From contig NZ_CANMPQ010000003.1 of NCBI RefSeq assembly GCF_947499695.1, positions 186,001 through 250,000 on the forward strand: 64,000 bases of DNA, in the 5' to 3' direction. The position numbers were made by a program, and so were the translations under genes. Below, piece after piece: positions 1-64,000 of the stretch; positions within the stretch are counted from its first letter, which is position 1, and each line of letters opens with the position of its first letter. The notes below the pieces were generated by a model that did not search any database, was not told the origin of the DNA, and saw only the letters and a list, made by a program, of their open reading frames with translations. The stretch comes from an uncultured Allomuricauda sp. (GTDB lineage Bacteria; Bacteroidota; Bacteroidia; Flavobacteriales; Flavobacteriaceae).

Positions 1-2358
1 TTGTATCGTTCAGGTGATTTATCTTTTGTGCCACTATCCTTTCATGAATCTGGAAAAATTGACATCGTAAGCTCGGCTGAAAAACCAAAAGACAATGATA
101 AGGTTAAGGACGATGCTTTAGTTCTGAATGTAGGCGTAGATAACGAGATAGAAGAAGTAACCTTACTCTATCGTGACGGCTTTTTACCTACTACACATGA
201 AGTTATGGTAAATGGCACTAACGTGAGTTTATCGTATGGAGCCAAACCTCTTGAAACACCTTTTTCAGTACAGTTGAATGATTTTCAATTGGAACGATAC
301 CCAGGTTCTGAGAGTCCATCCGCCTATGCCAGCGAGGTTACCGTTTTGGATGGAGATACCAAGATGCCTTTCCGAATTTTCATGAACAATGTTTTGGATT
401 ATGGTGGATTTCGTTTCTACCAAGCCAGCTACGACACCGACGAAAAAGGAACGGTTTTATCCGTTAACCATGATGTTTTGGGCACCAACGTTACCTATGC
501 GGGTTATTTTCTAATGATGATTGGCATGTTCTTTACGCTATTTGGAAAGAGTTCCCATTTTATGGCCATCAACAAAAAGTTGAAAAAATTAAAAACGAAA
601 AAGGTGGTCACCACCCTATTCCTGATTGGAATGATGAGCACAAATCTTCAGGCGCAACAGTCGAATGATACCATTTCGATTTCTGAATTAGTCGCACATC
701 AAGTCATTGAAAAACAGCATGCGGCGCTCTTTGGCCGATTGATGGTACAAGATTTAGATGGAAGGATAAAACCAATCAATACCTTGGCTTCTGAGTTTTT
801 GCGAAAAGTTTCCCGTAAACCCTATTTCAAATACAACGGCGCTAGCGAAGAGATTCGTTTGGATGCCAATCAGGTATTTCTTGCCATGCATGTTGCTCCG
901 GGAGCTTGGCAACAGATTCCCATCATAAAAATAGATAAGAAAAAAGGCGGAAGTTTTTTTGATTCTCTAAAGATTACCGATGAAGGTTTAATTGCCTTTG
1001 ATGATTTAATAAATCCTAGTGGCGATTATGTACTTACCAAAGTGGCGGAAGAGGCAAACGCTAAAAAGCCGGCAGAGCATAACGAGTTTGATAAAGAGAT
1101 ACTCAAGGTAGATGAACGTTTTAATATTCTGTTCAACATTTTTTCGGGCAACTATTTAAAAATTTATCCCAACAGTCTAGATGAAAAGGATACGTGGTAT
1201 AGTTATACCCATCATTTTAGGGACTTTCCTGCTGAGGACGCTCGTTTTGTACAAACCATAACTCCTTCTTATTTTAATGATTTGGCAGCCAAAAAATGGG
1301 CAACGGCAACAGAGAAGTTGTCCTATATTGATACCTATCAAAGCACCTTGGGCAAGGATATTATTCCTAACGATCAGCGAGTGGAAGCCGAGTTGTGGTA
1401 TAATGAAATGAATCTCAATTTTTGGTTGTTCCAAGTCTTTTTTACATTGGGATTTGTACTGCTGGTATTGGCCTTGGCCAAAATATTCGTGCAAAAACGT
1501 TTTGTGGATGTTCTGTGGAATATTCTAGTTATCCTTTCCCTAATCAGCTTTCTCGTATTTACAGGAAATATATTGCTGCGTTGGTATGTAGCTCAACATG
1601 CTCCCTGGAGCAATGGTTACGAAATGCTGGTCTTTGTAGCATGGGTTTTAATGCTATGTGGATTAATGACCTTCCGAAAATCAGATTTCTCATTGCCTTT
1701 GGCAACACTATTTACAGGCTCTCTGTTATTCGTTAGTTATTTGGACTGGCTAAGTCCGGAGATTACAAACTTGATGCCTGTATTAAAATCCTTCTGGCTG
1801 AAAGTGCATGTAGCAACTATTGTTAGTAGTTATGCTCCTTTGGCCTTATCTGCAGTCTTAGGCTTTATGGTCTTGATTCTAATGATCATTGAAACCAAAA
1901 AATCTAAAGATGCTATCAGCATTCGAATCAAAGAATTAACCTATATCAACGAAATATCAATGACGATTGGTTTGTTCGTTTTGGCCGTCGGTACTTTCCT
2001 TGGAGGTATTTGGGCCAATGAATCTTGGGGTCGCTACTGGGCTTGGGACCCAAAGGAGACTTGGGCCTTGATTTCTATTATTGTTTATGCGGTGGTTTTG
2101 CACCTCCGTTTTGTTCCTGCATTAAAAAGCAGGTATGTCTTAAATGTAGCTAGTGTTTTTGCATTTGGATCTATCATTATGACCTCTTTTGGAGTAAATT
2201 ATTATTTATCTGGATTGCACAGTTACGCAGCAGGAGACCCTTTACCTGTTCCTAAATTTGTTTATGTCCTAGTCGGGATTGTCGTGCTCGTAGCCTTATT
2301 GGCTTTTATCAAGAATCGGACATCAACTGAAAAGGCCACGTTGTTATTGAACGATTAG
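1..2358 (+). CDS. Cytochrome c biogenesis protein, ResB-CcsA fusion (5' end outside window)
   Basis: System II cytochrome c maturation: the ResB/CcsA complex carries haem across the inner membrane and attaches it to apocytochrome c. The reading frame is open from base 1, so the N-terminus is missing; the fusion family is usually over 1000 residues and 785 are visible. Residues 1-190 look like the C-terminal part of ResB, ending in a membrane segment near 165-185. A long periplasmic stretch follows (220-460), then a multi-span CcsA domain. The haem-handling tryptophan-rich motif WGRYWAWD is at 676-683, and candidate haem-ligand histidines are His603, His701 and His740. A decayed copy of this gene's 3' end lies downstream at 3085-3249. 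Confidence 0.93.
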   Translation: MYRSGDLSFVPLSFHESGKIDIVSSAEKPKDNDKVKDDALVLNVGVDNEIEEVTLLYRDGFLPTTHEVMVNGTNVSLSYGAKPLETPFSVQLNDFQLERYPGSESPSAYASEVTVLDGDTKMPFRIFMNNVLDYGGFRFYQASYDTDEKGTVLSVNHDVLGTNVTYAGYFLMMIGMFFTLFGKSSHFMAINKKLKKLKTKKVVTTLFLIGMMSTNLQAQQSNDTISISELVAHQVIEKQHAALFGRLMVQDLDGRIKPINTLASEFLRKVSRKPYFKYNGASEEIRLDANQVFLAMHVAPGAWQQIPIIKIDKKKGGSFFDSLKITDEGLIAFDDLINPSGDYVLTKVAEEANAKKPAEHNEFDKEILKVDERFNILFNIFSGNYLKIYPNSLDEKDTWYSYTHHFRDFPAEDARFVQTITPSYFNDLAAKKWATATEKLSYIDTYQSTLGKDIIPNDQRVEAELWYNEMNLNFWLFQVFFTLGFVLLVLALAKIFVQKRFVDVLWNILVILSLISFLVFTGNILLRWYVAQHAPWSNGYEMLVFVAWVLMLCGLMTFRKSDFSLPLATLFTGSLLFVSYLDWLSPEITNLMPVLKSFWLKVHVATIVSSYAPLALSAVLGFMVLILMIIETKKSKDAISIRIKELTYINEISMTIGLFVLAVGTFLGGIWANESWGRYWAWDPKETWALISIIVYAVVLHLRFVPALKSRYVLNVASVFAFGSIIMTSFGVNYYLSGLHSYAAGDPLPVPKFVYVLVGIVVLVALLAFIKNRTSTEKATLLLND

Positions 2359-2448
2359 GCAATCTAGATGAGAATCCACTACGCGCCAATGGAAACTCCA
2401 AATAAATACGTATTTTCATTCTTCAATGCTAATAAACACAAATACATT

Positions 2449-3081
2449 ATGATCAACCTTAAAACTCCTTTTTTAATGATTACGGCTGCGATTGTATTGA
2501 ACTCATGTGGTTCTTCATCCAAAGTGGTCAAGAATTACACCCCATACAACGATATATCTGGCCTTACCTTGGACACCAAAGATGCACCAACCCTAGTTTA
2601 CATACGACCCGGAGCACCCGGTCTTGATGCGTATGATACTTTTATGGTAGGTGATATAATTCTAGATGAACGAGACTCCAGACTTATCGATATCGATACT
2701 GAAGACCTTGTGCGCATTCGTACTTACTTTGGGGAAAGTCTGGAAAAACATTTGATGGAAAAAGGCTATGAGATAGGCAGCGGACCATCGAACCAAACCT
2801 TGGAAATGTCATTTGTTCTATCCGGAATAAAAGCTCCCAATGCTTCTGCCAATGTTACCAGTGTAATTTTACCAATAGCTCTGAAAGTAGGCGGAATCAC
2901 TGTTGAGGGCTCTTTTAAAAAATCCTCTTCTGACCGTACAGATGCTGTTGTGATAAGCACCTCAAAAGGCAGTCGCTTTGCGAATGCATCTCCATGGTCG
3001 ACTTGGGCGGACGTGGAATCTGCCTTAGATCAATGGGCACAGGGCATTGCGAATGCTGTGGATAAGGCACATGGAAAGTAA
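2449..3081 (+). CDS. DUF3313-like lipoprotein
   Basis: Predicted outer- or inner-membrane lipoprotein of unknown role. I place the start at the ATG at 2449: it gives a lysine followed by a hydrophobic stretch and a lipobox (VLNSC, Cys20), whereas the upstream in-frame ATG at 2368 adds 27 residues that spoil the signal peptide. The mature part, about 190 residues, has a pattern seen in DUF3313 proteins: a short segment mentioning YIRPG, an alpha/beta region with repeated acidic residues, and a C-terminal region ending in an amphipathic helix with WAQGIANAVDKA. It sits between the cytochrome maturation gene and a decayed copy of that gene's end, so it may have arrived by a local rearrangement. 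The DUF assignment is from memory of the family and is not certain. Confidence 0.75.
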   Translation: MINLKTPFLMITAAIVLNSCGSSSKVVKNYTPYNDISGLTLDTKDAPTLVYIRPGAPGLDAYDTFMVGDIILDERDSRLIDIDTEDLVRIRTYFGESLEKHLMEKGYEIGSGPSNQTLEMSFVLSGIKAPNASANVTSVILPIALKVGGITVEGSFKKSSSDRTDAVVISTSKGSRFANASPWSTWADVESALDQWAQGIANAVDKAHGK

Positions 3082-3084
3082 AAT

Positions 3085-3249
3085 ATGACAAGTGTTTTTG
3101 CTTTTGGATCTATCATTATGACTTCTTTCAGCGTAAACTACTATTTATCAGGATAACACAGCTACACAGCAGGAGGTCCCGTACCTGTTCCTAAATTTAT
3201 CTATGTTTTGATTGCAGTGGTAATAACTGTGTCCTTAATTGCTTTTTAA
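3085..3249 (+). pseudogene. Decayed duplicate of the ccsA 3' end
   Basis: Bases 3091-3246 align without gaps to 2152-2307, inside the cytochrome maturation gene above, at roughly three quarters identity by eye. Translated, the copy keeps VFAFGSIIMTSF, NYYLSG, then a stop codon (TAA replacing the Leu codon before the haem-ligand His), then HSY, AGG, PVPVPKF and YVL, ending in TAA. Most differences are at third positions or are conservative, so the fragment seems to derive from a homologous functional gene rather than a very recent copy. It has no complete domain and is not expected to be functional. Confidence 0.8.
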
Positions 3250-3450
3250 AGTTCATAAATCAAAATTGAAGACTTCTTTAAATTAATAATGCAATAAGAA
3301 ATTGATTTTCATGATTCTGGACTTGACTTACTTATCAGTATTTTTAGAATATTAGGTCAGCACATAGGAATGGATACTACTCGATTTTATATAGATTTCT
3401 TAACGCTGACGCGGATGTCATTGCAATTACCGGTTTAAAATGGTATACAT
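3250..3450. other. Intergenic stretch, nothing recognised
   Basis: Together with the pseudogene this fills the 369-base space between the lipoprotein and the pyruvate-kinase-like gene. It is AT-rich, with no ORF of useful length, no hairpin terminator and no clear TAnnTTTG promoter. It may be further decayed sequence, since it continues the broken ccsA copy. Confidence 0.5.
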
Positions 3451-5283
3451 ATGGAGGTAGAAGAGGAAAAAAGAAAAGAAGGTAAAATAGAGAAGTTAAT
3501 TGCAAAAATTGAACTCATTGTAGCAGCCATAAAGTCAAATGAGGAGGAGGCGAAGCATATTTTAAGCAACATACACCCCATATACCAAGAAAGTGCGCGC
3601 AACCTAATTCACTATACAACCTTCAGGCAGTTTGACCTGAGGAGCGTTCAGAAAAAGCTACAGAATTTAGGGTTTACCAGACTTGCCAATGCAGAAGGTC
3701 ACGTAATGTTCAGTTTGGCAAAAACGAGATTTAACTTGTATAGCTTGTTAAATGATATGCCTTTGGAAACCATGAAACCCGGATTGACCATAAAGACCAA
3801 AAAGAAGTTGGTGGCAGGCCACACCAAAGAACTTTTTGGTAAACGCAAGGGTCGTAGAGTCCGTATTATGGTAACGCAACCCACCGAAGCTGCTTACAAT
3901 TATCAAATGGTTTTGGACATGGTGAAGAATGGTATGAACTGCGCAAGAGTCAATTGTGCCCATGATGGCCCAGAAATTTGGAAAAAAATCATCTTACATG
4001 TAAAACAGGCCTCGAAGGAATTGGAAAAGGATGTAAAGATTGCCATGGACCTTGCAGGCCCGAAAATCCGGACTGGAAATATAACCCCAGGACCAAAGGT
4101 TAAAAAGTTTAGCCCAAGAAGAGATGTTTTGGGAAATGTGGTAAAACCTGCTCTATTGATTCTTGTTTCCAGTATTGAAAAAGACTCTCCATCGAATAGC
4201 CTACCCTTACCTATGGAATGGTTACAAAAATTATCTACGGGAGATAAATTAACGTTAAGAGACACACGAAACAAACGAAGGAAGTTGGAGGTAGTACATA
4301 TAGCTCAAGACGAAGTGCATGTGCATTGTTATAAAACGGTCTATATAAGCACAGGAACGGTGATACAACATGAAGATGAGGGATTGGAAGAGGCTGTCGT
4401 TGGGGAACTTCCTACTATTGAACAATCTATCTTACTCAAGACGAACGATGTCCTTATAATTACCAAAGAAAATACTTTGGGAAATCCTGCAGTATTCGAT
4501 GAAGAGGGGAATCTTATTGAGAGGGCAAGTATATCATGTCAGGTCCCCGCCATTTTTGAGAGTATAAAGGAAGGGGATACCATTTTATTTGATGATGGTA
4601 AGATTGAAGGTCGGATAGAATCAATATTCCCTGACCATCTTGAAGTACGGATAACAAGAGCTTCGCTTAAAGGTTTAAAGTTAAAGGCCGAAAAAGGTAT
4701 AAATTTTCCCAAGACTGCTTTGGGAATCAGTGGCCTTACTGCCAAAGATAAGCTTGATCTTGAATTTGTGTCAAAGCATGCGGACATCGTAAACTTCTCA
4801 TTTGTAAACTCTAGGAAGGATGTCGAGGAGCTGTTGACAGAATTGGAAAAGTGGGATGCTGTCAATAAATTAAGTATTATTCTTAAAATAGAAACCCGAT
4901 TTGCCTTTGATAACTTGGTAGAGATATTATTGGCGGCCATGAAAGTGAAGTATATAGGTGTTATGATTGCAAGAGGGGATTTAGCAGTTGAAACAGGGTG
5001 GGATTCCATAGGAAAAGCGCAAGAAGGTATTTTGAACTTGTGCGGTGCTGCACACATACCTGTAGTTTGGGCCACCCAAGTTCTTGAAAACTTCGCCAAA
5101 AATGGGTTGCCCTCCAGGTCTGAAATAACGGATACAGTAAACTCACTTCATGCTGAATGTGTAATGCTGAACAAAGGACCTTATATTAATGAGGCACTAC
5201 AATTGCTAAATAAAATCCTGTCTCAAATGGAGCAGTTTCATGACAAAAAAGAATTGATGCTTCCAAAAATCGGCAAATTATAG
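3451..5283 (+). CDS. pyk: Atypical pyruvate kinase, long N-terminus, no C-domain
   Basis: Pyruvate kinase converts phosphoenolpyruvate and ADP to pyruvate and ATP. The barrel starts only near residue 132 (VRIMVTQP, in the place of the usual CTIGP-type motif). Substrate and metal motifs follow: NGMNCARVNCAH, DLAGPKIRTG, KIETRFAFDN with the catalytic lysine, MIARGDLAVE, and ATQVLEN. Usual bacterial enzymes have about 470 residues and end in an allosteric C-domain. This one has 610, with an extra N-terminal helical segment of about 130 residues and an enlarged middle region, and stops about 50 residues after ATQVLEN, so the C-domain is missing. The family is therefore clear, but activity is an inference. 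It converges on the PAP2 gene. Confidence 0.85.
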   Translation: MEVEEEKRKEGKIEKLIAKIELIVAAIKSNEEEAKHILSNIHPIYQESARNLIHYTTFRQFDLRSVQKKLQNLGFTRLANAEGHVMFSLAKTRFNLYSLLNDMPLETMKPGLTIKTKKKLVAGHTKELFGKRKGRRVRIMVTQPTEAAYNYQMVLDMVKNGMNCARVNCAHDGPEIWKKIILHVKQASKELEKDVKIAMDLAGPKIRTGNITPGPKVKKFSPRRDVLGNVVKPALLILVSSIEKDSPSNSLPLPMEWLQKLSTGDKLTLRDTRNKRRKLEVVHIAQDEVHVHCYKTVYISTGTVIQHEDEGLEEAVVGELPTIEQSILLKTNDVLIITKENTLGNPAVFDEEGNLIERASISCQVPAIFESIKEGDTILFDDGKIEGRIESIFPDHLEVRITRASLKGLKLKAEKGINFPKTALGISGLTAKDKLDLEFVSKHADIVNFSFVNSRKDVEELLTELEKWDAVNKLSIILKIETRFAFDNLVEILLAAMKVKYIGVMIARGDLAVETGWDSIGKAQEGILNLCGAAHIPVVWATQVLENFAKNGLPSRSEITDTVNSLHAECVMLNKGPYINEALQLLNKILSQMEQFHDKKELMLPKIGKL

Positions 5284-5292
5284 GGTCATTGG

Positions 5293-6189
5293 TCAAAAAC
5301 GTGCTGTAACACCAAGTCGGTTCGGAGAAAAACTTAGGTTCCAACTTACTTTTTTCTCCTGCTCGTTATATTTCTCACTATATCTGCCGTCAAGATAACG
5401 GTCAATGGATTCGACCGTAAAAATACTGATGGCAATACCTAAGGCAACATCTGTTAGCCAGTGTTGTCCATCCCATAATCTAGAAATACCAGGAATCAAA
5501 CCAGCGGTATAAATACCGGTTTTAACCCAAGGGTTTTTGAACTGCTTTGCAATTGCATATGCATTGGTGAAAGCGAGCATGGCGTGACCTGATGGGAAAG
5601 AATGGTAATTTCTGCTTGAGTTGAATGGGTCAAAAGTATCCTTGGTTTTCCCACTTACTGGACGAGCTCTTCCCACAAGAGATTTGGTCAATTGTTGCAA
5701 TAATCCTACAGAGGTAGCGGAGGCCACCAATAAAACTCCTGTACGCCTTAATTTTGGGTTTTTAATTAATAAGCCTGTCAAGTAAACTCCTCCTGTAAAC
5801 ATATAATTGTATTGTGGGCTTCCAAATTCGCTTCCGTAATCTCTAATGAACATAGGAATCCCTTCTTTTTGTCTAATCGAAAATTCGGAGGTCTCCTCAT
5901 CAAAAATGTACAATAGACCAGTCCCCGCAGTGATGGCCCCAAATATTCCCCACTGTTTTCCTTGCCAATGTATTGGTCTTGTATAAGAATAGCCTATGCC
6001 TCCAAAAATACTGCCAACATCATATTTAAATAACTGCCAGTTAGTTTGAGCAACATCATAAGTATTCTGTGTTTGGGAAGAAACGGGTTTTTGACCATGC
6101 ACTCTGACTAAGCCCATAAGAGAAAAAAGCAAAATAAGAATCATCTTACTTTTCTTGCGAAAAATTTGATTTTGCACATACCTATCCAT
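5293..6189 (-). CDS. PAP2-family membrane-associated phosphatase
   Basis: Predicted lipid phosphatase or related acid phosphatase acting at the membrane or in the periplasm. The three signature motifs of the family are intact: K169-x6-R176-P177, P199-S-G-H202, and S236-R237-x5-H243-x3-D247. An N-terminal hydrophobic stretch follows KKSK, and Met16 (6144) would give a more conventional signal peptide than the first ATG, so the true start may be 45 bases further in. Hydrophobic segments lie around 80-100, 130-160 and 225-260. The substrate cannot be read from sequence; undecaprenyl pyrophosphate or phosphatidylglycerol phosphate are the usual options. It is transcribed alone, convergent with the pyruvate kinase gene. 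Confidence 0.9.
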   Translation of the reverse strand: MDRYVQNQIFRKKSKMILILLFSLMGLVRVHGQKPVSSQTQNTYDVAQTNWQLFKYDVGSIFGGIGYSYTRPIHWQGKQWGIFGAITAGTGLLYIFDEETSEFSIRQKEGIPMFIRDYGSEFGSPQYNYMFTGGVYLTGLLIKNPKLRRTGVLLVASATSVGLLQQLTKSLVGRARPVSGKTKDTFDPFNSSRNYHSFPSGHAMLAFTNAYAIAKQFKNPWVKTGIYTAGLIPGISRLWDGQHWLTDVALGIAISIFTVESIDRYLDGRYSEKYNEQEKKVSWNLSFSPNRLGVTARF

Positions 6190-6523
6190 AATGTAATAAT
6201 GGTGTTAAAACTGGTAAATTAGCATTTTTTTTATAATTTCTAAAGCCCTTAATACCATTGTGTTCTACTTTTCCCAACCAGAATTACATGGTGATTCAAA
6301 AGAATACATTTCGAAGTAAAAGATTCTAATTTTTGGCAGCCCATGAAAAGATTTAAACGAATGTCTATTGTGCAGAGCGTCTTTTTCAAAACAGGTGATT
6401 GAGATGGTCTACAAATTTATAGTTTGTAATTATAAGGATATCAAAATTGAACAACTATTAAGCACTTTTAATGTCCATTATCCAGTTGATATCTGTACCC
6501 ATACTCTTTCGAGAATTGGAAAT
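6190..6523. other. Intergenic stretch between PAP2 and protease genes
   Basis: 334 bases, AT-rich. I see no RNA gene, terminator hairpin or repeat. A 44-codon plus-strand ORF (6404-6538) overlaps the protease stop and is not supported as a gene. Confidence 0.5.
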
Positions 6524-7534
6524 TTAATTTCTCAATAAGATTACTCTTCCATCCCTTAGAATTTCCAGAGCGATAGGGTCGCCAGGCTTCAATGAATTTG
6601 CAAAATCGCCTAACTTGGTCAAAGTTTCATCAGTAAATTCAAACCGAATTCCATTAACTGCAAGAATAATATCTCCACCCAGTAATAATGTCTGCTCCGC
6701 TATTGTTGCCTCAATGGTTCCACCACGCAGACCCATTTTGCCATATGGGGAATTCGAAACAACACGTTGCACTAATAAAGCGTCGTTCTGGGGCACGTTC
6801 AGCATTTTAGCGCTTTCACCTGACAATGGTACAACCTCTGCTCCAGTCCAAAGTATTTTCTTGTCCAACAGCAGTTTTTTTGCAATATTCGATGTGGCTG
6901 CAAAACCAATTCCTTGAAAACCTCCCGTAATTGTCTTAATATGACTAACAATTCCAATAACCTCTCCTTTTAGGTTAAACATTGGACCACCGGAATTACC
7001 GGTATTGATGGCCGCATCTGTTTGAATATATTCAGCATTGGTAAAAGGATTTTTATCTTCATTATTCTTAATTAAACCGCTGATATATCCAGATGAAAGC
7101 GAATGTCTTAATCCAAAAGGGGCACCAACAACAACAACCTGCTCCCCTATCTTACTTTGATCTGAATCCCCTAGGGTAGCAGTAATAGCATTTTTCTTAG
7201 GTGTAGTTAAGGATATTAATGCGATATCGGAATTTTTAAATGAAGACACAACCTTGGCTTCAATGATTTCTCCATCTAAAAACTGAACTAAAAGTTGTTC
7301 GGCTACATCAACCACATGTGCTGCCGTCAAAATTTCAGTATCTGAAATTAAAAACCCAGAACCCAAGCTTTGGGAACTAACCATTTTAAGGGAGGCTCCC
7401 TGTTTCTCAAGTTTTTTTTCTTCTGAAAAAATAACAACCACCGAAGGCCGTACTGTTTCATATAGTTTAGATAAATCCTGTGCTTTAGAGGATGTATAGA
7501 GTAATATGGTAATACCCAATAGTAGATAACGCAT
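6524..7534 (-). CDS. HtrA/DegP-like S1C serine protease with PDZ domain
   Basis: Periplasmic trypsin-like protease of the HtrA group, degrading or chaperoning misfolded envelope proteins. I choose the ATG at 7534, which starts a normal signal peptide (MRYLLLGITILLYTSSKAQ); an upstream ATG at 7600 would place 22 polar residues in front of it. The catalytic triad is visible as LTAAHVVD (His), NSDIALI (Asp) and NTGNSGGPMF (Ser). A single PDZ-like domain takes up the last 100 residues (PYGKMGLRGGTIEA, GGDIILAVNG). At 336 residues it is closer to single-PDZ DegS-type proteins than to DegP, but it lacks a clear retained membrane anchor. It has its own transcription unit. Confidence 0.92.
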   Translation of the reverse strand: MRYLLLGITILLYTSSKAQDLSKLYETVRPSVVVIFSEEKKLEKQGASLKMVSSQSLGSGFLISDTEILTAAHVVDVAEQLLVQFLDGEIIEAKVVSSFKNSDIALISLTTPKKNAITATLGDSDQSKIGEQVVVVGAPFGLRHSLSSGYISGLIKNNEDKNPFTNAEYIQTDAAINTGNSGGPMFNLKGEVIGIVSHIKTITGGFQGIGFAATSNIAKKLLLDKKILWTGAEVVPLSGESAKMLNVPQNDALLVQRVVSNSPYGKMGLRGGTIEATIAEQTLLLGGDIILAVNGIRFEFTDETLTKLGDFANSLKPGDPIALEILRDGRVILLRN

Positions 7535-7751
7535 GTTTGATTTATTTAAGGGCTTACTAGCCCATCCTTCTATAATTTCTTTTAAATATACTGATGTCAT
7601 TCAAACCCTTACTAGTTGAATTTACGCATTTACTGGGATAGGGAAAAGTACCATCTTCTGTAATATTAAATTTTGAAAATATATCTGTACAAACCTAGAA
7701 GTTACTATGATAAATTGTAATATTAACACACTTCTTGAACAAGAAAACTAA

Positions 7752-8804
7752 ATGAAGTCAAAATTCATCAGCATTACCAAAAGTTATCTCCTTGGTTGGT
7801 TTGTTGCTAACGTAGTCTGGTTTTTGGGCACCAGTGTCAACAGTAATCAATCGGACACATTTAGCAGTGGACCAGGGAGTCTAGTCCTTTTTTTTATTCT
7901 CACATGGATTTTCCAAGGCTTGTTTTATGGAATTCTTTTTGGATTAATTGACAAATTCATAAAAGGCAGAGTTCCCTTTTTAAAGCTTCAGTTTATTGTG
8001 CTTTTGACACAGACCGTCATGGCGATTTTTCTTGTATTAATTCTTTTTCAAGTGTTCAAGGCTTTTGAACTTGTAAAAGATATTGTTACGGTACAAGATT
8101 TTTTCACATCTCTTCCAGAAGTATGGCTTGGCTTTATTTATGCGTTAATTGTAAACTTCACAATTAACCTATTTATTCATATTGATTGGATTTTAGGAAG
8201 GGGCAATCTTTTGAATTTGATAAAAGGTCGGTTTTATTACCCCAAAGAGGACAAACAGATATTCATGTTTTTAGATCTTAAAGGATCAACAACTTTGGCG
8301 GAAAAATTAGGGAATGTAAAGTACAGCGAATTGATTCAAGATTGCTTTTATGATTTAGCGGTAGTTGCCAAATTTGGAGCAAAGGTATATCAATACGTAG
8401 GCGACGAAGCAGTATTGACATGGAGCTTGGAGGATGGACTTAAATACAACAATTGTGTTAAAGCCTTTTATGCCTTTAAAGACGAACTTAAAAGAAAAGA
8501 AGATTACTATATTTCAAAATACAATGAAATGCCTGTTTTTAAAGCGGGATTAAACTCAGGAATCATCACAGTTACTGAAGTTGGAGAAATTAAACGAGAG
8601 ATTGCCTACCATGGTGACACCATAAACACTGCGGCAAGACTTCAGGGAGAATGCAATAAGCTAGGAGCAGATTTTATTATATCAGAGACATTGCTGCATA
8701 GTTTAGAAAAGGATTCTTCGATTAACACAAAATTTGAAGGAGAAGTTGTTTTGCGAGGAAGGTTAGGACAAATTAATATGTTCTCTATTTGGAGAAACAA
8801 CTAA
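7752..8804 (+). CDS. Membrane-bound class III adenylate/guanylate cyclase
   Basis: Predicted nucleotide cyclase making cAMP or cGMP. The first 150 residues hold about four membrane helices (near 10-30, 45-70, 80-105 and 125-150) with no recognisable ligand-binding domain. The cytoplasmic catalytic domain runs from about 170 to 345: the first metal aspartate is in MFLDLKGST, the second in YVGDEAVLTW, followed by AGLNSG and HGDTINTAARLQ, the last being the transition-state Asn-Arg region. This matches a class III cyclase of Flavobacteria in length and order. Substrate specificity is not determined. Its stop codon abuts that of the potassium channel gene, which converges from the other strand. 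Confidence 0.9.
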   Translation: MKSKFISITKSYLLGWFVANVVWFLGTSVNSNQSDTFSSGPGSLVLFFILTWIFQGLFYGILFGLIDKFIKGRVPFLKLQFIVLLTQTVMAIFLVLILFQVFKAFELVKDIVTVQDFFTSLPEVWLGFIYALIVNFTINLFIHIDWILGRGNLLNLIKGRFYYPKEDKQIFMFLDLKGSTTLAEKLGNVKYSELIQDCFYDLAVVAKFGAKVYQYVGDEAVLTWSLEDGLKYNNCVKAFYAFKDELKRKEDYYISKYNEMPVFKAGLNSGIITVTEVGEIKREIAYHGDTINTAARLQGECNKLGADFIISETLLHSLEKDSSINTKFEGEVVLRGRLGQINMFSIWRNN

Positions 8805-9476
8805 TTACGTTTTGGACTTATTAATAAATTTCCCCACTACTACAGCGGTAATAATAACGAGATAAAACTGCCCCATTAATCCAATTAAAATGGCTGCTTT
8901 TTGTGCAAGGGGTGTTACTGGCAATATATCTCCATAGCCGATGGTCATCATGGTAATAAAGCTAAAATACATGAGTTGTTCTGTAAGCGTATGTGGTAGA
9001 GTCTCTTGCATGGCCAATAGTCCTCCTCTAAATGACTCAGGATTGGCCAGTTCAATACTCATGCAAATAAAGAAACCTATGAGACCCAGTGATATAAATC
9101 CACTTATCAGACCATAAATTACCGTTTTGTTTACTTCACGGGTTTGCCATACCTGTTTTATGATTTCAAAGGTGACTACCAAGTAAAAAGAGAAATAAAT
9201 ACCAAACTGAATATAACTGGTAGTCAATGACATTTCATGGGTTGCCGTTGCAATGCCAATAATTGTTCCTCCAATTAGTAATAAAATAAGAAAGAACCAA
9301 AACACCTCTTTTTGTTTGTATATTAAAATAATACCAGCAAGTAAGTTCAATTGGAAAAGAATGGGGGCTAGGGTATCCTCAAAAAAAGCTCCAGGAATGA
9401 ATAGTGAGCCAAATAAAATAGCCATTTGGGTGATAAAGAAAAACTCAAAACGATATGAATATAGCTTTTTGAACAT
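8805..9476 (-). CDS. Two-TM-type potassium channel family protein
   Basis: Predicted inner-membrane ion channel. The selectivity filter TIGYGD lies near residue 185 in MMTIGYGDILPVT, preceded by a pore helix region (TEQLMYFSFIT) and followed by a final membrane helix (AAILIGLMGQFYLVIITAVVVG). The N-terminal 150 residues contain four or five further hydrophobic segments, so it resembles the short bacterial ion_trans_2 proteins with extra N-terminal spans. No cytoplasmic RCK domain is present. The start lies 3 bases after the stop of the RND transporter gene, so it may be the last gene of the efflux operon. Confidence 0.88.
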   Translation of the reverse strand: MFKKLYSYRFEFFFITQMAILFGSLFIPGAFFEDTLAPILFQLNLLAGIILIYKQKEVFWFFLILLLIGGTIIGIATATHEMSLTTSYIQFGIYFSFYLVVTFEIIKQVWQTREVNKTVIYGLISGFISLGLIGFFICMSIELANPESFRGGLLAMQETLPHTLTEQLMYFSFITMMTIGYGDILPVTPLAQKAAILIGLMGQFYLVIITAVVVGKFINKSKT

Positions 9477-9479
9477 TTC

Positions 9480-12400
9480 TTAATCCAGAAGTTCTTTGTT
9501 AAAATGATAACCCCTATAATCTACCTTATATAAAACACTATAAAAAGCTGGAATAAACAATAAGGTGATAACCGTGCCAAACAATAAACCTACCATAATG
9601 GTCACTGCCATGGGCTCCCACATTTCTCCGCCACCTAAATAGAGTGGTATTAAGCCCAACACTGTTGTAAATGTTGCCAACAGTATTGGTCGAAAACGCT
9701 GTAGACAAGCAGCTATGATGGCATCCTGAGGCTTACGTTTTATTTCATTCTCCTCGATTTCTATACGATCCACTAGTACAATGGCATTGTTAATGACAAT
9801 ACCTGCTAAAGAAATCACACCTAAAAAGGCCATAAACCCAAAGGGAACGTTAAAAATCAATAAGCCCAATACCATTCCTATAATTCCCAATGGAATGGTG
9901 CAAACAATCATAACCATTTTCCTAAAAGAGTTGAATTGAATAATCAATAGCATCACAATAATAAAAGCAGACAAAGGTAAATAACTGGCAACCGCTCCCA
10001 TATTCTCGGCAGTGCTTTCAGCATCTCCACCCAGCTTATAACTATATCCAGAACCCCAGATTGCCACCTGCTCCTCTAGCCAAGGTGTAATTTCAGCTGT
10101 AATTGCCGAGGCATTACCGCCCTCGGTCAATTCGCTTGAAATATTTATTGTTCGCGTGAGATTCAAACGTTTGATACGAGTGTACTGCCATTGTGGAATT
10201 ATGGATGCGACTTGCAATAAGGGAACACTTTTACCTGAACTTTGGGCATAAATGTTCAATGTTTCCAAAGAGGCTAAAGATTGTTGTTTGTTTTGGTCGC
10301 TTAACATTACAATGGGAATGGATTTATCCTCTTCGCGATACTCCCCTGTCGTAAATCCATCCAATACGGTTTGCAAAGAAGTTGCAATATCTTGATTGGT
10401 CACACCTGCAAGCTGTGCCTTATTTTGGTCGATGTCAATAATGAATTTTTTTCCTTTTGGTCCCCAATCATCTTTGATATTCTTGGTGCCAGAAATTCCG
10501 AACAACTTGGTTTTTATAGTTTGGGATATTTGTGCCAATTTATCTGGATCATCACCTGAAACTTTAATTTCAATAGGTGTTCCACCACCACCTGAACCCA
10601 GAAGGCCTACTTTAATATCCGCATTGGGAAAAGTATTGAAACTAAAGGAATCCAGTTTTTTGACCATCTCATTATTTACCAAAAAATTGGAGGTATTTAT
10701 TAAGATATGTGCGTAGTTTGAGTTCGCTTCATCAGGGTTATATCCTAAATCATAGGTAGATGGTCCTTCACCTATATAAGCTGACCAATCAACAATCCCG
10801 TCTGGGTTGTTATCAGAAACTTGGAGTGTACTTTTCATGAACGTTTCAATGGCAGTAACCATTTCTTGTGTGCGTTCAATCTTTGTGCCTTCGGGAAGAT
10901 TCACGTCTGCAGTGATCATATTACGGTCACTGTCAGGAAAGAATACAAAGGCCAACAATCCAAAACCTAAAATCGATAGCACAAAAAGTCCAACAATACC
11001 AAAAAGTACCGTTCGCTTCCAGTTGAGCGCAACTAATATTAAATCTTTGTATTTGGCTTTCAAACCATTTATCAAACGGTCCAAAAAACCCTCTTTTCCT
11101 TCTTCCTTCTTTTTAATCTTCAAAAAGAACACGCAGAATAAGGTAATAATGCTCAAAGCTATAATCCATGAGGAGAGCAACGCTATGGTAATTACCACAA
11201 AAATTGGCCCCATGATATCACCCATAACGGATTCTGCCATATAAAAGGATAAAAAGGCTGCTGATGTTGTCAGTGTCGAAATTAATAAGGGTGTGAAGAG
11301 TTCAGAACAGGAATCTATTGCGGCTTTTTTTACGTCCGCGCCATTTTCCATCTTGACCATAATCGATTCCGCAACCACAATTCCATTGTCCACCATCATT
11401 CCCAAGGCCATAATCAAGGCGGCCAAAGTGATTTGGTTAAGACCAACATCGATCAAGCCCATGATGAAAAGCGTAGTTATGGTCACAATGGGGATTAAAC
11501 TGGCGATAACCAGACCTGTTCGCAGCCCAAGGAAAAAAAGCATGACCGCCAGTACTATACCTATGGATTGTAAAAGGTTTCCAATAAAATCACTAATCTT
11601 TAAGTCGATATAAGAATCTATGGACGCCAACCTGTTCAACTCCAGTCCTACAGGCAGTTTTCCCCTCCAAATATCAAGTACACCATCCAATTCTTCTCCA
11701 AGCTTTATAATGTTTGCGCCAGATTTTAAAGAAACATGAAGTGACAGGGCTTCTTTACCATTGATTCGTACTATTTGTGTCGGTGGGTTAATGTATCCTT
11801 TTCGAACATTGGTAATATCCTTAAGAGGAACGACTTGACCTCCTTCCCCAACAGGGATTAACATTTCTTCAATGTCAGTAACATTATCAAAGTTTCCTGT
11901 TGGTTCGAGAATAATGCGTTCGTCTTCTACATTAATTTGCCCTCCAGAGCTTAAAATATTGGTATTGCTGATCAGTTGCTGCAGACGGCTGGAAGTCAAC
12001 CCATAACTTTTGAGTTTTACATTGTCAAATTCCACAAAAACGCGTTCTTCCTGATCTCCATTTATTTCAACTTTTGCTGCATCTTCAAGTTTGATTAAAT
12101 CATCCCTGATATCATCAGCATATGTTTTCATATCGGCAAATGAATATCCGTCACTTGTTAGGCCCACTGCGATACCAAAAACTTCTCCGATACCATCATC
12201 CTTTAATTGAGGCTGGACCCCACTGGGAAGACCTTCAATACTGTTTAACTTTCTTCGAAGCCTGTCCCAAACGGGTTGCAGATCCTGAGGCTCAACCTGC
12301 ATGACCAGTTCTACTTGAACCACTGAAAGGCCAGTTCTAGAAGTACTTGTGACCTTTTTTAGTTCGGGAAGTTCTTGGGCCACTTTTTCAATTTTATCGG

Positions 12401-12590
12401 TGACCAGTTCTTCAACACGTTCAGGACTTGCACCTGGAAAAGAAGAAACCACTGAAGCGACGCGAATGGTATATGGTGGCATACTATCTCGTGAAAGGCT
12501 TTGATAGCCGACCAACCCCATAAGCAAAACAACTCCTAGAATACTTAATACAACCCTGTTGTTATTGATGGAAAATTTGGTAAGATTCAT
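9480..12590 (-). CDS. RND-family efflux permease (AcrB-like)
   Basis: Inner-membrane proton-driven pump of a tripartite efflux system, working with the adaptor and outer-membrane genes directly upstream. 1036 residues, the normal length, with a first helix at 10-30 and the two large periplasmic loops following TM1 and TM7. The TM4 motif reads MMVDNGIVVAES: the first acidic proton-relay residue (AcrB Asp407) is kept, the second (Asp408) is Asn. The TM10 region (AGIVINNAIVLVDRI) has Asn where AcrB has Lys940. Similar changes are common in other RND subfamilies. The last residues are GYHFNKELLD. Substrate is unknown. Confidence 0.95.
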   Translation of the reverse strand: MNLTKFSINNNRVVLSILGVVLLMGLVGYQSLSRDSMPPYTIRVASVVSSFPGASPERVEELVTDKIEKVAQELPELKKVTSTSRTGLSVVQVELVMQVEPQDLQPVWDRLRRKLNSIEGLPSGVQPQLKDDGIGEVFGIAVGLTSDGYSFADMKTYADDIRDDLIKLEDAAKVEINGDQEERVFVEFDNVKLKSYGLTSSRLQQLISNTNILSSGGQINVEDERIILEPTGNFDNVTDIEEMLIPVGEGGQVVPLKDITNVRKGYINPPTQIVRINGKEALSLHVSLKSGANIIKLGEELDGVLDIWRGKLPVGLELNRLASIDSYIDLKISDFIGNLLQSIGIVLAVMLFFLGLRTGLVIASLIPIVTITTLFIMGLIDVGLNQITLAALIMALGMMVDNGIVVAESIMVKMENGADVKKAAIDSCSELFTPLLISTLTTSAAFLSFYMAESVMGDIMGPIFVVITIALLSSWIIALSIITLFCVFFLKIKKKEEGKEGFLDRLINGLKAKYKDLILVALNWKRTVLFGIVGLFVLSILGFGLLAFVFFPDSDRNMITADVNLPEGTKIERTQEMVTAIETFMKSTLQVSDNNPDGIVDWSAYIGEGPSTYDLGYNPDEANSNYAHILINTSNFLVNNEMVKKLDSFSFNTFPNADIKVGLLGSGGGGTPIEIKVSGDDPDKLAQISQTIKTKLFGISGTKNIKDDWGPKGKKFIIDIDQNKAQLAGVTNQDIATSLQTVLDGFTTGEYREEDKSIPIVMLSDQNKQQSLASLETLNIYAQSSGKSVPLLQVASIIPQWQYTRIKRLNLTRTINISSELTEGGNASAITAEITPWLEEQVAIWGSGYSYKLGGDAESTAENMGAVASYLPLSAFIIVMLLIIQFNSFRKMVMIVCTIPLGIIGMVLGLLIFNVPFGFMAFLGVISLAGIVINNAIVLVDRIEIEENEIKRKPQDAIIAACLQRFRPILLATFTTVLGLIPLYLGGGEMWEPMAVTIMVGLLFGTVITLLFIPAFYSVLYKVDYRGYHFNKELLD

Positions 12591-12611
12591 AATTTGTATC
12601 GTTTAAGGTGG

Positions 12612-13703
12612 CTATTGTAATCTTACTTTTTGACCGTCCAATAAAGTTTGTAATCCCGCGGTAGCTATTTTTTCCCCTCCATCTAGTCCACTACTGATTT
12701 TAAAACCATCGCTGGTTATTTCTCCTACTTCTATCGTTTGTTTTTTGACCACGCCAACCTTATCATCATCCGTCTCAATAATAAACACGTAGTTTCCATT
12801 ACTATCTTCTCCGACTGCTTTTACGGGAACTACCAAGGAATTGTCTGTGGTTGCATCACTTGAACCAAAATCGAATGTGACATTTGCGGCCATACCCGGT
12901 TTAATATCAGCGGAGGGATTTACGATACCTATAGCTGTTATGTAGGTAGAGGAATTCTGATCAATTGCTGGAGAAACTTCAATGACCGTACCTTTGAAAG
13001 AACCTTGTTCGATTGCAGAAAATTCTAAATCCGTTTCCATTCCGACATTTACTCTATTGACCAGGGATTCAGGCAATCCTACCTCAATTTTTAAATCATC
13101 ACCGGCATTTAAAAGTGCAAATTGATGTCCTGAAGACACGCGTTCATCCACCGCTCCATCGGTCCAGGCGATTACCCCATCTTTGGGCGCCCTAATTATG
13201 CCATAACTTACTTGAGTGGCCTGTATGCTTTTGTTTCGCTTTGCTGACTCATATTGATCCAAAGCAGATTGGTAGGAGTTTTTGGCTGCTTCATAATCAC
13301 TTAGCGATTGGCTTCCGCTTTCATACAATGACTTTACACGTTCTAGAGCGGATTTGGCTGTTTTCATTGCCGAATTTGCACTGTTGAGAGCAGACGCGGA
13401 CTGTTCATAAGCTAAATTTGCCTCCACATTGTCCAGCCTTGCAACCACATCTCCTTTCTTTACTTTGGCGCCCTTCCAATGATTCACTTTGGTAATCACA
13501 CCACCACTCCTAAAGCTCAGTCCAATCTCATCACTGGCCTTGGCCGTTCCACTAAAAGAGCGCACTTTGCTGGCATCTGAAGTACTCACCACTTGAAAAC
13601 TAACAGGACGAAGTACTTCTTCCTTCTTTTTCTCTTCTTTTTTACAGGAACTAAATGCCAAAATTGTTGTGATCAGCAACAGGCTATGACGGAAATATTT
13701 CAT
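12612..13703 (-). CDS. RND efflux periplasmic adaptor lipoprotein
   Basis: Membrane-fusion protein that links the RND pump to the outer-membrane channel. The N-terminus is a lipoprotein signal (ILAFSSC, Cys20) followed by a run of lysine and glutamate. Then come a barrel-sandwich half (GVITKVNHWKGAKVKKGDVVARLD), a helical hairpin of about 80 residues, the second sandwich half (YGIIRAPKDGVI) and a beta-barrel domain with a C-terminal membrane-proximal region. It has 363 residues, typical of the family. It lies 21 bases upstream of the pump gene and 19 bases downstream of the TolC-type gene, all in one operon. Confidence 0.94.
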   Translation of the reverse strand: MKYFRHSLLLITTILAFSSCKKEEKKKEEVLRPVSFQVVSTSDASKVRSFSGTAKASDEIGLSFRSGGVITKVNHWKGAKVKKGDVVARLDNVEANLAYEQSASALNSANSAMKTAKSALERVKSLYESGSQSLSDYEAAKNSYQSALDQYESAKRNKSIQATQVSYGIIRAPKDGVIAWTDGAVDERVSSGHQFALLNAGDDLKIEVGLPESLVNRVNVGMETDLEFSAIEQGSFKGTVIEVSPAIDQNSSTYITAIGIVNPSADIKPGMAANVTFDFGSSDATTDNSLVVPVKAVGEDSNGNYVFIIETDDDKVGVVKKQTIEVGEITSDGFKISSGLDGGEKIATAGLQTLLDGQKVRLQ

Positions 13704-13722
13704 GGTCGGTATCTTTTAATTG

Positions 13723-16065
13723 TTAGTTTCTACTTAGGATAAATGCTCTGGCCCTTTGAATAAAGTCTTGGTTATTTTCTTCAGAATTCATCAAAAAGAA
13801 ATATCCAATGGCTCGTTCCAATTGCATGGAGGCCAACAGGTAATTATAGTTTGCGGTTGCGCTTGCCAATTGTGACTGCAAATAATTGGTTTGGGCATCA
13901 ATAAGTTGAATTAAAGGCACTGCCCCTTCGCTATATGCAACCTGTGTCAAATCCAGACTTTCTTTGGCGGCCTCCTCTGCAATCTTTGAAATTTGGATAT
14001 TGGCAATCTCATTGGTCAAATCCAGTACAAGTGCATTGACATTGGTTTCGATATTTAAATCGATATTGCCCTTTTGGATATTTAACTGATCTTCCTGGAT
14101 TTTAGCCGTCTGTCTATTGATATTCTGTTGGTTTTGACGGAAAATAGGAAGCGAGAGATTCAATCCCAAATTGTAGGTGCCATCAGGAGCAACCGGCACT
14201 CCCTGTGCTACTGTAGAGCCCTTCCCAGATTGGGATATTGCCAAATTGTAATTTCCTTGAAGCGCAAGGGTAGGCACAAATCTACCTGATGCATTAAGCC
14301 GATAGGTCCGTTGCACGGCATCTAGGTTGTAGCTAAGGTTCTTCAGTTCAGGAGCGTTCTTTTTGGCTTCCTGAATCAAAAACTCAACAAGATTGGGTCT
14401 CAGCTTTGGATTATCCAAAATTTCTAAAAAATCTTGATAGCGATAATTGGAAAATATACCTTCAGAGATAACCGCATCCTTTATATCGATCTCCATAGTT
14501 ATTGGATTATTCATCAATTGGTTGATCGTATAGTAAGCTTGGCTTAATTGATTTCCAGCCTCTATCAGCGTCTGCATGTTCTGTGCCATTTGACTTCGAA
14601 ACCTCAATACATCGGACTTTCCAGAAGCACCGGCTTCAAAATTTTGCTCTGAAATTTGAAGGTTTTCTTTGGTCACTCCAAGGTTTTGTGCTTGAATTTG
14701 GGCGTTTGTTTTTAAAATCAAAGCATTGAAATATGCCACAGAGCCATTCAAAAGTGCATCTAACTCCGCTGCATTGTACGTTTCTTGTTGTGCTTTCTGC
14801 AAGTTATCTTGAATAGTGATTCCTGCCGCTGCACCTTCGGAATAAATGAGTTGCTGCAGGCCTACCGTTCCAGAAGTCGAAAATTCGGGACTAGCCCCAC
14901 CTGATATTTCAGCAACACGGGGATCGACATATGCTGCCGTCGTCGAAGCAGATACATCTGGCAGAAAATTACTCTTAGCGGTTTTTACATCCTGAGTGCT
15001 CAAATCAATATTTTTCCTTTCTGCCTCAAGCCCTAAGTTGCGACCTATTACACCATTCATGATATCTAATAAGGAATAGGCGTCCTCAGCAATGTAATTA
15101 TTCTCCCCACCCACAATATCAACAGTACCCAACATACTATATCGCAACGGGAACTTTATTTCTTTGGCAGTATTAAAATTTAACGACAACCTGTTTTTGT
15201 ACTCCAATAACATTGGAAGCTCAGAAGGATTGGTTCCGTTTACTATCGATTCCACATCCAAGGCAATACGTCTAAAAAGTTGATCAATAGTTGTTTCCGG
15301 TTGATTGGTGGCAAGGATACCTTTTTCCACATCTCGTTTTCTATTGGCGGAAAAAGAAGGCAATTGATTTTCGTTAATAGTAGAAACCAAATTTCTGAAG
15401 GCTACTTCTGATAAATCAAAGCCTCCAGCTAAATAAACGGCGTCCACATCACCAAGAAGGCCCAACACATTACCATCTTCAGGAAGATTAATTAAGGTGT
15501 AGGCAGCATCTTTGTCCGCAAAATAGGTATCAAAGAGTTCTTTTATGGGCAGCGCTTCAGGAAGATAATCATCTACTAAAATACCTACCTTTTTATATTC
15601 GTAAATGGAGTTAAAGGCATCAAGGTCTTTTGCATAGGAAAGTGGAGCTATGATATAAGCAATATTATTGATCCCAGATGTTTTTTGGTCTTTAGGCAAA
15701 TCGATAAAGTCGCTATTTACGGAACCAAAGACGATTACCGGTTTGGCATAAACTTTTTGTTGATACAACGCTATGTTATTGATAACCCCAAAAGCGAGGA
15801 TGATATCAACGTCGCTGGCTTCCATAGCCAGATAATTTGATCTTGCGGTATCTAAATCGAATCCGTTTTCAATAGGATCTTTGAAAACTACTTTGGCATC
15901 TTGCCCTACAACGGCAGTAATCTCATTTTGAAGTTTTTCAAGCAAAGGAGCATTTTCAACTGAAGTTTCATCAGCCAAAATTCCAATGGTAACAGTTTTG
16001 GTATTTTGAGCAAAAGAAATTGATACTCCCACAAGGAGTAAGACTACTAGCAATCGTTTTTTCAT
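13723..16065 (-). CDS. TolC-type outer-membrane channel fused to an ABC substrate-binding-like domain
   Basis: Outer-membrane component of the RND efflux operon. Residues 1-19 are a signal peptide ending in SFAQ. Residues about 24-310 form a periplasmic-binding-protein-like domain (TVTIGILADE, VDIILAFG, PVIVFGSVN, YKKVGILVDDYLPEA) of the type found in ABC_sub_bind proteins. Residues about 330-780 carry the two TolC-like repeats, with long helices and beta strands (SGTVGLQQLIYSEG; TYNLGLNLSLPIF; YSEGAVPLIQLIDAQ). A plain TolC protein has about 440-480 residues; the extra 300 account for the 780 here. What the binding domain does in efflux is unknown to me. The fusion is continuous with no frameshift. 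Confidence 0.9.
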   Translation of the reverse strand: MKKRLLVVLLLVGVSISFAQNTKTVTIGILADETSVENAPLLEKLQNEITAVVGQDAKVVFKDPIENGFDLDTARSNYLAMEASDVDIILAFGVINNIALYQQKVYAKPVIVFGSVNSDFIDLPKDQKTSGINNIAYIIAPLSYAKDLDAFNSIYEYKKVGILVDDYLPEALPIKELFDTYFADKDAAYTLINLPEDGNVLGLLGDVDAVYLAGGFDLSEVAFRNLVSTINENQLPSFSANRKRDVEKGILATNQPETTIDQLFRRIALDVESIVNGTNPSELPMLLEYKNRLSLNFNTAKEIKFPLRYSMLGTVDIVGGENNYIAEDAYSLLDIMNGVIGRNLGLEAERKNIDLSTQDVKTAKSNFLPDVSASTTAAYVDPRVAEISGGASPEFSTSGTVGLQQLIYSEGAAAGITIQDNLQKAQQETYNAAELDALLNGSVAYFNALILKTNAQIQAQNLGVTKENLQISEQNFEAGASGKSDVLRFRSQMAQNMQTLIEAGNQLSQAYYTINQLMNNPITMEIDIKDAVISEGIFSNYRYQDFLEILDNPKLRPNLVEFLIQEAKKNAPELKNLSYNLDAVQRTYRLNASGRFVPTLALQGNYNLAISQSGKGSTVAQGVPVAPDGTYNLGLNLSLPIFRQNQQNINRQTAKIQEDQLNIQKGNIDLNIETNVNALVLDLTNEIANIQISKIAEEAAKESLDLTQVAYSEGAVPLIQLIDAQTNYLQSQLASATANYNYLLASMQLERAIGYFFLMNSEENNQDFIQRARAFILSRN

Positions 16066-16074
16066 AATTTTAGA

Positions 16075-16485
16075 TTATTTCCAACCTTTTCTTTCAAAAA
16101 CACCTTTCAATAACTTTTCATATGTATTAAGGTAATACGTATATTGTTCATCATCTAAAATGGCTTTTATTTCTTTATGTTGCTTTTGCAATAGGCCATC
16201 AAACTTTGTGCGAATCTCTTCAGGGGTGTAGCCTTTATCTTTTTTTTCCAAACCCTTCATCTTATAGCTGTGATAAAGAATAATATTGTAGTACTCATCC
16301 CTTATTTCATTTGATAACCCCATTGCAGTAGCACGATTGTAGAACCACACTTGCATACTATCTCGTTCTTTAGAGGTGAACAAAGTTGATTTGGGGTTAA
16401 CATTTGCATTATTATCTTTTTGTGCAAAAACACTACTACTTGATAATACAGATATAACCAAATAAAAGGTTAAACAAATTTTCAT
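16075..16485 (-). CDS. Small exported protein of unknown function, first gene of efflux operon
   Basis: I do not recognise this family with confidence. 136 residues with a signal peptide (hydrophobic stretch at 4-19, ending SSVFAQ), then a charged, mostly helical mature protein with many Lys, Glu and Tyr residues. The pattern YTPEEIRTKFDGLL and EIKAILDDEQYTYY resembles the LTxxQ-type helical repeats of periplasmic stress proteins such as Spy/CpxP, but this is weak. It is 9 bases from the following TolC-type gene, so it is probably co-transcribed with the pump and may act as a periplasmic accessory or sensor. Confidence 0.7.
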   Translation of the reverse strand: MKICLTFYLVISVLSSSSVFAQKDNNANVNPKSTLFTSKERDSMQVWFYNRATAMGLSNEIRDEYYNIILYHSYKMKGLEKKDKGYTPEEIRTKFDGLLQKQHKEIKAILDDEQYTYYLNTYEKLLKGVFERKGWK

Positions 16486-16881
16486 GATTGGGTTTTGACC
16501 TAAAATATGAAATTAATTGTTAACATTTTAGTATTAATCCATGAATTCGAAAGTAGTGAATTTAGCATAACAAACTAATAATCAATACTTTATCAAAAAA
16601 AAGAATGGTTCTATCAGAAATGGTAACAAGCTCAACCAATATTCAATACATAAAACAAGCAAATTAAGAAGGTGACGAATTGATTTTGTTTAACTAAAGA
16701 TGTTAAGTGGAGTAGAAATGGATAGTATTATCACTAGATGTTTGGATTGGTGAATTTAACCAAAACTGAAAGTTAGTGCCCACTGACAGGTCAAATGAGT
16801 GCAAATCGATTCAATTGATATTGTTTTCAGGAAATTTTTGAGTCAGTTGTTAAACTTTGTTGTACTAATGTTGTACCTAAA
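16486..16881. other. Intergenic region upstream of the efflux operon
   Basis: About 400 bases between the efflux operon start and the tRNA terminator. It presumably holds the operon promoter, but I find no clear TAnnTTTG box, operator palindrome or hairpin in it. Plus-strand ORFs here run through the tRNA and are spurious. Confidence 0.5.
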
Positions 16882-16910
16882 CAAAAAAAGCCGACTCCTA
16901 AAAGTCGGCT
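16882..16910 (-). terminator. Intrinsic terminator after tRNA-Leu
   Basis: Perfect 8-bp stem AGCCGACT (16889-16896) / AGTCGGCT (16903-16910) with a 6-base loop. On the minus strand it is followed by a run of seven T (16889 to 16883). It lies 13 bases past the tRNA 3' end. Confidence 0.85.
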
Positions 16911-16922
16911 TTTCCTTTGCTG

Positions 16923-17004
16923 TGCGGGCGGAGAGACTCGAACTCTCACACCTCGCGGCACTAGATCCTAAGTCTAGCGTGTCTACCAATTCCACCACGC
17001 CCGC
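16923..17004 (-). tRNA. tRNA-Leu (anticodon UAG)
   Basis: 82-base tRNA on the minus strand. The 7-bp acceptor stem GCGGGCG (17004-16998) pairs with CGCCCGC (16930-16924). The anticodon stem is CTAGA/TCTAG with a 7-base loop CTTAGGA, giving anticodon TAG, leucine codon CUA family. A long variable arm of class II type is present (TGCCGCGAGGTGT region), and the T-loop GTTCGAGTC is normal. The discriminator base is A and CCA is not encoded. Confidence 0.97.
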
Positions 17005-17015
17005 AAAAAGGTCTG

Positions 17016-17023
17016 CAAATATA
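17016..17023 (-). promoter_or_regulatory. Promoter -7 box of tRNA-Leu
   Basis: TATATTTG on the minus strand matches the Bacteroidota -7 consensus TAnnTTTG. It ends 12 bases from the first tRNA base, placing transcription start close to the mature 5' end. A -33 TTG at good spacing is not evident. Confidence 0.55.
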
Positions 17024-17101
17024 AATCAATTTTCCGATTCGTAAACACACTCTATTTAAAAACTTGTTTTTCGTATTTTTAGTGTCTGTTTAAACAAATT
17101 C

Positions 17102-18490
17102 ATGGAACACATAAAAGACTACATTACCTCTAACAAGGACCGGTTTATTTCCGAATTGGTCGAACTTCTAAAAATACCTTCAATAAGTGCCGATACTGCT
17201 TTTTCACAAGATGTTCTTCAAACCGCAAGAGCAGTGGAAAAATCGCTTGTAGAAGCCGGCTGTGAAAACACCGAAATTTGCGAAACCAAAGGATATCCTG
17301 TGGTTTACGGCGATAAAATAATAGATCCAAACCTCCCCACTATCTTAGTTTATGGTCATTACGATGTACAACCACCAGACCCTATGGATTTGTGGGACTC
17401 TCCGCCTTTTGAACCAGTCATAAAAAAAACAGAATTACATCCAGATGGGGCCATATACGCCCGTGGAGCATGTGACGACAAAGGTCAGATGTTTATGCAT
17501 GTAAAAGCAGTTGAGTTTATGATCAAAAACAACCAGCTGCCCTGCAATGTCAAGTTTATGATTGAGGGGGAAGAAGAAGTTGGTAGTGATAGTTTGGCAG
17601 ATTTTCTGGAAGATCATAAAGAAAAACTCTCCAATGATATTATTTTGATTTCCGATACCGGTATGATGGCCAACGACGTTCCATCTATAACGACAGGGCT
17701 GAGGGGATTGAGTTATGTGGAAGTGGAGGTGACCGGACCCAATCGTGATTTACATTCCGGTATTTACGGAGGAGCTGTGCCCAATCCAATCAATGTCTTA
17801 AATAAGATGATTGCCTCACTTCATGATGAAAACAATCATATTACAATTCCTGGTTTTTATGATAAGGTAGAAGAAGTCTCCCCCGAAGAACGAGCCGAAA
17901 TGGCCAAAGCACCTTTTAGTCTCGATGCTTACAAGAGTGCTCTTGACATTGGAGATGTTTATGGCGAAAAAGGATTTACGACTTCCGAGAGGTATTCCAT
18001 TAGACCGACACTGGACGTGAATGGTATATGGGGCGGATATACCGGCGAAGGTGCCAAAACCGTAATAGCTAGTAAGGCCTATGCTAAGATTTCTATGCGA
18101 TTGGTTCCTGACCAAGACCCGGAGGAAATCACAGAACTGTTCACAAAACACTTTGAGTCTATTGCTCCCAAAAGTGTAAAAGTAAAGGTGACCCCACATC
18201 ATGGTGGATTGCCTTACGTTACCAAAACGGATAGTGTAGGATACAAAGCTGCTGCTAGAGCCTACGAAACTACCTTTGGAAAAACCCCTATTCCCGAAAG
18301 GACCGGTGGAAGCATTCCTATTGTTGCTCTTTTTGAACAAGTTTTACAAAGCAAGACTATTTTAATGGGCTTCGGATTGGATAGTGACGCTATCCATTCA
18401 CCCAACGAGCATTTTGGTGTTTGGAACTACCTAAAAGGCATTGAGACTATCCCCTACTTTTATAGGTATTTTACAGAGATGACAAGGTAA
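17102..18490 (+). CDS. M20-family metallo-dipeptidase
   Basis: Di-zinc peptidase of the M20 (CNDP/ArgE-DapE) family, cleaving dipeptides or similar amides in the cytoplasm. No signal peptide. Metal and catalytic motifs: GHYDVQPPDP with His86 and catalytic Asp88, RGACDDKG with bridging Asp125, GEEEVGS with the Glu157/Glu158 pair, ISDTG with Asp185, and the final HSPNEHF histidine near 440. The dimerisation domain interrupts the catalytic domain at about 200-340, with the expected HSG and GGAVPNP. At 462 residues it is of standard length. Single-gene unit, followed by the BlaI-like gene after 92 bases. Confidence 0.93.
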   Translation: MEHIKDYITSNKDRFISELVELLKIPSISADTAFSQDVLQTARAVEKSLVEAGCENTEICETKGYPVVYGDKIIDPNLPTILVYGHYDVQPPDPMDLWDSPPFEPVIKKTELHPDGAIYARGACDDKGQMFMHVKAVEFMIKNNQLPCNVKFMIEGEEEVGSDSLADFLEDHKEKLSNDIILISDTGMMANDVPSITTGLRGLSYVEVEVTGPNRDLHSGIYGGAVPNPINVLNKMIASLHDENNHITIPGFYDKVEEVSPEERAEMAKAPFSLDAYKSALDIGDVYGEKGFTTSERYSIRPTLDVNGIWGGYTGEGAKTVIASKAYAKISMRLVPDQDPEEITELFTKHFESIAPKSVKVKVTPHHGGLPYVTKTDSVGYKAAARAYETTFGKTPIPERTGGSIPIVALFEQVLQSKTILMGFGLDSDAIHSPNEHFGVWNYLKGIETIPYFYRYFTEMTR

Positions 18491-18518
18491 ATCCAGCCGT
18501 TTTACGGACAATTTAGAC

Positions 18519-18580
18519 TCTACATTTGTAGAATTTAAATTTTTATTCTATGTTTGTAGAGTTAATTCTAACTTTATAGA
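18519..18580 (+). promoter_or_regulatory. Three BlaI/MecI-type operators upstream of blaI-like gene
   Basis: Three 14-bp inverted repeats TCTA-N6-TAGA: TCTACATTTGTAGA (18519-18532, stem perfect around a 2-base centre), TCTATGTTTGTAGA (18547-18560) and TCTAACTTTATAGA (18567-18580). They resemble the TACA-N2-TGTA dyads bound by BlaI/MecI repressors. The last ends 2 bases before the ATG of the repressor gene, so autorepression is likely. That they are bound is inference. Confidence 0.75.
18526..18556 (+). promoter_or_regulatory. Promoter of the BlaI/M56 operon
   Basis: TTG at 18526-18528, then 20 bases, then TATGTTTG at 18549-18556, a full match to the Bacteroidota -33/-7 promoter. The -7 box lies inside the second operator and the -33 TTG inside the first, so repressor binding would block both elements. 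A second TAnnTTTG (TACATTTG, 18521-18528) lies inside the first operator. Confidence 0.7.
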
Positions 18581-18582
18581 GC

Positions 18583-18948
18583 ATGTCTTTGTCAAAATCC
18601 GAAGAAGAACTAATGAACATCATCTGGAAACAGCGAAAAGCTTTCATGAAAGATCTTCTTGATGCCTACCCTGATCCAAAACCCGCGACCACAACGGTAG
18701 CTACCCTATTAAAAAGAATGATTGACAAAGGCTACGTGGCCTACAAAAGTTTTGGACGTTCAAGGGAATATTATCCATTGGTTAAAAAACAGGATTATTT
18801 CTCCAAGCAAGTGAAAGGACTCATCAAGAATTTTTTCAATGATAGTCCAAGTCAGTTTGCATCATTTTTCACTAAGGAAACTAACCTGAGCAAAGAGGAA
18901 TTAGAGTCGCTAAGAACGCTTATCGATGATCAAATAAAAGGAAAGTAG
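18583..18948 (+). CDS. BlaI/MecI/CopY-family transcriptional repressor
   Basis: Winged-helix repressor of 121 residues. The N-terminal DNA-binding region carries SKSEEELMNIIWKQ, the recognition helix area TTVATLLKRMIDKGYV and wing residues FGRSREYYPLV. The C-terminal helices (about 80-121) form the dimerisation segment with the usual cleavage-prone region before them. The operator array lies directly upstream and the M56 peptidase gene starts 3 bases after the stop, the arrangement of BlaI-BlaR1 pairs. In the known systems the membrane peptidase inactivates the repressor; that applies here by analogy only. Confidence 0.92.
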   Translation: MSLSKSEEELMNIIWKQRKAFMKDLLDAYPDPKPATTTVATLLKRMIDKGYVAYKSFGRSREYYPLVKKQDYFSKQVKGLIKNFFNDSPSQFASFFTKETNLSKEELESLRTLIDDQIKGK

Positions 18949-18950
18949 TT

Positions 18951-20363
18951 ATGTTCGTGTACATTCTTAAATCCGCCGCCTGCTTGGTCATCTTGCTTCT
19001 GTTCTACAAGTTCTTTTTGGAGAATGAGCGCATGCACACCTTTAAAAGGTTTTATTTATTGGGTTCTCTAATCTTATCATTAGTCATTCCATTATTAACT
19101 TTTGTGGAATACGTGACCGTACCCTCACCTGAAGAGATGCGTATACTTGGCACTTTTGAAGTTCAAGAAACTGCATCAACACAAAATACACATGTACTAC
19201 CTTTTGATTTCACTACCATAATATGGCCCCTCTATTGGCTAGGTCTGATTGTATTTGGATTAAGATTTGTACATAACCTTGTTCAATTACTGCAGCGCAT
19301 TCGTAAAAATCCTAAGCATCGACAAGAGCGATGCACCCACGTGCACATTCATGAAAAGCTACCTCCACATACTTTTTTAAATTTCATTTTTTTAAACAAG
19401 CAGAAGTTAGAAAACAATGAGATACCGAATGAGGTCTTGGTTCATGAAGAAACCCATGTAATTCAAAAGCATAGCTGGGATGTGATTTTCATAGAACTTC
19501 TTCAAGTTGCATTTTGGTTCAATCCGCTCATGGTCTTGTATAAAAAAGCTATCAAATTAAACCACGAGTTTTTGGCGGACCAAGCTGTGTTGTCCAAAGA
19601 TGTGGATGCATTTACCTATCAAAACACACTTTTGGTTTTTTCAACTTCAGATCAAAACAAACAATTTCAACCCGCATTACTCAATGCCATCAATTATTCA
19701 TCAATCAAAAAACGTTTAATCGTCATGAAAACAGAAACATCGCAAAAATCAATGCTAATTAGGAGTTTGGTATTATTACCTCTAGTCTCTTTGCTACTTT
19801 ACAGTTTCAGCACTAAAAAAGTCGTTGAAAAAACAGATCCGATCCAATCGGACATTGAAGGAGCTTGGTTATCACCAGAAGAAGTTCAACAAAGCGCAAC
19901 TAGAAAGCAAATGGCCGAGTACGAAAAATTGGCCAAGTACTACAACGACATGCCCGAAAACCATATGAAAATTAAATCGCAAGATGTTGATAGACTCACC
20001 TATATCTACAGTATAATGTCGGAAAAACAACGGAACGATGCCGAGCCATTCCCGGATTTCCCAGAACCACCAACCCCTCCAAAAGCTCCTATGGGTGAAG
20101 ATGTTGGAGAATCTCTTCCTCCCCCACCTCCGCCAAATGTTGAAATCATGGAAGTTCCTGTTCCTCCCACACCCGCGGATCACGTAAAAAAAATGGCAAA
20201 ACTAGGGGCGGTTTTCTACTATGAAGGGAAACAAATAGATGCTGAGAAAGCCATACATCTAGTTACCACAAATCATAGTTTGAATATTGATTCACGAAAC
20301 GACTCAAAAAGTGGCAAACCGATGGTCAAAATTTCCAAAGACCCCATTATCATTAAAAGATAA
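18951..20363 (+). CDS. BlaR1-like M56 membrane metallopeptidase
   Basis: Predicted signal transducer paired with the repressor upstream. Four membrane helices (about 4-22, 35-52, 90-108, 272-287). The zinc-peptidase motif HEETH is at 165-169, on the cytoplasmic side in BlaR1. After the last helix the protein has no penicillin-binding sensor domain; instead there is a hydrophilic segment and a proline-rich region (around residues 365-405, with PEPPTPPKAP and PPPPPP), then a short TonB-plug-like end (GAVFYYEGKQIDAEKA). The signal is therefore unlikely to be sensed through a covalent beta-lactam domain. A hairpin terminator follows 20 bases after the stop. Confidence 0.88.
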   Translation: MFVYILKSAACLVILLLFYKFFLENERMHTFKRFYLLGSLILSLVIPLLTFVEYVTVPSPEEMRILGTFEVQETASTQNTHVLPFDFTTIIWPLYWLGLIVFGLRFVHNLVQLLQRIRKNPKHRQERCTHVHIHEKLPPHTFLNFIFLNKQKLENNEIPNEVLVHEETHVIQKHSWDVIFIELLQVAFWFNPLMVLYKKAIKLNHEFLADQAVLSKDVDAFTYQNTLLVFSTSDQNKQFQPALLNAINYSSIKKRLIVMKTETSQKSMLIRSLVLLPLVSLLLYSFSTKKVVEKTDPIQSDIEGAWLSPEEVQQSATRKQMAEYEKLAKYYNDMPENHMKIKSQDVDRLTYIYSIMSEKQRNDAEPFPDFPEPPTPPKAPMGEDVGESLPPPPPPNVEIMEVPVPPTPADHVKKMAKLGAVFYYEGKQIDAEKAIHLVTTNHSLNIDSRNDSKSGKPMVKISKDPIIIKR

Positions 20364-20382
20364 AATTCCAAAAACATATATT

Positions 20383-20407
20383 AAAGCCCTGAAATCAGGG
20401 CTTTTTT
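20383..20407 (+). terminator. Intrinsic terminator after the BlaI/M56 operon
   Basis: Stem AAGCCCTGA / TCAGGGCTT with a very short loop at 20384-20402, followed by TTTTTT on the plus strand. Confidence 0.88.
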
Positions 20408-20465
20408 GTAACATTTTAATCAAAACTGCGTTCTAATAGTCTATCAATCAAAATAGAACACTATC

Positions 20466-21566
20466 ATGTTACAACGCTTTTTCATCTTCTGCTCAGGAGC
20501 GGATACCCAAATTTTAGAGACTTGTTCCAACGGAGAACGCAACAAATATGCCGGTATCGGCGCCACGGTCTTCTTTACTGCGGTTATGGCATTTATTGCC
20601 AGCGGTTATGCGCTTTATACCGTTTTTGACAACATCTACACTTCCATTTTCTTTGGTTTGATTTGGGGTATGTTGATTTTCAATTTGGACCGCTACATTG
20701 TTTCCACAATTAAAAAGCGTGACAATTTTAAAAGTGAATTGCTACAAGCTGCTCCACGGATCATCTTAGCCCTAATCATAGCCGTTGTGATTTCCAAACC
20801 GCTTGAAATGAAGATTTTTGAGAAGGAAATCAATCAAGTTTTGCTGGAGGAAAAGAATGCAATGACCTTGGCCAACAAAGAGCAATTGGCATTGCAGTAC
20901 ACCCCTAAAATCGAAAGTCTAAATCAGGATATTGCAAACCTAAAAAACGAAATAGCTGCAAAAGAAACTGAAACCAATGCGCTATACGACACCTATATTT
21001 CGGAGGCGGAAGGTACTGCCGGTACAGGTTTACTGGGCAAGGGTCCTGTTTATAAAGAAAAACGAGAAAAACATGATGCATACTTGGCCGAGTTGCAACA
21101 GCTAAAAGAAGCCAATTCAGCTAAAATCGCAGGTATAGAAACGCAAATTGCTGCTTTAAACACAGAATATGCTGAAGTAGTCGCCGGTTCACAACCCATT
21201 ATTGATGGTTTTGATGGCCTTATGGCGAGAATCAATGCATTGGGCAAACTGCCATGGTTTCCATCCTTTTTTATCTTTTTATTGTTTTTGGCCATAGAAA
21301 CTGCTCCCATTATTGCCAAACTTTTGGCTCCTAAAGGAGAATACGACTATAAGTTTGAAGAGCAAGAAAGTGTGGTCGCCACCTGGGTCACCCAAAAAGT
21401 GGCGCAGCGCAAATTGTTGTTTTCTACCGATGGTGAACTCAACCAAAAAATCTACGAGGACATCAAAAATGAGGAGGAACTATATCGGTACAAAAAGGAA
21501 AAAGCAGAAGAATTGCTCAAACTCCAAGCAGATTCTTTTCATAAGGTACAGATAAAGGGTCTGTAA
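20466..21566 (+). CDS. DUF4407 membrane protein with coiled coil
   Basis: Member of the DUF4407 family, function unknown. It starts with a short cytoplasmic segment (MLQRFFIFCSGAD, NGERNKYAGIGATV, both conserved in the family as I recall), then hairpin membrane helices near 30-50 and 55-75 and another near 93-112. A long coiled coil of Glu, Lys, Gln and Ala occupies about 120-240, presumably periplasmic, and a fourth helix lies at 258-282 (FPSFFIFLLFLAIETAPIIAK). The C-terminal 80 residues are charged. It forms its own unit; the start ATG at 20466 is the only one giving the conserved N-terminus. Confidence 0.85.
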   Translation: MLQRFFIFCSGADTQILETCSNGERNKYAGIGATVFFTAVMAFIASGYALYTVFDNIYTSIFFGLIWGMLIFNLDRYIVSTIKKRDNFKSELLQAAPRIILALIIAVVISKPLEMKIFEKEINQVLLEEKNAMTLANKEQLALQYTPKIESLNQDIANLKNEIAAKETETNALYDTYISEAEGTAGTGLLGKGPVYKEKREKHDAYLAELQQLKEANSAKIAGIETQIAALNTEYAEVVAGSQPIIDGFDGLMARINALGKLPWFPSFFIFLLFLAIETAPIIAKLLAPKGEYDYKFEEQESVVATWVTQKVAQRKLLFSTDGELNQKIYEDIKNEEELYRYKKEKAEELLKLQADSFHKVQIKGL

Positions 21567-21743
21567 ATTGACCATGAGTTCAAAAAATTCATGAAACTTG
21601 ACCTCTCCATAGATTGGTCAATCCAAAATTTGCTCACACCAATTAGTCCTTGAATCTTAAGTGAATTTTCCCGAACTTCACATATCGTTGGATATTAATC
21701 ATTAAAACGATTCAGATTCTTTTATTTAGATAACATTTCCAAA

Positions 21744-22244
21744 ATGCGTTTACCAATTTTTCTATTAATCCTTTTCTTGTGGTCTTGTAAGCCAGGGTCA
21801 GAAAATAATATTAATGGGAAAACAGAACTTGGAAAAGCAGTTGAATTTGAATCGAACAATGAGATAGTGGATTTCAAAAAACTGATTGGCAAATGGACAG
21901 AAGGGCTATGGTTGGGAGTTGAGCACAAAAATTTACCACCCCCTCCACCTGCAATTATTTCTGAACACGACTCGATATGGCCTCCATATTATGAGATTGA
22001 CGAAAATCAAATCAAGCATTTTTTCTTAGGAATTGATTCAACAAAATATAAACTCGACAAATCTGGTGAACTTCTAATTCTCGAAGGCTTAAGGACAGAC
22101 GTTATTGGATTTCAAAAAAGATGGAGGATTTTGGAAATTACGGATAGCACAATGATGGTGGAAAGAAAATATAGCAAGCTATACTCGTCGGCCCAAAATC
22201 ATGTAGACGGAACTGATACTGTGATGTTTTATAAAAAACGTTAG
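21744..22244 (+). CDS. Hypothetical lipoprotein
   Basis: 166 residues, family not recognised. The N-terminus is a short lipoprotein signal (MRLPIFLLILFLWSC, Cys15), so the protein is likely anchored in a membrane. The mature part has a proline cluster (NLPPPPPA, around 60) and predicted beta strands with repeated tyrosine and tryptophan (WPPYYEIDENQIKHFF, KYKLDKSGELLILEG, FQKRWRILEI, MMVERKY). This suggests a small barrel, such as a lipocalin-like fold, but the similarity is only in shape. The stop codon overlaps a perfect 10-bp palindrome GTTAGCTAAC. Confidence 0.75.
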   Translation: MRLPIFLLILFLWSCKPGSENNINGKTELGKAVEFESNNEIVDFKKLIGKWTEGLWLGVEHKNLPPPPPAIISEHDSIWPPYYEIDENQIKHFFLGIDSTKYKLDKSGELLILEGLRTDVIGFQKRWRILEITDSTMMVERKYSKLYSSAQNHVDGTDTVMFYKKR

Positions 22245-22249
22245 CTAAC
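22240..22249. repeat. GTTAGCTAAC palindrome at gene end
   Basis: Perfect 10-bp palindrome overlapping the stop codon of the hypothetical lipoprotein gene. It shares GTTAGC with the inverted repeat that flanks the ECF sigma module at 27569 and 29961. Confidence 0.4.
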
Positions 22250-22377
22250 ATTGGTTATAATCTATTAATGTATTTTTCATAACTCTAACTCATAAAATTT
22301 AAATCGGCCGATAAGTGCAATCTTTCCGATTTGGCACATCCATCTTTCTCAACATTTGTATGCCGGGTAACATATAA

Positions 22378-23247
22378 TCAAATATTAATTTTGGAATACG
22401 CCTTTAAGGCAACGGCAAGACTATCTTTCCAATGTGGAATTTGAAGACCAAAGGTGTTTTTGATTTTGGACTTGTCCAATACGCTAAATTTTGGTCGTTC
22501 TGCCGGGGTAGGGTATTCTTCAGAACGGATAGGTTTTAAATCAATATCAATTTTATACTGATTGAATATTTCTTTTGCAAAATCATACCAGCTCCCTACG
22601 CCTTCATTACTATAATTGTACACCCCATATTCAATGCTATGTGCTTTGATGATATGCAAAATCACATTCGCCAAATCCAAGGCATAAGTTGGGGTACCTA
22701 TTTGATCATATACCACGGAAAGTTCGTCCCTTTCCGCACCCAATTTTAGCATAGTTTTCATAAAGTTGTGTCCGTGCTCAGAATACAACCATGAAGTCCT
22801 AAGAATAAAATACTCTTCAAGATTATTAATAATAGCCCGCTCTCCTTTGAATTTGGTATCGCCATAAAACCCAATAGGCCTTGCAATATCTTCTTCTATA
22901 TATGGAGTGTTTAAAAAGCCATCAAAAACAAAATCGGTTGAAATATGAATTAGCACCGTGCTACTTTCGTTACAATTCATGGCTAAATTTCGAGCTCCGG
23001 TCACATTAATCCGATAGGCCAAATCGTTCTCCTCTTCTGCTTGATCTACATTGGTATAGGCCGCACAATTGATACAATAGGCGTAATCTGAAGAAATCAA
23101 TTCAGCATTGACAGCATCAAAATCAGTGATGTCCAATTCTGACGACGACTTGAATATAAAATCAAGATCGGCTGTTTTTCCTTCGGAAACCAACGATTTA
23201 AATGTACTTCCCAATTGCCCGGATGCGCCGGTAACCAATATTTTCAT
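22378..23247 (-). CDS. rfbD: dTDP-4-dehydrorhamnose reductase
   Basis: Last step of dTDP-L-rhamnose synthesis: NAD(P)H reduction of dTDP-4-keto-L-rhamnose. 289 residues of SDR fold: the Rossmann motif TGASGQLG at 6-13, ISTDFVFDG near 102-110 and the catalytic Tyr128-x3-Lys132 in FYGDTKFKG. The rest of the pathway lies upstream on the same strand as rfbB, rfbA, rfbC, but a 261-base gap containing a dispersed repeat separates rfbD from rfbC. Rhamnose made here probably enters the EPS locus. Confidence 0.96.
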   Translation of the reverse strand: MKILVTGASGQLGSTFKSLVSEGKTADLDFIFKSSSELDITDFDAVNAELISSDYAYCINCAAYTNVDQAEEENDLAYRINVTGARNLAMNCNESSTVLIHISTDFVFDGFLNTPYIEEDIARPIGFYGDTKFKGERAIINNLEEYFILRTSWLYSEHGHNFMKTMLKLGAERDELSVVYDQIGTPTYALDLANVILHIIKAHSIEYGVYNYSNEGVGSWYDFAKEIFNQYKIDIDLKPIRSEEYPTPAERPKFSVLDKSKIKNTFGLQIPHWKDSLAVALKAYSKINI

Positions 23248-23304
23248 ACCATTATCTTTTACAAAACAGTTATTAAAGGTAATACTTCAAATATGTTTAC
23301 TTAC

Positions 23305-23465
23305 GTTCATTTTGTCTTGACACAAAACGAACCAAAAAATCAAGATGATTTCAAGGAAATTTTTGTGTCATGATCACAAAACCGTTGATAGATTAATCGC
23401 TACATGCTTTTTTTCGCCCCAGCGAAACGCACTTTCGCTCAATCTTCACCTATTTCTGCGAAATC
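23305..23465. repeat. 161-bp dispersed intergenic repeat, copy A
   Basis: Lies between rfbC and rfbD. By hand alignment it matches 31536-31696 over its full 161 bases with no gaps and about 19 mismatches. It contains short inverted segments (TTTTGTCTTGACACAAAA; TTTTTGTG ... CACAAAA). No reading frame is conserved between the copies beyond chance. Nothing resembling a transposase is nearby. Confidence 0.85.
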
Positions 23466-23508
23466 CTCATCTCGTTTACATTCTATCCCTTTGCCTTTCA
23501 CAAATTGA

Positions 23509-24057
23509 TTAATGCGGAACTGCCTCTTTAAAGACAGGTAAAATTTTATCTTTTTCTGAAATGATTAAATCTTCATGATTCAATTTCCAATCGATATTGA
23601 AAGTTGGGTCGTTATAAATGATTCCCCCTTCAGAAGAAGCATTATAGAAGTTATCACATTTGTATGAAAATTTTGCCGTTTCACTCAGAGTTACAAAACC
23701 ATGTGCGCATCCTCGAGGAACAAACATTTGCTTTTTATTATCTGACGATAGTATCGTAGAAACTACCTTTCCAAAAGTGTTGGAATTTGGTCTAATATCC
23801 ACAGCAACATCCAAAACCTCGCCTTCCAAAACTCGAACCAGTTTGGCCTGAGCATGTTCTCCCTTCTGAAAATGAAGTCCCCTAAGAACCCCTCTTGTAG
23901 ACATGGACTCATTGTCCTGAACAAAAAATGGCTTCGCACCGGTCAACAATTCGAATTGTTCCTGATTATAACTTTCAAAGAAATATCCTCTTTCGTCCTC
24001 AAAGATTTTGGGCACTATGATAAAACAGCCCTCTATTTCAGTTTTGCGTACTTCCAT
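23509..24057 (-). CDS. rfbC: dTDP-4-dehydrorhamnose 3,5-epimerase
   Basis: Double epimerisation of dTDP-4-keto-6-deoxyglucose at C3 and C5. 182 residues, normal length. Cupin fold with the catalytic histidine at His62 (LRGLHFQ), and the conserved FFVQDNESMST, VRVLEGEVLDVAVDIR and VPRGCAHGFVTLS segments. The start ATG lies 3 bases after the stop of rfbA, indicating co-transcription with rfbB and rfbA. Confidence 0.96.
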   Translation of the reverse strand: MEVRKTEIEGCFIIVPKIFEDERGYFFESYNQEQFELLTGAKPFFVQDNESMSTRGVLRGLHFQKGEHAQAKLVRVLEGEVLDVAVDIRPNSNTFGKVVSTILSSDNKKQMFVPRGCAHGFVTLSETAKFSYKCDNFYNASSEGGIIYNDPTFNIDWKLNHEDLIISEKDKILPVFKEAVPH

Positions 24058-24060
24058 TTT

Positions 24061-24921
24061 CTAGGTTAAAACTTCTAATAATCGTTTGCTATAACCACTC
24101 TTTAAAAAAGGTTCGGTAAGCTTTTTAAATTGGTTTTTGGTAATGAATCCCATTTTGTAAGCTGAGGATTCAATTGCTCCAATTTTTAGCCCTTGACGTT
24201 CTTCAATGACCTGCACAAATTGGGAGGCCTGCATTAAAGATTGAAAGGTTCCGGTATCTAACCATGCCGTACCCCTATCCATGATGCTCACTTTTAATTT
24301 ACCTCTTTTTAAATATTCTTGGTTGATGTCGGTTATCTCTAACTCTCCTCTTGCACTAGGCTGAATGTTTTTTGCAATTTCAACTACGTCATTGTCATAA
24401 AAGTAAATTCCGGGAACCGCAAAATTGGATTTTGGACTTTTGGGTTTTTCTTCTATGGAAATCACTTTTCCATCATCATCAAATTCCACTACTCCATATC
24501 GCTCAGGGTCGTTAACATGATAAGCGTAAATAATTCCTCCATCAGGGTTGTTGTTGGACTGCAATAATTCTTCCAATCCTGTTCCGTAAAAAATATTATC
24601 GCCGAGAATCAAAGCTACCTTATCGTCTCCGATAAACTTTTCTCCAATGATAAAAGCTTCGGCCAATCCATTGGGCTCATCTTGCACTGCATATTCAAAT
24701 CTGCAACCATATTTTCTCCCATCGCCCAATAGACGTTGGAACATAGGTAAATCGTGTGGTGTCGAAATGATCAATATTTCCCAAATTCCCGATTCAATCA
24801 GGGTAGATAGTGGGTAATAAATCATGGGTTTATCGTAAACGGGCATCAGTTGTTTGCTCACAGCCAAAGTAATGGGGTGTAAACGTGTTCCTGATCCGCC
24901 TGCCAAAATTATTCCTTTCAT
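24061..24921 (-). CDS. rfbA: Glucose-1-phosphate thymidylyltransferase
   Basis: First step of dTDP-rhamnose synthesis: glucose-1-phosphate and dTTP to dTDP-glucose. 286 residues with the nucleotidyltransferase signature LAGGSGTRL at 6-14, [25 protein letters not shown] (Mg-binding Asp) and GTAWLDTGT near the end. It lies 10 bases downstream of rfbB in the cluster. Confidence 0.97.
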
Positions 24922-24931
24922 CGTATCCGTT

Positions 24932-25966
24932 TTAAGCCAAACTTTTGGAATTGTTATGGATGAATTTGTTCAAATACCAATCAATGGTCTTATCAATACC
25001 GCTCTCAAAATTTTCATCAGCTTCCCATCCCAAATCATTTTCAATTTTTGAAGCGTCAATAGCATATCTAAAATCGTGCCCAGCCCTATCTTTTACGTAG
25101 GTAATCAAATCCTTGTAAGAGCCTTCAGACCTTGGATGTTTCTTGTCCAAGATTTCGCAAACGGTTTGGGCGATATATAGATTGTTTCTTTCGTTTCTTC
25201 CCCCAATATTATAAGTCTCTCCGGAAACTCCTTTATCATAGGCCAAAGCAATTCCCTTACAATGGTCTAGAACGTATAACCAATCCCGAATATTGGACCC
25301 ATCTCCGTAAATAGGGATTGACTCTCCGGCTAGTGCCTTTCGGATAATCGTCGGAATCAATTTTTCGTCATGCTGTTTTGGTCCATAATTATTGGAGCAA
25401 TTGGTAGTAACCACATTCATACCATAGGTATGGTGATAACTCCGAACAATAAAATCTGATGACGCCTTGGATGCACTATACGGACTGTTAGGAGCATAAG
25501 GTGTTGTTTCCATAAACAAACCTTCCTTGCCCAAAGTGCCATAAACCTCATCTGTTGACACATGATGAAATCTTGAGTTTTTATATGCCTCCTTGTACAA
25601 TCCTGGACTAACCATCCAGTGTTTTTTTGCCACATCAATTAGATTGAATGTCCCCAAAATATTGGTCTGCATAAAAGCATCCGGGTTGGTAATGGAATTG
25701 TCTACATGCGACTCTGCCGCAAAGTGAATAACTCCATGGATATCGTATTTTTCAAATAGCTTTTCAATGAGTTTTCTATCACAGATGTCACCTTTGATAA
25801 AAGTATATCGTCCGTGACTCTCAACCTCTGTTAGATTCTTTAAATCGCCAGCATAGGTCAGCGCGTCGATATTAATCAAATGGACATCTTGATTTGTCTC
25901 CAAAAAATAGGGCACAAAGTTGGATCCTATGAATCCTGCTCCTCCCGTAACTAAAATATTTGTCAT
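24932..25966 (-). CDS. rfbB: dTDP-glucose 4,6-dehydratase
   Basis: Second step of dTDP-rhamnose synthesis: NAD-dependent conversion of dTDP-glucose to the 4-keto-6-deoxy sugar. 344 residues, extended [11 protein letters not shown] at 7-14, Thr138-Asp139-Glu140 in HVSTDEVYG and Tyr163-x3-Lys167 in YSASK. First gene of rfbBACD. A 16-bp near-palindrome shared with three other loci is centred 37 bases upstream of the ATG (25996-26011). Confidence 0.97.
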
Positions 25967-25995
25967 GCAGATTGTACTTTCGTATTACTTACTTT

Positions 25996-26011
25996 GTAAA
26001 TATAATCCTAC
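25996..26011 (+). promoter_or_regulatory. 16-bp near-palindromic operator-like site upstream of rfbB
   Basis: GTAAATATAATCCTAC, flanked by TTT on the left and TTTTTA on the right. Nearly the same sequence occurs upstream of the LruC gene (40285), the EPS receiver gene (48883) and the H-NOX gene (58163). On the minus strand it overlaps TATATTTA, one base from a -7 box, with a TTG 21 bases further upstream. Confidence 0.6.
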
Positions 26012-26191
26012 TTTTTATGCTCGTTCAATTATTGTTGTGAATGGCTGGTTTTTGTTGGTGGAACAGTTTAATATAGCTTTTAAAGCTACATAAACCTATT
26101 TATATCACTCTAATATTCTGTTTCTGACAGGTTATACTGAAAAACCTAAAATCTTTTTCCTACTTTAGTAATAGACTCTTTTATACCTTAA

Positions 26192-27325
26192 ATGGAAAAC
26201 CAAGTTACGGAAAAACCTTATATCCTGGCTGTGGATGATGAACAGCTAAACCTTGAACTTTTACGATTTATCTTAGAGCGGAATAACTGTCAATTCGAAG
26301 GGACCAGTGATGACGACTACTTTTTTAAACTTTTAAAGGAACGTAAGCCGGATCTTATATTATTGGATGTAATCATGCCGAGAATTGAAGGTTTTGAACT
26401 TTGCGAACAGATCAAAGAGAAAAAAGAGTACAAAGACATCCCTATTATTTTTCTTACTGGCAAGGTAAATGTCAAAGACAAGGTCAAGGGTTTTGAAGTT
26501 GGTGGGGTTGATTATGTGACCAAGCCCTTTAATGAGCAAGAATTGATTGCTCGAATAGAGACACATGTTGAATTGATTCGTGCAAAAAATCAGATTGAAG
26601 AACAGGCCCAGAACCTAAAACAATCCAACGACCTTAAAGACAGAATGTTTTCCATTATCGGACATGACCTTCGCTCCCCACTTAGTGCTGCCAAATTGAA
26701 AATGGACTTTATCATGCGGGGCATCATTGACCCCAAGGACGATAAATTCTTAGATGAAACTGTTTATGATTTGCTAAAAACCATGGACGAAGCTTTGAAT
26801 TTGCTCCAAAATCTTTTGGGGTGGGCCAAATCTGAAAGTGACCAAATCCAGATGATTCCAGAGAAACTCAATTTGAATGACCTGGTTGAACAAACATTCC
26901 GGCTGTTGAAATTGGGTAGTGATCATAAGCAAATCGAAATGCAGAATAATGTCCCAGAAGAAATTTATGCTTTTGCGGATAACAATATGATCAAAACCGT
27001 ACTCCGAAATATCTTGTCCAATGCCATAAAATTTACCCCTGTGGAGGGCATTATTAAAATCAATTCAAAGTTATCAAAGGAAAAAGTGGTTATTGAAATT
27101 GAAGATAATGGGAATGGTATACCCAAGGCAGATATTAAAAAAATATTGAACCCCAATGAGCATTTTAGCAAGCTGGGTACGGAAAAAGAACCGGGTACTG
27201 GACTGGGATTAATTCTTTGTCAAAACTTTGTCCAGAAAAATGGGGGTACGCTAAAAATTCGAAGTAAGGTGGGTGAGGGAAGTACTTTTTACTTTGACCT
27301 TCCTGTGTATTCCGATCAGTACTAA
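26192..27325 (+). CDS. Receiver-histidine kinase hybrid (REC-HisKA-HATPase)
   Basis: Soluble signalling protein with a receiver domain in front of the kinase. The receiver (about 10-125) has the acidic pair in AVDDEQ, phosphoacceptor Asp59 in LILLDVIMP and Lys in VTKPF. A short coiled coil leads to the HisKA domain (GHDLRSPLSAAK, phospho-His near residue 157). The ATPase domain has the N-box NAIKFTP, DNGNGIP and GTGLGL. 377 residues, no membrane span, so it must receive its signal from another kinase. Its output partner is not next to it. A half-copy of the 16-bp motif (TCCTAC, 26158) lies 29 bases before the start. Confidence 0.92.
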   Translation: MENQVTEKPYILAVDDEQLNLELLRFILERNNCQFEGTSDDDYFFKLLKERKPDLILLDVIMPRIEGFELCEQIKEKKEYKDIPIIFLTGKVNVKDKVKGFEVGGVDYVTKPFNEQELIARIETHVELIRAKNQIEEQAQNLKQSNDLKDRMFSIIGHDLRSPLSAAKLKMDFIMRGIIDPKDDKFLDETVYDLLKTMDEALNLLQNLLGWAKSESDQIQMIPEKLNLNDLVEQTFRLLKLGSDHKQIEMQNNVPEEIYAFADNNMIKTVLRNILSNAIKFTPVEGIIKINSKLSKEKVVIEIEDNGNGIPKADIKKILNPNEHFSKLGTEKEPGTGLGLILCQNFVQKNGGTLKIRSKVGEGSTFYFDLPVYSDQY

Positions 27326-27653
27326 TTTAATCCATACCAACTTAATGTTAAATGTGTATTACGAATCGAAATGAATTCCACTAGTGACAATTCTTCTTTT
27401 TTAGGGCAGATGGTGGCCACTTTATTTGTATGCGGAAAGCATTGCACTTATCGTTTTGTCAATATGAGGAGGCTGGGTTTTCGGAGCCACCAACTTATCA
27501 GTCGGTTATAATTTTGATTATTGGACACTTTTCGCAAACCACTTATCCCCAGCTTACTTATATTAGCTGTTAGCGGCTGGCATATACTTCAAGAAAACAA
27601 GACTTTTATTTGTTTCCTTTGACAAAGTATAAATTTCATAGAAATCCTATTCT
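27326..27653. other. Intergenic region left of the ECF sigma module
   Basis: 328 bases with no gene. The only structure I see is the 15-bp left arm of an inverted repeat (27569-27583) and an adjacent TTAGCTGTTAGC. The plus-strand frames here are short. Confidence 0.5.
27569..27583 (+). repeat. Left arm of 15-bp inverted repeat around ECF sigma module
   Basis: GTTAGCGGCTGGCAT; the right arm at 29961-29975 is its reverse complement with two mismatches (GTTAGCGGCAAGCAT when read on the minus strand). Confidence 0.6.
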
Positions 27654-28886
27654 TTATGAAGTTTTTAATCGGCTTGCTTTTTCTAATCGATGTTTTATTA
27701 ATTCTTTTTCGTTTTTCTTATTGGCAAATCCAATTGCAACATTTAAGTATTCTATTTCTTTTTCAATGTTATTATTCATGCGATATAGTTCAGCTAACAA
27801 ACAGAAATAGTGGTGGTTGTTTTTCAACTCTAGTTTATGCGCCTCTTGAATAGCTTCAACAATTGAATTTGCCCGTGCAAGGGCATATATCCGATTCATA
27901 GCAATAATAGGTGAATATTCTATTGTTAGCAATTTATTGTATAACTGTAATATATTATTCCATTTCCCATTATTATCTCTTGTGTGCCAATATGCGATTG
28001 CCGCTTCAAGATGATATTTGCTAATAATATCTCCAGCAGCGGATAGTTTAAGATATTTTTCACCCTTTTGAATCAGTTCTGAATTCCATTTGCTTTTATC
28101 TTGTTCATGATACAGCAGATCACCCTTTTCTCCTGAAATCCTAGCATCTAATCTAGAGGTATGAAAACACATTAAGGCTATTAATGCATGTATTTTTTGC
28201 TTTAGAAAGATTTTATGCTCAGATAAGAAAATACTAAGTCGCATGGCTTCCCAGCATATTTCCTGTCGGATATTATATTCATTAACACTGCTATAATAAC
28301 CCTCATTAAATATTAGATAGATGACTCTTAATACGTTGTCAAGTCTTGTAACGTATTGGTTTATTGTGAGATTTGTCTCAACTCGATTTCGTTCTTTAAT
28401 TGCTTTTTTTGCTCTGTATAACTTTTTGTTTATTGTTTCTTTATTTGACAAAAATGCCTTCGCAATCTCTTCAATACTAAAACCACACAAAATTCTTAAA
28501 GCAATACAAATCTGAGATTCTTTGTTAAGTTTATTGTCACAGAGCACAAACATCATGTGAAGCTGGCTGTCTTCAATTATTTTATCAGTTATTTCAATCT
28601 CGCCAATTTGCTGAGTTCTTGCTCCTAATTCAGGAGTAATTTTTTCCTCAAAGGTCTTCTTCCTCCTGAAATGTTCAAACAATAAATTCTGGGCTACCTT
28701 TCTAAGCCAGGCTTTAGGGAATTCGGGAATCCCTTTATGAGACCATGCTTTCATGGCTTTTAAAAAAGTTTCGGAGACAATATCTTCTGCTAATTGCAGG
28801 TCTTTTAATCCATAATAGTTGCTGAGCACAGCAATCAGGTTGCTGTACTCAGACTTAAATATTATAGATAATCGTTTGTCATCCAT
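27654..28886 (-). CDS. ECF42-type RNA polymerase sigma factor with C-terminal extension
   Basis: Extracytoplasmic-function sigma factor of 410 residues, about twice the length of a simple ECF sigma. Region 2 is visible at about 8-75 (AEDIVSETFLKAMKAW, FPKAWLRKVAQNLLFEHFRR), region 4 at about 115-165 (CGFSIEEIAKAF, KETINKKLYRAKKAIKER). The remaining 230 residues are helical, with repeats resembling TPR units near the end (AAIAYWHTRDN, YALARANSIVEAIQEAHKL, FCLLAELYRMNN), typical of ECF42. Those sigma factors are usually encoded beside DGPF/YCII proteins, as here: the YCII gene ends 29 bases upstream. No anti-sigma gene is present, as expected for this group. Confidence 0.9.
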   Translation of the reverse strand: MDDKRLSIIFKSEYSNLIAVLSNYYGLKDLQLAEDIVSETFLKAMKAWSHKGIPEFPKAWLRKVAQNLLFEHFRRKKTFEEKITPELGARTQQIGEIEITDKIIEDSQLHMMFVLCDNKLNKESQICIALRILCGFSIEEIAKAFLSNKETINKKLYRAKKAIKERNRVETNLTINQYVTRLDNVLRVIYLIFNEGYYSSVNEYNIRQEICWEAMRLSIFLSEHKIFLKQKIHALIALMCFHTSRLDARISGEKGDLLYHEQDKSKWNSELIQKGEKYLKLSAAGDIISKYHLEAAIAYWHTRDNNGKWNNILQLYNKLLTIEYSPIIAMNRIYALARANSIVEAIQEAHKLELKNNHHYFCLLAELYRMNNNIEKEIEYLNVAIGFANKKNEKELIKHRLEKASRLKTS

Positions 28887-28915
28887 AAGACTACATTACC
28901 CAGAAAATCTGAATA

Positions 28916-29266
28916 TTACATTCCATCAAAAACCATAATATCTCTCACCTCTACTTTACCACCGCTACTTAATGCTGGACAACCATTACCAAGTTTGATG
29001 GCTTCTTCAATGGAGTCAGCTGACACAATGATAAAACCTCCAACAATTTCTTTCAGTTCTGCGTATGGTCCATCTGTTATAGTTCCATTGGCATGCATCG
29101 TTTTTCCTTCAAAGCCCAGAGCTTCTCCTGGATTTTTTAATTTGCCTTGTGTACCAATTCCTTCCATCCAATCTTGCCAGGCTTTTATTTCTTCTTCTAT
29201 TTGTTCTGGGGTAGGATTAAAATCAGGATTGGGCTCGCTGTGAAATAACATCATAAAATCTTTCAT
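28916..29266 (-). CDS. YCII-related (DGPF) protein
   Basis: 116 residues, YCII/DGPF family, dimeric ferredoxin-like fold, biochemical role unknown. The family hallmark is in ITDGPYAELKEIVGGFII, here DGPY. The order is the usual one: N-terminal MMLFHSEPNPDF, helix with EEEIKAWQDWMEGIG, strand with EALGFEGKTMHANG, then VSADSIEEAIKLGNGCP. It precedes the ECF42 sigma gene by 29 bases and is preceded by a probable ECF-type promoter (29310-29340) also found upstream of the VOC gene. Together they form the conserved ECF42/DGPF pair. Confidence 0.92.
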   Translation of the reverse strand: MKDFMMLFHSEPNPDFNPTPEQIEEEIKAWQDWMEGIGTQGKLKNPGEALGFEGKTMHANGTITDGPYAELKEIVGGFIIVSADSIEEAIKLGNGCPALSSGGKVEVRDIMVFDGM

Positions 29267-29309
29267 GTTCTTTGTTTTTTTATTGTAGATAATAAACTTT
29301 CATACGCTT

Positions 29310-29340
29310 AATGATTGAAAAGCTTGAAATTGGACAACAA
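29310..29340 (-). promoter_or_regulatory. Putative ECF-type promoter of the YCII gene
   Basis: On the minus strand: TTGTTGTCC, 13 bases, TCAATCATT. The same two blocks at the same spacing occur upstream of the VOC gene (29872-29902). The downstream block is 44 bases from the start codon. Recognition by the neighbouring ECF42 sigma is inference. Confidence 0.55.
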
Positions 29341-29352
29341 TCTAAGTTTTAT

Positions 29353-29829
29353 TTACTTTGGTGAATGCAGTCCCATTTTATTTCCTTCCGAATCGATGAA
29401 TAATGCAAAAAAACCGCTTTCATCAGCATGAGGTGTTTTGGGAACAAGAATACTTCCTCCGTTTTGTTCCACCTTTTCAAGAATTACCTGCAGGTCGTCT
29501 CCTCCACTAAGATATATGGTGACCCCTTTAGCTGAAGGTTCGTAACCTTCTCCTTTCATAATAACACCAATAACCTGTTGGTTTTCATATGGTAAAATAC
29601 CCATTTCCATTCCCGGCATCTCCATGTGCTCAATATTGATATCCAGAATGGCTTCATAAAAGTTTATCGCACGTTTTATGTCCGTTGCTGGAATCTCAAA
29701 AATAGAAATATAACTTTTTGTTTGCTTTTTACTCTGGTTGATGATTGAATCATAATCGTTATGTTCCATTCCATTCGCATTGCTCAATGCAAGCATTGCG
29801 AAAAACAAATTCAAAATTGTTCTTTTCAT
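29353..29829 (-). CDS. VOC-family (glyoxalase-like) protein with predicted signal peptide
   Basis: 158 residues. Residues about 40-158 form one VOC unit with paired beta-alpha-beta-beta-beta motifs: YISIFEIPATDIKRAINFYEAIL, GVTIYLSGGDDLQVILEKVEQNGGSIL and FALFIDSEGNKMGLHS. Such proteins bind a metal and act as dioxygenases, lyases or drug-binding proteins; substrate unknown here. The first 20 residues look like a signal peptide (KRTILNLFFAMLALSNANG), unusual because VOC proteins are mostly cytoplasmic. A later in-frame ATG (residue 21) would remove it. It shares its promoter motif with the YCII gene. Confidence 0.82.
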   Translation of the reverse strand: MKRTILNLFFAMLALSNANGMEHNDYDSIINQSKKQTKSYISIFEIPATDIKRAINFYEAILDINIEHMEMPGMEMGILPYENQQVIGVIMKGEGYEPSAKGVTIYLSGGDDLQVILEKVEQNGGSILVPKTPHADESGFFALFIDSEGNKMGLHSPK

Positions 29830-29871
29830 GTCTCCTGTTTTTAATGAATAAATAATAAACTTTTAATTCAT

Positions 29872-29902
29872 AATGATTGAGAACATAGAAATAGGACAAC
29901 AA
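29872..29902 (-). promoter_or_regulatory. Putative ECF-type promoter of the VOC gene
   Basis: On the minus strand: TTGTTGTCC, 13 bases, TCAATCATT, identical in both blocks and spacing to the site before the YCII gene (29310-29340). It is 43 bases from the start codon. Sequence similarity extends through the AATAAACTTT next to it. Confidence 0.55.
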
Positions 29903-29960
29903 ACTAATCTTTTCACTAGAATTTGATGAAAATTATAGAAAATCGTTCTCATCAGAGCCA

Positions 29961-29975
29961 ATGCTTGCCGCTAAC
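29961..29975 (-). repeat. Right arm of 15-bp inverted repeat around ECF sigma module
   Basis: ATGCTTGCCGCTAAC, reverse complement of the left arm at 27569-27583 apart from two bases. The pair encloses the sigma, YCII and VOC genes, about 2.4 kb. Confidence 0.6.
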
Positions 29976-30094
29976 GTTTAAGATATCGTTCGTTTTAATG
30001 AGCTATATTGACCGATAAGCGAAGTTTGGGATTTTTGAGAATAAAGACTCAAGACAAAATTAATGGGTGCTCGCTTTGAATTGTCAAAAACCCC

Positions 30095-30215
30095 TACAAA
30101 TACGTTTAGATTCCTTCTCTAAGCAAGAGAAGGTAGATTGATGCTTTGCATCAAGACGGTAGGGATGGCCTAACCTTTTCTCTTCGACTGCGCTCAGAAT
30201 GACAGGGAAAAGAAG
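30095..30215. repeat. REP-like intergenic element with hairpins
   Basis: Part of the 435-base gene-free region 29830-30264. It contains two perfect hairpins, CCTTCTCT-5-AGAGAAGG (30113-30133) and TTGATGC-3-GCATCAA (30138-30154), and CTTCGACTGCGCTCAGAATGACA near its right end (starting 30183). I recall the last sequence as a common dispersed intergenic repeat in Bacteroidota and other bacteria. Only one copy is present in this window. Confidence 0.6.
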
Positions 30216-30264
30216 ACTTAATTTTGTTTTGATAAGCCTAATGTGGTATTCCTTCAAAATACAA

Positions 30265-31473
30265 TTAAGCCACCGCCTCTTGTCCCATTCCTCTTTTTGC
30301 ACGTTCCCATTTTACGGATTGATTCCCTTTGATGTATCTCGCAAAGCCAAGATAAACCGATAGGTTCATGATAAAAAAGTAATATGGAATAAACAGGATT
30401 TTTAATCGAATCTGTCTGTTCTCCAAAAACCATCCTAATAAGGCCGCTGCATAAAACAGTACTTGCCCCCAAAACAAAATACTGAATAGTCCAAAGGAGA
30501 ACAGTCCTTCATGCTGGGCAAGAACGAAATTCATAGGAATGATACCCAATAACAAAAGCGGGGTCAACGTCCATCGTAATACGCGATGGGATATATACTG
30601 GAATGATAAGGTTCCATATCTGAAGAAATTCAACAAAGCTCTCAATCGAACTACAGATTGAATTCCTCCTGCTGAAATTCGGACCTTACGCTTTAACTCT
30701 TCTTTTACATTGGCAGACGCCGTCTCAATTGCATAAGCTTCCGGATTGTATTGAATGGTGTAACCAGACATAGCCACCCGTAACGAGATGATAAAATCAT
30801 CTAGTAGCGTATCCTTTTCCACTTCTTGCCATAGTTCTGTTCTAATGGCAAAAAGTTCTCCTGCTGCTCCAACCACAGAATACAGTTCTGCATCCCATTT
30901 TTTAAGCTGCGACTCATATTTCCAATACATTCCTTCACCAGCTCCTGCAGCACTATCTGCTTCTTTCGAATAAATTCGTTTTTCACCTGAAACGCAACCT
31001 ACTTTGGGGTTCCTGAACAATCGAACGATTTCTTTTATGGAATCTTTTCCCAAATCCGTGTTGGCATCTGAAAAAATTACGATGGGAGTTTCCACAAATT
31101 CAACACCTCTATTCATCGCCGCAATCTTTCCTGCTCTTTCATCTTTATGATAGACTTTTACTCCATCATATTTTTTAAGCAAATCAGGAGTGCCATCATC
31201 CGATCCGTCTGTCACCCAAATCTGGGTAACTTTTTCCTGAGGATAATCCAGGCTCTGGGAGTTCTTTACTTTTTGGTCCAAAAAGTCTTTTTCGTTAAAC
31301 GCTGTAACAAAAAGAGTCACTTCTGGTTCATAGTTCTCATTGCCCTGGAAAGGTTTCCCAAGACCAAACATCCTTCTCAACTTAATAATCAGGAACAACA
31401 ATATTCCATATCCCAAATAGGAATAGAAAATAATAAACAACGAAATCCAAAAAACTGTTTTTAAAACTTCCAT
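30265..31473 (-). CDS. Membrane family 2 glycosyltransferase
   Basis: 402 residues. An N-terminal membrane helix (8-28) precedes the catalytic GT-A domain, with TDGSDDGT (nucleotide-sugar site), FSDANTDL in the DxD position, and TLLDDFIISLRVA with the acidic catalytic-base region. Three to four C-terminal membrane helices follow (about 305-390). This is the layout of processive or polyprenyl-linked GT2 enzymes that extend a glycan at the inner face of the membrane. The sugar cannot be predicted. Its stop marks the downstream end of the EPS locus. The ATG at 31473 precedes the membrane segment. Confidence 0.9.
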   Translation of the reverse strand: MEVLKTVFWISLFIIFYSYLGYGILLFLIIKLRRMFGLGKPFQGNENYEPEVTLFVTAFNEKDFLDQKVKNSQSLDYPQEKVTQIWVTDGSDDGTPDLLKKYDGVKVYHKDERAGKIAAMNRGVEFVETPIVIFSDANTDLGKDSIKEIVRLFRNPKVGCVSGEKRIYSKEADSAAGAGEGMYWKYESQLKKWDAELYSVVGAAGELFAIRTELWQEVEKDTLLDDFIISLRVAMSGYTIQYNPEAYAIETASANVKEELKRKVRISAGGIQSVVRLRALLNFFRYGTLSFQYISHRVLRWTLTPLLLLGIIPMNFVLAQHEGLFSFGLFSILFWGQVLFYAAALLGWFLENRQIRLKILFIPYYFFIMNLSVYLGFARYIKGNQSVKWERAKRGMGQEAVA

Positions 31474-31535
31474 TTTATCTCTTTTAATTGGGCTTGACTT
31501 GGCCCATCATTATTTCTCTATCATTTAAACTTCCT

Positions 31536-31696
31536 GTTCATTTTGTCTTGATACAAAACGAACCAAAAAATCAAGATGATTTCGAGGAAATTTTTGTGCC
31601 TTTGTCACAAAACCGTCGATAGATTTATCGCTCCATGCTCTTTTTCGTCAAAACGAAACGCACTTCCGCTCCATCTACAACTATTTCTGCAAAATC
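31536..31696. repeat. 161-bp dispersed intergenic repeat, copy B
   Basis: Second copy of the element at 23305-23465, same orientation, 161 bases, about 19 mismatches and no gaps by hand. It lies between the GT2 gene (30265-31473) and the acyltransferase gene, again in an otherwise gene-free spacer within polysaccharide genes. Confidence 0.85.
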
Positions 31697-31721
31697 TTGG
31701 GAATCATCATAAAATTTTTCA

Positions 31722-32360
31722 TCATATTGCTACCAACTTCTTTTTAGGGACTCGCTCCCATTCACCGGTGTCATGATTGAATGTTTTCATAACTCTTGCT
31801 GGGTTTCCAACTGCAACTGAGTAATCAGGAACGTCCTTGGTCACCACACTTCCACCAGCCACAATACAATGCTTTCCAATCGTCACTCCTGCTAAAATGG
31901 TACTATTGGCACCAATCCAAGTTTCTTCACCCACCACAATCTCCGCAGTGGACACCCCTTGGGCATGGATAGGTAGTGATATATCTTCGTAATTATGATT
32001 AAGTCCAGAAAGCACAACATTTTGAGCCAAGCGAACATCGTCTTTTAAGGTAACTGGGCCGATCAATGTATTTCCAAGGCCCACTCTCGCTCTTGAACCA
32101 ATTTTAATTGCCCCAACACCATTATTTACTGTGGAAAAATCCTCGATTGTAGAGTTTTCACCCAATTCGAAAGTGTTCCAGGGTAAAACATCCATTCGTG
32201 TTCTTTTACAAATGGTAGCTCCTTTTCCTTTTTTATGGTAAAAAGGATTCACAAACCATTTGACCCATAGACGGGGTCTTGCCTGATTCTTTGGCACCAA
32301 CATCCAATGCACAAATCGCTTAATGGCGTCGTTGTTTCTGATTTTATCCTTTAACCCCAT
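31722..32360 (-). CDS. Hexapeptide-repeat O-acyltransferase (WcaF/LbetaH type)
   Basis: Left-handed beta-helix acetyltransferase adding an acyl group, usually acetyl from acetyl-CoA, to a sugar of the glycan. 212 residues. Hexapeptide repeats run from about 70 to 190: IKIGSRARVG, TLIGPVTLKDDVRLAQNVVLSG, EIVVGEETWIGANSTILAGVTIGKHCIVAGGSVVTKDVPDYSVAVGNPARVM. The last motif is typical of the NodL/WcaF/Maa family. The N-terminal 45 residues (KWFVNPFYHKKGKGAT) are as in wcaF-type enzymes. It lies 10 bases from the upstream glycosyltransferase gene. Confidence 0.9.
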   Translation of the reverse strand: MGLKDKIRNNDAIKRFVHWMLVPKNQARPRLWVKWFVNPFYHKKGKGATICKRTRMDVLPWNTFELGENSTIEDFSTVNNGVGAIKIGSRARVGLGNTLIGPVTLKDDVRLAQNVVLSGLNHNYEDISLPIHAQGVSTAEIVVGEETWIGANSTILAGVTIGKHCIVAGGSVVTKDVPDYSVAVGNPARVMKTFNHDTGEWERVPKKKLVAI

Positions 32361-32370
32361 AATCTTTTAT

Positions 32371-33564
32371 TTATGCAGATTTTTTGATGGCATCATAAAT
32401 GGCCAACACATTGTTCTCCCAAGTATGGCTTTTTGCAAAGGCTATTCTTTTTTGCTGCAGTTCTGGTGAATTCTCAGCCAGGGCTTTTTTGGCAAGTTGA
32501 AGGTATTCCTCTTTGCTTGTTCCTAAATACACATGTTCTTTGAACATTTCCATGGCCTTAGTACGGGTCGCTAAAGTGGGTTTCCCCATGGCCAGATATT
32601 CGTCAATTTTTCGAGGGTAGTTTCCAATAGTCCAATCGTTAATTACCTGCGGATTCATGGCAACATCAAATCCTTTGACATAGTTAGGGAGTTCAGAAGA
32701 GTCCTTGCTTCCCAAAAAGAAAACATTATCCATTTGATGTAAATCGGATTGTCCAAAATCATCATCTTCAGGACCGACCAAGACTATACTCCAATCCTTT
32801 CGCATATTCGCCATATATTCCAAAAGTTCGATATCCAACCGCATGCTGGTCAAATAACCGACATAGCCTATAATTGGCTTTGGAATGGAATCAAATTCCT
32901 TCGGGATCTGAATACTTCCATTTTCATCATTGAAAAGGGAAACATCGCAACCCTGACCGACCATAAAACTGTTCGGGTTGTGCTGTAATCCATATTCGGC
33001 ATAAAGGGTTGAATTGTTTACGACCACATCTGCCTGTTGAATAATTTGAGGTTCTATTCGCGCTCCATGTTTTGCCCAATAAGGCACCTTAATCAGGTAA
33101 TCCCGCATGTAATAGGTGTAGCTCTCTGGCTCCAAAAATTCCTTTAAATGTAATCCCAGGAACATGGAACTGTCGTTAAATATCAATACATCCTTAAATC
33201 CCAAATGATCAATGGCGTCTTGAATATCATTGGAAAAGATCCTTGAGTTTCGTCTATTAAGTATCTTAAAGATGAAATGAACAGGAATCCAGTTGATAGA
33301 TTCTATCATTGACTCCGGATAAAGATTCCAGAGGTTATCTTCTATTCGAACCAAATTATCCTCTTCTCCATTCTTTATCTTGATTCTTTTTTGGATTTTC
33401 TCCGTGTTTTTTTCTCTTTTCAGGGAAGCTCTATCCAATGGCGGGTTTACGTAGAGTACTCTATTGTGTTTAGCAAACTCCGTGGCAATATTCTTGCAAT
33501 TGCTACCAATTTCGATATCCCATGCTTGTATTCCTACAACAACGATGTCTCGGCCTTGTATCAT
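32371..33564 (-). CDS. Glycosyltransferase, GT-B fold (TuaH-like)
   Basis: 397 residues, cytoplasmic. N-terminal Rossmann half with VVVGIQAWDIEIGSNCKNIATEF; the C-terminal half has PIIGYVGYLTSM, DWSIVLVGPEDDDF and the donor-binding segment NYPRKIDEYLAMGKPTLAT. The last is characteristic of GT4-like enzymes; the closest type I recall is TuaH of teichuronic acid synthesis. Its start lies 1 base after the stop of the next gene, indicating tight co-transcription. Donor sugar unknown. Confidence 0.85.
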   Translation of the reverse strand: MIQGRDIVVVGIQAWDIEIGSNCKNIATEFAKHNRVLYVNPPLDRASLKREKNTEKIQKRIKIKNGEEDNLVRIEDNLWNLYPESMIESINWIPVHFIFKILNRRNSRIFSNDIQDAIDHLGFKDVLIFNDSSMFLGLHLKEFLEPESYTYYMRDYLIKVPYWAKHGARIEPQIIQQADVVVNNSTLYAEYGLQHNPNSFMVGQGCDVSLFNDENGSIQIPKEFDSIPKPIIGYVGYLTSMRLDIELLEYMANMRKDWSIVLVGPEDDDFGQSDLHQMDNVFFLGSKDSSELPNYVKGFDVAMNPQVINDWTIGNYPRKIDEYLAMGKPTLATRTKAMEMFKEHVYLGTSKEEYLQLAKKALAENSPELQQKRIAFAKSHTWENNVLAIYDAIKKSA

Positions 33565-33565
33565 A

Positions 33566-34723
33566 TCAATTGTTTTTTAGTTCACGATGGACATCTTCAT
33601 ATAGTTCCAATACATTTTTTGCCATGGTTTCCCATGAAAAATGTTTTGCACGCTCAATTCCTTTTTCAGAAAGCAGATTGGCCAGCATTTCATCTTCAAT
33701 CAAACTTCGCATAGCTTCGGTAATTTCAATCGGTTTGGATGGGTCAACCATTAGTGCCGTATCTTCCCCAGCTACTTCAGGCATGGAGGACGTATTTGAG
33801 GTAATAACCGGAACCCCACAGGCCATTCCTTCCAAAATGGGAATTCCGAAACTCTCACGGAGTGAAGGATATAGAAAAATCCTGCTCTGACTTATAATAG
33901 CGGGTAAATCAGTATTGGGCACATAACCCGTTAAATGGATCAACTCTCTTATTTGTCGTCCTCCCACTGTATCCAAAAGTTTTAACAACTCATCTTCATC
34001 ATAATCGAGCATGACCAATTTGTATTTCCCTGGATACATTTTGTTGAAGTCCGAAAAGGCCTTTAGTACACCCTTGGTATTCTTCTTTGGATCAGTATTA
34101 CCCAAAAAGAAAAAGAAATTATCAGGTAAGTTGTAGCGCCCTTTGATGTTTTGCAACCGGGCCGTATCTGTAACTTTTTTGAAATGTGACCCTACCCCAT
34201 TATAAATTGCGGTCAATCGGTTGTCTTTAAAACCAAAATGGTCATTGATTCGCTGTTTTTCGTAATTGGAGACGGTAATCACCTTTTTACTTTTTCGAAT
34301 AACTGGAGGTACAAAGTACCTGCGGTACATATTGCCCAGCTTTTGATACCAGGTACCTTCTTTTTTGAACAGACTAATACTTTCCAGATAGATTATATCA
34401 TGCAAAGTGGTAACTATCGGCACTTTTGAAAAAATGGGTCCCGTATTACTTGTACAGTGCAGTACATCGCAACCTTCTTTATAAGCAGCTCTTGGAAGAG
34501 CTATCTGTTCCCATCCTGGATACCCCCATCTTGAGTTTAACTCCACAATCTTGAAATTGGAAGCTTCAGGAATACAGGTGTCATCAAAATCCGGTTTCAC
34601 AAAAACCACATATTCATTTTTCTGGTCTATTCTTTGAAGGTTTTTAATCAACTCCAAAGCCACCATATCCATACCGTGCTTCTTTTTTCTGAAAAGACGT
34701 TGTCCCTCTATTCCTATTTTCAT
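33566..34723 (-). CDS. GT4-family glycosyltransferase
   Basis: 385 residues, retaining glycosyltransferase group 1. N-terminal MKIGIEGQRLFRKKKHGMD, glycine-rich acceptor region; C-terminal FFLGNTDPKKNTKGVLKAF and the donor-phosphate motif SLRESFGIPILEGMACGVPV with the E-x7-E glutamates. No membrane span. Lies 6 bases downstream of the membrane GT2 gene at 34730. Donor sugar unknown; mannose or rhamnose are common for this group. Confidence 0.92.
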   Translation of the reverse strand: MKIGIEGQRLFRKKKHGMDMVALELIKNLQRIDQKNEYVVFVKPDFDDTCIPEASNFKIVELNSRWGYPGWEQIALPRAAYKEGCDVLHCTSNTGPIFSKVPIVTTLHDIIYLESISLFKKEGTWYQKLGNMYRRYFVPPVIRKSKKVITVSNYEKQRINDHFGFKDNRLTAIYNGVGSHFKKVTDTARLQNIKGRYNLPDNFFFFLGNTDPKKNTKGVLKAFSDFNKMYPGKYKLVMLDYDEDELLKLLDTVGGRQIRELIHLTGYVPNTDLPAIISQSRIFLYPSLRESFGIPILEGMACGVPVITSNTSSMPEVAGEDTALMVDPSKPIEITEAMRSLIEDEMLANLLSEKGIERAKHFSWETMAKNVLELYEDVHRELKNN

Positions 34724-34729
34724 TTGTTC

Positions 34730-35938
34730 TTATTGACTGTTAATGGTCCCGTGTTGGGTATGAATAAACTTTTTATTGGCCCCTTTTAATTTGAACAAGG
34801 ACAAAAACATCACTGCAAATGCTTTGGGAAGTGTCAACAATGCACTGAAAGTGGCTTTGCTGTAAAATTTCTTTGGAACGGCAAAGGCAAAGGCAAAAAT
34901 GACCAATCCAAAACTCACATACCAAAACATACTGGGTACTAACAATAGGCTAGACGGCCAGATTATATTCAAGATGAAATATGTTAATGTTATGACCGTG
35001 ACCAATCCTAGTAGAAGCACTCTTGGAGGGGACACCATTTGATAGACTTTATCGAAAAAATCAACATTGCCCCTAGTGAAGAGTTCTCTTAATCCTGGCA
35101 TAAAATAGCGCCCGAAATAAACGAACTGGGCGGACAACCATCGTTTCCGCTGATTAGCAAAAACTTCAGATTTTTGAACCTTTTCATCCAAAACCAAAGC
35201 ATTATCCAAATATTCGATTTTAGTTCTGTTCTTCAGAAGTTTTAATTCCAATTCCTTATCAAAACCACCTACAGCGTTCACATTTGCCATAGTGCTTTTG
35301 AAAAAATAATAGTCAAAGGCCATTCCGGATCCAATCAAAGCTGAAGAAAGCCCTAAAACCCTGTGCCCCTTGCGAAAAATGTGGTTGTTAATTTCCTCAC
35401 TGATCGCATCAAGAATGGCAAATGAAGTATTTGTGTTTTTTGCAATGCGATGTCCCTGCACCACTTTGTATCCTTGATTGAAAGCTTTGTTGATTTTCTC
35501 AACAAAATCTGGTTCCATAATATTATCCGCATCCAAAATCAAGGCTATGTCATAGTCATCACCTATTACCTTCATCGCTTGGTTCAAGGCTTTGGACTTG
35601 GTACTTTTTTCAAAGGAAACCTCAACAACCCGTAAGGGCAATTTTTTTAAGCTTTCCAATGTTGCTTGCTGAAATGAATCGGCTATTATGACCACTTCAA
35701 AAAGTTGAGAAGGATATGTCTGTTGAAGTGCTTGTTTGGCAACATCAATTATGACTGCGTCTTCTTTATAACCAGGAATAAGTACAGCAAATTTTTTTTG
35801 CTTGTGAAGAATTTCCCTCCTCTTCTTTGCAGAAAACAAGCCGGCAAAGGAAAAAACAAACACATAAATGGATGCGAATCCAAAATATCCTATGAAAAGG
35901 ATTTCCAAACTATTGATCAAGATTTTGATTACATCCAT
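34730..35938 (-). CDS. Processive-type membrane GT2 glycosyltransferase
   Basis: 402 residues. A membrane helix at about 8-33 is followed by the GT-A domain with FAVLIPGYKEDAVI, ALILDADNIMEPDF (DxD-like) and the QRKRWLSAQF motif, a Q-x-x-R-W signature of processive polysaccharide synthases. Membrane helices at about 305-330 and 335-360 complete the channel-type arrangement. It may polymerise part of the EPS backbone or act on a lipid-linked intermediate. 18 bases downstream of the UDP-glucuronate decarboxylase gene. Confidence 0.9.
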   Translation of the reverse strand: MDVIKILINSLEILFIGYFGFASIYVFVFSFAGLFSAKKRREILHKQKKFAVLIPGYKEDAVIIDVAKQALQQTYPSQLFEVVIIADSFQQATLESLKKLPLRVVEVSFEKSTKSKALNQAMKVIGDDYDIALILDADNIMEPDFVEKINKAFNQGYKVVQGHRIAKNTNTSFAILDAISEEINNHIFRKGHRVLGLSSALIGSGMAFDYYFFKSTMANVNAVGGFDKELELKLLKNRTKIEYLDNALVLDEKVQKSEVFANQRKRWLSAQFVYFGRYFMPGLRELFTRGNVDFFDKVYQMVSPPRVLLLGLVTVITLTYFILNIIWPSSLLLVPSMFWYVSFGLVIFAFAFAVPKKFYSKATFSALLTLPKAFAVMFLSLFKLKGANKKFIHTQHGTINSQ

Positions 35939-35956
35939 GCTATGAATTCGAATTAA

Positions 35957-36925
35957 CTACCCTTCTACTAATTCTTTAATAGATTTTTCCTTGAGTAAAT
36001 TATCAAAGTACTCAATGGTCTTTCCAAGACCTGTTCTCAAATCCACACTGGGTTCCCAACCCTCTAAGCGTTCTTGTGCCAATGAAATATCTGGCTTACG
36101 CTGCATGGGGTCATCTGCTGGAAGTGGCAAATGAATAATTCTGGATTTGGACCCGGTAAGGTCTATGATATTTTCTGCGAGTTCCAACATGGTAAACTCT
36201 CCTGGGTTTCCAATGTTGATCGGACCAATAAAGTCATCTTCGGTATCCATCATCTTGATCATTCCATCTACCAAATCACTTACATATTGAAAGCTTCTGG
36301 TTTGGGTTCCATCTCCGAAAATTGTAATGTCTTTTCCTTGCAGTGCCTGCATGATAAAGTTGGATACTACCCTACCATCATCCGGTTCCATTCTAGGTCC
36401 GTAGGTATTGAATATTCGAATGATCTTGACCAAAACATCATTGGAATTGTGATAGTTCACAAACAAAGATTCAGCGCAACGTTTGCCTTCATCGTAGCAT
36501 GATCGGATTCCAATCGGGTTTACATGACCCCAATAATCTTCTGGTTGCGGATGCAACTCTGGATCACCGTAGACCTCGCTTGTTGAAGCCTGTAGAATCT
36601 TCGCCTTAATACGTTTCGCCAATCCCAACATATTAATAGCGCCTAAAACAGATGTTTTAATTGTCTTAATGGGATTATGCTGATAATGCACCGGTGAAGC
36701 GGGACACGCCAGATTGTAGATTTCGTCTACTTCCAAGAAATAAGGCAAGGTCACATCGTGACGAATTATCTCAAAATATGGGTTATCCATTAAATGGACT
36801 ATTTTACTTTTCCGTCCAGTAAAGTAGTTATCCATACTGACCACTTCATTGCCTTCTTTCAGCAATCTTTCACATAAATGAGAGCCAACAAAACCTGCCC
36901 CTCCTGTTACCAATATTCGTTTCAT
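35957..36925 (-). CDS. UDP-glucuronate decarboxylase (UDP-xylose synthase)
   Basis: NAD-dependent enzyme making UDP-xylose from UDP-glucuronic acid, or a close relative in the epimerase/dehydratase superfamily. 322 residues: TGGAGFVG at 7-14, catalytic T115-S-E117 in ASTSEVYGD, Tyr144-x3-Lys148 in CYDEGK. The stretches [18 protein letters not shown] and [11 protein letters not shown] are the usual UXS signatures. Upstream of it, 7 bases away, is the UDP-glucose dehydrogenase that supplies its substrate, supporting a xylose- or glucuronate-containing polymer. Confidence 0.93.
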
Positions 36926-36932
36926 TGTGCTA

Positions 36933-38285
36933 TTAAATATTTATGGTTTCTTTTTCCGTGCTACTCACCACATTTCTTCCAATGCTGTGGTATGTAAATC
37001 CAAGTTCTCCCATTTCCTCTGGGTCGTAAATGTTTCGACCATCAAAGACGAGTTTCTCGTTCATCAGTTTTTCCAAAATCCTGAAATTCGGCATTCTGAA
37101 TTCGGACCATTCCGTGACAACAATCAAGGCATCGGCCTCAATTATGGCGTCATATTCGTCCTTGGCGTATTCTATTTTATCTCCTAAAATGCGCTTTGTT
37201 TCCTCCATGGCAACTGGGTCATATGCCCTGACGTTTGCCCCTAAGGCTTTTAATTGCTCAATAATTACAAGTGACGGTGCTTCACGCATGTCGTCGGTTT
37301 TGGGTTTAAAGGACAATCCCCAAAGACCAAACTGCTTGCCTTTTAGGTTTTCACCGAAATGTGCTTTTATCTTTTCGACCAGCACTGATTTCTGTCTATA
37401 GTTAACACTTTCAACAGCCTTCAAAACTTCCAAAGAATGTCCATATTCATCTGCTGTTCTGACCAATGCTTGCACATCTTTTGGGAAGCAACTGCCCCCA
37501 TAACCCGTTCCTGGGTAAATGAATTTGTTTCCAATTCTTGTATCTGAGCCTATGCCTTTTCTTACCAAATCGACATTGGCACCAACCAACTCGCATAGGT
37601 TTGCAATGTCGTTCATAAAGCTAATCTTGGTGGCCAACATAGAGTTTGCCGCATATTTTGTCATCTCTGAAGAGAAAATATCCATAAACAAAAGTGGGTG
37701 CCCGTTCATTAAGAAGGGCTTATACAACTTGCGCATCACTTTTTCAGCGCGCTTGCTCTCAATTCCCACCACAATACGATCAGGTTTTAGAAAATCATCT
37801 ACTGCACTTCCTTCTTTCAAGAATTCTGGATTTGAAGCAACATCAAAGGGAATTCGAACATTCCTATTTGACAATTCTTCTTCTACGGCCGCCTTCACCT
37901 TATATGAAGTTCCTACCGGCACCGTACTTTTGGTAATGACTACTTTGTAGTCTTCCATATGCTGACCGATTTCTCGAGCAACACCCAATACGTATTTTAA
38001 ATCGGCACTTCCATCTTCATCGGGAGGTGTTCCAACGGCAATAAAAACAGCATCGCTATCTTTGATTCCCTTTTTAAGATTCGTGGTAAAAGAGATTCTA
38101 CCTTTGTCAATATTCCGTTCTAGTATTACATCGAGTCCGGGTTCGTAAATTGGCACCTCTCCGTTTCGGAGCTTTTCAATTTTTTTCTCATCTATGTCCA
38201 CACAGACGACATTGATTCCGGTTTCTGCGAAACAAGTTCCCGTGACCAAACCCACATATCCTGTTCCAACTACTGTTATATTCAT
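36933..38285 (-). CDS. ugd: UDP-glucose 6-dehydrogenase
   Basis: Oxidises UDP-glucose to UDP-glucuronic acid with two NAD+. 450 residues, family length. NAD motif GTGYVG at 7-12, TVPVGT at 121-126, the catalytic cysteine Cys266 in [10 protein letters not shown] and the substrate-binding C-terminal domain ([16 protein letters not shown]). It begins the small operon continuing into the UDP-xylose synthase and the glycosyltransferases downstream. It lies 50 bases after the LruC protein gene. Confidence 0.97.
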
Positions 38286-38335
38286 AATCTTATATTTCTA
38301 TTAAGGTTGATTTTATTATTTATTCTTTGCTACTG

Positions 38336-40261
38336 TTATTTTATGTACCAATCAATGTTTTGGGTACCACCAGAGTTAGCCCAATTCACAAAATCGGGAT
38401 ACTCCTGATTAATGGACACGGTTTCTGGCGGGGGTACAAACCCCTCATAGATATTTAATGCCCAAGGAAGATTCATACTTGTTTTATAGTACCTATTGTT
38501 GGAAGGGTTGCTAAAATCATCTCCTGAAGCTAGAAACCCTGCTTTACTTGTTGGTGGAAGATCTGGCAGATGTATTTCCTTGGCTCTTGTTGCATCAGCA
38601 ATTAAAAATGAATTGAAGGGCACATCTCCCAATGAGTTAACATCCATAGGATTGGCAAACGTAATTTCGATATTGATGGTTTCTCCCGCTCTTCCAATCA
38701 CATTTCCAATCACAAAAACAACAGTCTCATCCGCAGCTGTACCTGTTTCCGTTCCATTTGCCGCAACATTTATATAATCCGCATTCAACACTTGTCCAGT
38801 TATGCCAGAAATATTGGATGGTGCTATTGGAAAGGTGAACGCAAATCCATTTTCTAGGTGTCCTCCAATTGATTCTATGGTGAAAGTTGCCTGAATTTTG
38901 GTAACCATATTATCTGCGTTCGCCATTAAATTGAAATTGTAATCCATGGCCAAATCGTTAAAATCATAATCTCCAATATGCGGCCATAAATCCTCAAAAA
39001 CCATTTTACCGGAAGAATTGATCGATGGGGAAAAATTGTTAAACGCCAGATTAAAATCGAATGGAAAGTCATCCAATGTATTATCCACACCGTCTACATC
39101 AGCATCATTAGCAGTATCAAGAGTTCCAAAATCCAATACCTGAACAGCACCAATCGGGTTTGAGGTGATATAGAAAAGTGAATCGTTAAAATCTCCGTCG
39201 TCGCCATTTCTTGGCCCATCCTCGATTCCCAATACAGCTAGATTTCTATTGGGGTCGTTCAACAGTACCATTTGCGATTTATTATTGTTATCGGTGTTAA
39301 AAGTTTCTTCAGAATAGTAGGTGTGTTGTCCTTTTCCTACCTTATTTCCTTTCCATCCGTTGGAGACCACAAACCATGAAACCACAGTGTTGGCTGGAAA
39401 TCTTCCAAGGTGAACTTTATCTCCTGGAAATAACCCTCCTCCCGCTCCATTCATCGAGGCATTGGGAAAAATGACGGTGTGTGCCGTAATATCATCTGAT
39501 GAAGCAGGTGCCTGACCAACAGGAAATGAATAGAAGCCCAAAGTATTTCTCCAAACGGCACTTTCTGCAACGAATGTGACCCAAACATCAGCTTCTTCGG
39601 TGATCACAAGATTAGTTTCTTTGTTATCTAAGTACTCGGGATGAAGGTCGTTGACACTTTGATTTTCAGGAAGCGATGCGTTGATATCATCCAATAATTC
39701 CTGAGTAATCACATCTGGTGTTTCCATTACATCCGGAACTCCATTGGAATCATGTCCACTCAAGAAAGTAAAATCAATATCCCCCGGGGGTTTATTGGAT
39801 TTTGACTTTAATGTTATGCCACTTATCTTACCTGCAACAGGAATATTCCGATCATAAAGACTATTGTAATCAAAGTTAATGCTGTTGTTTACGATTGGGA
39901 GTCTGACCAAAGGGGTTAAACCCAGGTAGTTGGTTGAAATAAGAACGGAATCAGTTTCTGTGCTTAGTTGAAACTGCTTCCCAAAATGGCCGTTGTCATC
40001 AAAATTTGCTTTGCCAAAGGCCAGACTATCTTGTTCACCCTTTTTTCCATATAATGTGAACACCGCATTATCTAAAAATTCAGGCACATTCAATGAGACC
40101 GTAACGCTCCGACTTGTCGAATAATCAAAATCGGAGGGCACATCGAATACGGAGAGGGGCCCTTCCACTTCTGGTGGGGGATCAAGATCGTTTTCACTCA
40201 CACATCCATATAAAATGGATATGAATAGGGACAAAATTGTAATTTGCACACTTTTGGACAT
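38336..40261 (-). CDS. LruC-domain surface lipoprotein
   Basis: 641 residues, predicted lipoprotein (YGCVSEN, Cys20). The body is beta-rich with two LruC/DUF4842-type signatures: NGDDGDFNDSLFYIT (about residue 355) and the aspartate-rich DYDFNDLAMDYNFNLMAN (about residue 435), both likely calcium-binding. It ends in SGGTQNIDWYIK. LruC proteins are found in Leptospira and Bacteroidota cell surfaces; function unclear. It sits in the middle of the EPS genes, in an isolated position with its own copy of the 16-bp motif 31 bases upstream, so it may be exported with the polysaccharide or bind it. Confidence 0.85.
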   Translation of the reverse strand: MSKSVQITILSLFISILYGCVSENDLDPPPEVEGPLSVFDVPSDFDYSTSRSVTVSLNVPEFLDNAVFTLYGKKGEQDSLAFGKANFDDNGHFGKQFQLSTETDSVLISTNYLGLTPLVRLPIVNNSINFDYNSLYDRNIPVAGKISGITLKSKSNKPPGDIDFTFLSGHDSNGVPDVMETPDVITQELLDDINASLPENQSVNDLHPEYLDNKETNLVITEEADVWVTFVAESAVWRNTLGFYSFPVGQAPASSDDITAHTVIFPNASMNGAGGGLFPGDKVHLGRFPANTVVSWFVVSNGWKGNKVGKGQHTYYSEETFNTDNNNKSQMVLLNDPNRNLAVLGIEDGPRNGDDGDFNDSLFYITSNPIGAVQVLDFGTLDTANDADVDGVDNTLDDFPFDFNLAFNNFSPSINSSGKMVFEDLWPHIGDYDFNDLAMDYNFNLMANADNMVTKIQATFTIESIGGHLENGFAFTFPIAPSNISGITGQVLNADYINVAANGTETGTAADETVVFVIGNVIGRAGETINIEITFANPMDVNSLGDVPFNSFLIADATRAKEIHLPDLPPTSKAGFLASGDDFSNPSNNRYYKTSMNLPWALNIYEGFVPPPETVSINQEYPDFVNWANSGGTQNIDWYIK

Positions 40262-40284
40262 AAAAGTAGGTTTATTAACTATTT

Positions 40285-40300
40285 GTAAATATTATCCTAC
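40285..40300 (+). promoter_or_regulatory. 16-bp near-palindromic operator-like site upstream of LruC gene
   Basis: GTAAATATTATCCTAC, one base different from the site upstream of rfbB (GTAAATATAATCCTAC), with flanks TTT and ATTTTAAG. Centre about 31 bases before the start codon of the minus-strand gene. Confidence 0.6.
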
Positions 40301-40417
40301 ATTTTAAGAAGGAAAAGTATTTGTTGTAAAGTATTGAATTCGTGTTGTAAACACACAGCAAAGGAGTTCTTAATGCCCATGAGCGCCCTTTTCTTTGCTG
40401 AAATTCAAGGGTCTGAC

Positions 40418-41317
40418 TTACCCCATTTTAGTTCCATGTGTCATATTCCATGAAATGGCTCTCCAAAATGCCTTAAAGTGTTGGTGTTCATTTTTTACCA
40501 AGAACTGCAGACTGTTCTTTGGTATAGAAATCAAGCATTGGAAAATAAGGCTGACACCCAATTGAAACGGTTTAAAATTGCGTCTTGCAAACAGTATTCG
40601 ATTTCGAGAAATGTAATAGGTTTTTAAGGGACTGAATTTTCCTGTTGAAATGGACTCCTTGTGTAAAATATAGGATTTAGGCTGATAATAGATTTTGTAT
40701 CCTGCCCGTTTGATCATTTCCGCCCAATCATGTTCTTCGTAATACAAAAAGTAGATCTCTGTCATCATCCCAACTTTTTCCACCACTTTTCGTGGTACCA
40801 TCATTGCTGCTCCATGGATGGATTCAGTTTCTCCTTCTTTATCAAAACGTCCATCATCTTTTTGATGGTAACCGATACTATTATTCCGAATGGTCCAATG
40901 GTTCATCGGGGTGTAACCCGCATATTGAATCAGTTCAGGGTTCCAATGGAATTTTATTTTAGGACTCACCATCCCAATAGTTTCATCTTCTTGCAAGGTT
41001 TGAACCAAAGGTTCAATAAATCCTTCTGGAACAATAGTATCGTTATTAATGAACAATAAATATGCTCCCCTGGATTGTTTCACTCCCAGATTATTTCCAC
41101 CCGCAAATCCCAAATTCTCCTTGCTTTTTATTAAGCATACTTCAGGGAATTGTTCTTTGATAATATCTGGGTTGTCATTAGGTGAAGCGTTGTCTACGAC
41201 AATTACCTCAACATTTGGGTAAGTCAATCCTTTTAGGGACTGTAACATCTCAAGAGTAACTGCCGATTCATTATAGTTAATGGTGATAATGGATACCAAG
41301 GGAAATTCTTCGTGCAT
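40418..41317 (-). CDS. GT2-family glycosyltransferase (rhamnosyltransferase-like)
   Basis: 299 residues, cytosolic GT-A enzyme. VSIITINYNESAVT at the start, VVDNASPNDN, LLFINNDTIVP (DxD position), GAAMMVPRKVVEKVG and YYEEHDWAEMIKRAGYKIYY with the catalytic Glu/Asp. This is the pattern of rhamnosyl- and galactosyltransferases acting on EPS repeats; with rfbBACD in the window dTDP-rhamnose is a plausible donor, though not proven. It is 10 bases downstream of the polymerase gene, and followed by a 156-base gap before the LruC gene. Confidence 0.92.
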   Translation of the reverse strand: MHEEFPLVSIITINYNESAVTLEMLQSLKGLTYPNVEVIVVDNASPNDNPDIIKEQFPEVCLIKSKENLGFAGGNNLGVKQSRGAYLLFINNDTIVPEGFIEPLVQTLQEDETIGMVSPKIKFHWNPELIQYAGYTPMNHWTIRNNSIGYHQKDDGRFDKEGETESIHGAAMMVPRKVVEKVGMMTEIYFLYYEEHDWAEMIKRAGYKIYYQPKSYILHKESISTGKFSPLKTYYISRNRILFARRNFKPFQLGVSLIFQCLISIPKNSLQFLVKNEHQHFKAFWRAISWNMTHGTKMG

Positions 41318-41327
41318 AATTTTATAT

Positions 41328-42812
41328 TTAGGCTGCTAGAGCCAATTCTTCTTGTTCTAATTGTTCCTTTTCTTGCTGAATCTTCTTATCCCATTTTGGC
41401 GAAAGGAAGATAAAAACCATCCCCACATACATTAGAATTCCTGTAGGAAACTGTCCAAATACTCCATTGCCATAAGAAGCCAGCATGATTCCGGCCATAC
41501 CGCAGACCAGAGCTGTTACCTGTCCTTTTAACCAATCGTCCCGTATTTTAAACATGCAGTTGTACGCTCCTGTTATCAAAACAAAAAACAGGATAAACAA
41601 ATGGAGCCATAAACCGATAATCCCCATATCCGCCCATATAGCCACAAACCAACTATCGGTAGCTGTATTGGCCAAAAACGTATGTGGAGTAAATCGTTGC
41701 CCCCAGTTTCCTGTAGAACCTATACCACCACCAAAAGGTCTTGAGGCAAGATATCCGGAAAGTTTTCTTTGGTTTTCCAAACGCACTTGCAGGGATGCGT
41801 CATTTGGGTCGAAAGCGGTACGCATTCTTCGAATTTGGTCATTGGTGTTACCAATTGTGGTGTATTTGAAAAACACAAATATGGCGATTCCGGCCATTGC
41901 TCCAAGAACAATACTTGGGATATGTTTTCTTACAATAATGAACATCACTCCGCCCATAGCCGGTACGGCAATAGCTCCTCTTGTACCTGAAATCAACATC
42001 CCATACAATCCCATTATGGCAACAAAACCGAAGAATGCCCTAAGCTTGAAATTATCCTTCATAAAGAGGGTCAAAATTCCAAAAACCACTCCAGTATGAC
42101 CTTGCGATGCTCCAAACTGTCCCGCATCGGAATAGAAGGAAAAGATTCGAAGTTTCCCAAAAAGAATATGAGTAACTGCGCCTCCGCCATCCAACCAGGC
42201 TTGTTCAAAAGAATCTACGCCAAGAGTCATCTGTATTATACCTTTAAACGTTCCCAAAAGGCTGATTACTCCCCAAATCATAAAGAAAGTCATCATGTCC
42301 TTTGGTCGATTGAATAGGATAAAACACAATGGAATAATCAACCATTGATAGAGTGCAATTCCACGCATGGCATAGAACCAAGCTTCTATACTAACGGCTT
42401 CCGGGTTTACCGCCTGCATCATGGCATAACCAAACCAAATACTCGCCAAAACGGTCAATTGTGAACGTGCATTACTCCAAGGCAAACGAATCCGGAACTC
42501 TTTAAAAAAGAGCGCCATGTACATCATAAATAACAGTCCATCTATCATTAATCCCCATGTCCCCGGCAAGTATCTTGAGATTCCCGTCACAAAAAAACTA
42601 AATGCTATTATGGTTATGATTCCTATTCTTGGCGAAAGAAATAGATTGATTACATATAGCATACCCAAGGGAAAAGCAATAATTCCTATCCCCGCAATAA
42701 TTCCTTTGGAGGCGATAAGCAAGGCAGATGCGATTGCCAATGAAAATAATGTAAGAATCGGTAGCGGTTTCTTTAACAAGTCTTGACCATATGTTCGCTC
42801 AAATGGATTCAT
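41328..42812 (-). CDS. O-antigen/EPS polymerase (Wzy-like, O-antigen ligase family)
   Basis: Multi-span inner-membrane protein of 494 residues that polymerises lipid-linked repeat units or ligates them. About 11 to 13 hydrophobic segments with a long periplasmic loop at about 320-395 that carries the conserved pattern RPFGGGIGSTGNWGQRFTPH, typical of the Wzy_C/O-antigen ligase family. C-terminal tail rich in Glu and Gln. Its first 4 bases overlap the stop of the flippase gene (ATGA-type overlap). Sequence conservation of this family is low, so the role rests on topology and context. Confidence 0.82.
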   Translation of the reverse strand: MNPFERTYGQDLLKKPLPILTLFSLAIASALLIASKGIIAGIGIIAFPLGMLYVINLFLSPRIGIITIIAFSFFVTGISRYLPGTWGLMIDGLLFMMYMALFFKEFRIRLPWSNARSQLTVLASIWFGYAMMQAVNPEAVSIEAWFYAMRGIALYQWLIIPLCFILFNRPKDMMTFFMIWGVISLLGTFKGIIQMTLGVDSFEQAWLDGGGAVTHILFGKLRIFSFYSDAGQFGASQGHTGVVFGILTLFMKDNFKLRAFFGFVAIMGLYGMLISGTRGAIAVPAMGGVMFIIVRKHIPSIVLGAMAGIAIFVFFKYTTIGNTNDQIRRMRTAFDPNDASLQVRLENQRKLSGYLASRPFGGGIGSTGNWGQRFTPHTFLANTATDSWFVAIWADMGIIGLWLHLFILFFVLITGAYNCMFKIRDDWLKGQVTALVCGMAGIMLASYGNGVFGQFPTGILMYVGMVFIFLSPKWDKKIQQEKEQLEQEELALAA

Positions 42813-44155
42813 GGGGCCAAATAGGTATTGAGACTTTTAAAGAAAAGGACTCCTTCAGGAAATATTCGTTTGGATTGAATTTGAATTTCCCTTCGTAAAT
42901 AATAGAAGCCCAAAAAGATTCCTATCAATGTGAAAATGACAGTTCCAACAGCGACTAAAGCCAATGATTGGAACACGAAGACTGCAATAAAATCAACCAC
43001 AATATTCGCCAAGGTCATAATAATGACCTTATTCAGATTTAATCGAGGTCTGTTTATACTATCCAGGAGCACTCCTGTAAACCTGTCAATAGGCAATAAA
43101 AGAGTGTATAAAGTGAAGATTCTAAAAATCAATGTAAGTTGAGGTAATACTTCGATGTATTCCTCTCCCCCTAAAATGAGCACCAGTTCTTCGGCCAAAA
43201 TGAAACATACAATCGAAACTGGAACAAAAAGTAACGTGATTGCCCCGGAATAGGCATAAAACGTTTTCCGGACACCTTGCATATCTCCATCAATGCACTT
43301 TTTAGACATTCGGGGATATGCCGTCATCGTGAAGCTACGCAACGGAATTCCTAGCAGATCTGTAAGTTTCAACGGGATGGCGTACATCGCTATGCCGGCA
43401 GAACCCAAAATTGGACTCAATCCGATAATGAATGTATCTGCACTTTTTAATAGGCTTGATCCTATCAAGGTACCCATAGAGTACTTTCCGAAATTGATAA
43501 GTTCCTTGGTGGTGGCCTTTTCTGCATATTTTACGTAGAGACATCCATCCCATTTTTTGATTAAACACCAAACACTGGAGACCACATTCACTCCCAGATG
43601 TACCCATAGAATTTCAATAATACCGAGATGCAACCACCAATGATTCAAAATCAGAAAAATGACAAATAAACCTATATTGGAAAGACGCACATACATCATT
43701 CCCATAAAATCTTGTTTGGCTTGAAACAAAGCCATGGCATTGTTCCAACTTAAGTTGGTCGTCGCCAAAATCGGATACCATGTAAGGAAAAGCAGGTATC
43801 CATAGTTTAATTCAACTCCACTATAGGAAACCAGAGCATATAAGCTCCAACAAAAAAGGGTTGTAATTCCCAAAAGCTTTAGGTTGATCTTAAAGCTAGA
43901 GCCCATTAGTTTTTTATAATCCTCAGGCTTCGCCCCGGATAAGAGTCTTACCGAAGAAGTTTGTGTTAAACCAAATCGTAATAGGTCCACAAAAGTTGCT
44001 AAGGTTACGTATAACACCCAGTCACCGAATAACTCCTTACTAAGCTGTCTGGTCAATAGCATAAAACTCAATAATCCCAAAGCAGCTATAAGCACATTTG
44101 TGATCAAAGAGCTCATATTTTTCTCCTTTGCTATGTTGCTAATTCTTTTCAGCAT
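42809..44155 (-). CDS. Oligosaccharide flippase (Wzx-like, MATE/MOP superfamily)
   Basis: Translocates undecaprenyl-linked repeat units across the inner membrane. 448 residues, about 12 to 14 transmembrane helices spread evenly (LITNVLIAALGLLSFMLL, FLTWYPILATTNLSW, GLFVIFLILNHWWLHLG, ALVAVGTVIFTLIGIFLGFYYL). A conserved loop (AKEKNMSSLITN; YPRMSKKCIDGD) matches polysaccharide-biosynthesis flippases. It overlaps both neighbours, the polymerase by 4 bases and the chain-length gene by 1 base. Confidence 0.87.
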   Translation of the reverse strand: MLKRISNIAKEKNMSSLITNVLIAALGLLSFMLLTRQLSKELFGDWVLYVTLATFVDLLRFGLTQTSSVRLLSGAKPEDYKKLMGSSFKINLKLLGITTLFCWSLYALVSYSGVELNYGYLLFLTWYPILATTNLSWNNAMALFQAKQDFMGMMYVRLSNIGLFVIFLILNHWWLHLGIIEILWVHLGVNVVSSVWCLIKKWDGCLYVKYAEKATTKELINFGKYSMGTLIGSSLLKSADTFIIGLSPILGSAGIAMYAIPLKLTDLLGIPLRSFTMTAYPRMSKKCIDGDMQGVRKTFYAYSGAITLLFVPVSIVCFILAEELVLILGGEEYIEVLPQLTLIFRIFTLYTLLLPIDRFTGVLLDSINRPRLNLNKVIIMTLANIVVDFIAVFVFQSLALVAVGTVIFTLIGIFLGFYYLRREIQIQSKRIFPEGVLFFKSLNTYLAP

Positions 44156-46503
44156 TATGCGATTGATTTTTTAGCGAAGAATCTAAGTTGCACCAGTTTC
44201 TTCATCCATTTTCTAAATCGTGATCGTTGTTTTGGCAAGTCCCCTACAACAGTTTCCATTTCAAGCACTTTTACTCCATTTAAAATAATTGTGGGTTCTG
44301 GGCCTGTGGTAGCTTCGGTGAATACTTTTAATGCATTGGCATCGGCACTGCTCCATGATCGATTTGCGCGTGCTACCAAAAAGGAAAAATCAATGGTTGC
44401 CGCCAATTTCACCGGAAACGGATTCTTGATTATGCTCGGTAACTCAAGTATTACAAAATCGAAAAATTTGAAGTCTAAAATTCGTCGTGAACTATCAAAT
44501 TCTTCGATTGTTGAAATTTTGTACAGTTTATCAGTAACCTCATAGACAATCTGCGCATAATTATCATCTATGGGCTGTACTTCACATTCAATATCAAATT
44601 CTGTCATTGCTTGTTGATACCGCTCATCAATTACCTCAATCTCATATTGATCATTGACAACATATGAAATAGCGGTATCTCTTCGATGTGACATTTCAAC
44701 CTCATAGGGATCGTAAGTAATGTGCAATATTTTATACCCTAACTCACATAGTTTGGACACCAAATGTTCACAGATAAATGATTTCCCTTCATTCTCTTGA
44801 GTAGAAAAAACCATGTTGACGACTGGGCCTTCTTGGTTCTTCTTGAATTGGTTCAAGATCATGTTTTTGGATATGGCATTTACTGCTTTATTGGTCAGAT
44901 ATTCGAAATCAATCTTTTTATTTTTCTTTGAAATGACAGGAAATATTGAAGATACTTCCAGGCCTATTTTTTCTTCAGCGCGCTTTGCAGTGTTCAAATT
45001 GCCATCTAAAAACTCTAGTACCAATACGGTAATTGCAACCAAAATGAATCCGAAAATCGCAGCAACGATAACCAATAAAATTCGCTTACTGGGGTTCGGT
45101 TTAATTGGAAATATTGGTGTTTCCGTGATTTTCAGGTTGGATTGCAACTCAACATTTTGCTGTCTTAATTTGGCCAACCCCAAGCTATGCAAAAGACTTA
45201 AATACTCTTGCTCTTCAATATTGATTTTCCGTTCCAGTTTTTTCATGGTTGCACCCAAGGGAGCATACCAGGTATACAGCTCATCAAATTCGATTCGTTT
45301 TTGGTCCAATATTTTAAGTTCTGCCTTTGCTCCTTCATAGGTTATGGTATTCTCCAACCAATCGCCAAGAATACTTGAAGACGCCACTCCATTTTTATCA
45401 TGATCTACAACAAAAACGGTATCAATGGCTTGCCTAAGCTCAGCCTTAATTGCATTCATTTTCTTTGTGGATTCTACAATTTTTCTGGCATTCTCTGCTT
45501 GGATGGTTGAATCTCTAGAGAGATCCAGACTTTTCATCGAAATGGTATAGTTAAGCTTGGCCAGCTCATCCCGAAGATTCAAAATCCTTTTACTTTTCAG
45601 TCGTTTTTTCTCATGTGTTCCCAGCTTTTTCTCCAACTCTGGAAGTACTGCTTTGGCTGCATGATAACGCTGCTGTACTTCTTGATAACGCAGCTCAAAA
45701 TTCTCTCTACGCGAAGCCAATTGCTTGGTTTGCTCGTAGTAGTTCATGATTTTATTTCCCTTGTTAAAATCCAAAAGTTCCTTTTCAGCAGCATTGAGTT
45801 GCCCCGTAGTTTTATTTAATTGATTTTCGAAATAACTAACCACCGCATCGGACTGATTTGCCTTGATATCGGCATTGGCTTTGATAAAGGTTTCTGTTAG
45901 GATCAACAATGTATTCTGACAAATCCCAGGGTCCTCGGATTGATATGATATATCTACAAAATCACTAATGGAAATACGTCTTACCCCTATTTTCTCTAGG
46001 ATTTTGCCAACACTGTAGTCCGGATGTTCCAAGTTGATCAGTTCATTGATAAAGTTGTCATGGCTTTGATCTTTATAAGCCAAGAGTTTCTCGTAAGTTT
46101 TTTCAAGGTCACCCCTAACTGCTAAAGCTTTTACGTCTTCGGGAACTATCTCCATCAATTCAGCGTACTTTTTCCTCGAAATAATGCGAACATCAGCACT
46201 ATCCAAAAGGATATGTTGAGCAAAAAGTTTTAGCGAAACCTTCTCAAGTGTAGCCCTCGATTTTATAAGGTTCAAAAGGTTATCATAGGCTATATTAGTT
46301 TTGCTGTAATCAAACTTTGTATTGTCCAATTCTATGGTTGAACCAGTAGCAAAAGCGGTATAAATCCTCGCTTTGGAATCGTAAACCTTTGGCTGATTTT
46401 TAGTTAGGAAAAACACCAAACTCCCAAGCAAGATTGGCACTGATATCAGCAGCCATATATGCCGGAGCAGGATTCTAACAAAAAACAGCAGATTAAATTT
46501 CAT
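44155..46503 (-). CDS. Polysaccharide chain-length/co-polymerase protein with degenerate BY-kinase domain
   Basis: 782 residues. Two membrane helices (about 15-32 and 480-503) flank a long periplasmic helical region with coiled coils (230-340), the Wzz/Wzc architecture. Residues 560-782 are related to tyrosine autokinases: MVFSTQENEGKSFICEHL in the Walker A position, where the usual GEGKS is NEGKS, ILHITYDPYE for the second motif, and FFDFVILELPSI for Walker B, where the aspartate is Leu-Glu. The C-terminus (VQLRFFAKKSIA) has no tyrosine cluster. The kinase activity is therefore probably lost, while nucleotide binding cannot be excluded. It controls chain length together with the polymerase. 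Confidence 0.85.
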   Translation of the reverse strand: MKFNLLFFVRILLRHIWLLISVPILLGSLVFFLTKNQPKVYDSKARIYTAFATGSTIELDNTKFDYSKTNIAYDNLLNLIKSRATLEKVSLKLFAQHILLDSADVRIISRKKYAELMEIVPEDVKALAVRGDLEKTYEKLLAYKDQSHDNFINELINLEHPDYSVGKILEKIGVRRISISDFVDISYQSEDPGICQNTLLILTETFIKANADIKANQSDAVVSYFENQLNKTTGQLNAAEKELLDFNKGNKIMNYYEQTKQLASRRENFELRYQEVQQRYHAAKAVLPELEKKLGTHEKKRLKSKRILNLRDELAKLNYTISMKSLDLSRDSTIQAENARKIVESTKKMNAIKAELRQAIDTVFVVDHDKNGVASSSILGDWLENTITYEGAKAELKILDQKRIEFDELYTWYAPLGATMKKLERKINIEEQEYLSLLHSLGLAKLRQQNVELQSNLKITETPIFPIKPNPSKRILLVIVAAIFGFILVAITVLVLEFLDGNLNTAKRAEEKIGLEVSSIFPVISKKNKKIDFEYLTNKAVNAISKNMILNQFKKNQEGPVVNMVFSTQENEGKSFICEHLVSKLCELGYKILHITYDPYEVEMSHRRDTAISYVVNDQYEIEVIDERYQQAMTEFDIECEVQPIDDNYAQIVYEVTDKLYKISTIEEFDSSRRILDFKFFDFVILELPSIIKNPFPVKLAATIDFSFLVARANRSWSSADANALKVFTEATTGPEPTIILNGVKVLEMETVVGDLPKQRSRFRKWMKKLVQLRFFAKKSIA

Positions 46504-46506
46504 TCT

Positions 46507-47250
46507 TTAGATGTTCAATTTTATGCCAACAACTTCTTCCAAAAGAAGAATGGCCAGACTTAATTCTGATTTTTGAGCTTCATGGGCTACAATTGCTTCA
46601 TTCAGCATTTGATGTAATCTGGTATATTCTGGAACCGATATAATTCCATTTGTGTAATCTGTCTCAGCTCTCAAAGACTGAACTTTGTAGGTATCCACAA
46701 TGGACCCATAAACAAAGAGCAATCGATGCGCTTTAACTAACTCGTTGTAGCGTACTATTACCAGTTCGCGAAGTTTTGCCTTATCTATTTCTTTTTCATA
46801 AACCGATCTTTCTGCTTCTGCTTTTGCTGACCGGATGGTGTTTTTCCGATTGAGGATAGCTGAAATCGGTATTTTTAAAGATGGCCCTAAAGTGTATCTA
46901 TCTTGTTCTGTAGAAAATAGGGTTTGACTCGCTTGGGGTGCTCCTGATAGCTGTGATGCAGTTAGGTTATCAAATACACCATAGCTATAAACTGCTTCTA
47001 AATAAAAGTAGTCCAACCAGCGTGTCTGAGCCAGTCGTTGTCTTGCCTTCCAATATTTTTGATCTGCATCGCGATATTTGAGCTCGGCAGATTTTTCATG
47101 GGCCAAGGTTATTAAACTATCCAGGGTAGGCAGCACCTTGGTGATGTCATTCCTTTCAAGATTTTCAGCTATAAATTCGTCTATTTCTTGACCTAAGGCC
47201 CCATTGCACAGCAGCAATAAGAGTGCTATTGCAATACATTTCATTCTCAT
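46507..47250 (-). CDS. Half-length TolC-like exported protein
   Basis: I start this at 47250, giving a normal signal peptide (MRMKCIAIALLLLLCNGALGQ) 2 bases beyond the stop of the sugar transferase gene; an earlier in-frame ATG at 47304 lies inside that gene. The mature 227 residues are mainly helical with one TolC-like hairpin: LDSLITLAHEKSAELKYRDADQ, TLGPSLKIPISAI, NTIRSAKAEAERS, YTNGIISVPEYTRLHQML. Full outer-membrane efflux proteins have two repeats and more than 400 residues; this has about one. It lies between the sugar transferase and the chain-length gene, with no wza in the window. Confidence 0.78.
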   Translation of the reverse strand: MRMKCIAIALLLLLCNGALGQEIDEFIAENLERNDITKVLPTLDSLITLAHEKSAELKYRDADQKYWKARQRLAQTRWLDYFYLEAVYSYGVFDNLTASQLSGAPQASQTLFSTEQDRYTLGPSLKIPISAILNRKNTIRSAKAEAERSVYEKEIDKAKLRELVIVRYNELVKAHRLLFVYGSIVDTYKVQSLRAETDYTNGIISVPEYTRLHQMLNEAIVAHEAQKSELSLAILLLEEVVGIKLNI

Positions 47251-47252
47251 TT

Positions 47253-48479
47253 TTATACATTTTCTTTTTGGAAAACTGCTTTGAAGGTTCTGAGTACAAT
47301 CCACATATCAATCAAAAATGCATACTTGCTATTTGCATATTTCACATACTTGATATCCAATTGCTTTCGTTCCTCAGGTGACATTTTTGATGATCTCCCC
47401 CTAGCTTCAACCTGCCACAGACCTGTAATGCCTGACGGCCCATTGAATCTTTCGGTCCATTCATCAGTGGTCAACATTTCGGCCTCATAAAGCGGTAAAG
47501 GGCGATTTCCAACAATGGACATGTCTCCTTTTAATACATTGATCAATTGCGGTAATTCATCAATGCTCAGTTTCCTAATTATCTTTCCAACTTTTGTAAT
47601 TCTAGGGTCGTTATCGAATTTCACAAAGGCGCTTTTTGCGCTTTGTTTTCTTTTGTTATTATGGATTGTTTCATCCACTTCGGTATCATCCCCAATTAAT
47701 GTGGTTCCTTTTTCCAGTAATTGTTCAGAACTAGTGGTCTCGCCTTCCTCCTCATCTTCATGCACATATTGATTTAAATGCTGGAACTCTTTAAGGCGTT
47801 TATCCGCATCTGGATACATAGATCGAAGCTTCAAAAAGTTGAAAATCTTGTAGCCTGTACCCACCCTCTTTGAGATGTAATACACTTTCCCTTTGGATTC
47901 TAATCGAATCGCCAAAATCACCAGCAGCAAAAATGGAGTTGCCAATAGCAATACAGTAGAAGCTACAGCAATATCAAAGCTTCTTTTCCAAAACCCTATC
48001 CTATATTCTTTTACACCTTCTTTACCTGAAGAGATTTTTTGCTCTCTAAGGTTTGATTTGAGTTCCTTTAAAAAATTAATTCGCTCAAGAACTTGTTCAA
48101 ACCGTATTGGATGAATAAAAATGTCATCGAAACCGCGCTCCAATGCTTCTAACTTGTCTTCCTTGCTCACTTTTTCACTTAGCAATACAAAAGGTATTTT
48201 TCGAGCAGGATCAAACACTTCTTCCACGTATTCTTCGAACTCATTTAGAGTTTTTAAAGGGATGCTTCGCTCACAAAGAATTGCACTTACGGTCTGATTC
48301 GCATTTATCCATTTTTTGGACTTGAAATCACAGTTTTGATGCAGCCATCGAATGGCTTCTTCCCCAGTATGGGAAGCGGTGACTTCAACACTCTCGGAAA
48401 AACGTTGGAACTCATCTGCAAATCTGCTGTTAGCTCCCAGATAGAGTATCCTTGTTTTATTCTTTGTAAGAACTTCCAT
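47253..48479 (-). CDS. Undecaprenyl-phosphate sugar transferase with N-terminal pseudo-receiver
   Basis: Initiating enzyme of EPS synthesis: transfers a sugar-1-phosphate to undecaprenyl phosphate. Residues about 160-408 are a WcaJ/ExoY-type domain: a membrane hairpin (VASTVLLLATPFLLLVILAI), KRVGTGYKIFNFLKLRSM, SIDELPQLINVLKGDMSIVGNRPLP and GITGLWQVEARG. Residues 8-140 have the alternating beta-alpha pattern of a CheY receiver (TRILYLGAN, GEEAIRWL, VSAILCERSIP, IPFVLLSEK, DDIFIHPI), but the acidic pair, the phospho-Asp and the lysine are absent. A CheY-like gene lies 1 base upstream. Family members normally have other N-terminal domains. Confidence 0.88.
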   Translation of the reverse strand: MEVLTKNKTRILYLGANSRFADEFQRFSESVEVTASHTGEEAIRWLHQNCDFKSKKWINANQTVSAILCERSIPLKTLNEFEEYVEEVFDPARKIPFVLLSEKVSKEDKLEALERGFDDIFIHPIRFEQVLERINFLKELKSNLREQKISSGKEGVKEYRIGFWKRSFDIAVASTVLLLATPFLLLVILAIRLESKGKVYYISKRVGTGYKIFNFLKLRSMYPDADKRLKEFQHLNQYVHEDEEEGETTSSEQLLEKGTTLIGDDTEVDETIHNNKRKQSAKSAFVKFDNDPRITKVGKIIRKLSIDELPQLINVLKGDMSIVGNRPLPLYEAEMLTTDEWTERFNGPSGITGLWQVEARGRSSKMSPEERKQLDIKYVKYANSKYAFLIDMWIVLRTFKAVFQKENV

Positions 48480-48480
48480 G

Positions 48481-48846
48481 CTATTGTCTAATTAACAGCT
48501 TGTCTACCCGAATCATTAATTCTTCAGGATTGAATGGTTTCACGATGTAATCATCTGCGCCCAACCGAAGGCATTCCACCCGATCAGAACTATTGTCCCT
48601 GCAGCTTAGCACGATAATAGGGATATCGGAAAAGACCCCAGATTCCTTGATTCTTTTAATCAGTTCAAAACCATCCATTTCTGGCATTTCAAGATCTGTA
48701 ATTACCAAATCGGGTAAATTACCTTCCTGAAGCCATGAAATGGCGGCCAGTCCATTTTCCATTGTTGTTACGGAATGGGATTGTCCCAAAAACTGTGCGA
48801 CCAGCTCACTCAACGATTGTTTGTCATCTACTACCAGTATTTTCAT
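48481..48846 (-). CDS. CheY-like single-domain response regulator
   Basis: 121 residues, receiver only. Intact active site: Asp7/Asp8 acidic pair in VVDDKQS, phosphoacceptor Asp51 in VITDLEMPEMDG, Ser81 in IVLSCRD and Lys103 in IVKPFNP. No output domain, so it must act by protein contact. It is the first gene of the operon continuing with the pseudo-receiver sugar transferase 1 base downstream, making heterodimerisation with that domain a natural hypothesis. The 16-bp motif lies 44 bases upstream (48883-48898). Its kinase is not adjacent. Confidence 0.92.
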   Translation of the reverse strand: MKILVVDDKQSLSELVAQFLGQSHSVTTMENGLAAISWLQEGNLPDLVITDLEMPEMDGFELIKRIKESGVFSDIPIIVLSCRDNSSDRVECLRLGADDYIVKPFNPEELMIRVDKLLIRQ

Positions 48847-48882
48847 GATATCTATTTTTGTAGTACTTATTTTTATTTAAAA

Positions 48883-48898
48883 GTAGGATTTGTATTAC
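48883..48898 (-). promoter_or_regulatory. 16-bp near-palindromic operator-like site upstream of EPS receiver gene
   Basis: Minus strand GTAATACAAATCCTAC, followed by TTTTAAAT. Same right half (TCCTAC) and spacing as the sites before rfbB, the LruC gene and the H-NOX gene. Centre about 44 bases before the start codon. Confidence 0.55.
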
Positions 48899-49040
48899 TT
48901 TATATAAATTGATTGTTGTAAAAGCAGGGCTTTATGTGGTGTGGGCTTTTAATTGCGATATCGCCAAGGCCTAGTGATAAAATCCAATGGAGATCCAAAG
49001 CGATCTTCTCATTTGATTTTTCAGAAGAAAAGAGGGTAAT

Positions 49041-50081
49041 CTATTGAGCAAATTCCAACCCCGTCAAAGAGTTTTGGGGTTCAAAAAGTGATTTGGTTAC
49101 GAACTGTTTTAGTTCAAAAGTAAACCGTTCCCTTCCTTTTTTGTTCAAGTGTGATGCATCTCCAAAGTACACATCATCATAATAAACTAAGGCGGGATTG
49201 ATAAATTCAACTTCTGGGTGTTTTCTTTTTAACCTTGCATCCATTTGTTCTACGCCCTTACGATACTCATCACTCAATGCATCGAAGGAAGTTCGGTTCA
49301 TTGGCAATGAAGCATACATCACCACAATTTGATTGTTCTTTGCCAATTGAAACATCTTCTCAAGGGAGGTGATCAATACTGTTTTTGGTGAAAACTCTGT
49401 TCGTTTTGCCTCAACATTTAAATCGTTCGAGAACTGCGCTCTACCGAAATCAAAGCATCCTCTCCTATTTTTTATTTCCTTGTATACACCATAATTGGTA
49501 TAACCCCTAAGCAAAAAGGATTTACTCAGCTCCGTTCGCAATTCGGTCGGAAATTTAAAATATGTTTTATAGGCTCGTCGCATCAGGTTACTTTTTTCTG
49601 ATTCTTCAAAATTCTTTTCCCCATCGTAGGCCCAAAAGATTTCATTATTGGTGTTCATTTGATTAAAAATCTCATCTATCTCTTCCAGGTCATAGAAATT
49701 ATACTTTACCTGCCTGTCCCAAAACATTTCGGATTGCTCAAAGTGTATTGGGGCATAAGAAACAATGATCGTGTCCACTTTTTTTCCAGCTTCAAGCATT
49801 CTTTTTAAGGAATAATAACCTTCCATAGGGGTCCCTCCACCTAGCGCCAAATTGTAATAACTGGGACCCAATGCATTGGGATTAATCCCAGCGATTGCCC
49901 GGCTATCACCAATGATAAGGTTGCTGAAAGTATTTTCAGATTCCATCACCTCCATTTTACTTTTCCACATCGGGTATTCAGCATTGAAATAATGTAATGG
50001 AAGAAATAGGCATATAAGGTAGATGAGTACAAACCAAATTGCAGCAAAAGCAAATACCTGTTTGATTAAATTACTTATCAT
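49041..50081 (-). CDS. SGNH-hydrolase-like protein paired with MBOAT acyltransferase
   Basis: 346 residues with an N-terminal membrane anchor (about 8-28) and a periplasmic alpha/beta domain. SGNH-type blocks are visible: IGDSRAIAGINP with the nucleophile serine after Gly-Asp, a glycine-rich LALGGGTPMEGYYSL block, and the C-terminal VYFGDASHLNKKGRERF with the catalytic Asp and His. Such proteins act with MBOAT partners to acetylate extracellular polysaccharides, as in the alginate AlgI/AlgJ/AlgX and DltB/DltD systems. The MBOAT gene starts 10 bases upstream. The acyl acceptor is probably the EPS; this is inferred from context. Confidence 0.85.
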   Translation of the reverse strand: MISNLIKQVFAFAAIWFVLIYLICLFLPLHYFNAEYPMWKSKMEVMESENTFSNLIIGDSRAIAGINPNALGPSYYNLALGGGTPMEGYYSLKRMLEAGKKVDTIIVSYAPIHFEQSEMFWDRQVKYNFYDLEEIDEIFNQMNTNNEIFWAYDGEKNFEESEKSNLMRRAYKTYFKFPTELRTELSKSFLLRGYTNYGVYKEIKNRRGCFDFGRAQFSNDLNVEAKRTEFSPKTVLITSLEKMFQLAKNNQIVVMYASLPMNRTSFDALSDEYRKGVEQMDARLKRKHPEVEFINPALVYYDDVYFGDASHLNKKGRERFTFELKQFVTKSLFEPQNSLTGLEFAQ

Positions 50082-50090
50082 GTTGTCTTT

Positions 50091-51548
50091 TTAGAATTGG
50101 AAATAGATAAACTCTTGTTCATTGCCGGAAAAAATGAAAATGAAACTCCAAACAATCAAGTAAAATGACCAGCGATATACCTTTTTGTTAAGTCGAACCT
50201 TCAGTCCTTCAATGGCATATTCATTTTCTCTGCCCAACCATTCAATGATCAGGAAGAAGGTCAGCAGCACAAAAATCATGGCAATCTTCAGTCCTAAATA
50301 CGGACCAAAATCAGGTATGGTAAAAAGTGAACTTGAGAATATATCGGAAATATAGTTTAGTGCGTGAGTCAAGTTTTCGGCTCTAAAGAAAATCCAAGCG
50401 AGTACGGTCAAAAGAAAAGTAGTTGACATAGCCCAAACCTCTTTTATTGATGGCAATAACTTTCCTTTGGCTACAACTTCCAAGTTGTTTCTATTCTTGT
50501 TTGTCAGTAAAAGAGGTAAAAAGTAAATAGCATTGAGAGCTCCCCAGACTATAAATGTCCAGTTGGCACCGTGCCAAAATCCACTTACAATAAATATGAT
50601 GAAAGTGTTTCTTATTTTCATGGAAGTTCCTCCCCTACTACCTCCCAGAGGGATGTACAGATAGTCTCGAAACCAGGTTGACAATGAAATATGCCATCTA
50701 CGCCAGAACTCAGCAATATCTCTTGAAAAATAGGGGTACGCAAAATTGCGCTTCAAGTTGAAACCAAATAATCTAGCTGTACCAATCGCTATATCGGAAT
50801 ACCCAGAGAAATCACCATAAATTTGAAAGGTAAAAAACAACGCTCCCAGCACCAATGTACTTCCTGAATAACTATCCGAACCATTAAAAATCATGTTGGC
50901 AAACTCGGCACAGTTATCAGCAATCACCACTTTTTTGAAAAGTCCCCAGAGTATTTGACGCATACCATCTGCCGCTTTGCTATAACTGAATTTTCTTTTA
51001 ACCGGAAATTGTGGTAACAGGTTCGTTGCCCGTTCAATAGGTCCAGCGACCAATTGTGGAAAAAAGCTAACGAATGCGGCAAAGGCCACAAAATCTTGTT
51101 CCGGCTCTAGTTTCTTTTTGTAAACATCGATTGTATAACTAAGCGTTTGAAAGGTGTAAAAGCTAATACCCACGGGTAAAATGATATTTAGGGAATTGGT
51201 GTTAAGCTCAGTTCCAAAAAATGTAAACGCAGCAACAAAATTGTCCAAGAAGAAATTGTAATACTTAAAGAATCCCAAGAACCCCAAATTCACTAAAATA
51301 CTAGTCCATAATAAAGCCTTTCGAGTCTTTTGTTTTTCCTGTTTAACTAGAGCTACTCCAATTAAATAATCTGCTACGGTACTGAATATTATCAACGAAA
51401 GAAACCTCCAATCCCACCATCCATAAAATATATAACTGGAGGCTAGAATCAGTAGATTTTGATGCTTCAAATTATTATTGAACACATACCAATACAGAAT
51501 AAATACCAAGGGTAAAAAAATGGCAAATTCAAGGGAATTGAAAATCAT
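50091..51548 (-). CDS. MBOAT-family O-acyltransferase (AlgI-like)
   Basis: 485-residue multi-span membrane protein that transfers acyl groups across the membrane to sugars. About 10 hydrophobic segments. Conserved family regions: PVGISFYTFQTLSYTIDVY, AGPIERATNLLPQF, YSDIAIGTARLFGFNLKRNF, EFWRRWHISLSTWFRDYLYIPLGGSR and the catalytic His in GFWHGANWTF. This is the AlgI pattern. It continues into the SGNH partner gene 10 bases downstream. Lies between the EPS genes and the signalling island. Confidence 0.93.
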   Translation of the reverse strand: MIFNSLEFAIFLPLVFILYWYVFNNNLKHQNLLILASSYIFYGWWDWRFLSLIIFSTVADYLIGVALVKQEKQKTRKALLWTSILVNLGFLGFFKYYNFFLDNFVAAFTFFGTELNTNSLNIILPVGISFYTFQTLSYTIDVYKKKLEPEQDFVAFAAFVSFFPQLVAGPIERATNLLPQFPVKRKFSYSKAADGMRQILWGLFKKVVIADNCAEFANMIFNGSDSYSGSTLVLGALFFTFQIYGDFSGYSDIAIGTARLFGFNLKRNFAYPYFSRDIAEFWRRWHISLSTWFRDYLYIPLGGSRGGTSMKIRNTFIIFIVSGFWHGANWTFIVWGALNAIYFLPLLLTNKNRNNLEVVAKGKLLPSIKEVWAMSTTFLLTVLAWIFFRAENLTHALNYISDIFSSSLFTIPDFGPYLGLKIAMIFVLLTFFLIIEWLGRENEYAIEGLKVRLNKKVYRWSFYLIVWSFIFIFSGNEQEFIYFQF

Positions 51549-51603
51549 TATCGCTTATTTATGTCGTGTGTGGTGAATCAATGAGTGTGAAATTCCAACA
51601 ATG

Positions 51604-51906
51604 CTATATCCGATCAGGACTCAGGATATAATTGGTTTTGGTAGCTTTCAAAATTTCGGTTACACATGAGTTTTGTCTACCGATTAAAGAAACTACCTTG
51701 TTTTGTCGTGCTGACTTTTGGTATAACTTCTCAAAAAAATGAGCCGAGGCGGAATCCAATTCCGTTACGCTTTCCAAACTGACCACAATATTGTCATGTT
51801 GCTCCATGATATGGTCAAAATATGAATTCAGTGCTCCGACATGTTGGGTGGTTACTCTTCCAAAAATTTCAAAAATTCCTTTGTTCTCTTTAATTTCCAA
51901 TGACAT
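51604..51906 (-). CDS. STAS-domain protein
   Basis: 100 residues, one STAS domain like anti-sigma factor antagonists and SpoIIAA relatives. The beta-alpha pattern is clear: SLEIKENKGIFEIFGRVT, NIVVSLESVTELDSASAHFFEKLY with the phosphorylatable Ser position (in DSAS) and NKVVSLIGRQNSCVTEI. It is 105 bases downstream of the LytTR regulator gene and could be the last gene of that operon. Its partner kinase or anti-sigma factor is not visible. Role unknown. Confidence 0.85.
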   Translation of the reverse strand: MSLEIKENKGIFEIFGRVTTQHVGALNSYFDHIMEQHDNIVVSLESVTELDSASAHFFEKLYQKSARQNKVVSLIGRQNSCVTEILKATKTNYILSPDRI

Positions 51907-52011
51907 ATGTTAAAAGATTTAGTTGGTATTATTCTATCATTTAACATTTCCAAAAGTGCTCTTGTATATAACGTAAATTACTCGTAAAATTGTAGTCTTT
52001 TTCCTTCTTTT

Positions 52012-52722
52012 TTATAAAAGATTTAGTCGTTGCATCAACTCAGGTCTGTTTGAACGGCTGATAGGAATTACACTTCGCTCAATTAATACGCTATTGTCCT
52101 GAATATCTATAATTTGAGTAAAGTTTATGATGAAAGACCTATGAATTTGCAAAAACCGGGATTGGGGTAATTTTTCTTTTATTTTCTTCAAAGTGGAATG
52201 CACCCGATATTGTTTTTGTTGTGTTTTAATCTCAATATAATCTCCTTGTGCCTCAATGAGCAGAATATCACGGAATTTTAATTTAATCAACCTACGGTCG
52301 ATATTGATATACAAATCTTCATCTTCAGCCTGCATCATTTGGGTTTCTGTTGATTCAATGCTAGCTGATTTGAATGCATTATTCAATTTGACAATACATT
52401 TTTGAAAACGTTCATGGGTAATGGGTTTTACCAAATAATCAACAATAAACTCATAGCCGTAAGCCTCAATAGCAAAATCTTTATCCGAAGTTGTTAAAAC
52501 TATTTTAGGTGGGTTATTGACCATTTCAATAAAGTCCACCCCTGTTAGTTTGGGCATATGGATATCCAAAAAAATCAAATCCACCGAGTTGTGCTTTAAA
52601 AACTTTAATGCTTCCAACGCATTGGGAAATTCGGCTATCACCTCCATTTCAGGAATAGCTTTGCACAGTTCCAAAACTATGGCCCTTGCACTCGCTTCGT
52701 CATCTACTATTATACATTTCAC
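52012..52722 (-). CDS. LytTR-family response regulator
   Basis: 236 residues. Receiver with Asp7/Asp8, phospho-Asp53 in LIFLDIHMPKLTG, Thr in VLTTSDKD and Lys99 in YLVKPI. The C-terminal LytTR DNA-binding domain (about 145-236) shows INIDRRLIKLKFRDILLIEAQ, DYIEIKTQQKQYRVH and SRFLQIHRSFIINFTQI. DNA-binding response regulators of this kind often control cell-surface polysaccharides. It starts 1 base after the Hpt gene stop, so it is the likely end point of the upstream phosphorelay. Confidence 0.93.
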   Translation of the reverse strand: MKCIIVDDEASARAIVLELCKAIPEMEVIAEFPNALEALKFLKHNSVDLIFLDIHMPKLTGVDFIEMVNNPPKIVLTTSDKDFAIEAYGYEFIVDYLVKPITHERFQKCIVKLNNAFKSASIESTETQMMQAEDEDLYINIDRRLIKLKFRDILLIEAQGDYIEIKTQQKQYRVHSTLKKIKEKLPQSRFLQIHRSFIINFTQIIDIQDNSVLIERSVIPISRSNRPELMQRLNLL

Positions 52723-52723
52723 C

Positions 52724-53047
52724 TTAAGCTATTTTTAAAATAAACTCTTCTACTGATTGCAGTATCTGCTTAAACTCTTCTTTGAGTTTTGTATCACCAT
52801 ATTTTAGGTCCTCCTCATATTTAACGGCCAACTTGTAGCCTCCTGTCAAACCCAGGATACCCAATTTGTGTTTTATTTTGTGTACAATTTTGGCTGACTC
52901 TTCTAAATTATCACTCTCCAAGTTTTCCAAATAATCATTTTTTTCCTTTGGAAATTCGGTCTGGATAATGGTCAAAAATTTCTTTTCAAAATCCTCGTTT
53001 CCTCCGGAAATCTCCTTTATGTAATCGAGGTTAGGTTGCTCAGCCAT
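52724..53047 (-). CDS. Histidine phosphotransfer (Hpt) protein
   Basis: 107 residues, helical. The phosphotransfer histidine is His56 in AKIVHKIKHKLGILGL, matching the Hpt signature of a histidine followed by a helix to glycine. It would carry phosphate from the kinases upstream to the LytTR regulator downstream. Its start overlaps the end of the second kinase gene by 8 bases (ATGGCTGA), a coupling arrangement, and its stop is 1 base from the regulator gene. Confidence 0.92.
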   Translation of the reverse strand: MAEQPNLDYIKEISGGNEDFEKKFLTIIQTEFPKEKNDYLENLESDNLEESAKIVHKIKHKLGILGLTGGYKLAVKYEEDLKYGDTKLKEEFKQILQSVEEFILKIA

Positions 53048-54098
53048 TGGGGTTATTTTTAATTGTAAAAAAGAAGGTAGTGCCCATACCCTCTTCCGAG
53101 GACAGCCAGATATCTCCTTTATAATAATTTATAATTTTCTTTACCAAAGCAAGACCGATTCCTGTTGCTCCAGAGTTGTTTTCAAGTTTCTTGAACATTC
53201 CAAAAATACCGGTCTGTAAATGCTTGGGTATTCCTTTTCCGTTGTCGGTAACACTAAAAAGCCATCCATCATACTCCTCTTTCACATCGATCATAATACT
53301 TCCTTCAGCTTTATCCTCGGTAGCAGTTATAGCATTGGTAATCAGGTTTTTGAACAATTGCTCTATTCGGTATTTACCCGTCAACAATTTGGGTAAATGT
53401 TTGCTCTTTTTTATAGTAACATTTTCAGGTACGTATATGGTGCGCTCTATTTCGGCAATAAGTTGATTTAAATCAACCGTGGATGCATTTTCTTGGATGG
53501 AATCTATGGTTGAATGCCTTAAAATCCCATCAATCAAGCTATCCATCTTAGCAAGGTTTTGAAATATTAATTGTACGTTTTCCTTGCTCTGTTCTTTAAA
53601 AACTTCTTGCCCATCCTCAAACACCCAACTCACCAAGGAGTGTACATTTCTAATAGGGGATTTAAGGTCATGTGATACCATGTGGGCATAATTGTTCAGG
53701 GATTCGTTTTGTTGTTCTAAATTCTTTAAGAGCATATTTTTTTCGGCTGTTATTTCAACCAGTTTGTGCGCTTGTTTCTCAATATCCTCCACCAATTTTT
53801 GAGGATTAAAGTCAAGACTTCCATTTATTCGGTCCGAGGTTTTATCCTGCATGGAAGCGACTGCCCTACTCAAGGATTCAAGTACCTTACGTTGGTTCTC
53901 CGCTTCCTTGTTCAAACGTAAATTGGCATTGTACAATTCTTCAGAACTTAAAGACGTTGCCCGTTGAATCATCTTCAGTTTTTCATCAAAATCTGAATAC
54001 GACTTACTTACGGAATCAAAAAACACCTCCAACTCAGAACGTTCGATCAATTCCTTGGGAAAAAATTTCTTTATCTGTCTTTTAAGTAGAGAATGCAT
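53040..54098 (-). CDS. Sensor histidine kinase, NosP-associated (NahK-like) type
   Basis: 352 residues, no membrane span. N-terminal segment (LLKRQIKKFFPKE, SVSKSYSDFDEKLKMIQRATSLSSEEL) resembles the conserved first domain of kinases encoded beside FIST proteins, as I recall them. Then a coiled coil, the HisKA domain with NYAHMVSHDLKSPIRN (phospho-His about 142), and the ATPase domain with NAITATED, DNGKGIPKH and GATGIGLALVKKI. It lacks its own sensor domain and probably takes its input from the FIST protein. The FIST stop codon and this ATG are directly adjacent. Confidence 0.92.
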   Translation of the reverse strand: MHSLLKRQIKKFFPKELIERSELEVFFDSVSKSYSDFDEKLKMIQRATSLSSEELYNANLRLNKEAENQRKVLESLSRAVASMQDKTSDRINGSLDFNPQKLVEDIEKQAHKLVEITAEKNMLLKNLEQQNESLNNYAHMVSHDLKSPIRNVHSLVSWVFEDGQEVFKEQSKENVQLIFQNLAKMDSLIDGILRHSTIDSIQENASTVDLNQLIAEIERTIYVPENVTIKKSKHLPKLLTGKYRIEQLFKNLITNAITATEDKAEGSIMIDVKEEYDGWLFSVTDNGKGIPKHLQTGIFGMFKKLENNSGATGIGLALVKKIINYYKGDIWLSSEEGMGTTFFFTIKNNPNG

Positions 54099-55226
54099 TT
54101 ATTCACTCATTAATGTTAAGGTCATGGTCTGGTTATGTAATTGGCATTCGTTTTTTCCAGCGAACGGCGCCATTTCACCATAAGAATAAAATCCGGCGAT
54201 CTTAGCTTGGTCACCAATAATATCTGCCACCTCTTCAATTTCATCTTCAGTTCGCTGATCCAAAACCAACTTTCTTCCCACGCAGCTCACCAATATGGCC
54301 AACTCCGGTTTACTTTTCCTATCCCGCATAGCCAATTCGGCTGCATTCGAAGCTCCTTCCGCGATGTCATCCATAGTGGACATCATTAATTGCACCTTGG
54401 AGTTTAGAGGTACGTCTCCTGCTAGAATCATAGAATTAGCATCTTCATCAATATTCAGAATAGTCCTTACCAATGGCTCTGATTGGTCGTTTTGCTGCAC
54501 GGTCAATGGATATAAAAGAGCCGCTTGTGGGAGTTCCGCTGCCTTTTCTCCCAGATATTTTTTATACAAGTCGAGTGCTGGCTTTCCGTCAATTTCATAA
54601 AGCACGTTGCCTTCAGACTTTGTAATGGTTCTTTCCGGTCCAAATGGGGTCCAACCTCCAAAATTGGCATAAGACACTTCCAAATCTTCACCATAGAAAC
54701 CTACGGCAACTACTTCTCCCTGTTTGGGAGTTTCATTATATGAAGTCAATGTTTTTTCGAACCGAGCTCCATCCCCACACAAGCCGCCGGTAATTGAAGC
54801 TTTAAATCCTTCAGCAGATTCAAGACCTTCAATAAGTCCGCTTCCGTTCACAAAACTCCCATCGGAAACAATGAACATATGGTTCAGTTTTTTAAAGTCA
54901 AATTGATTTGAAATCGCCAATCCCATATTTTCGATATCCACAAAATCCGATACATTTTCACTTACAATTTCAAACTTGGTCCGCTCGAATTCTATAGCGG
55001 TCAGTGTTATACTTTCTTCGAAAACATGGGTTTCCATGATTTCACCAGATGTGGAGCCAAATACTAGGTGTCCGTCGGGATACATCTTTTTCACCTCCTC
55101 ATATAAGTCTTCTGACTCTAGCAAAAACCGATCTCCAAAAACCAAAACCAATGGTTCTTTTAGGGGTTGGTCCTGAATGAAATCCCACTCACCATCTTTG
55201 AATCGTTTAGCTTGATTTACTTTCAT
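54099..55226 (-). CDS. FIST-domain protein, candidate NosP-type NO sensor
   Basis: 375 residues with FIST_N (about 25-200: LVFGDRFLLESEDL, GSTSGEIM, GGLCGDGARF) and FIST_C (about 210-375, ending GFYSYGEMAPF and CQLHNQTMTLTLM). FIST proteins are cytosolic sensors; one characterised group, NosP, binds haem and nitric oxide and inhibits its partner kinase NahK. The haem ligand is not obvious from sequence alone. Gene order here (kinase directly downstream, Hpt and regulator after it) matches nosP/nahK loci. It overlaps the multi-PAS kinase gene upstream by 4 bases. Confidence 0.85.
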   Translation of the reverse strand: MKVNQAKRFKDGEWDFIQDQPLKEPLVLVFGDRFLLESEDLYEEVKKMYPDGHLVFGSTSGEIMETHVFEESITLTAIEFERTKFEIVSENVSDFVDIENMGLAISNQFDFKKLNHMFIVSDGSFVNGSGLIEGLESAEGFKASITGGLCGDGARFEKTLTSYNETPKQGEVVAVGFYGEDLEVSYANFGGWTPFGPERTITKSEGNVLYEIDGKPALDLYKKYLGEKAAELPQAALLYPLTVQQNDQSEPLVRTILNIDEDANSMILAGDVPLNSKVQLMMSTMDDIAEGASNAAELAMRDRKSKPELAILVSCVGRKLVLDQRTEDEIEEVADIIGDQAKIAGFYSYGEMAPFAGKNECQLHNQTMTLTLMSE

Positions 55227-57604
55227 TTTTTCTTGATTTTAGATTCTTTTTCCAATGTAAAATAGAAGGTAGTTCCTTCTCCAATTTCGCTTTCCAGCCA
55301 TACTTTCCCACGATATCTATCAATGATTTTTTTGACTATGGAAAGTCCAATTCCTGTTGAGCGTTCATTATTCCCTATTGACTGGAATATTTGAAAAATC
55401 TTTTCATGATACTCCTTCGGAATTCCAACACCGTTATCTTTTATGCTGAATTCCCAATGGGTCTCATGTTCCTTGTAATCTATTTCCACGAGTCCATCCT
55501 TTTTATCAATGTTTACTACTGCATTGCTTAAAAAGTTTTGGAACAATTGATGGATTTTGGTCTTGTCAGCCTTTATTGCCGGCAATTCTCTTTTGGTCTT
55601 TATTTTTACATTTTCAGGGATATAAATAATCTCACCGATTTCCCGAATTACCCCATTAACATCGACATCGGTATTGTCAAGGGTATCACTGTTTACCGTA
55701 GAGTATTTTAGAATTCCCGTGATCAGCTTGTCCATCCCCTCAATTTTCTCTTGCATCATTTTGAGGTTGTACCGTCCACTTTCATCTAAGGCATCCTTAT
55801 AATCATCGTATAACCAACTGGCCAAAGCACTTACGCTTCGCAAAGGGGATTTAAGGTCATGGGATACAATATGGGCGTACTCCTGAAGTCCTTTATTACT
55901 TGCCTCTAATTCATTTAACAGATTCTCTTTTTGAAGTTCAAGATTTTTTTGATCTGTGATGTCCAGATGAATTCCTATCGAACCGACAACGTTTCCTGCA
56001 TCATCGTATCTTGGAGCACCGCTCACCAACCAAAATCTCTTTTCGCCATTGGCTATTTTTATGGCAACTTCATAAGAGTCTGAGATTCCTTCTTGTCTTT
56101 TCTTCTTTTGTAGCTTCAGTTCATCTTCACTTTCATGGACAATAGGCATAGCTTCATATATATTTTTGCCTATAAGGTCATCTTCAGAGTACCCGATCAT
56201 ATCAGCAAAACTCTGGTTGACCATTAAAATATTGCCACTACCATCAACCTCAACCAAACCAAGATTCATGTTGGCAATTATGCTACTGTATTTTTCTTTT
56301 TGTATCTCGAGATTCTTTCTGTAGTTTTTTCTTAAGGTTACATCATTATAACTCCATAAGTGTCCTTGATACTCGCCGTTGTTGAACAGCGGAATATAGT
56401 CTCGCTCAAAGGTTCGTCCGTCCAAAAGTTCCATTTCATCGGCAGTGACCACTTCCTTTTCATGGATTACTTGATCAATCCTTTTCATGGATTCCTCAGG
56501 CTCGAGAAACATATTTTTGTATTTGTGGATAGACCTTTCACTGTTGACTCCCTTTAGCACATCTGGTGAAACGGGAATGGCGAAAAGATCGCAAAACTTC
56601 TGGTTGGCCAAAACAATTTTCCTGTCCTGATCTTCCAATAAAATACCTGTTTGCAAATTCTTGATGAGCGTCGCCATACGCTCTTCGGACGCTCTTATTT
56701 TTTCCTCAGAAATCTTTTCATGGGTAATATCTTCAATCATTGCCACACTATATTCAATATCTCCACTAGAGTCCATCAGGGAGCTCATTGAAGTTTTTCC
56801 GTACAGTGTTTCGCCATTCTTTTTGTAGAATTTTCGAACAATGGAGAATTTCTTGGTGTCATCATCCAGACTTTTCTGAAGTAAATTTTCGTAGAGATTG
56901 CTATCCTCAAGTGAGGATATATCATTTATTGAAAGTTTTTTGAGTTCCAGTTCTGAATATCCCAAAAGATCTACGAAGGATTTATTTGCCTTTATAATTT
57001 TGTCTTTAACAATCAACAGAATCCCCAATGAGGAATTCTCAACAATAATATCCTGCTGTTTTTTTTGATTTTCCAATAGTTTCCGAATCTCTACATCTTG
57101 GGTTATATCTCGAATAACTCCTTGTGCAGCAATGGGTCTCCCTTCATCATTGTAGATTAAACTTGCGTTGATATTTACGTGCTTTTCACCTAGATTTTTC
57201 GTGACAATTTTCGCAGAATAGTTCTTTAAAATCCCAACCTGCATTAAGGTCTGGAACGATTCTGCAGTGTACTCCAAATAGTCAGGATGAACCAGATTGG
57301 ATAGATTTACCTCTTCTTTGGTATGGTCAAACCCCAGGAATTCTTTAGCCGAAGCATTCATATTGATTACGTTGGTCATCATGTCCATGACCACATAGGG
57401 ATCAATAATATTGATAAAGGCACTATCAATGCGGTTTCCTTTGTTGTTCACCAAGGTCTCCAAACGTCCATTTGCTTCTTTCAGATGAAGTGAAGCATCA
57501 TACAATTCCTTCGCTTTACTTTCTAGAAGGTTTTCGGCAGTCTTACGGGCTTTTTTCTCCCGTTCCAATGCTCTCTTTAATATGGAAACTTGGCTATTAT
57601 CCAT
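55223..57604 (-). CDS. Multi-PAS sensor histidine kinase, H-NOX partner
   Basis: I take the start as 57604, where ATG overlaps the end of the H-NOX gene (ATGGATAA, 8 bases). The 793 residues include a coiled coil (1-60) and about four PAS domains: DPYVVMDMMTNVINMN, SSLGILLIVKDKIIKAN, TLIKNLQTGILLEDQDRKIVLAN and SIIANMNLGLVEVDGSGNILMVN. A HisKA domain with YAHIVSHDLKSPLRS and an ATPase with DNGVGIPKEYHEKIFQIFQSI and GIGLSIVKKI follow. No membrane span and no receiver. In characterised systems H-NOX binds and regulates its cognate kinase, so NO control of this enzyme is plausible. Confidence 0.92.
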   Translation of the reverse strand: MDNSQVSILKRALEREKKARKTAENLLESKAKELYDASLHLKEANGRLETLVNNKGNRIDSAFINIIDPYVVMDMMTNVINMNASAKEFLGFDHTKEEVNLSNLVHPDYLEYTAESFQTLMQVGILKNYSAKIVTKNLGEKHVNINASLIYNDEGRPIAAQGVIRDITQDVEIRKLLENQKKQQDIIVENSSLGILLIVKDKIIKANKSFVDLLGYSELELKKLSINDISSLEDSNLYENLLQKSLDDDTKKFSIVRKFYKKNGETLYGKTSMSSLMDSSGDIEYSVAMIEDITHEKISEEKIRASEERMATLIKNLQTGILLEDQDRKIVLANQKFCDLFAIPVSPDVLKGVNSERSIHKYKNMFLEPEESMKRIDQVIHEKEVVTADEMELLDGRTFERDYIPLFNNGEYQGHLWSYNDVTLRKNYRKNLEIQKEKYSSIIANMNLGLVEVDGSGNILMVNQSFADMIGYSEDDLIGKNIYEAMPIVHESEDELKLQKKKRQEGISDSYEVAIKIANGEKRFWLVSGAPRYDDAGNVVGSIGIHLDITDQKNLELQKENLLNELEASNKGLQEYAHIVSHDLKSPLRSVSALASWLYDDYKDALDESGRYNLKMMQEKIEGMDKLITGILKYSTVNSDTLDNTDVDVNGVIREIGEIIYIPENVKIKTKRELPAIKADKTKIHQLFQNFLSNAVVNIDKKDGLVEIDYKEHETHWEFSIKDNGVGIPKEYHEKIFQIFQSIGNNERSTGIGLSIVKKIIDRYRGKVWLESEIGEGTTFYFTLEKESKIKKK

Positions 57605-58139
57605 TTTGGACGATCGCAAACCTGACTTCTGTACCGTTTTCATTCAATAATTTATAATCGACTTTTACTACTTTTTCGAAATATTCAAACGTTTTTACAA
57701 TAAGCCCATGGGCCAAAGCATACAATCCTCTTGAAGATGTATAGATCATCTCCAAGCTGTTGTCAGTTTTGGAAAGAATTTTAAACTCGGGGAGTTCGGC
57801 ATCCGGATATAACTTTCGGACATGTATGTGGATATGATCCTCAATACAGTTCAAAAGCCCTATTGGACTTTTGTAGCTGGATACAACTTCTGGATGTGCG
57901 GCAACAAGACCATCGAATAGATAATATCCAAACGAGTACAACAAATCTTGTTGAGAAATGCCTGTAGTATTGGTTAATTCCGATAACAGACTAACCATTT
58001 CATTGAAGTCATAGGTACCTACAGAAGTATAAGCACCACCAGAAGGAAGATCACAATTTTCTATAATGGTATCAACAACCTCCAAACCGTAGGTTGCCTC
58101 GACCATTTCTAAAAACTCGGTAAACACAATTCCTTTCAT
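57597..58139 (-). CDS. H-NOX haem protein, predicted NO sensor
   Basis: 180 residues, the length of stand-alone bacterial H-NOX domains. It begins MKGIVFTEFLEMVEATYG, the usual N-terminus. The proximal haem histidine is His104 by alignment to the spacing before Tyr-Pro (HIHVRKLYPD), and the haem-carboxylate motif Y-x-S-x-R is present as Y133-T-S135-S-R137. No tyrosine is seen at the distal position that stabilises O2 in Thermoanaerobacter H-NOX (nearby Leu142), which favours a NO sensor. It overlaps its kinase gene by 8 bases and heads the whole phosphorelay operon. A 16-bp motif lies 32 bases upstream. Confidence 0.92.
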   Translation of the reverse strand: MKGIVFTEFLEMVEATYGLEVVDTIIENCDLPSGGAYTSVGTYDFNEMVSLLSELTNTTGISQQDLLYSFGYYLFDGLVAAHPEVVSSYKSPIGLLNCIEDHIHIHVRKLYPDAELPEFKILSKTDNSLEMIYTSSRGLYALAHGLIVKTFEYFEKVVKVDYKLLNENGTEVRFAIVQNG

Positions 58140-58162
58140 AATAAGAATATTATGATTTAAAA

Positions 58163-58178
58163 GTAGGAATTATACTAC
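58163..58178 (-). promoter_or_regulatory. 16-bp near-palindromic operator-like site upstream of the H-NOX operon
   Basis: Minus strand GTAGTATAATTCCTAC, followed by TTTTAAAT. The most symmetric of the four copies (GTAG...CTAC). Centre about 32 bases before the start codon of the H-NOX gene. Confidence 0.6.
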
Positions 58179-58216
58179 CTTATTTTAAAAATTATGTTGT
58201 GAAATACGGATTTTTG

Positions 58217-58615
58217 TTAGCCTTTGATCAATTCACTGATTTCCCAATAATCAAAAACCTTCTTTAATTTGGATTCGTAATCTTCATATTTTAAAGGCTT
58301 TATGATATAACCAGCGATTCCTATCTCAAAGCATTTTAATAAATCGACCCGATTTTCCGATGTGGTCAAAATTATCGTCGGCAAATATTTTAGTCTATCA
58401 TCTGCCTTTATAGTGGTAAGAAATTCAATCCCGCTCATACGCGGCATATTTAAATCCAAAAGGATAATATCAGGCAATGGACTATTCTTTAAGATTTCCA
58501 AAGCTTCTTCTCCATTTTTAGCCTCGGTTATCTCGTGCTTGGATTCGAACTTTGTAATTGCTCGTTGCAACTTCATTGTTTCGATCATGTCGTCTTCTAT
58601 GAACAGTACATTCAT
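58217..58615 (-). CDS. CheY-like single-domain response regulator
   Basis: 132 residues, receiver only: FIEDD acidic pair, phosphoacceptor Asp54 in IILLDLNMPRMSG, Thr in ILTTSENR and Lys in YIIKPLKYEDY. It resembles Rcp1-type single receivers. It lies next to the H-NOX operon, 77 bases upstream, and may be an alternative phosphate acceptor for its kinases. It has its own promoter (58644-58671). No output domain. Confidence 0.92.
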   Translation of the reverse strand: MNVLFIEDDMIETMKLQRAITKFESKHEITEAKNGEEALEILKNSPLPDIILLDLNMPRMSGIEFLTTIKADDRLKYLPTIILTTSENRVDLLKCFEIGIAGYIIKPLKYEDYESKLKKVFDYWEISELIKG

Positions 58616-58643
58616 GGCACAATTAATTTAGGATACAAAATTT

Positions 58644-58671
58644 CAAAATTATCCTCAGAAAAGGACTACAA
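58644..58671 (-). promoter_or_regulatory. Promoter of the single-domain response regulator gene
   Basis: On the minus strand TTG (58671-58669), 17 bases, TAATTTTG (58651-58644), a full match to the Bacteroidota -33/-7 pattern. The -7 box is 29 bases from the start codon. Confidence 0.5.
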
Positions 58672-58745
58672 AATAGTCAAATCCAGAAAAACTGTCGACG
58701 AATGGTAAAAATGTTTCGGTGAAATTTAGAAGATTTTTCCTAGTA

Positions 58746-59105
58746 TTAGGGTATGGCTTTTAATTCGTCCTTTAGTTTTTTGGTTAAACCTGACACCACC
58801 AAATCGTATGAATGGTTTACCAATTCCTTAATAAGTTCAGGAGATAAATTATCCAGAAAAAGTGTGTTCCAATGCTTTTTGCTCATATGATAGCCCGGGG
58901 TGATCAGTCCATCGTATTCCTCCCGAAGTTCAACTGCTCTTTCAGGGTCACATTTTAAATTGCATTGTGGAGGCTTTCTTTCCAAGGGAATCAAAGCATA
59001 CATTTTTCCCATTACCTTAAAAACCAAAGTATGCTCATCAAAAGGAAATTCTTCTGTTACTCCCTTTTTGTGCAAACAGAAAACTCTAAGCTCTTCTACA
59101 TTCAT
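58746..59105 (-). CDS. MmcQ/YjbR-family protein
   Basis: 119 residues, YjbR/MmcQ fold (CyaY-like), with the pattern CLHKKGVTEEFPFDEHTLVFKVMGKMYAL near the N-terminus and LKCDPERAVELREEYDGLITPGYHMSKKHWNTL in the middle, both typical of the family. It is sometimes listed as DNA-binding but its function is not established. The gene before it on the same strand stops 2 bases upstream, so they are likely co-transcribed. Confidence 0.92.
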   Translation of the reverse strand: MNVEELRVFCLHKKGVTEEFPFDEHTLVFKVMGKMYALIPLERKPPQCNLKCDPERAVELREEYDGLITPGYHMSKKHWNTLFLDNLSPELIKELVNHSYDLVVSGLTKKLKDELKAIP

Positions 59106-59107
59106 TC

Positions 59108-59506
59108 TTAAATACCAAAAGAATCATACACAATCACTTTTTCCCATAGGTCTTTACATTCTTCTATAAAGATAAGGTGGGCTTCCTCTTTTTGATACCC
59201 TTCTTGTGCTTCTGCAGATTCAAAGGTGACTATTAAAGAATAGGTAAATGAACCGTCTACCACACCGCGAGTTGCTTCTGGCGCTGTTCCAATGAAGTTG
59301 GTTTTGGCGTATTTGGAATTCCTCAAGAATGTTTTTAATGAAGTTTCAAACTTCGCTCTATCGGTTTGATTATCTGGATTCTTGAACCAAAAATATACGG
59401 TGTGGGCAAAAGCCGGGTCAAAATTCTTCATGTTATCTGCAGTTTGTGCAAAACTTGTAGTCGTAATAATCGCGGTAAAAACTAAAGTAATAATTCCTGT
59501 TTTCAT
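59108..59506 (-). CDS. Dabb-family (stress-responsive A/B barrel) exported protein
   Basis: 132 residues. Residues 1-20 form a signal peptide (IITLVFTAIITTTSFAQ). The remainder is a Dabb/dimeric alpha-beta barrel: FAHTVYFWFKNPDNQTDRAKFETSLKTFL, SFTYSLIVTFESAEAQEGYQ and HLIFIEECKDLWEKVIVYDSF. Dabb proteins occur in stress responses and small-molecule binding or cyclisation; the exported version is uncharacterised as far as I know. Neighbours suggest no specific pathway. Confidence 0.88.
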   Translation of the reverse strand: MKTGIITLVFTAIITTTSFAQTADNMKNFDPAFAHTVYFWFKNPDNQTDRAKFETSLKTFLRNSKYAKTNFIGTAPEATRGVVDGSFTYSLIVTFESAEAQEGYQKEEAHLIFIEECKDLWEKVIVYDSFGI

Positions 59507-59512
59507 ACTATC

Positions 59513-60136
59513 TTATTCTTCCAATAATTGTTTTTCTCTGTTTGAAATTTCCAAAGCCGAATAGTCCAATGTCCAGCCAATGGTCTCCACAATTTTCTCA
59601 ACCAATAATACAGCCTGCAGCGCTTCTTTTCTAGCTGTTTGCATAAGCCCACTTTCCGGTATTTTCTGTTTAATATGATCTTTGGCCTCTTGATTGACCT
59701 TCGTCAAATCTTCTGATGAGAAACTATTGAACAAGCCATTTTTGACATCGTAATATTGAAGCTCTGGTTCTATGGACAACACTTCAGGTTCAGGAAAATT
59801 GGTCAAGATGATTTTCTTGTTTTTATTGTCAGCTTTCAATCCTAGTTTCTGAAGATCATAACCAATATGAGCTTTGGCTTTGACAATGATCAAGGCTTTT
59901 TTCTTGCTGCTCAAAAGATTCATTACGCCTCCTTTGGTATTCTCGTAGTGATAAATCTCAGCAAAATCCCCTTCAACAGAAATCAGTTTACAAACACTCT
60001 TTATCTTATCCAATAACACAGTCGATTGCTGTTTGGTTACCTCCTTGTTTTTCTTTTTCCGAAAGAAAGAAAACAACCAATACATAAGTATTGCTCCGAG
60101 AATAAGGCCTAAAAAGGTTTCTAAAGCGCTATCCAT
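59513..60136 (-). CDS. DUF4230 membrane-anchored protein
   Basis: 207 residues, DUF4230 family, function unknown. A single N-terminal membrane helix (8-25) is followed by lysine-rich SFFRKKKNKEVT and a soluble domain with EGDFAEIYHYENTKGG, KKALIIVKAKAHIGYDLQKLGL, KIILTNFPEPEVLSIEPELQYYD. The pattern after the helix is the usual one in the family. The gene overlaps the next upstream one by 8 bases (ATGGATAG), indicating translational coupling. Confidence 0.88.
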   Translation of the reverse strand: MDSALETFLGLILGAILMYWLFSFFRKKKNKEVTKQQSTVLLDKIKSVCKLISVEGDFAEIYHYENTKGGVMNLLSSKKKALIIVKAKAHIGYDLQKLGLKADNKNKKIILTNFPEPEVLSIEPELQYYDVKNGLFNSFSSEDLTKVNQEAKDHIKQKIPESGLMQTARKEALQAVLLVEKIVETIGWTLDYSALEISNREKQLLEE

Positions 60137-60491
60137 TTTTATTCCCTATTTCGCCTAAGTGAGTAAATTTAAATCCTTTTTCATATTTAAGACCATATCC
60201 AAATATTCGATCCATAGCTGCATGCGAAAAAATGATAATCCCAATCAGTTCCAAAACTGGAAGGTTAAGGTAACTAATGCCAAGAAAGTATAATAACAGT
60301 CCAACGCCTCTATGATGAAATAAGTTGTAGGTGAATGCTCCCACTTTATTTCCTGCCAAATAACCAAGCATTCCAATATCAGGTGTTAGCAGCAAGGCAA
60401 AAAACCACCACCAAGTTAAATCCATCCTCATAAAAAGGAAAAAACCAAGAAATAATAGCGTGAACTCTTCTAATCTTAGGATCACTTTCAT
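60129..60491 (-). CDS. DUF4260 small membrane protein
   Basis: 120 residues with about four hydrophobic segments (TLLFLGFFLFMRMD, WWWFFALLLTPDIGMLGYLA, GVGLLLYFLGISYL, LIGIIIFSHAAMDRIFGYGLKY). The invariant-looking H-x-x-x-D in HAAMDRIFGYGLKYEKGFKFTHLG agrees with DUF4260. Function unknown; it lies between the cyclase-family gene and the DUF4230 gene, overlapping the latter by 8 bases. Confidence 0.85.
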   Translation of the reverse strand: MKVILRLEEFTLLFLGFFLFMRMDLTWWWFFALLLTPDIGMLGYLAGNKVGAFTYNLFHHRGVGLLLYFLGISYLNLPVLELIGIIIFSHAAMDRIFGYGLKYEKGFKFTHLGEIGNKNG

Positions 60492-60493
60492 AT

Positions 60494-61240
60494 TTATAAA
60501 ATTTTATATAAAACCGGTCTACTAGGACTAGCATCGTTTTCAAAAGGTGCAACATGAAGGTTTAAAAAATAACAGCCATCTTCAATGGTATTGGCCACAT
60601 AAATAAATTCTGTAATAGTGGCGTTTGTTCTAGGTTTTCCGCTCATATTCCAAAACGCATTATGGGCCAACAGTGCTCCATCGTCCTTTTCTTTATCCAC
60701 CGAGGGAAGGTCCACCAGTAAATGATCAACTTCTTTTTCAATAAGATAGTTGGCGGCTTCTTCCAAAAGGTATGGTGGATTTGTATGTGAATATTGCAAG
60801 GAGCGTTTGTTATTCATATTTGGAATTGTGCGTATAACCAAAGCTTCTCTTTTTTTATTTCCCAAAGCATACTTCAATTGTTTTGCTGAAATGACAAAAT
60901 CCTCTCCACGCTTTTCAGGTGCAACAGTGATTACTTCTGCCAAAAAAAAGAACCGTTTCAGGTTTTGGTTTATGGAATGAAAGTCCTCTGTAATGTGACC
61001 CAAGCATTCGGTATGGGTCACATGCGAATGTGGATTGAACCAAATATCGTTAAAGTTTACAGGAGCACCTTCGGATACTTTTCCAATAAAATCATCTTCT
61101 TGGTGTGGTGTTATTGTTGGAGCATTTAAATACCAAGCGTTTACATTTCCTTCACCTCCACGAAGTGGAATTGAAATATCCAAGGGTTTTGATAAATCGA
61201 TTTTATGATTCCTGGAATTATATTTTAGGGTCGCAATCAT
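60494..61240 (-). CDS. Cyclase-family protein (kynurenine formamidase-like)
   Basis: 248 residues. Metal-dependent hydrolase fold of the cyclase family, which includes KynB. The metal-binding region appears as NPHSHVTHTECLGHIT, in place of the usual H-x-G-T-H-x-D-x-P-x-H signature, so one or more ligands differ. Other segments: LDISIPLRGG at the start, VDHLLVDLPSVDKEKDDG and LLAHNAFWNMSGKPR. Substrate unknown. The gene overlaps hemW by 4 bases at its start. Confidence 0.85.
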   Translation of the reverse strand: MIATLKYNSRNHKIDLSKPLDISIPLRGGEGNVNAWYLNAPTITPHQEDDFIGKVSEGAPVNFNDIWFNPHSHVTHTECLGHITEDFHSINQNLKRFFFLAEVITVAPEKRGEDFVISAKQLKYALGNKKREALVIRTIPNMNNKRSLQYSHTNPPYLLEEAANYLIEKEVDHLLVDLPSVDKEKDDGALLAHNAFWNMSGKPRTNATITEFIYVANTIEDGCYFLNLHVAPFENDASPSRPVLYKIL

Positions 61241-62373
61241 GCTTTCAAGTTAACCATAAAAAGATCCGACGCAATTCCATCTGCTAAAAACTTTCCTTTG
61301 TTGGTTGTCAATAACTTTCCCTCTGTAAAGGAGATTAAATCCTGCTCTATATATTTTTCAGCTTGCTGATGGATGTAATTAGCGTATTCCTCACCAAACT
61401 CTTTCTCAATTTTATCCAACGAAACCCCCCAAATTGTGCGAAGACCGGTCATTACATATTCATTGTATCTATCTCTTTTGGTCAAGGTTTCAATTTCCAT
61501 CGGAACGACATCATTTTCCAAAGCTTGAATGTATTTTATATTGTTCCTGATATTCCAGCCCCTGTTTTTACCATCGAAGGAATGGGCCGAAGGACCGATT
61601 CCAATATACTTTTTGCCCAACCAATATGACGTATTGTTTTTAGAAAAATATCCAGGTTTTCCAAAATTGGAAATTTCATAATTTATATATCCTTGTTGCT
61701 CCAGAACCTGGACCAAGATATTAAACTGAGCTTGCGCCTGTTCATCATCCACGTCTGCAATCACTCCTTTTTCTATAAACTTTTTGAGAGCAGTTTTGGG
61801 TTCCACCGTCAAAGCATAACTTGAAATATGGGGCAATTCAAAAGCAAGAGCTTTTTTGATATTGGCTTTCCATCGGTCATTGTCCATACCCGGGATTCCA
61901 TAAATCAAATCGATAGTAATGTTATCAAAATACTTTTTTGCTTCTCGGATACAATCTTCTGCTTCACCAGCATCATGGGCGCGGTTCATTAATTTTAAAT
62001 CCTCATCATAAAAGGATTGGATTCCAATACTTAGTCGATTAACGGGGCTTTCAGATAGTTCAATTATGCGGTTTATGGACAAATCATCGGGATTTGCCTC
62101 AAGCGTAATCTCCGGATGCTCAATTACCTCATAATGCCCATATACCGCATTAATCAGTGCTTCTATTTCAGATATCTCTAAAACTGAAGGGGTACCTCCT
62201 CCAAAATAAATAGTTTCCACAGTTACGGATTGAAACTCTCCTTTTCTGAGCTCCAATTCCTTTTGAAGCGCCTTAATCATAGACTCCTTCTTCCCCAATT
62301 GTGTGGAAAAATGAAAGTCGCAATAATGGCACGCTTGTTTGCAAAACGGCACGTGAATGTAAATTCCGCTCAT
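61237..62373 (-). CDS. hemW: HemW-like radical SAM protein
   Basis: Radical SAM enzyme of the HemW group, a haem chaperone formerly annotated as oxygen-independent coproporphyrinogen III oxidase. I start it at the ATG 62373 (MSGIYIHVPFC); an upstream TTG at 62385 adds only four residues. The [4Fe-4S] cluster motif is Cys11-x3-Cys15-x2-Cys18 (CKQACHYC), followed by TIYFGGGTPSVL, the SAM-binding GGGTP motif, and SIGIQSF. 378 residues, family length. Its start is 24 bases from the right-hand neighbour's inverted-repeat arm. Confidence 0.95.
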   Translation of the reverse strand: MSGIYIHVPFCKQACHYCDFHFSTQLGKKESMIKALQKELELRKGEFQSVTVETIYFGGGTPSVLEISEIEALINAVYGHYEVIEHPEITLEANPDDLSINRIIELSESPVNRLSIGIQSFYDEDLKLMNRAHDAGEAEDCIREAKKYFDNITIDLIYGIPGMDNDRWKANIKKALAFELPHISSYALTVEPKTALKKFIEKGVIADVDDEQAQAQFNILVQVLEQQGYINYEISNFGKPGYFSKNNTSYWLGKKYIGIGPSAHSFDGKNRGWNIRNNIKYIQALENDVVPMEIETLTKRDRYNEYVMTGLRTIWGVSLDKIEKEFGEEYANYIHQQAEKYIEQDLISFTEGKLLTTNKGKFLADGIASDLFMVNLKA

Positions 62374-62396
62374 TCCAGTGTTCAATTATCAATGAA

Positions 62397-62409
62397 CAAT
62401 TTACAATGA
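62397..62409 (+). repeat. Left inverted repeat around the four-helix-bundle gene
   Basis: CAATTTACAATGA; its exact reverse complement lies at 62815-62827. The similarity extends outwards as ATCAATGAA on this side and ATAAATGAT read from the other. Confidence 0.65.
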
Positions 62410-62410
62410 A

Positions 62411-62767
62411 TCATTTGTTAATTCTAGTAGTCTTGAGAATAGAAAACATGATTTTGGAAAGTTCATCCGCATCTTTAATCAAACTATCTGCTTGTTCAAC
62501 ATTTATATAGTCAGAATCTTTTAACAACAAGAGCCAATACTTAGTTTCCAAGCTTTCTTTATAGGAAATTGAAATTTTCGCAGAAAAATCTGCTTTTGAA
62601 ATGGCGCCATTGGCTTCTGATACATTTGCCCCTATCGAAGTACCTGAACGTAATAGCTGTTTGGATAGAATATATTCTCGTTTTTCTTTGTTTAGCTTCT
62701 TATATAAATGAATAATTTTCAAAGCAAAGTCATATGATTTAATCCATAACGGGTTCTCTTTGAACAT
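62411..62767 (-). CDS. Four-helix-bundle protein (23S rRNA intervening-sequence type)
   Basis: 118 residues in the family of S23/Avd-like proteins, which form pentameric four-helix bundles and are found in intervening sequences of 23S rRNA and in diversity-generating retroelements. Typical pattern: WIKSYDFALKIIHLYKKL, EREYILSKQLLRSGTSIGANVSEA, KADFSAKISISYKESLETKYWLLLLKDS, and a final helix. Function unknown. No reverse transcriptase or rRNA gene is near. The gene is enclosed by a perfect 13-bp inverted repeat (62397 and 62815), suggesting that it moves as a short unit; it separates hemW from ruvC. Confidence 0.92.
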   Translation of the reverse strand: MFKENPLWIKSYDFALKIIHLYKKLNKEKREYILSKQLLRSGTSIGANVSEANGAISKADFSAKISISYKESLETKYWLLLLKDSDYINVEQADSLIKDADELSKIMFSILKTTRINK

Positions 62768-62814
62768 ATAAGTAGGTTTAAAAGTTTAATTATTGGGCAC
62801 CAATTTATAATTGG

Positions 62815-62827
62815 TCATTGTAAATTG
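62815..62827 (-). repeat. Right inverted repeat around the four-helix-bundle gene
   Basis: TCATTGTAAATTG, exact reverse complement of the left arm at 62397-62409. The enclosed segment is 431 bases long including both arms. Confidence 0.65.
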
Positions 62828-62828
62828 A

Positions 62829-63383
62829 TCATTTATTAATTTTTTTAGGGTTTTGCTTTACAAAGGCTTCCCATCCGGTATAACTTTTACCAACATCGAC
62901 CCTACCCTCATTGTAAAAATGGCAAACGGCAGCGGCCAATCCATCAGTACTATCCAGATTTTTGGGAAGTGTTTTAAGCTTTAGAACGCTTTGGAGCATT
63001 TTCGCCACTTGTTCCTTACTGGCATTTCCGTTACCAGTGATTGACATCTTGATTTTTTTGGGCATATACTCCGTAATAGGAACTTGTCTAGAAAGTCCTG
63101 CGGCCATGGCAACACCCTGGGCACGTCCTAATTTGAGCATAGACTGCACATTTTTTCCATAAAATGGAGCTTCAATAGCAATCTCATCGGGATGGTAGGT
63201 ATCTATAAGCTCCACGGTACGATCAAAAATGAGTTTTAATTTGGTATAGTGGTCACTATACTTTTTAAGCATCAATTCGTTCATCTGAACAAATTGCATT
63301 TGCTTATTGATGACCCTAATGATTCCAAAACCCATAACCGTTGTACCTGGGTCGATTCCTAAAATAATCTTCTCTGAAGCCAA
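62829..63383 (-). CDS. ruvC: Holliday junction endonuclease RuvC
   Basis: Resolves Holliday junctions with RuvAB. 184 residues. LGIDPGTTVMGFGII with catalytic Asp11, IAIEAPFYGKNVQ with Glu, and DSTDGLAAAVCHF with the last acidic pair: all four acidic positions appear present. The C-terminal KSYTGWEAFVKQNPKK is usual in Flavobacteria. It lies 4 bases after the stop of the lipoprotein gene at 63388. Confidence 0.97.
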   Translation of the reverse strand: MASEKIILGIDPGTTVMGFGIIRVINKQMQFVQMNELMLKKYSDHYTKLKLIFDRTVELIDTYHPDEIAIEAPFYGKNVQSMLKLGRAQGVAMAAGLSRQVPITEYMPKKIKMSITGNGNASKEQVAKMLQSVLKLKTLPKNLDSTDGLAAAVCHFYNEGRVDVGKSYTGWEAFVKQNPKKINK

Positions 63384-63387
63384 ATCG

Positions 63388-63861
63388 TTATTGGGTATTT
63401 ATAACAAGAGGAAGTCGAAATCTTAAGCCAACAGGTATTCCTCTTTTAAGGGCTGGGGCCACCGTTAGGTTATTCAATCGCTCCGTAATTTGTTCATTAA
63501 AATCGGCTATTTCGTTTAAAACCGACTGTTTCTCCTCCATTTCCAAGATAGAGATAAAGCCATGTTCATCGACCTCAAAATCTATGTACAAGGTATCTTC
63601 CAAATCATTATCCACTTCAAAAGATAGACTATCTAAGGTGTCGGACGCTATCTTCAGCATTTCATTTTGAAAACAATCCCGTTGAATTTCTTTTGGTGCG
63701 GTTTCGTCACAACCTTCAAATAGGGGATATTGGTCCACATCGTTCCAATCAATCGCCAAAAGTTCTTCGTCGACCTTATTTTTGGTCTGTTCTTCTTTCG
63801 ATGTGAAGAGTTCACAAGAAGTAAACAAACCTAAAAACATCAACAATACAAGCTTCCGCAT
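63388..63861 (-). CDS. Lipoprotein with TonB-C-like tail
   Basis: 157 residues. Lipoprotein signal MRKLVLLMFLGLFTSC (Cys16). The mature sequence has the pattern YPLFEGCDET that introduces TonB C-terminal-like domains in Bacteroidota, an extended acidic segment, a beta strand TLYIDFEVDEHGFISILE and NEQITERLNNLTVAPALKRGIPVGLRFRLPLVI. The short size suggests a stand-alone TonB-C domain of unknown function. Followed 4 bases later by ruvC. Confidence 0.78.
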   Translation of the reverse strand: MRKLVLLMFLGLFTSCELFTSKEEQTKNKVDEELLAIDWNDVDQYPLFEGCDETAPKEIQRDCFQNEMLKIASDTLDSLSFEVDNDLEDTLYIDFEVDEHGFISILEMEEKQSVLNEIADFNEQITERLNNLTVAPALKRGIPVGLRFRLPLVINTQ

Positions 63862-63918
63862 ACAGCCCCTAATATTTGGTTGAAATTACGACTTTTTGAC
63901 AAGATGTATGAAAGAGAG

Positions 63919-63948
63919 AAAGCCTGAAAAAACATTCTCAGGCTTTTT
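63919..63948. terminator. Hairpin terminator between the last two genes
   Basis: Stem AGCCTGA (63921-63927) / TCAGGCT with a loop of about ten bases, T-run TTTTT on the plus strand and TTTCTCTC on the minus strand. It lies just downstream of the partial minus-strand gene at the right edge. Confidence 0.6.
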
Positions 63949-63967
63949 GCTTTGAATTCTTAACGTA

Positions 63968-64000
63968 TCAGTCCAATTTAAATGAAATTGGTAAACTGAA
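63968..64000 (-). CDS. 3' end of a gene cut by the window edge
   Basis: Only ten codons are visible, ending FSLPISFKLD then TGA. The pattern of alternating hydrophobic residues and a final lysine resembles the end of TonB-C proteins, which would agree with the lipoprotein next to it, but the assignment is weak. Confidence 0.35.
   Translation of the reverse strand, partial: FSLPISFKLD

Follow-up and report, generated by a model that had tools for sequence, protein, structure and literature searches.

A conserved Flavobacteriaceae operon carries H-NOX and FIST genes beside one predicted Hpt-LytTR output arm

In the papers cited here, H-NOX and FIST/NosP proteins appear as separate NO sensors with separate kinases. 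Whether both might act on a single output is the question raised by an operon in a 64,000-nucleotide stretch of DNA from an uncultured Allomuricauda sp. (hereafter the window), in which the two would converge on one relay within one operon. If this convergence is true, the division of labour between the sensors would be directly testable by removing either cassette. Our preferred reading, to which we assign a probability of roughly 0.6, is that the operon would encode a split phosphorelay in which two sensor branches converge, and whose LytTR regulator acts on a 21-bp-period direct repeat with feedback.

Gene content and conservation

ORFs were called by script, not taken from annotation, and gene orders refer to labelled genes separated by gaps of <650 bases. 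The ORF calls and Pfam-type profile searches reproduced the gene order, families and positions between 51604 and 58139, all on the minus strand, of the initial annotation (Table 1), together with its overlaps of 8, 4, 0 and 8 bases, the following 1-base gap and the 105-base gap to the STAS gene. One gene had been overlooked: a single-domain REC, located 77 bases upstream of H-NOX, is the first gene of the operon, and the order reads REC - H-NOX - HK1 - FIST - HK2 - Hpt - LytTR. The HK1 start is taken as the ATG at 57604, which the 8-base overlap implies; the longest ORF runs from 57643.

Table 1 Features of the operon and its surroundings, with positions in the window.
Feature	Position	Strand	Evidence or remark
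Predicted operator	58695..58723	-	Direct repeat TTCACCGA-N13-TTCGTCGA, 21-bp period, begins 108 bases upstream of the REC start
REC, stand-alone (CheY-like), predicted kinase-to-Hpt phosphate carrier	58217..58615	-	Pfam Response_reg 81 bits
H-NOX haem gas sensor (predicted)	57597..58139	-	HNOB 125.7 bits, cut-off 25.5
HK1, multi-PAS kinase	55223..57604	-	N-terminal coiled module, several PAS, DHp, ATPase; without receiver
FIST protein, NosP-like but under the NosP cut-off	54099..55226	-	FIST N 155.8 bits, FIST C 126.9 bits
HK2, kinase without recognised sensor domain, DHp class as HK1	53040..54098	-	Profile search and DHp comparison
HK2 residues 1-85 (MHSLLKRQIKK...LSSEELYNAN), predicted FIST-docking module	53844..54098	-	Sequence comparison of kinase N-termini
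Hpt, His56	52724..53047	-	20.6 bits, below cut-off 24.6
LytTR response regulator (REC + LytTR), predicted output	52012..52722	-	LytTR 73.8 bits (cut-off 22.6), Response_reg 64.1 bits; GTG start
STAS, neighbour gene	51604..51906	-	Non-core; likely regulon member in relatives

A search for conserved H-NOX/FIST/Hpt/LytTR operons in Flavobacteriaceae, as proposed with the initial annotation, found the two sensor genes next to each other, within 8 kb and with the same orientation, in 57 of 299 sampled family genomes. A chance order in one strain is ruled out, as 50 of the 56 fetched H-NOX-FIST loci keep the whole REC-to-LytTR order; among the exceptions, four have no LytTR directly after Hpt (in one of these it lies one gene on) and one lacks both Hpt and LytTR. 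The two sensor genes occur together in 66/299 genomes and singly in 105 and 85 (Fisher P = 6e-22, a test that ignores shared ancestry). No H-NOX was found in three loci (L230, L237 and L261) that keep the rest of the operon. The operon is supported as a conserved system in which two sensors are linked to one output arm. STAS was rejected as a core member, since it follows LytTR within 650 bases at only 6/56 operon loci and at 23/80 in a second set, mostly of closer relatives. A 686-residue TPR/BcsC-like neighbour is present at 54/97 core loci (a set excluding L091, L100 and L101) versus 0/27 lone-FIST loci (excluding L154 and L157).

The earlier remark that no described case with both sensors in one operon was known in Bacteroidota calls for a qualification. 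Among the matches listed in open-licence literature searches no dual operon architecture is described, but FIST genes near hnox had already been reported in a 2022 review, for one H-NOX sequence cluster, group 1 of a similarity network (PMC8738867). The section of that review on group 1 describes neither the layout of an operon nor a relay, docking module or operator, and leaves the taxa of the group unstated. Among the 20 matches listed, of 181, in an open-licence search for H-NOX in Flavobacteriaceae, it is the only one with both HNOB and Flavobacterium, the latter in its reference list; among the 20 listed of 38 in another such search, H-NOX occurs in none.

The two predicted sensors

The H-NOX protein exceeds the HNOB cut-off and carries the proximal His and YxSxR motif: H102, Y133 and S135 are invariant, and R137 is conserved at ≥90%, in 21 sequences. 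We take H102 to be the proximal haem His and Y133, S135 and R137 to form YxSxR. The best solved relatives are 6bde (180 bits) and 6bdd (177 bits), the latter from Kordia algicida (PMC7356049). It very likely acts as an NO sensor.

Membership of the FIST protein in NosP was rejected on its score of 52.2 bits against the NCBIfam NosP equivalog model (cut-off 450). That model is matched by 28/28 aligned FIST members (best E 1.2e-18), and the NosP-type layout is present, with the FIST protein adjoining a kinase that has no sensor domain. A phmmer search returned no solved structure related to FIST by sequence. The protein was modelled with AlphaFold2 (pLDDT 90.9), and a fold search of the PDB returned human FBXO22 FIST domains as best matches, a result uninformative about haem. 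Across 32 sequences His364 is the only invariant His, and it lies in a C-terminal HNxT motif; FIST thus has no specific haem mark, because this motif is also found in Azospirillum and Nostoc FIST proteins. On balance, we lean slightly towards FIST sensing haem or NO. Somewhat less probable, yet a serious contender, is that only H-NOX senses NO while FIST responds to another cue, be it haem itself, the redox state or some different small ligand, in which case the relay would integrate NO with a second, unrelated cue. Such a role would fit the score below the NosP cut-off, the report that the V. cholerae FIST protein CdpA is haem-responsive (PMC8846402) and the top fold matches to FBXO22, not haem sensors; it fits less well with B. 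pseudomallei NosP, for which NO-dependent control was demonstrated via an adjacent kinase without recognised sensor domain, a layout equal to that of FIST-HK2 here (PMC12570481).

Likewise, in V. cholerae NosP - VpsS - LuxU, where VpsS is described without a sensory domain (PMC6769237), and in Legionella NosP - NahK - NarR (PMC11237717), NosP controls the kinase of the neighbouring gene. In contrast to these two systems, the FIST protein here falls under the NosP cut-off, HK2 is non-hybrid, H-NOX lies in the same operon, and the operon contains no c-di-GMP enzyme.

A predicted relay with exchangeable inputs

The claim that both sensors are linked to a single Hpt-regulator output stands as far as one conserved output arm is concerned. 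It lacked a step: a kinase His cannot hand phosphate directly to an Hpt His, and because neither kinase has a receiver, the overlooked REC is needed. Conserved phospho-sites complete the anatomy of a split phosphorelay, comprising receiver-less kinases, a stand-alone REC, Hpt and a regulator: D8, D9, D54, T84 and K106 of REC and D7, D8, D53 and K99 of the LytTR regulator are each present in ≥97% of 141 aligned rows, and His56 of Hpt is conserved, with 15/23 aligned members matching Pfam Hpt at E ≤ 0.01. From this anatomy and these residues, H-NOX would bind NO and set HK1, FIST would bind its ligand, probably haem or NO, and set HK2 via the N-terminal module of that kinase, and both kinases, sharing one phosphoacceptor class, would pass phosphate to REC, which would hand it to His56 of Hpt and on to Asp53 of the LytTR regulator.

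In a comparison of the 13 kinases of the own genome that have the motif, HK1 and HK2 are mutual nearest DHp relatives (42%), the next being at 26% and 20%; over 124 loci the value is 47%, versus 17% and 14% to 18 lone-FIST-pair kinases. The likeness is no greater within a locus (0.472) than between loci (0.475). The two kinases are of the same DHp class, without locus-by-locus co-adaptation. We consider it likely that both act onto one REC. Two insulated pathways on one transcript, with H-NOX/HK1 acting on REC as its output and FIST/HK2 alone on Hpt and LytTR, or the reverse, would account for REC adjoining H-NOX and lacking an output domain, and would resemble the Legionella hnox2 operon, in which a kinase is accompanied by a single-domain regulator of CheY type (PMC11237717). 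We deem such insulation quite unlikely, since Hpt and LytTR still stand beside HK1 in 40/50 loci without FIST-HK2, the DHp class common to HK1 and HK2 is unlike that of the other own-genome kinases compared, and Hpt needs an Asp donor, of which the operon encodes just one as a separate protein, REC.

FIST-HK2 is a removable cassette, because 36/50 fetched loci that have H-NOX but no FIST next to it keep the same order minus that pair, exactly REC-HNOX-HK-Hpt-LytTR; four more have these five plus an extra gene. The pair stands alone in one genome (G002) and as HK-FIST-HK in another (G050), both of which retain the core elsewhere. Either slot has also been refilled by a distant sensor of the same family: a Nostoc/sGC-type H-NOX with an HNOBA kinase replaces the usual one in 11 Flavobacterium records, and a divergent FIST with its own kinase fills the FIST slot in two genomes. 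In refilled slots the kinase N-terminus changes too, while the phosphoacceptor class stays. H-NOX type matches the kinase N-terminus (in HK1, a coiled module reading ALxREKxARKxAExxLExK) for 180 of 181 H-NOX genes scoring >40 bits, the remaining one lying at a contig end. The HK2 module occurs on 133/135 FIST-following kinases of the HK2 group, 17/18 lone-FIST kinases and two Azospirillum FIST kinases, but on 0/168 HK1, and would predict the position of FIST docking. We propose that the exchangeable input unit may be sensor plus kinase N-terminus, and the fixed output DHp, REC, Hpt and LytTR. The loss of cassettes, the refilled slots and the exchange of kinase N-termini provide a natural experiment in sensor-kinase wiring.

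FIST-HK2 could instead be a weakly selected, frequently lost passenger of the H-NOX operon: well-supported branches force at least 7 changes of FIST presence, and the complete 90-locus tree 20, a tree that does not distinguish FIST gain from FIST loss and whose sampling does not cover H-NOX loss. This idea appears improbable, however, as FIST and HK2 nearly always travel together (exception, L141), the pair is kept in place in 55/56 fetched loci and in the window, distances between FIST proteins correlate with those between H-NOX proteins (r = 0.82, 49 loci), and the slot has been refilled in two genomes, as described above.

The relay in preferred form has partial precedents. B. subtilis KinA/KinB - Spo0F - Spo0B - Spo0A is likewise split into separate proteins, with more than one kinase, a receiver consisting of a single domain, a phosphotransferase and a regulator that binds DNA, but its sensors, Hpt type and output domain differ, and here all parts lie in one operon. 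The Vibrio H-NOX-LuxO pathway ends in a sigma-54 regulator, not LytTR, and its genes are scattered. In that pathway (H-NOX - HqsK - LuxU - LuxO), H-NOX similarly sets a kinase acting on an Hpt and a DNA-binding regulator common to other kinases, although HqsK is a hybrid kinase and the co-inputs are quorum sensors, not FIST (PMC8738867, PMC6769237). S. oneidensis HnoX - HnoK - HnoB/HnoD shares the H-NOX, the kinase and NO input to biofilm regulation, but its output is a c-di-GMP phosphodiesterase and the inhibitor of that enzyme, versus Hpt and LytTR here (PMC8846402).

Predicted operator and regulon

A site related to the direct repeat precedes REC in 157/172 loci examined. LytTR regulators bind direct repeats in pairs, spaced by roughly two turns of the helix, and the LytTR regulator would bind the 21-bp-period repeat upstream of the operon that encodes it, a feedback loop; in relatives, it may also bind before STAS/glycosyltransferase and secreted-protein genes. 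The repeat was found before 26/36 neighbouring secreted-protein genes and 14/33 STAS genes versus 15/815 other genes, with further counts of 9/40 and 7/22 and a control count of 0/396 (core set excluding L091, L100 and L101). The matrix was trained on REC-upstream sites, which makes the count of 86/96 at that position circular. No site was present in seven further recurrent neighbour families (0 of 49, 14, 19, 18, 8, 5 and 10), and the TPR/BcsC-like neighbour was rejected as a regulon target (0/49).

That LytTR acts on this repeat is, judging from the distribution of sites, probable. It is unlikely that the repeat belongs to another regulator, a reading favoured by the 27 LytTR domains of the own genome; two further controls argue against it, with the repeat in 0/325 lone-FIST-locus ORFs and 0/45 own-genome kinase-locus ORFs, as does the presence of strict sites in 4/17 genus genomes with H-NOX (13/17 being without) versus 1/23 lacking H-NOX, although these numbers are small. 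Across the 40 genus genomes the strict pattern gave 6 matches versus 3 in the control. An own-genome scan allowing 2 mismatches was uninformative (123 matches versus 168 in the control).

The suggested link to an adjacent EPS locus fared unevenly. The two adjoining EPS genes tested, MBOAT and its neighbour, had their best hits in the window only and were rejected as conserved neighbours; in many relatives, the operator-like repeat of the operon nevertheless also precedes genes for STAS proteins, glycosyltransferases and secreted proteins. The operator would supply a list of predicted gas-sensing targets for a major marine bacterial group. More tentatively, at somewhat less than even odds, the operon might be a logic device with two gas sensors: in many Flavobacteriaceae, selection would keep H-NOX and FIST on one split relay, either slot being refillable by a distant same-family sensor with matching kinase N-terminus, LytTR would control surface polysaccharide and secreted proteins via the predicted operator, and the HK2 module would be a general FIST-docking domain also used in Alphaproteobacteria (Azospirillum). 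Within the window, the strong site is present at the operon only.

Operon layout and recurrence

Re-examination of the window bore out the coordinates and gene overlaps of the initial annotation and the genes that it listed; it had omitted a stand-alone receiver gene (REC) upstream of H-NOX. The minus-strand order is REC, H-NOX, the PAS kinase HK1, FIST, the second kinase HK2, Hpt and a LytTR regulator, with a STAS gene beyond. The gap between REC and H-NOX is at most 15 bases in 59 of 95 pairs (loci L043-L142).

Locations of features discussed in the text
Feature	Location	Remark
REC gene of the operon	77 bases upstream of H-NOX	omitted from the initial annotation
STAS gene	105 bases beyond the operon	
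Predicted operator	~108 bases before REC	21-bp-period direct repeat
Second stand-alone REC	window 48481-48846	within EPS genes, adjoining a sugar transferase
DUF4842 gene	L308:4257-6423 (genome and contig G000:C1)	exact repeat match 127 bases before it; likely secreted product, lipoprotein-like signal by eye

The possibility that this order is a chance arrangement in one strain did not survive the proposed search for HNOB and FIST operons. HNOB was found in 105, FIST_C in 85 and both in 66 of 299 family genomes, and in 57 of the 299 the two lie on one strand at most 8 kb apart. REC-HNOX-HK-FIST-HK order is conserved in 55 of 56 fetched loci (window excluded; the differing arrangement is L091), and 50 of these are complete to LytTR. 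Across a phylum sample, H-NOX occurs in 27 of 395 genomes; of the 20 outside earlier coverage, 14 hold FIST, and in seven the coordinates put it on the strand of H-NOX, 2.6-3.4 kb beyond that gene; one of the seven is from another family of the class. Complete REC-to-LytTR order with window-type H-NOX was present in 60 of 80 named FIST relatives (Flagellimonas, Maribacter, Cellulophaga, Zobellia, Aquimarina and others), a set skewed to near relatives because the best 80 of 567 were taken, and not independent of the sampled-genome set since some loci come from the same genomes. A convergent pair of REC (137 aa) and kinase (~595 aa) directly follows LytTR in L053, L096, L225, L227, L232, L233 and L240, the named loci among them being Maribacter.

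The initial annotation knew of no described case of both sensors in one operon in Bacteroidota. FIST genes near hnox have been reported, in group 1 of an H-NOX network (PMC8738867, in the part covered); the dual operon itself, like a split relay or a docking module, was not met in the covered parts of the open-licence papers PMC8738867, PMC11237717, PMC12570481, PMC6769237 and PMC8846402.

The window FIST is 96% identical to its closest named relative, the FIST of Flagellimonas sp. S3867 (Flavobacteriaceae). In a fold search with the AlphaFold2 model of the window FIST (pLDDT 90.9), the top four matches are FBXO22 FIST domains, and the window protein matches the NosP model far below cut-off. 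Legionella plasmid FIST genes, 40.8% identical, are the closest plasmid FIST among the matches listed. In genomes of the same family, tandem arrays of 2-4 divergent FIST genes occur in L164, L166 and L167 and in L163, L165, L170 and L171, several of these genes preceding kinase-like ORFs and very long ORFs, the largest of 2328 residues.

Exchange and loss of the sensor genes

By gene order, the FIST-HK2 pair is a cassette within the operon. Of 52 H-NOX places found without an adjacent FIST, 50 were fetched: 36 carry exactly REC-HNOX-HK-Hpt-LytTR, four the same five genes plus one extra, and 10 are partial, at a contig end or different. In fetched loci FIST and HK2 are nearly always together; genome G002 has the pair stand-alone with the core, the operon minus FIST-HK2, at another place, and G050 a stand-alone HK-FIST-HK. 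An HK2-like kinase without FIST is present in L141. Locus L172 (G049:C9), a decaying operon copy, has a short FIST ORF (140 residues) without HK2 and an internal stop in H-NOX. An isolated HK-FIST-HK is also present in L266 (Saccharicrinis aurantiacus), a locus that has no REC, H-NOX, Hpt or LytTR.

A REC+Hpt+LytTR tree of 90 loci requires a minimum of 20 changes in FIST presence, seven of them forced by well-supported branches; the tree has modest support (27 of 87 branches starred). FIST distances track H-NOX distances (r 0.82, 49 loci), which points to a putative long common residence with repeated loss of FIST. The reverse loss is also seen: an H-NOX ORF above 40 bits is absent from 5 of 80 named loci, and three of these (L230, L237, L261) retain REC-HK-FIST-HK-Hpt-LytTR.

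Both sensor slots have been refilled in some loci. Another type of H-NOX occupies the slot in 11 of 80 named loci, all Flavobacterium records; L217, also a Flavobacterium record, has the window type. Two Flavobacterium-type proteins scored 170.9 and 126 bits against HNOB. For one protein of this type, from L263, Nostoc Alr2278 (171 bits) and sGC beta-1 are far closer relatives than the window type is (34 bits to 6bde). Three neighbouring kinases tested carry an N-terminal HNOBA domain (72, 64 and 61 bits), and HNOBA kinases keep the operon class of DHp, the phosphoacceptor segment (five shown). H-NOX type matches kinase N-terminus in 180 of 181 H-NOX genes above 40 bits (106 sampled-genome, 75 named): 168 window type, 12 Flavobacterium type and none mixed, the remaining gene lying at a contig end. 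In G118 and G267 the protein in the FIST slot is divergent, scoring 44 and 41 bits against the window FIST with both FIST domains present, and the kinase beside it is also a different one but keeps the DHp class.

Kinase modules and relay residues

A profile built from residues 1-85 of 11 HK2 proteins was searched against ORFs of fetched loci. It matched 133 of 135 FIST-following HK2-group kinases (the two misses being the divergent-FIST loci), 17 of the 18 kinases that belong to lone FIST pairs outside the operon (E<1e-3) and two FIST kinases from Azospirillum; none of 168 HK1 matched. We regard this N-terminal module as a predicted FIST-docking module. Lone-pair kinases share it and differ from operon kinases in DHp class, hence the kinase N-terminus follows the sensor and DHp the output. 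HK2 takes the form of two ORFs in L069 and L213 (an Aureicoccus marinus record), one for the 90-residue predicted module and one for the kinase part.

HK1 and HK2 would both act on one target. Neither has a receiver by domain search, and their DHp segments are mutual nearest (42%; next 26% and 20%) among the 13 kinases with the motif, out of 16 HisKA matches, in the genome holding the window. Over 124 loci HK1-HK2 DHp identity averages 47%, versus 17% and 14% to 18 lone-pair kinases; same-locus pairs are no closer than cross-locus ones (0.472 vs 0.475). Across 141 aligned rows (window plus 140 relatives, both locus sets mixed), REC D54, Hpt H56 and LytTR D53 are each conserved at 97% or more, and a search of that genome at E<=1 gave just one Hpt match besides the one in the operon. 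HK1 falls into length groups of about 400, 530, 660-700 and 790 residues, in steps of roughly one PAS unit.

Predicted operator and candidate targets

Alignment of the regions upstream of REC revealed a direct repeat, the broader form of which is TTCRYCKA-N13-TTCRYCKA. Repeats scoring at least 13 of 16 precede REC in 137 of 172 loci versus 2 of 860 shuffles, and the broader consensus in 157 of 172. A weight matrix trained solely on REC-upstream sites gave 228 sites versus 0 when column-reversed. It placed sites before DUF6923/T9SS-tail genes (26/36), STAS (14/33), glycosyltransferases (7/22) and a 416-residue family with no Pfam/NCBIfam match (9/40). One site can count for more than one of these four classes; of the 68 core loci holding any of them, 42 have a site before one or more. 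Among the controls, the remaining ORFs had sites in 15 of 815 cases; the rates were 0/396 for the other genes of the operon, 0/325 for ORFs of lone-FIST loci and 0/45 for ORFs of kinase loci in the genome holding the window, and none preceded seven other recurrent neighbour families.

In that genome, exact matches occur only before the operon and the DUF4842 gene. Across 40 genus genomes the strict repeat gave six matches, versus three with a control pattern. Of the six, three precede the operon, one the DUF4842 gene and one an apparent orthologue of that gene in genome G703 (55% identity over 469 columns), and one lies elsewhere. The strict repeat was present in 4 of 17 genus genomes with H-NOX versus 1 of 23 without.
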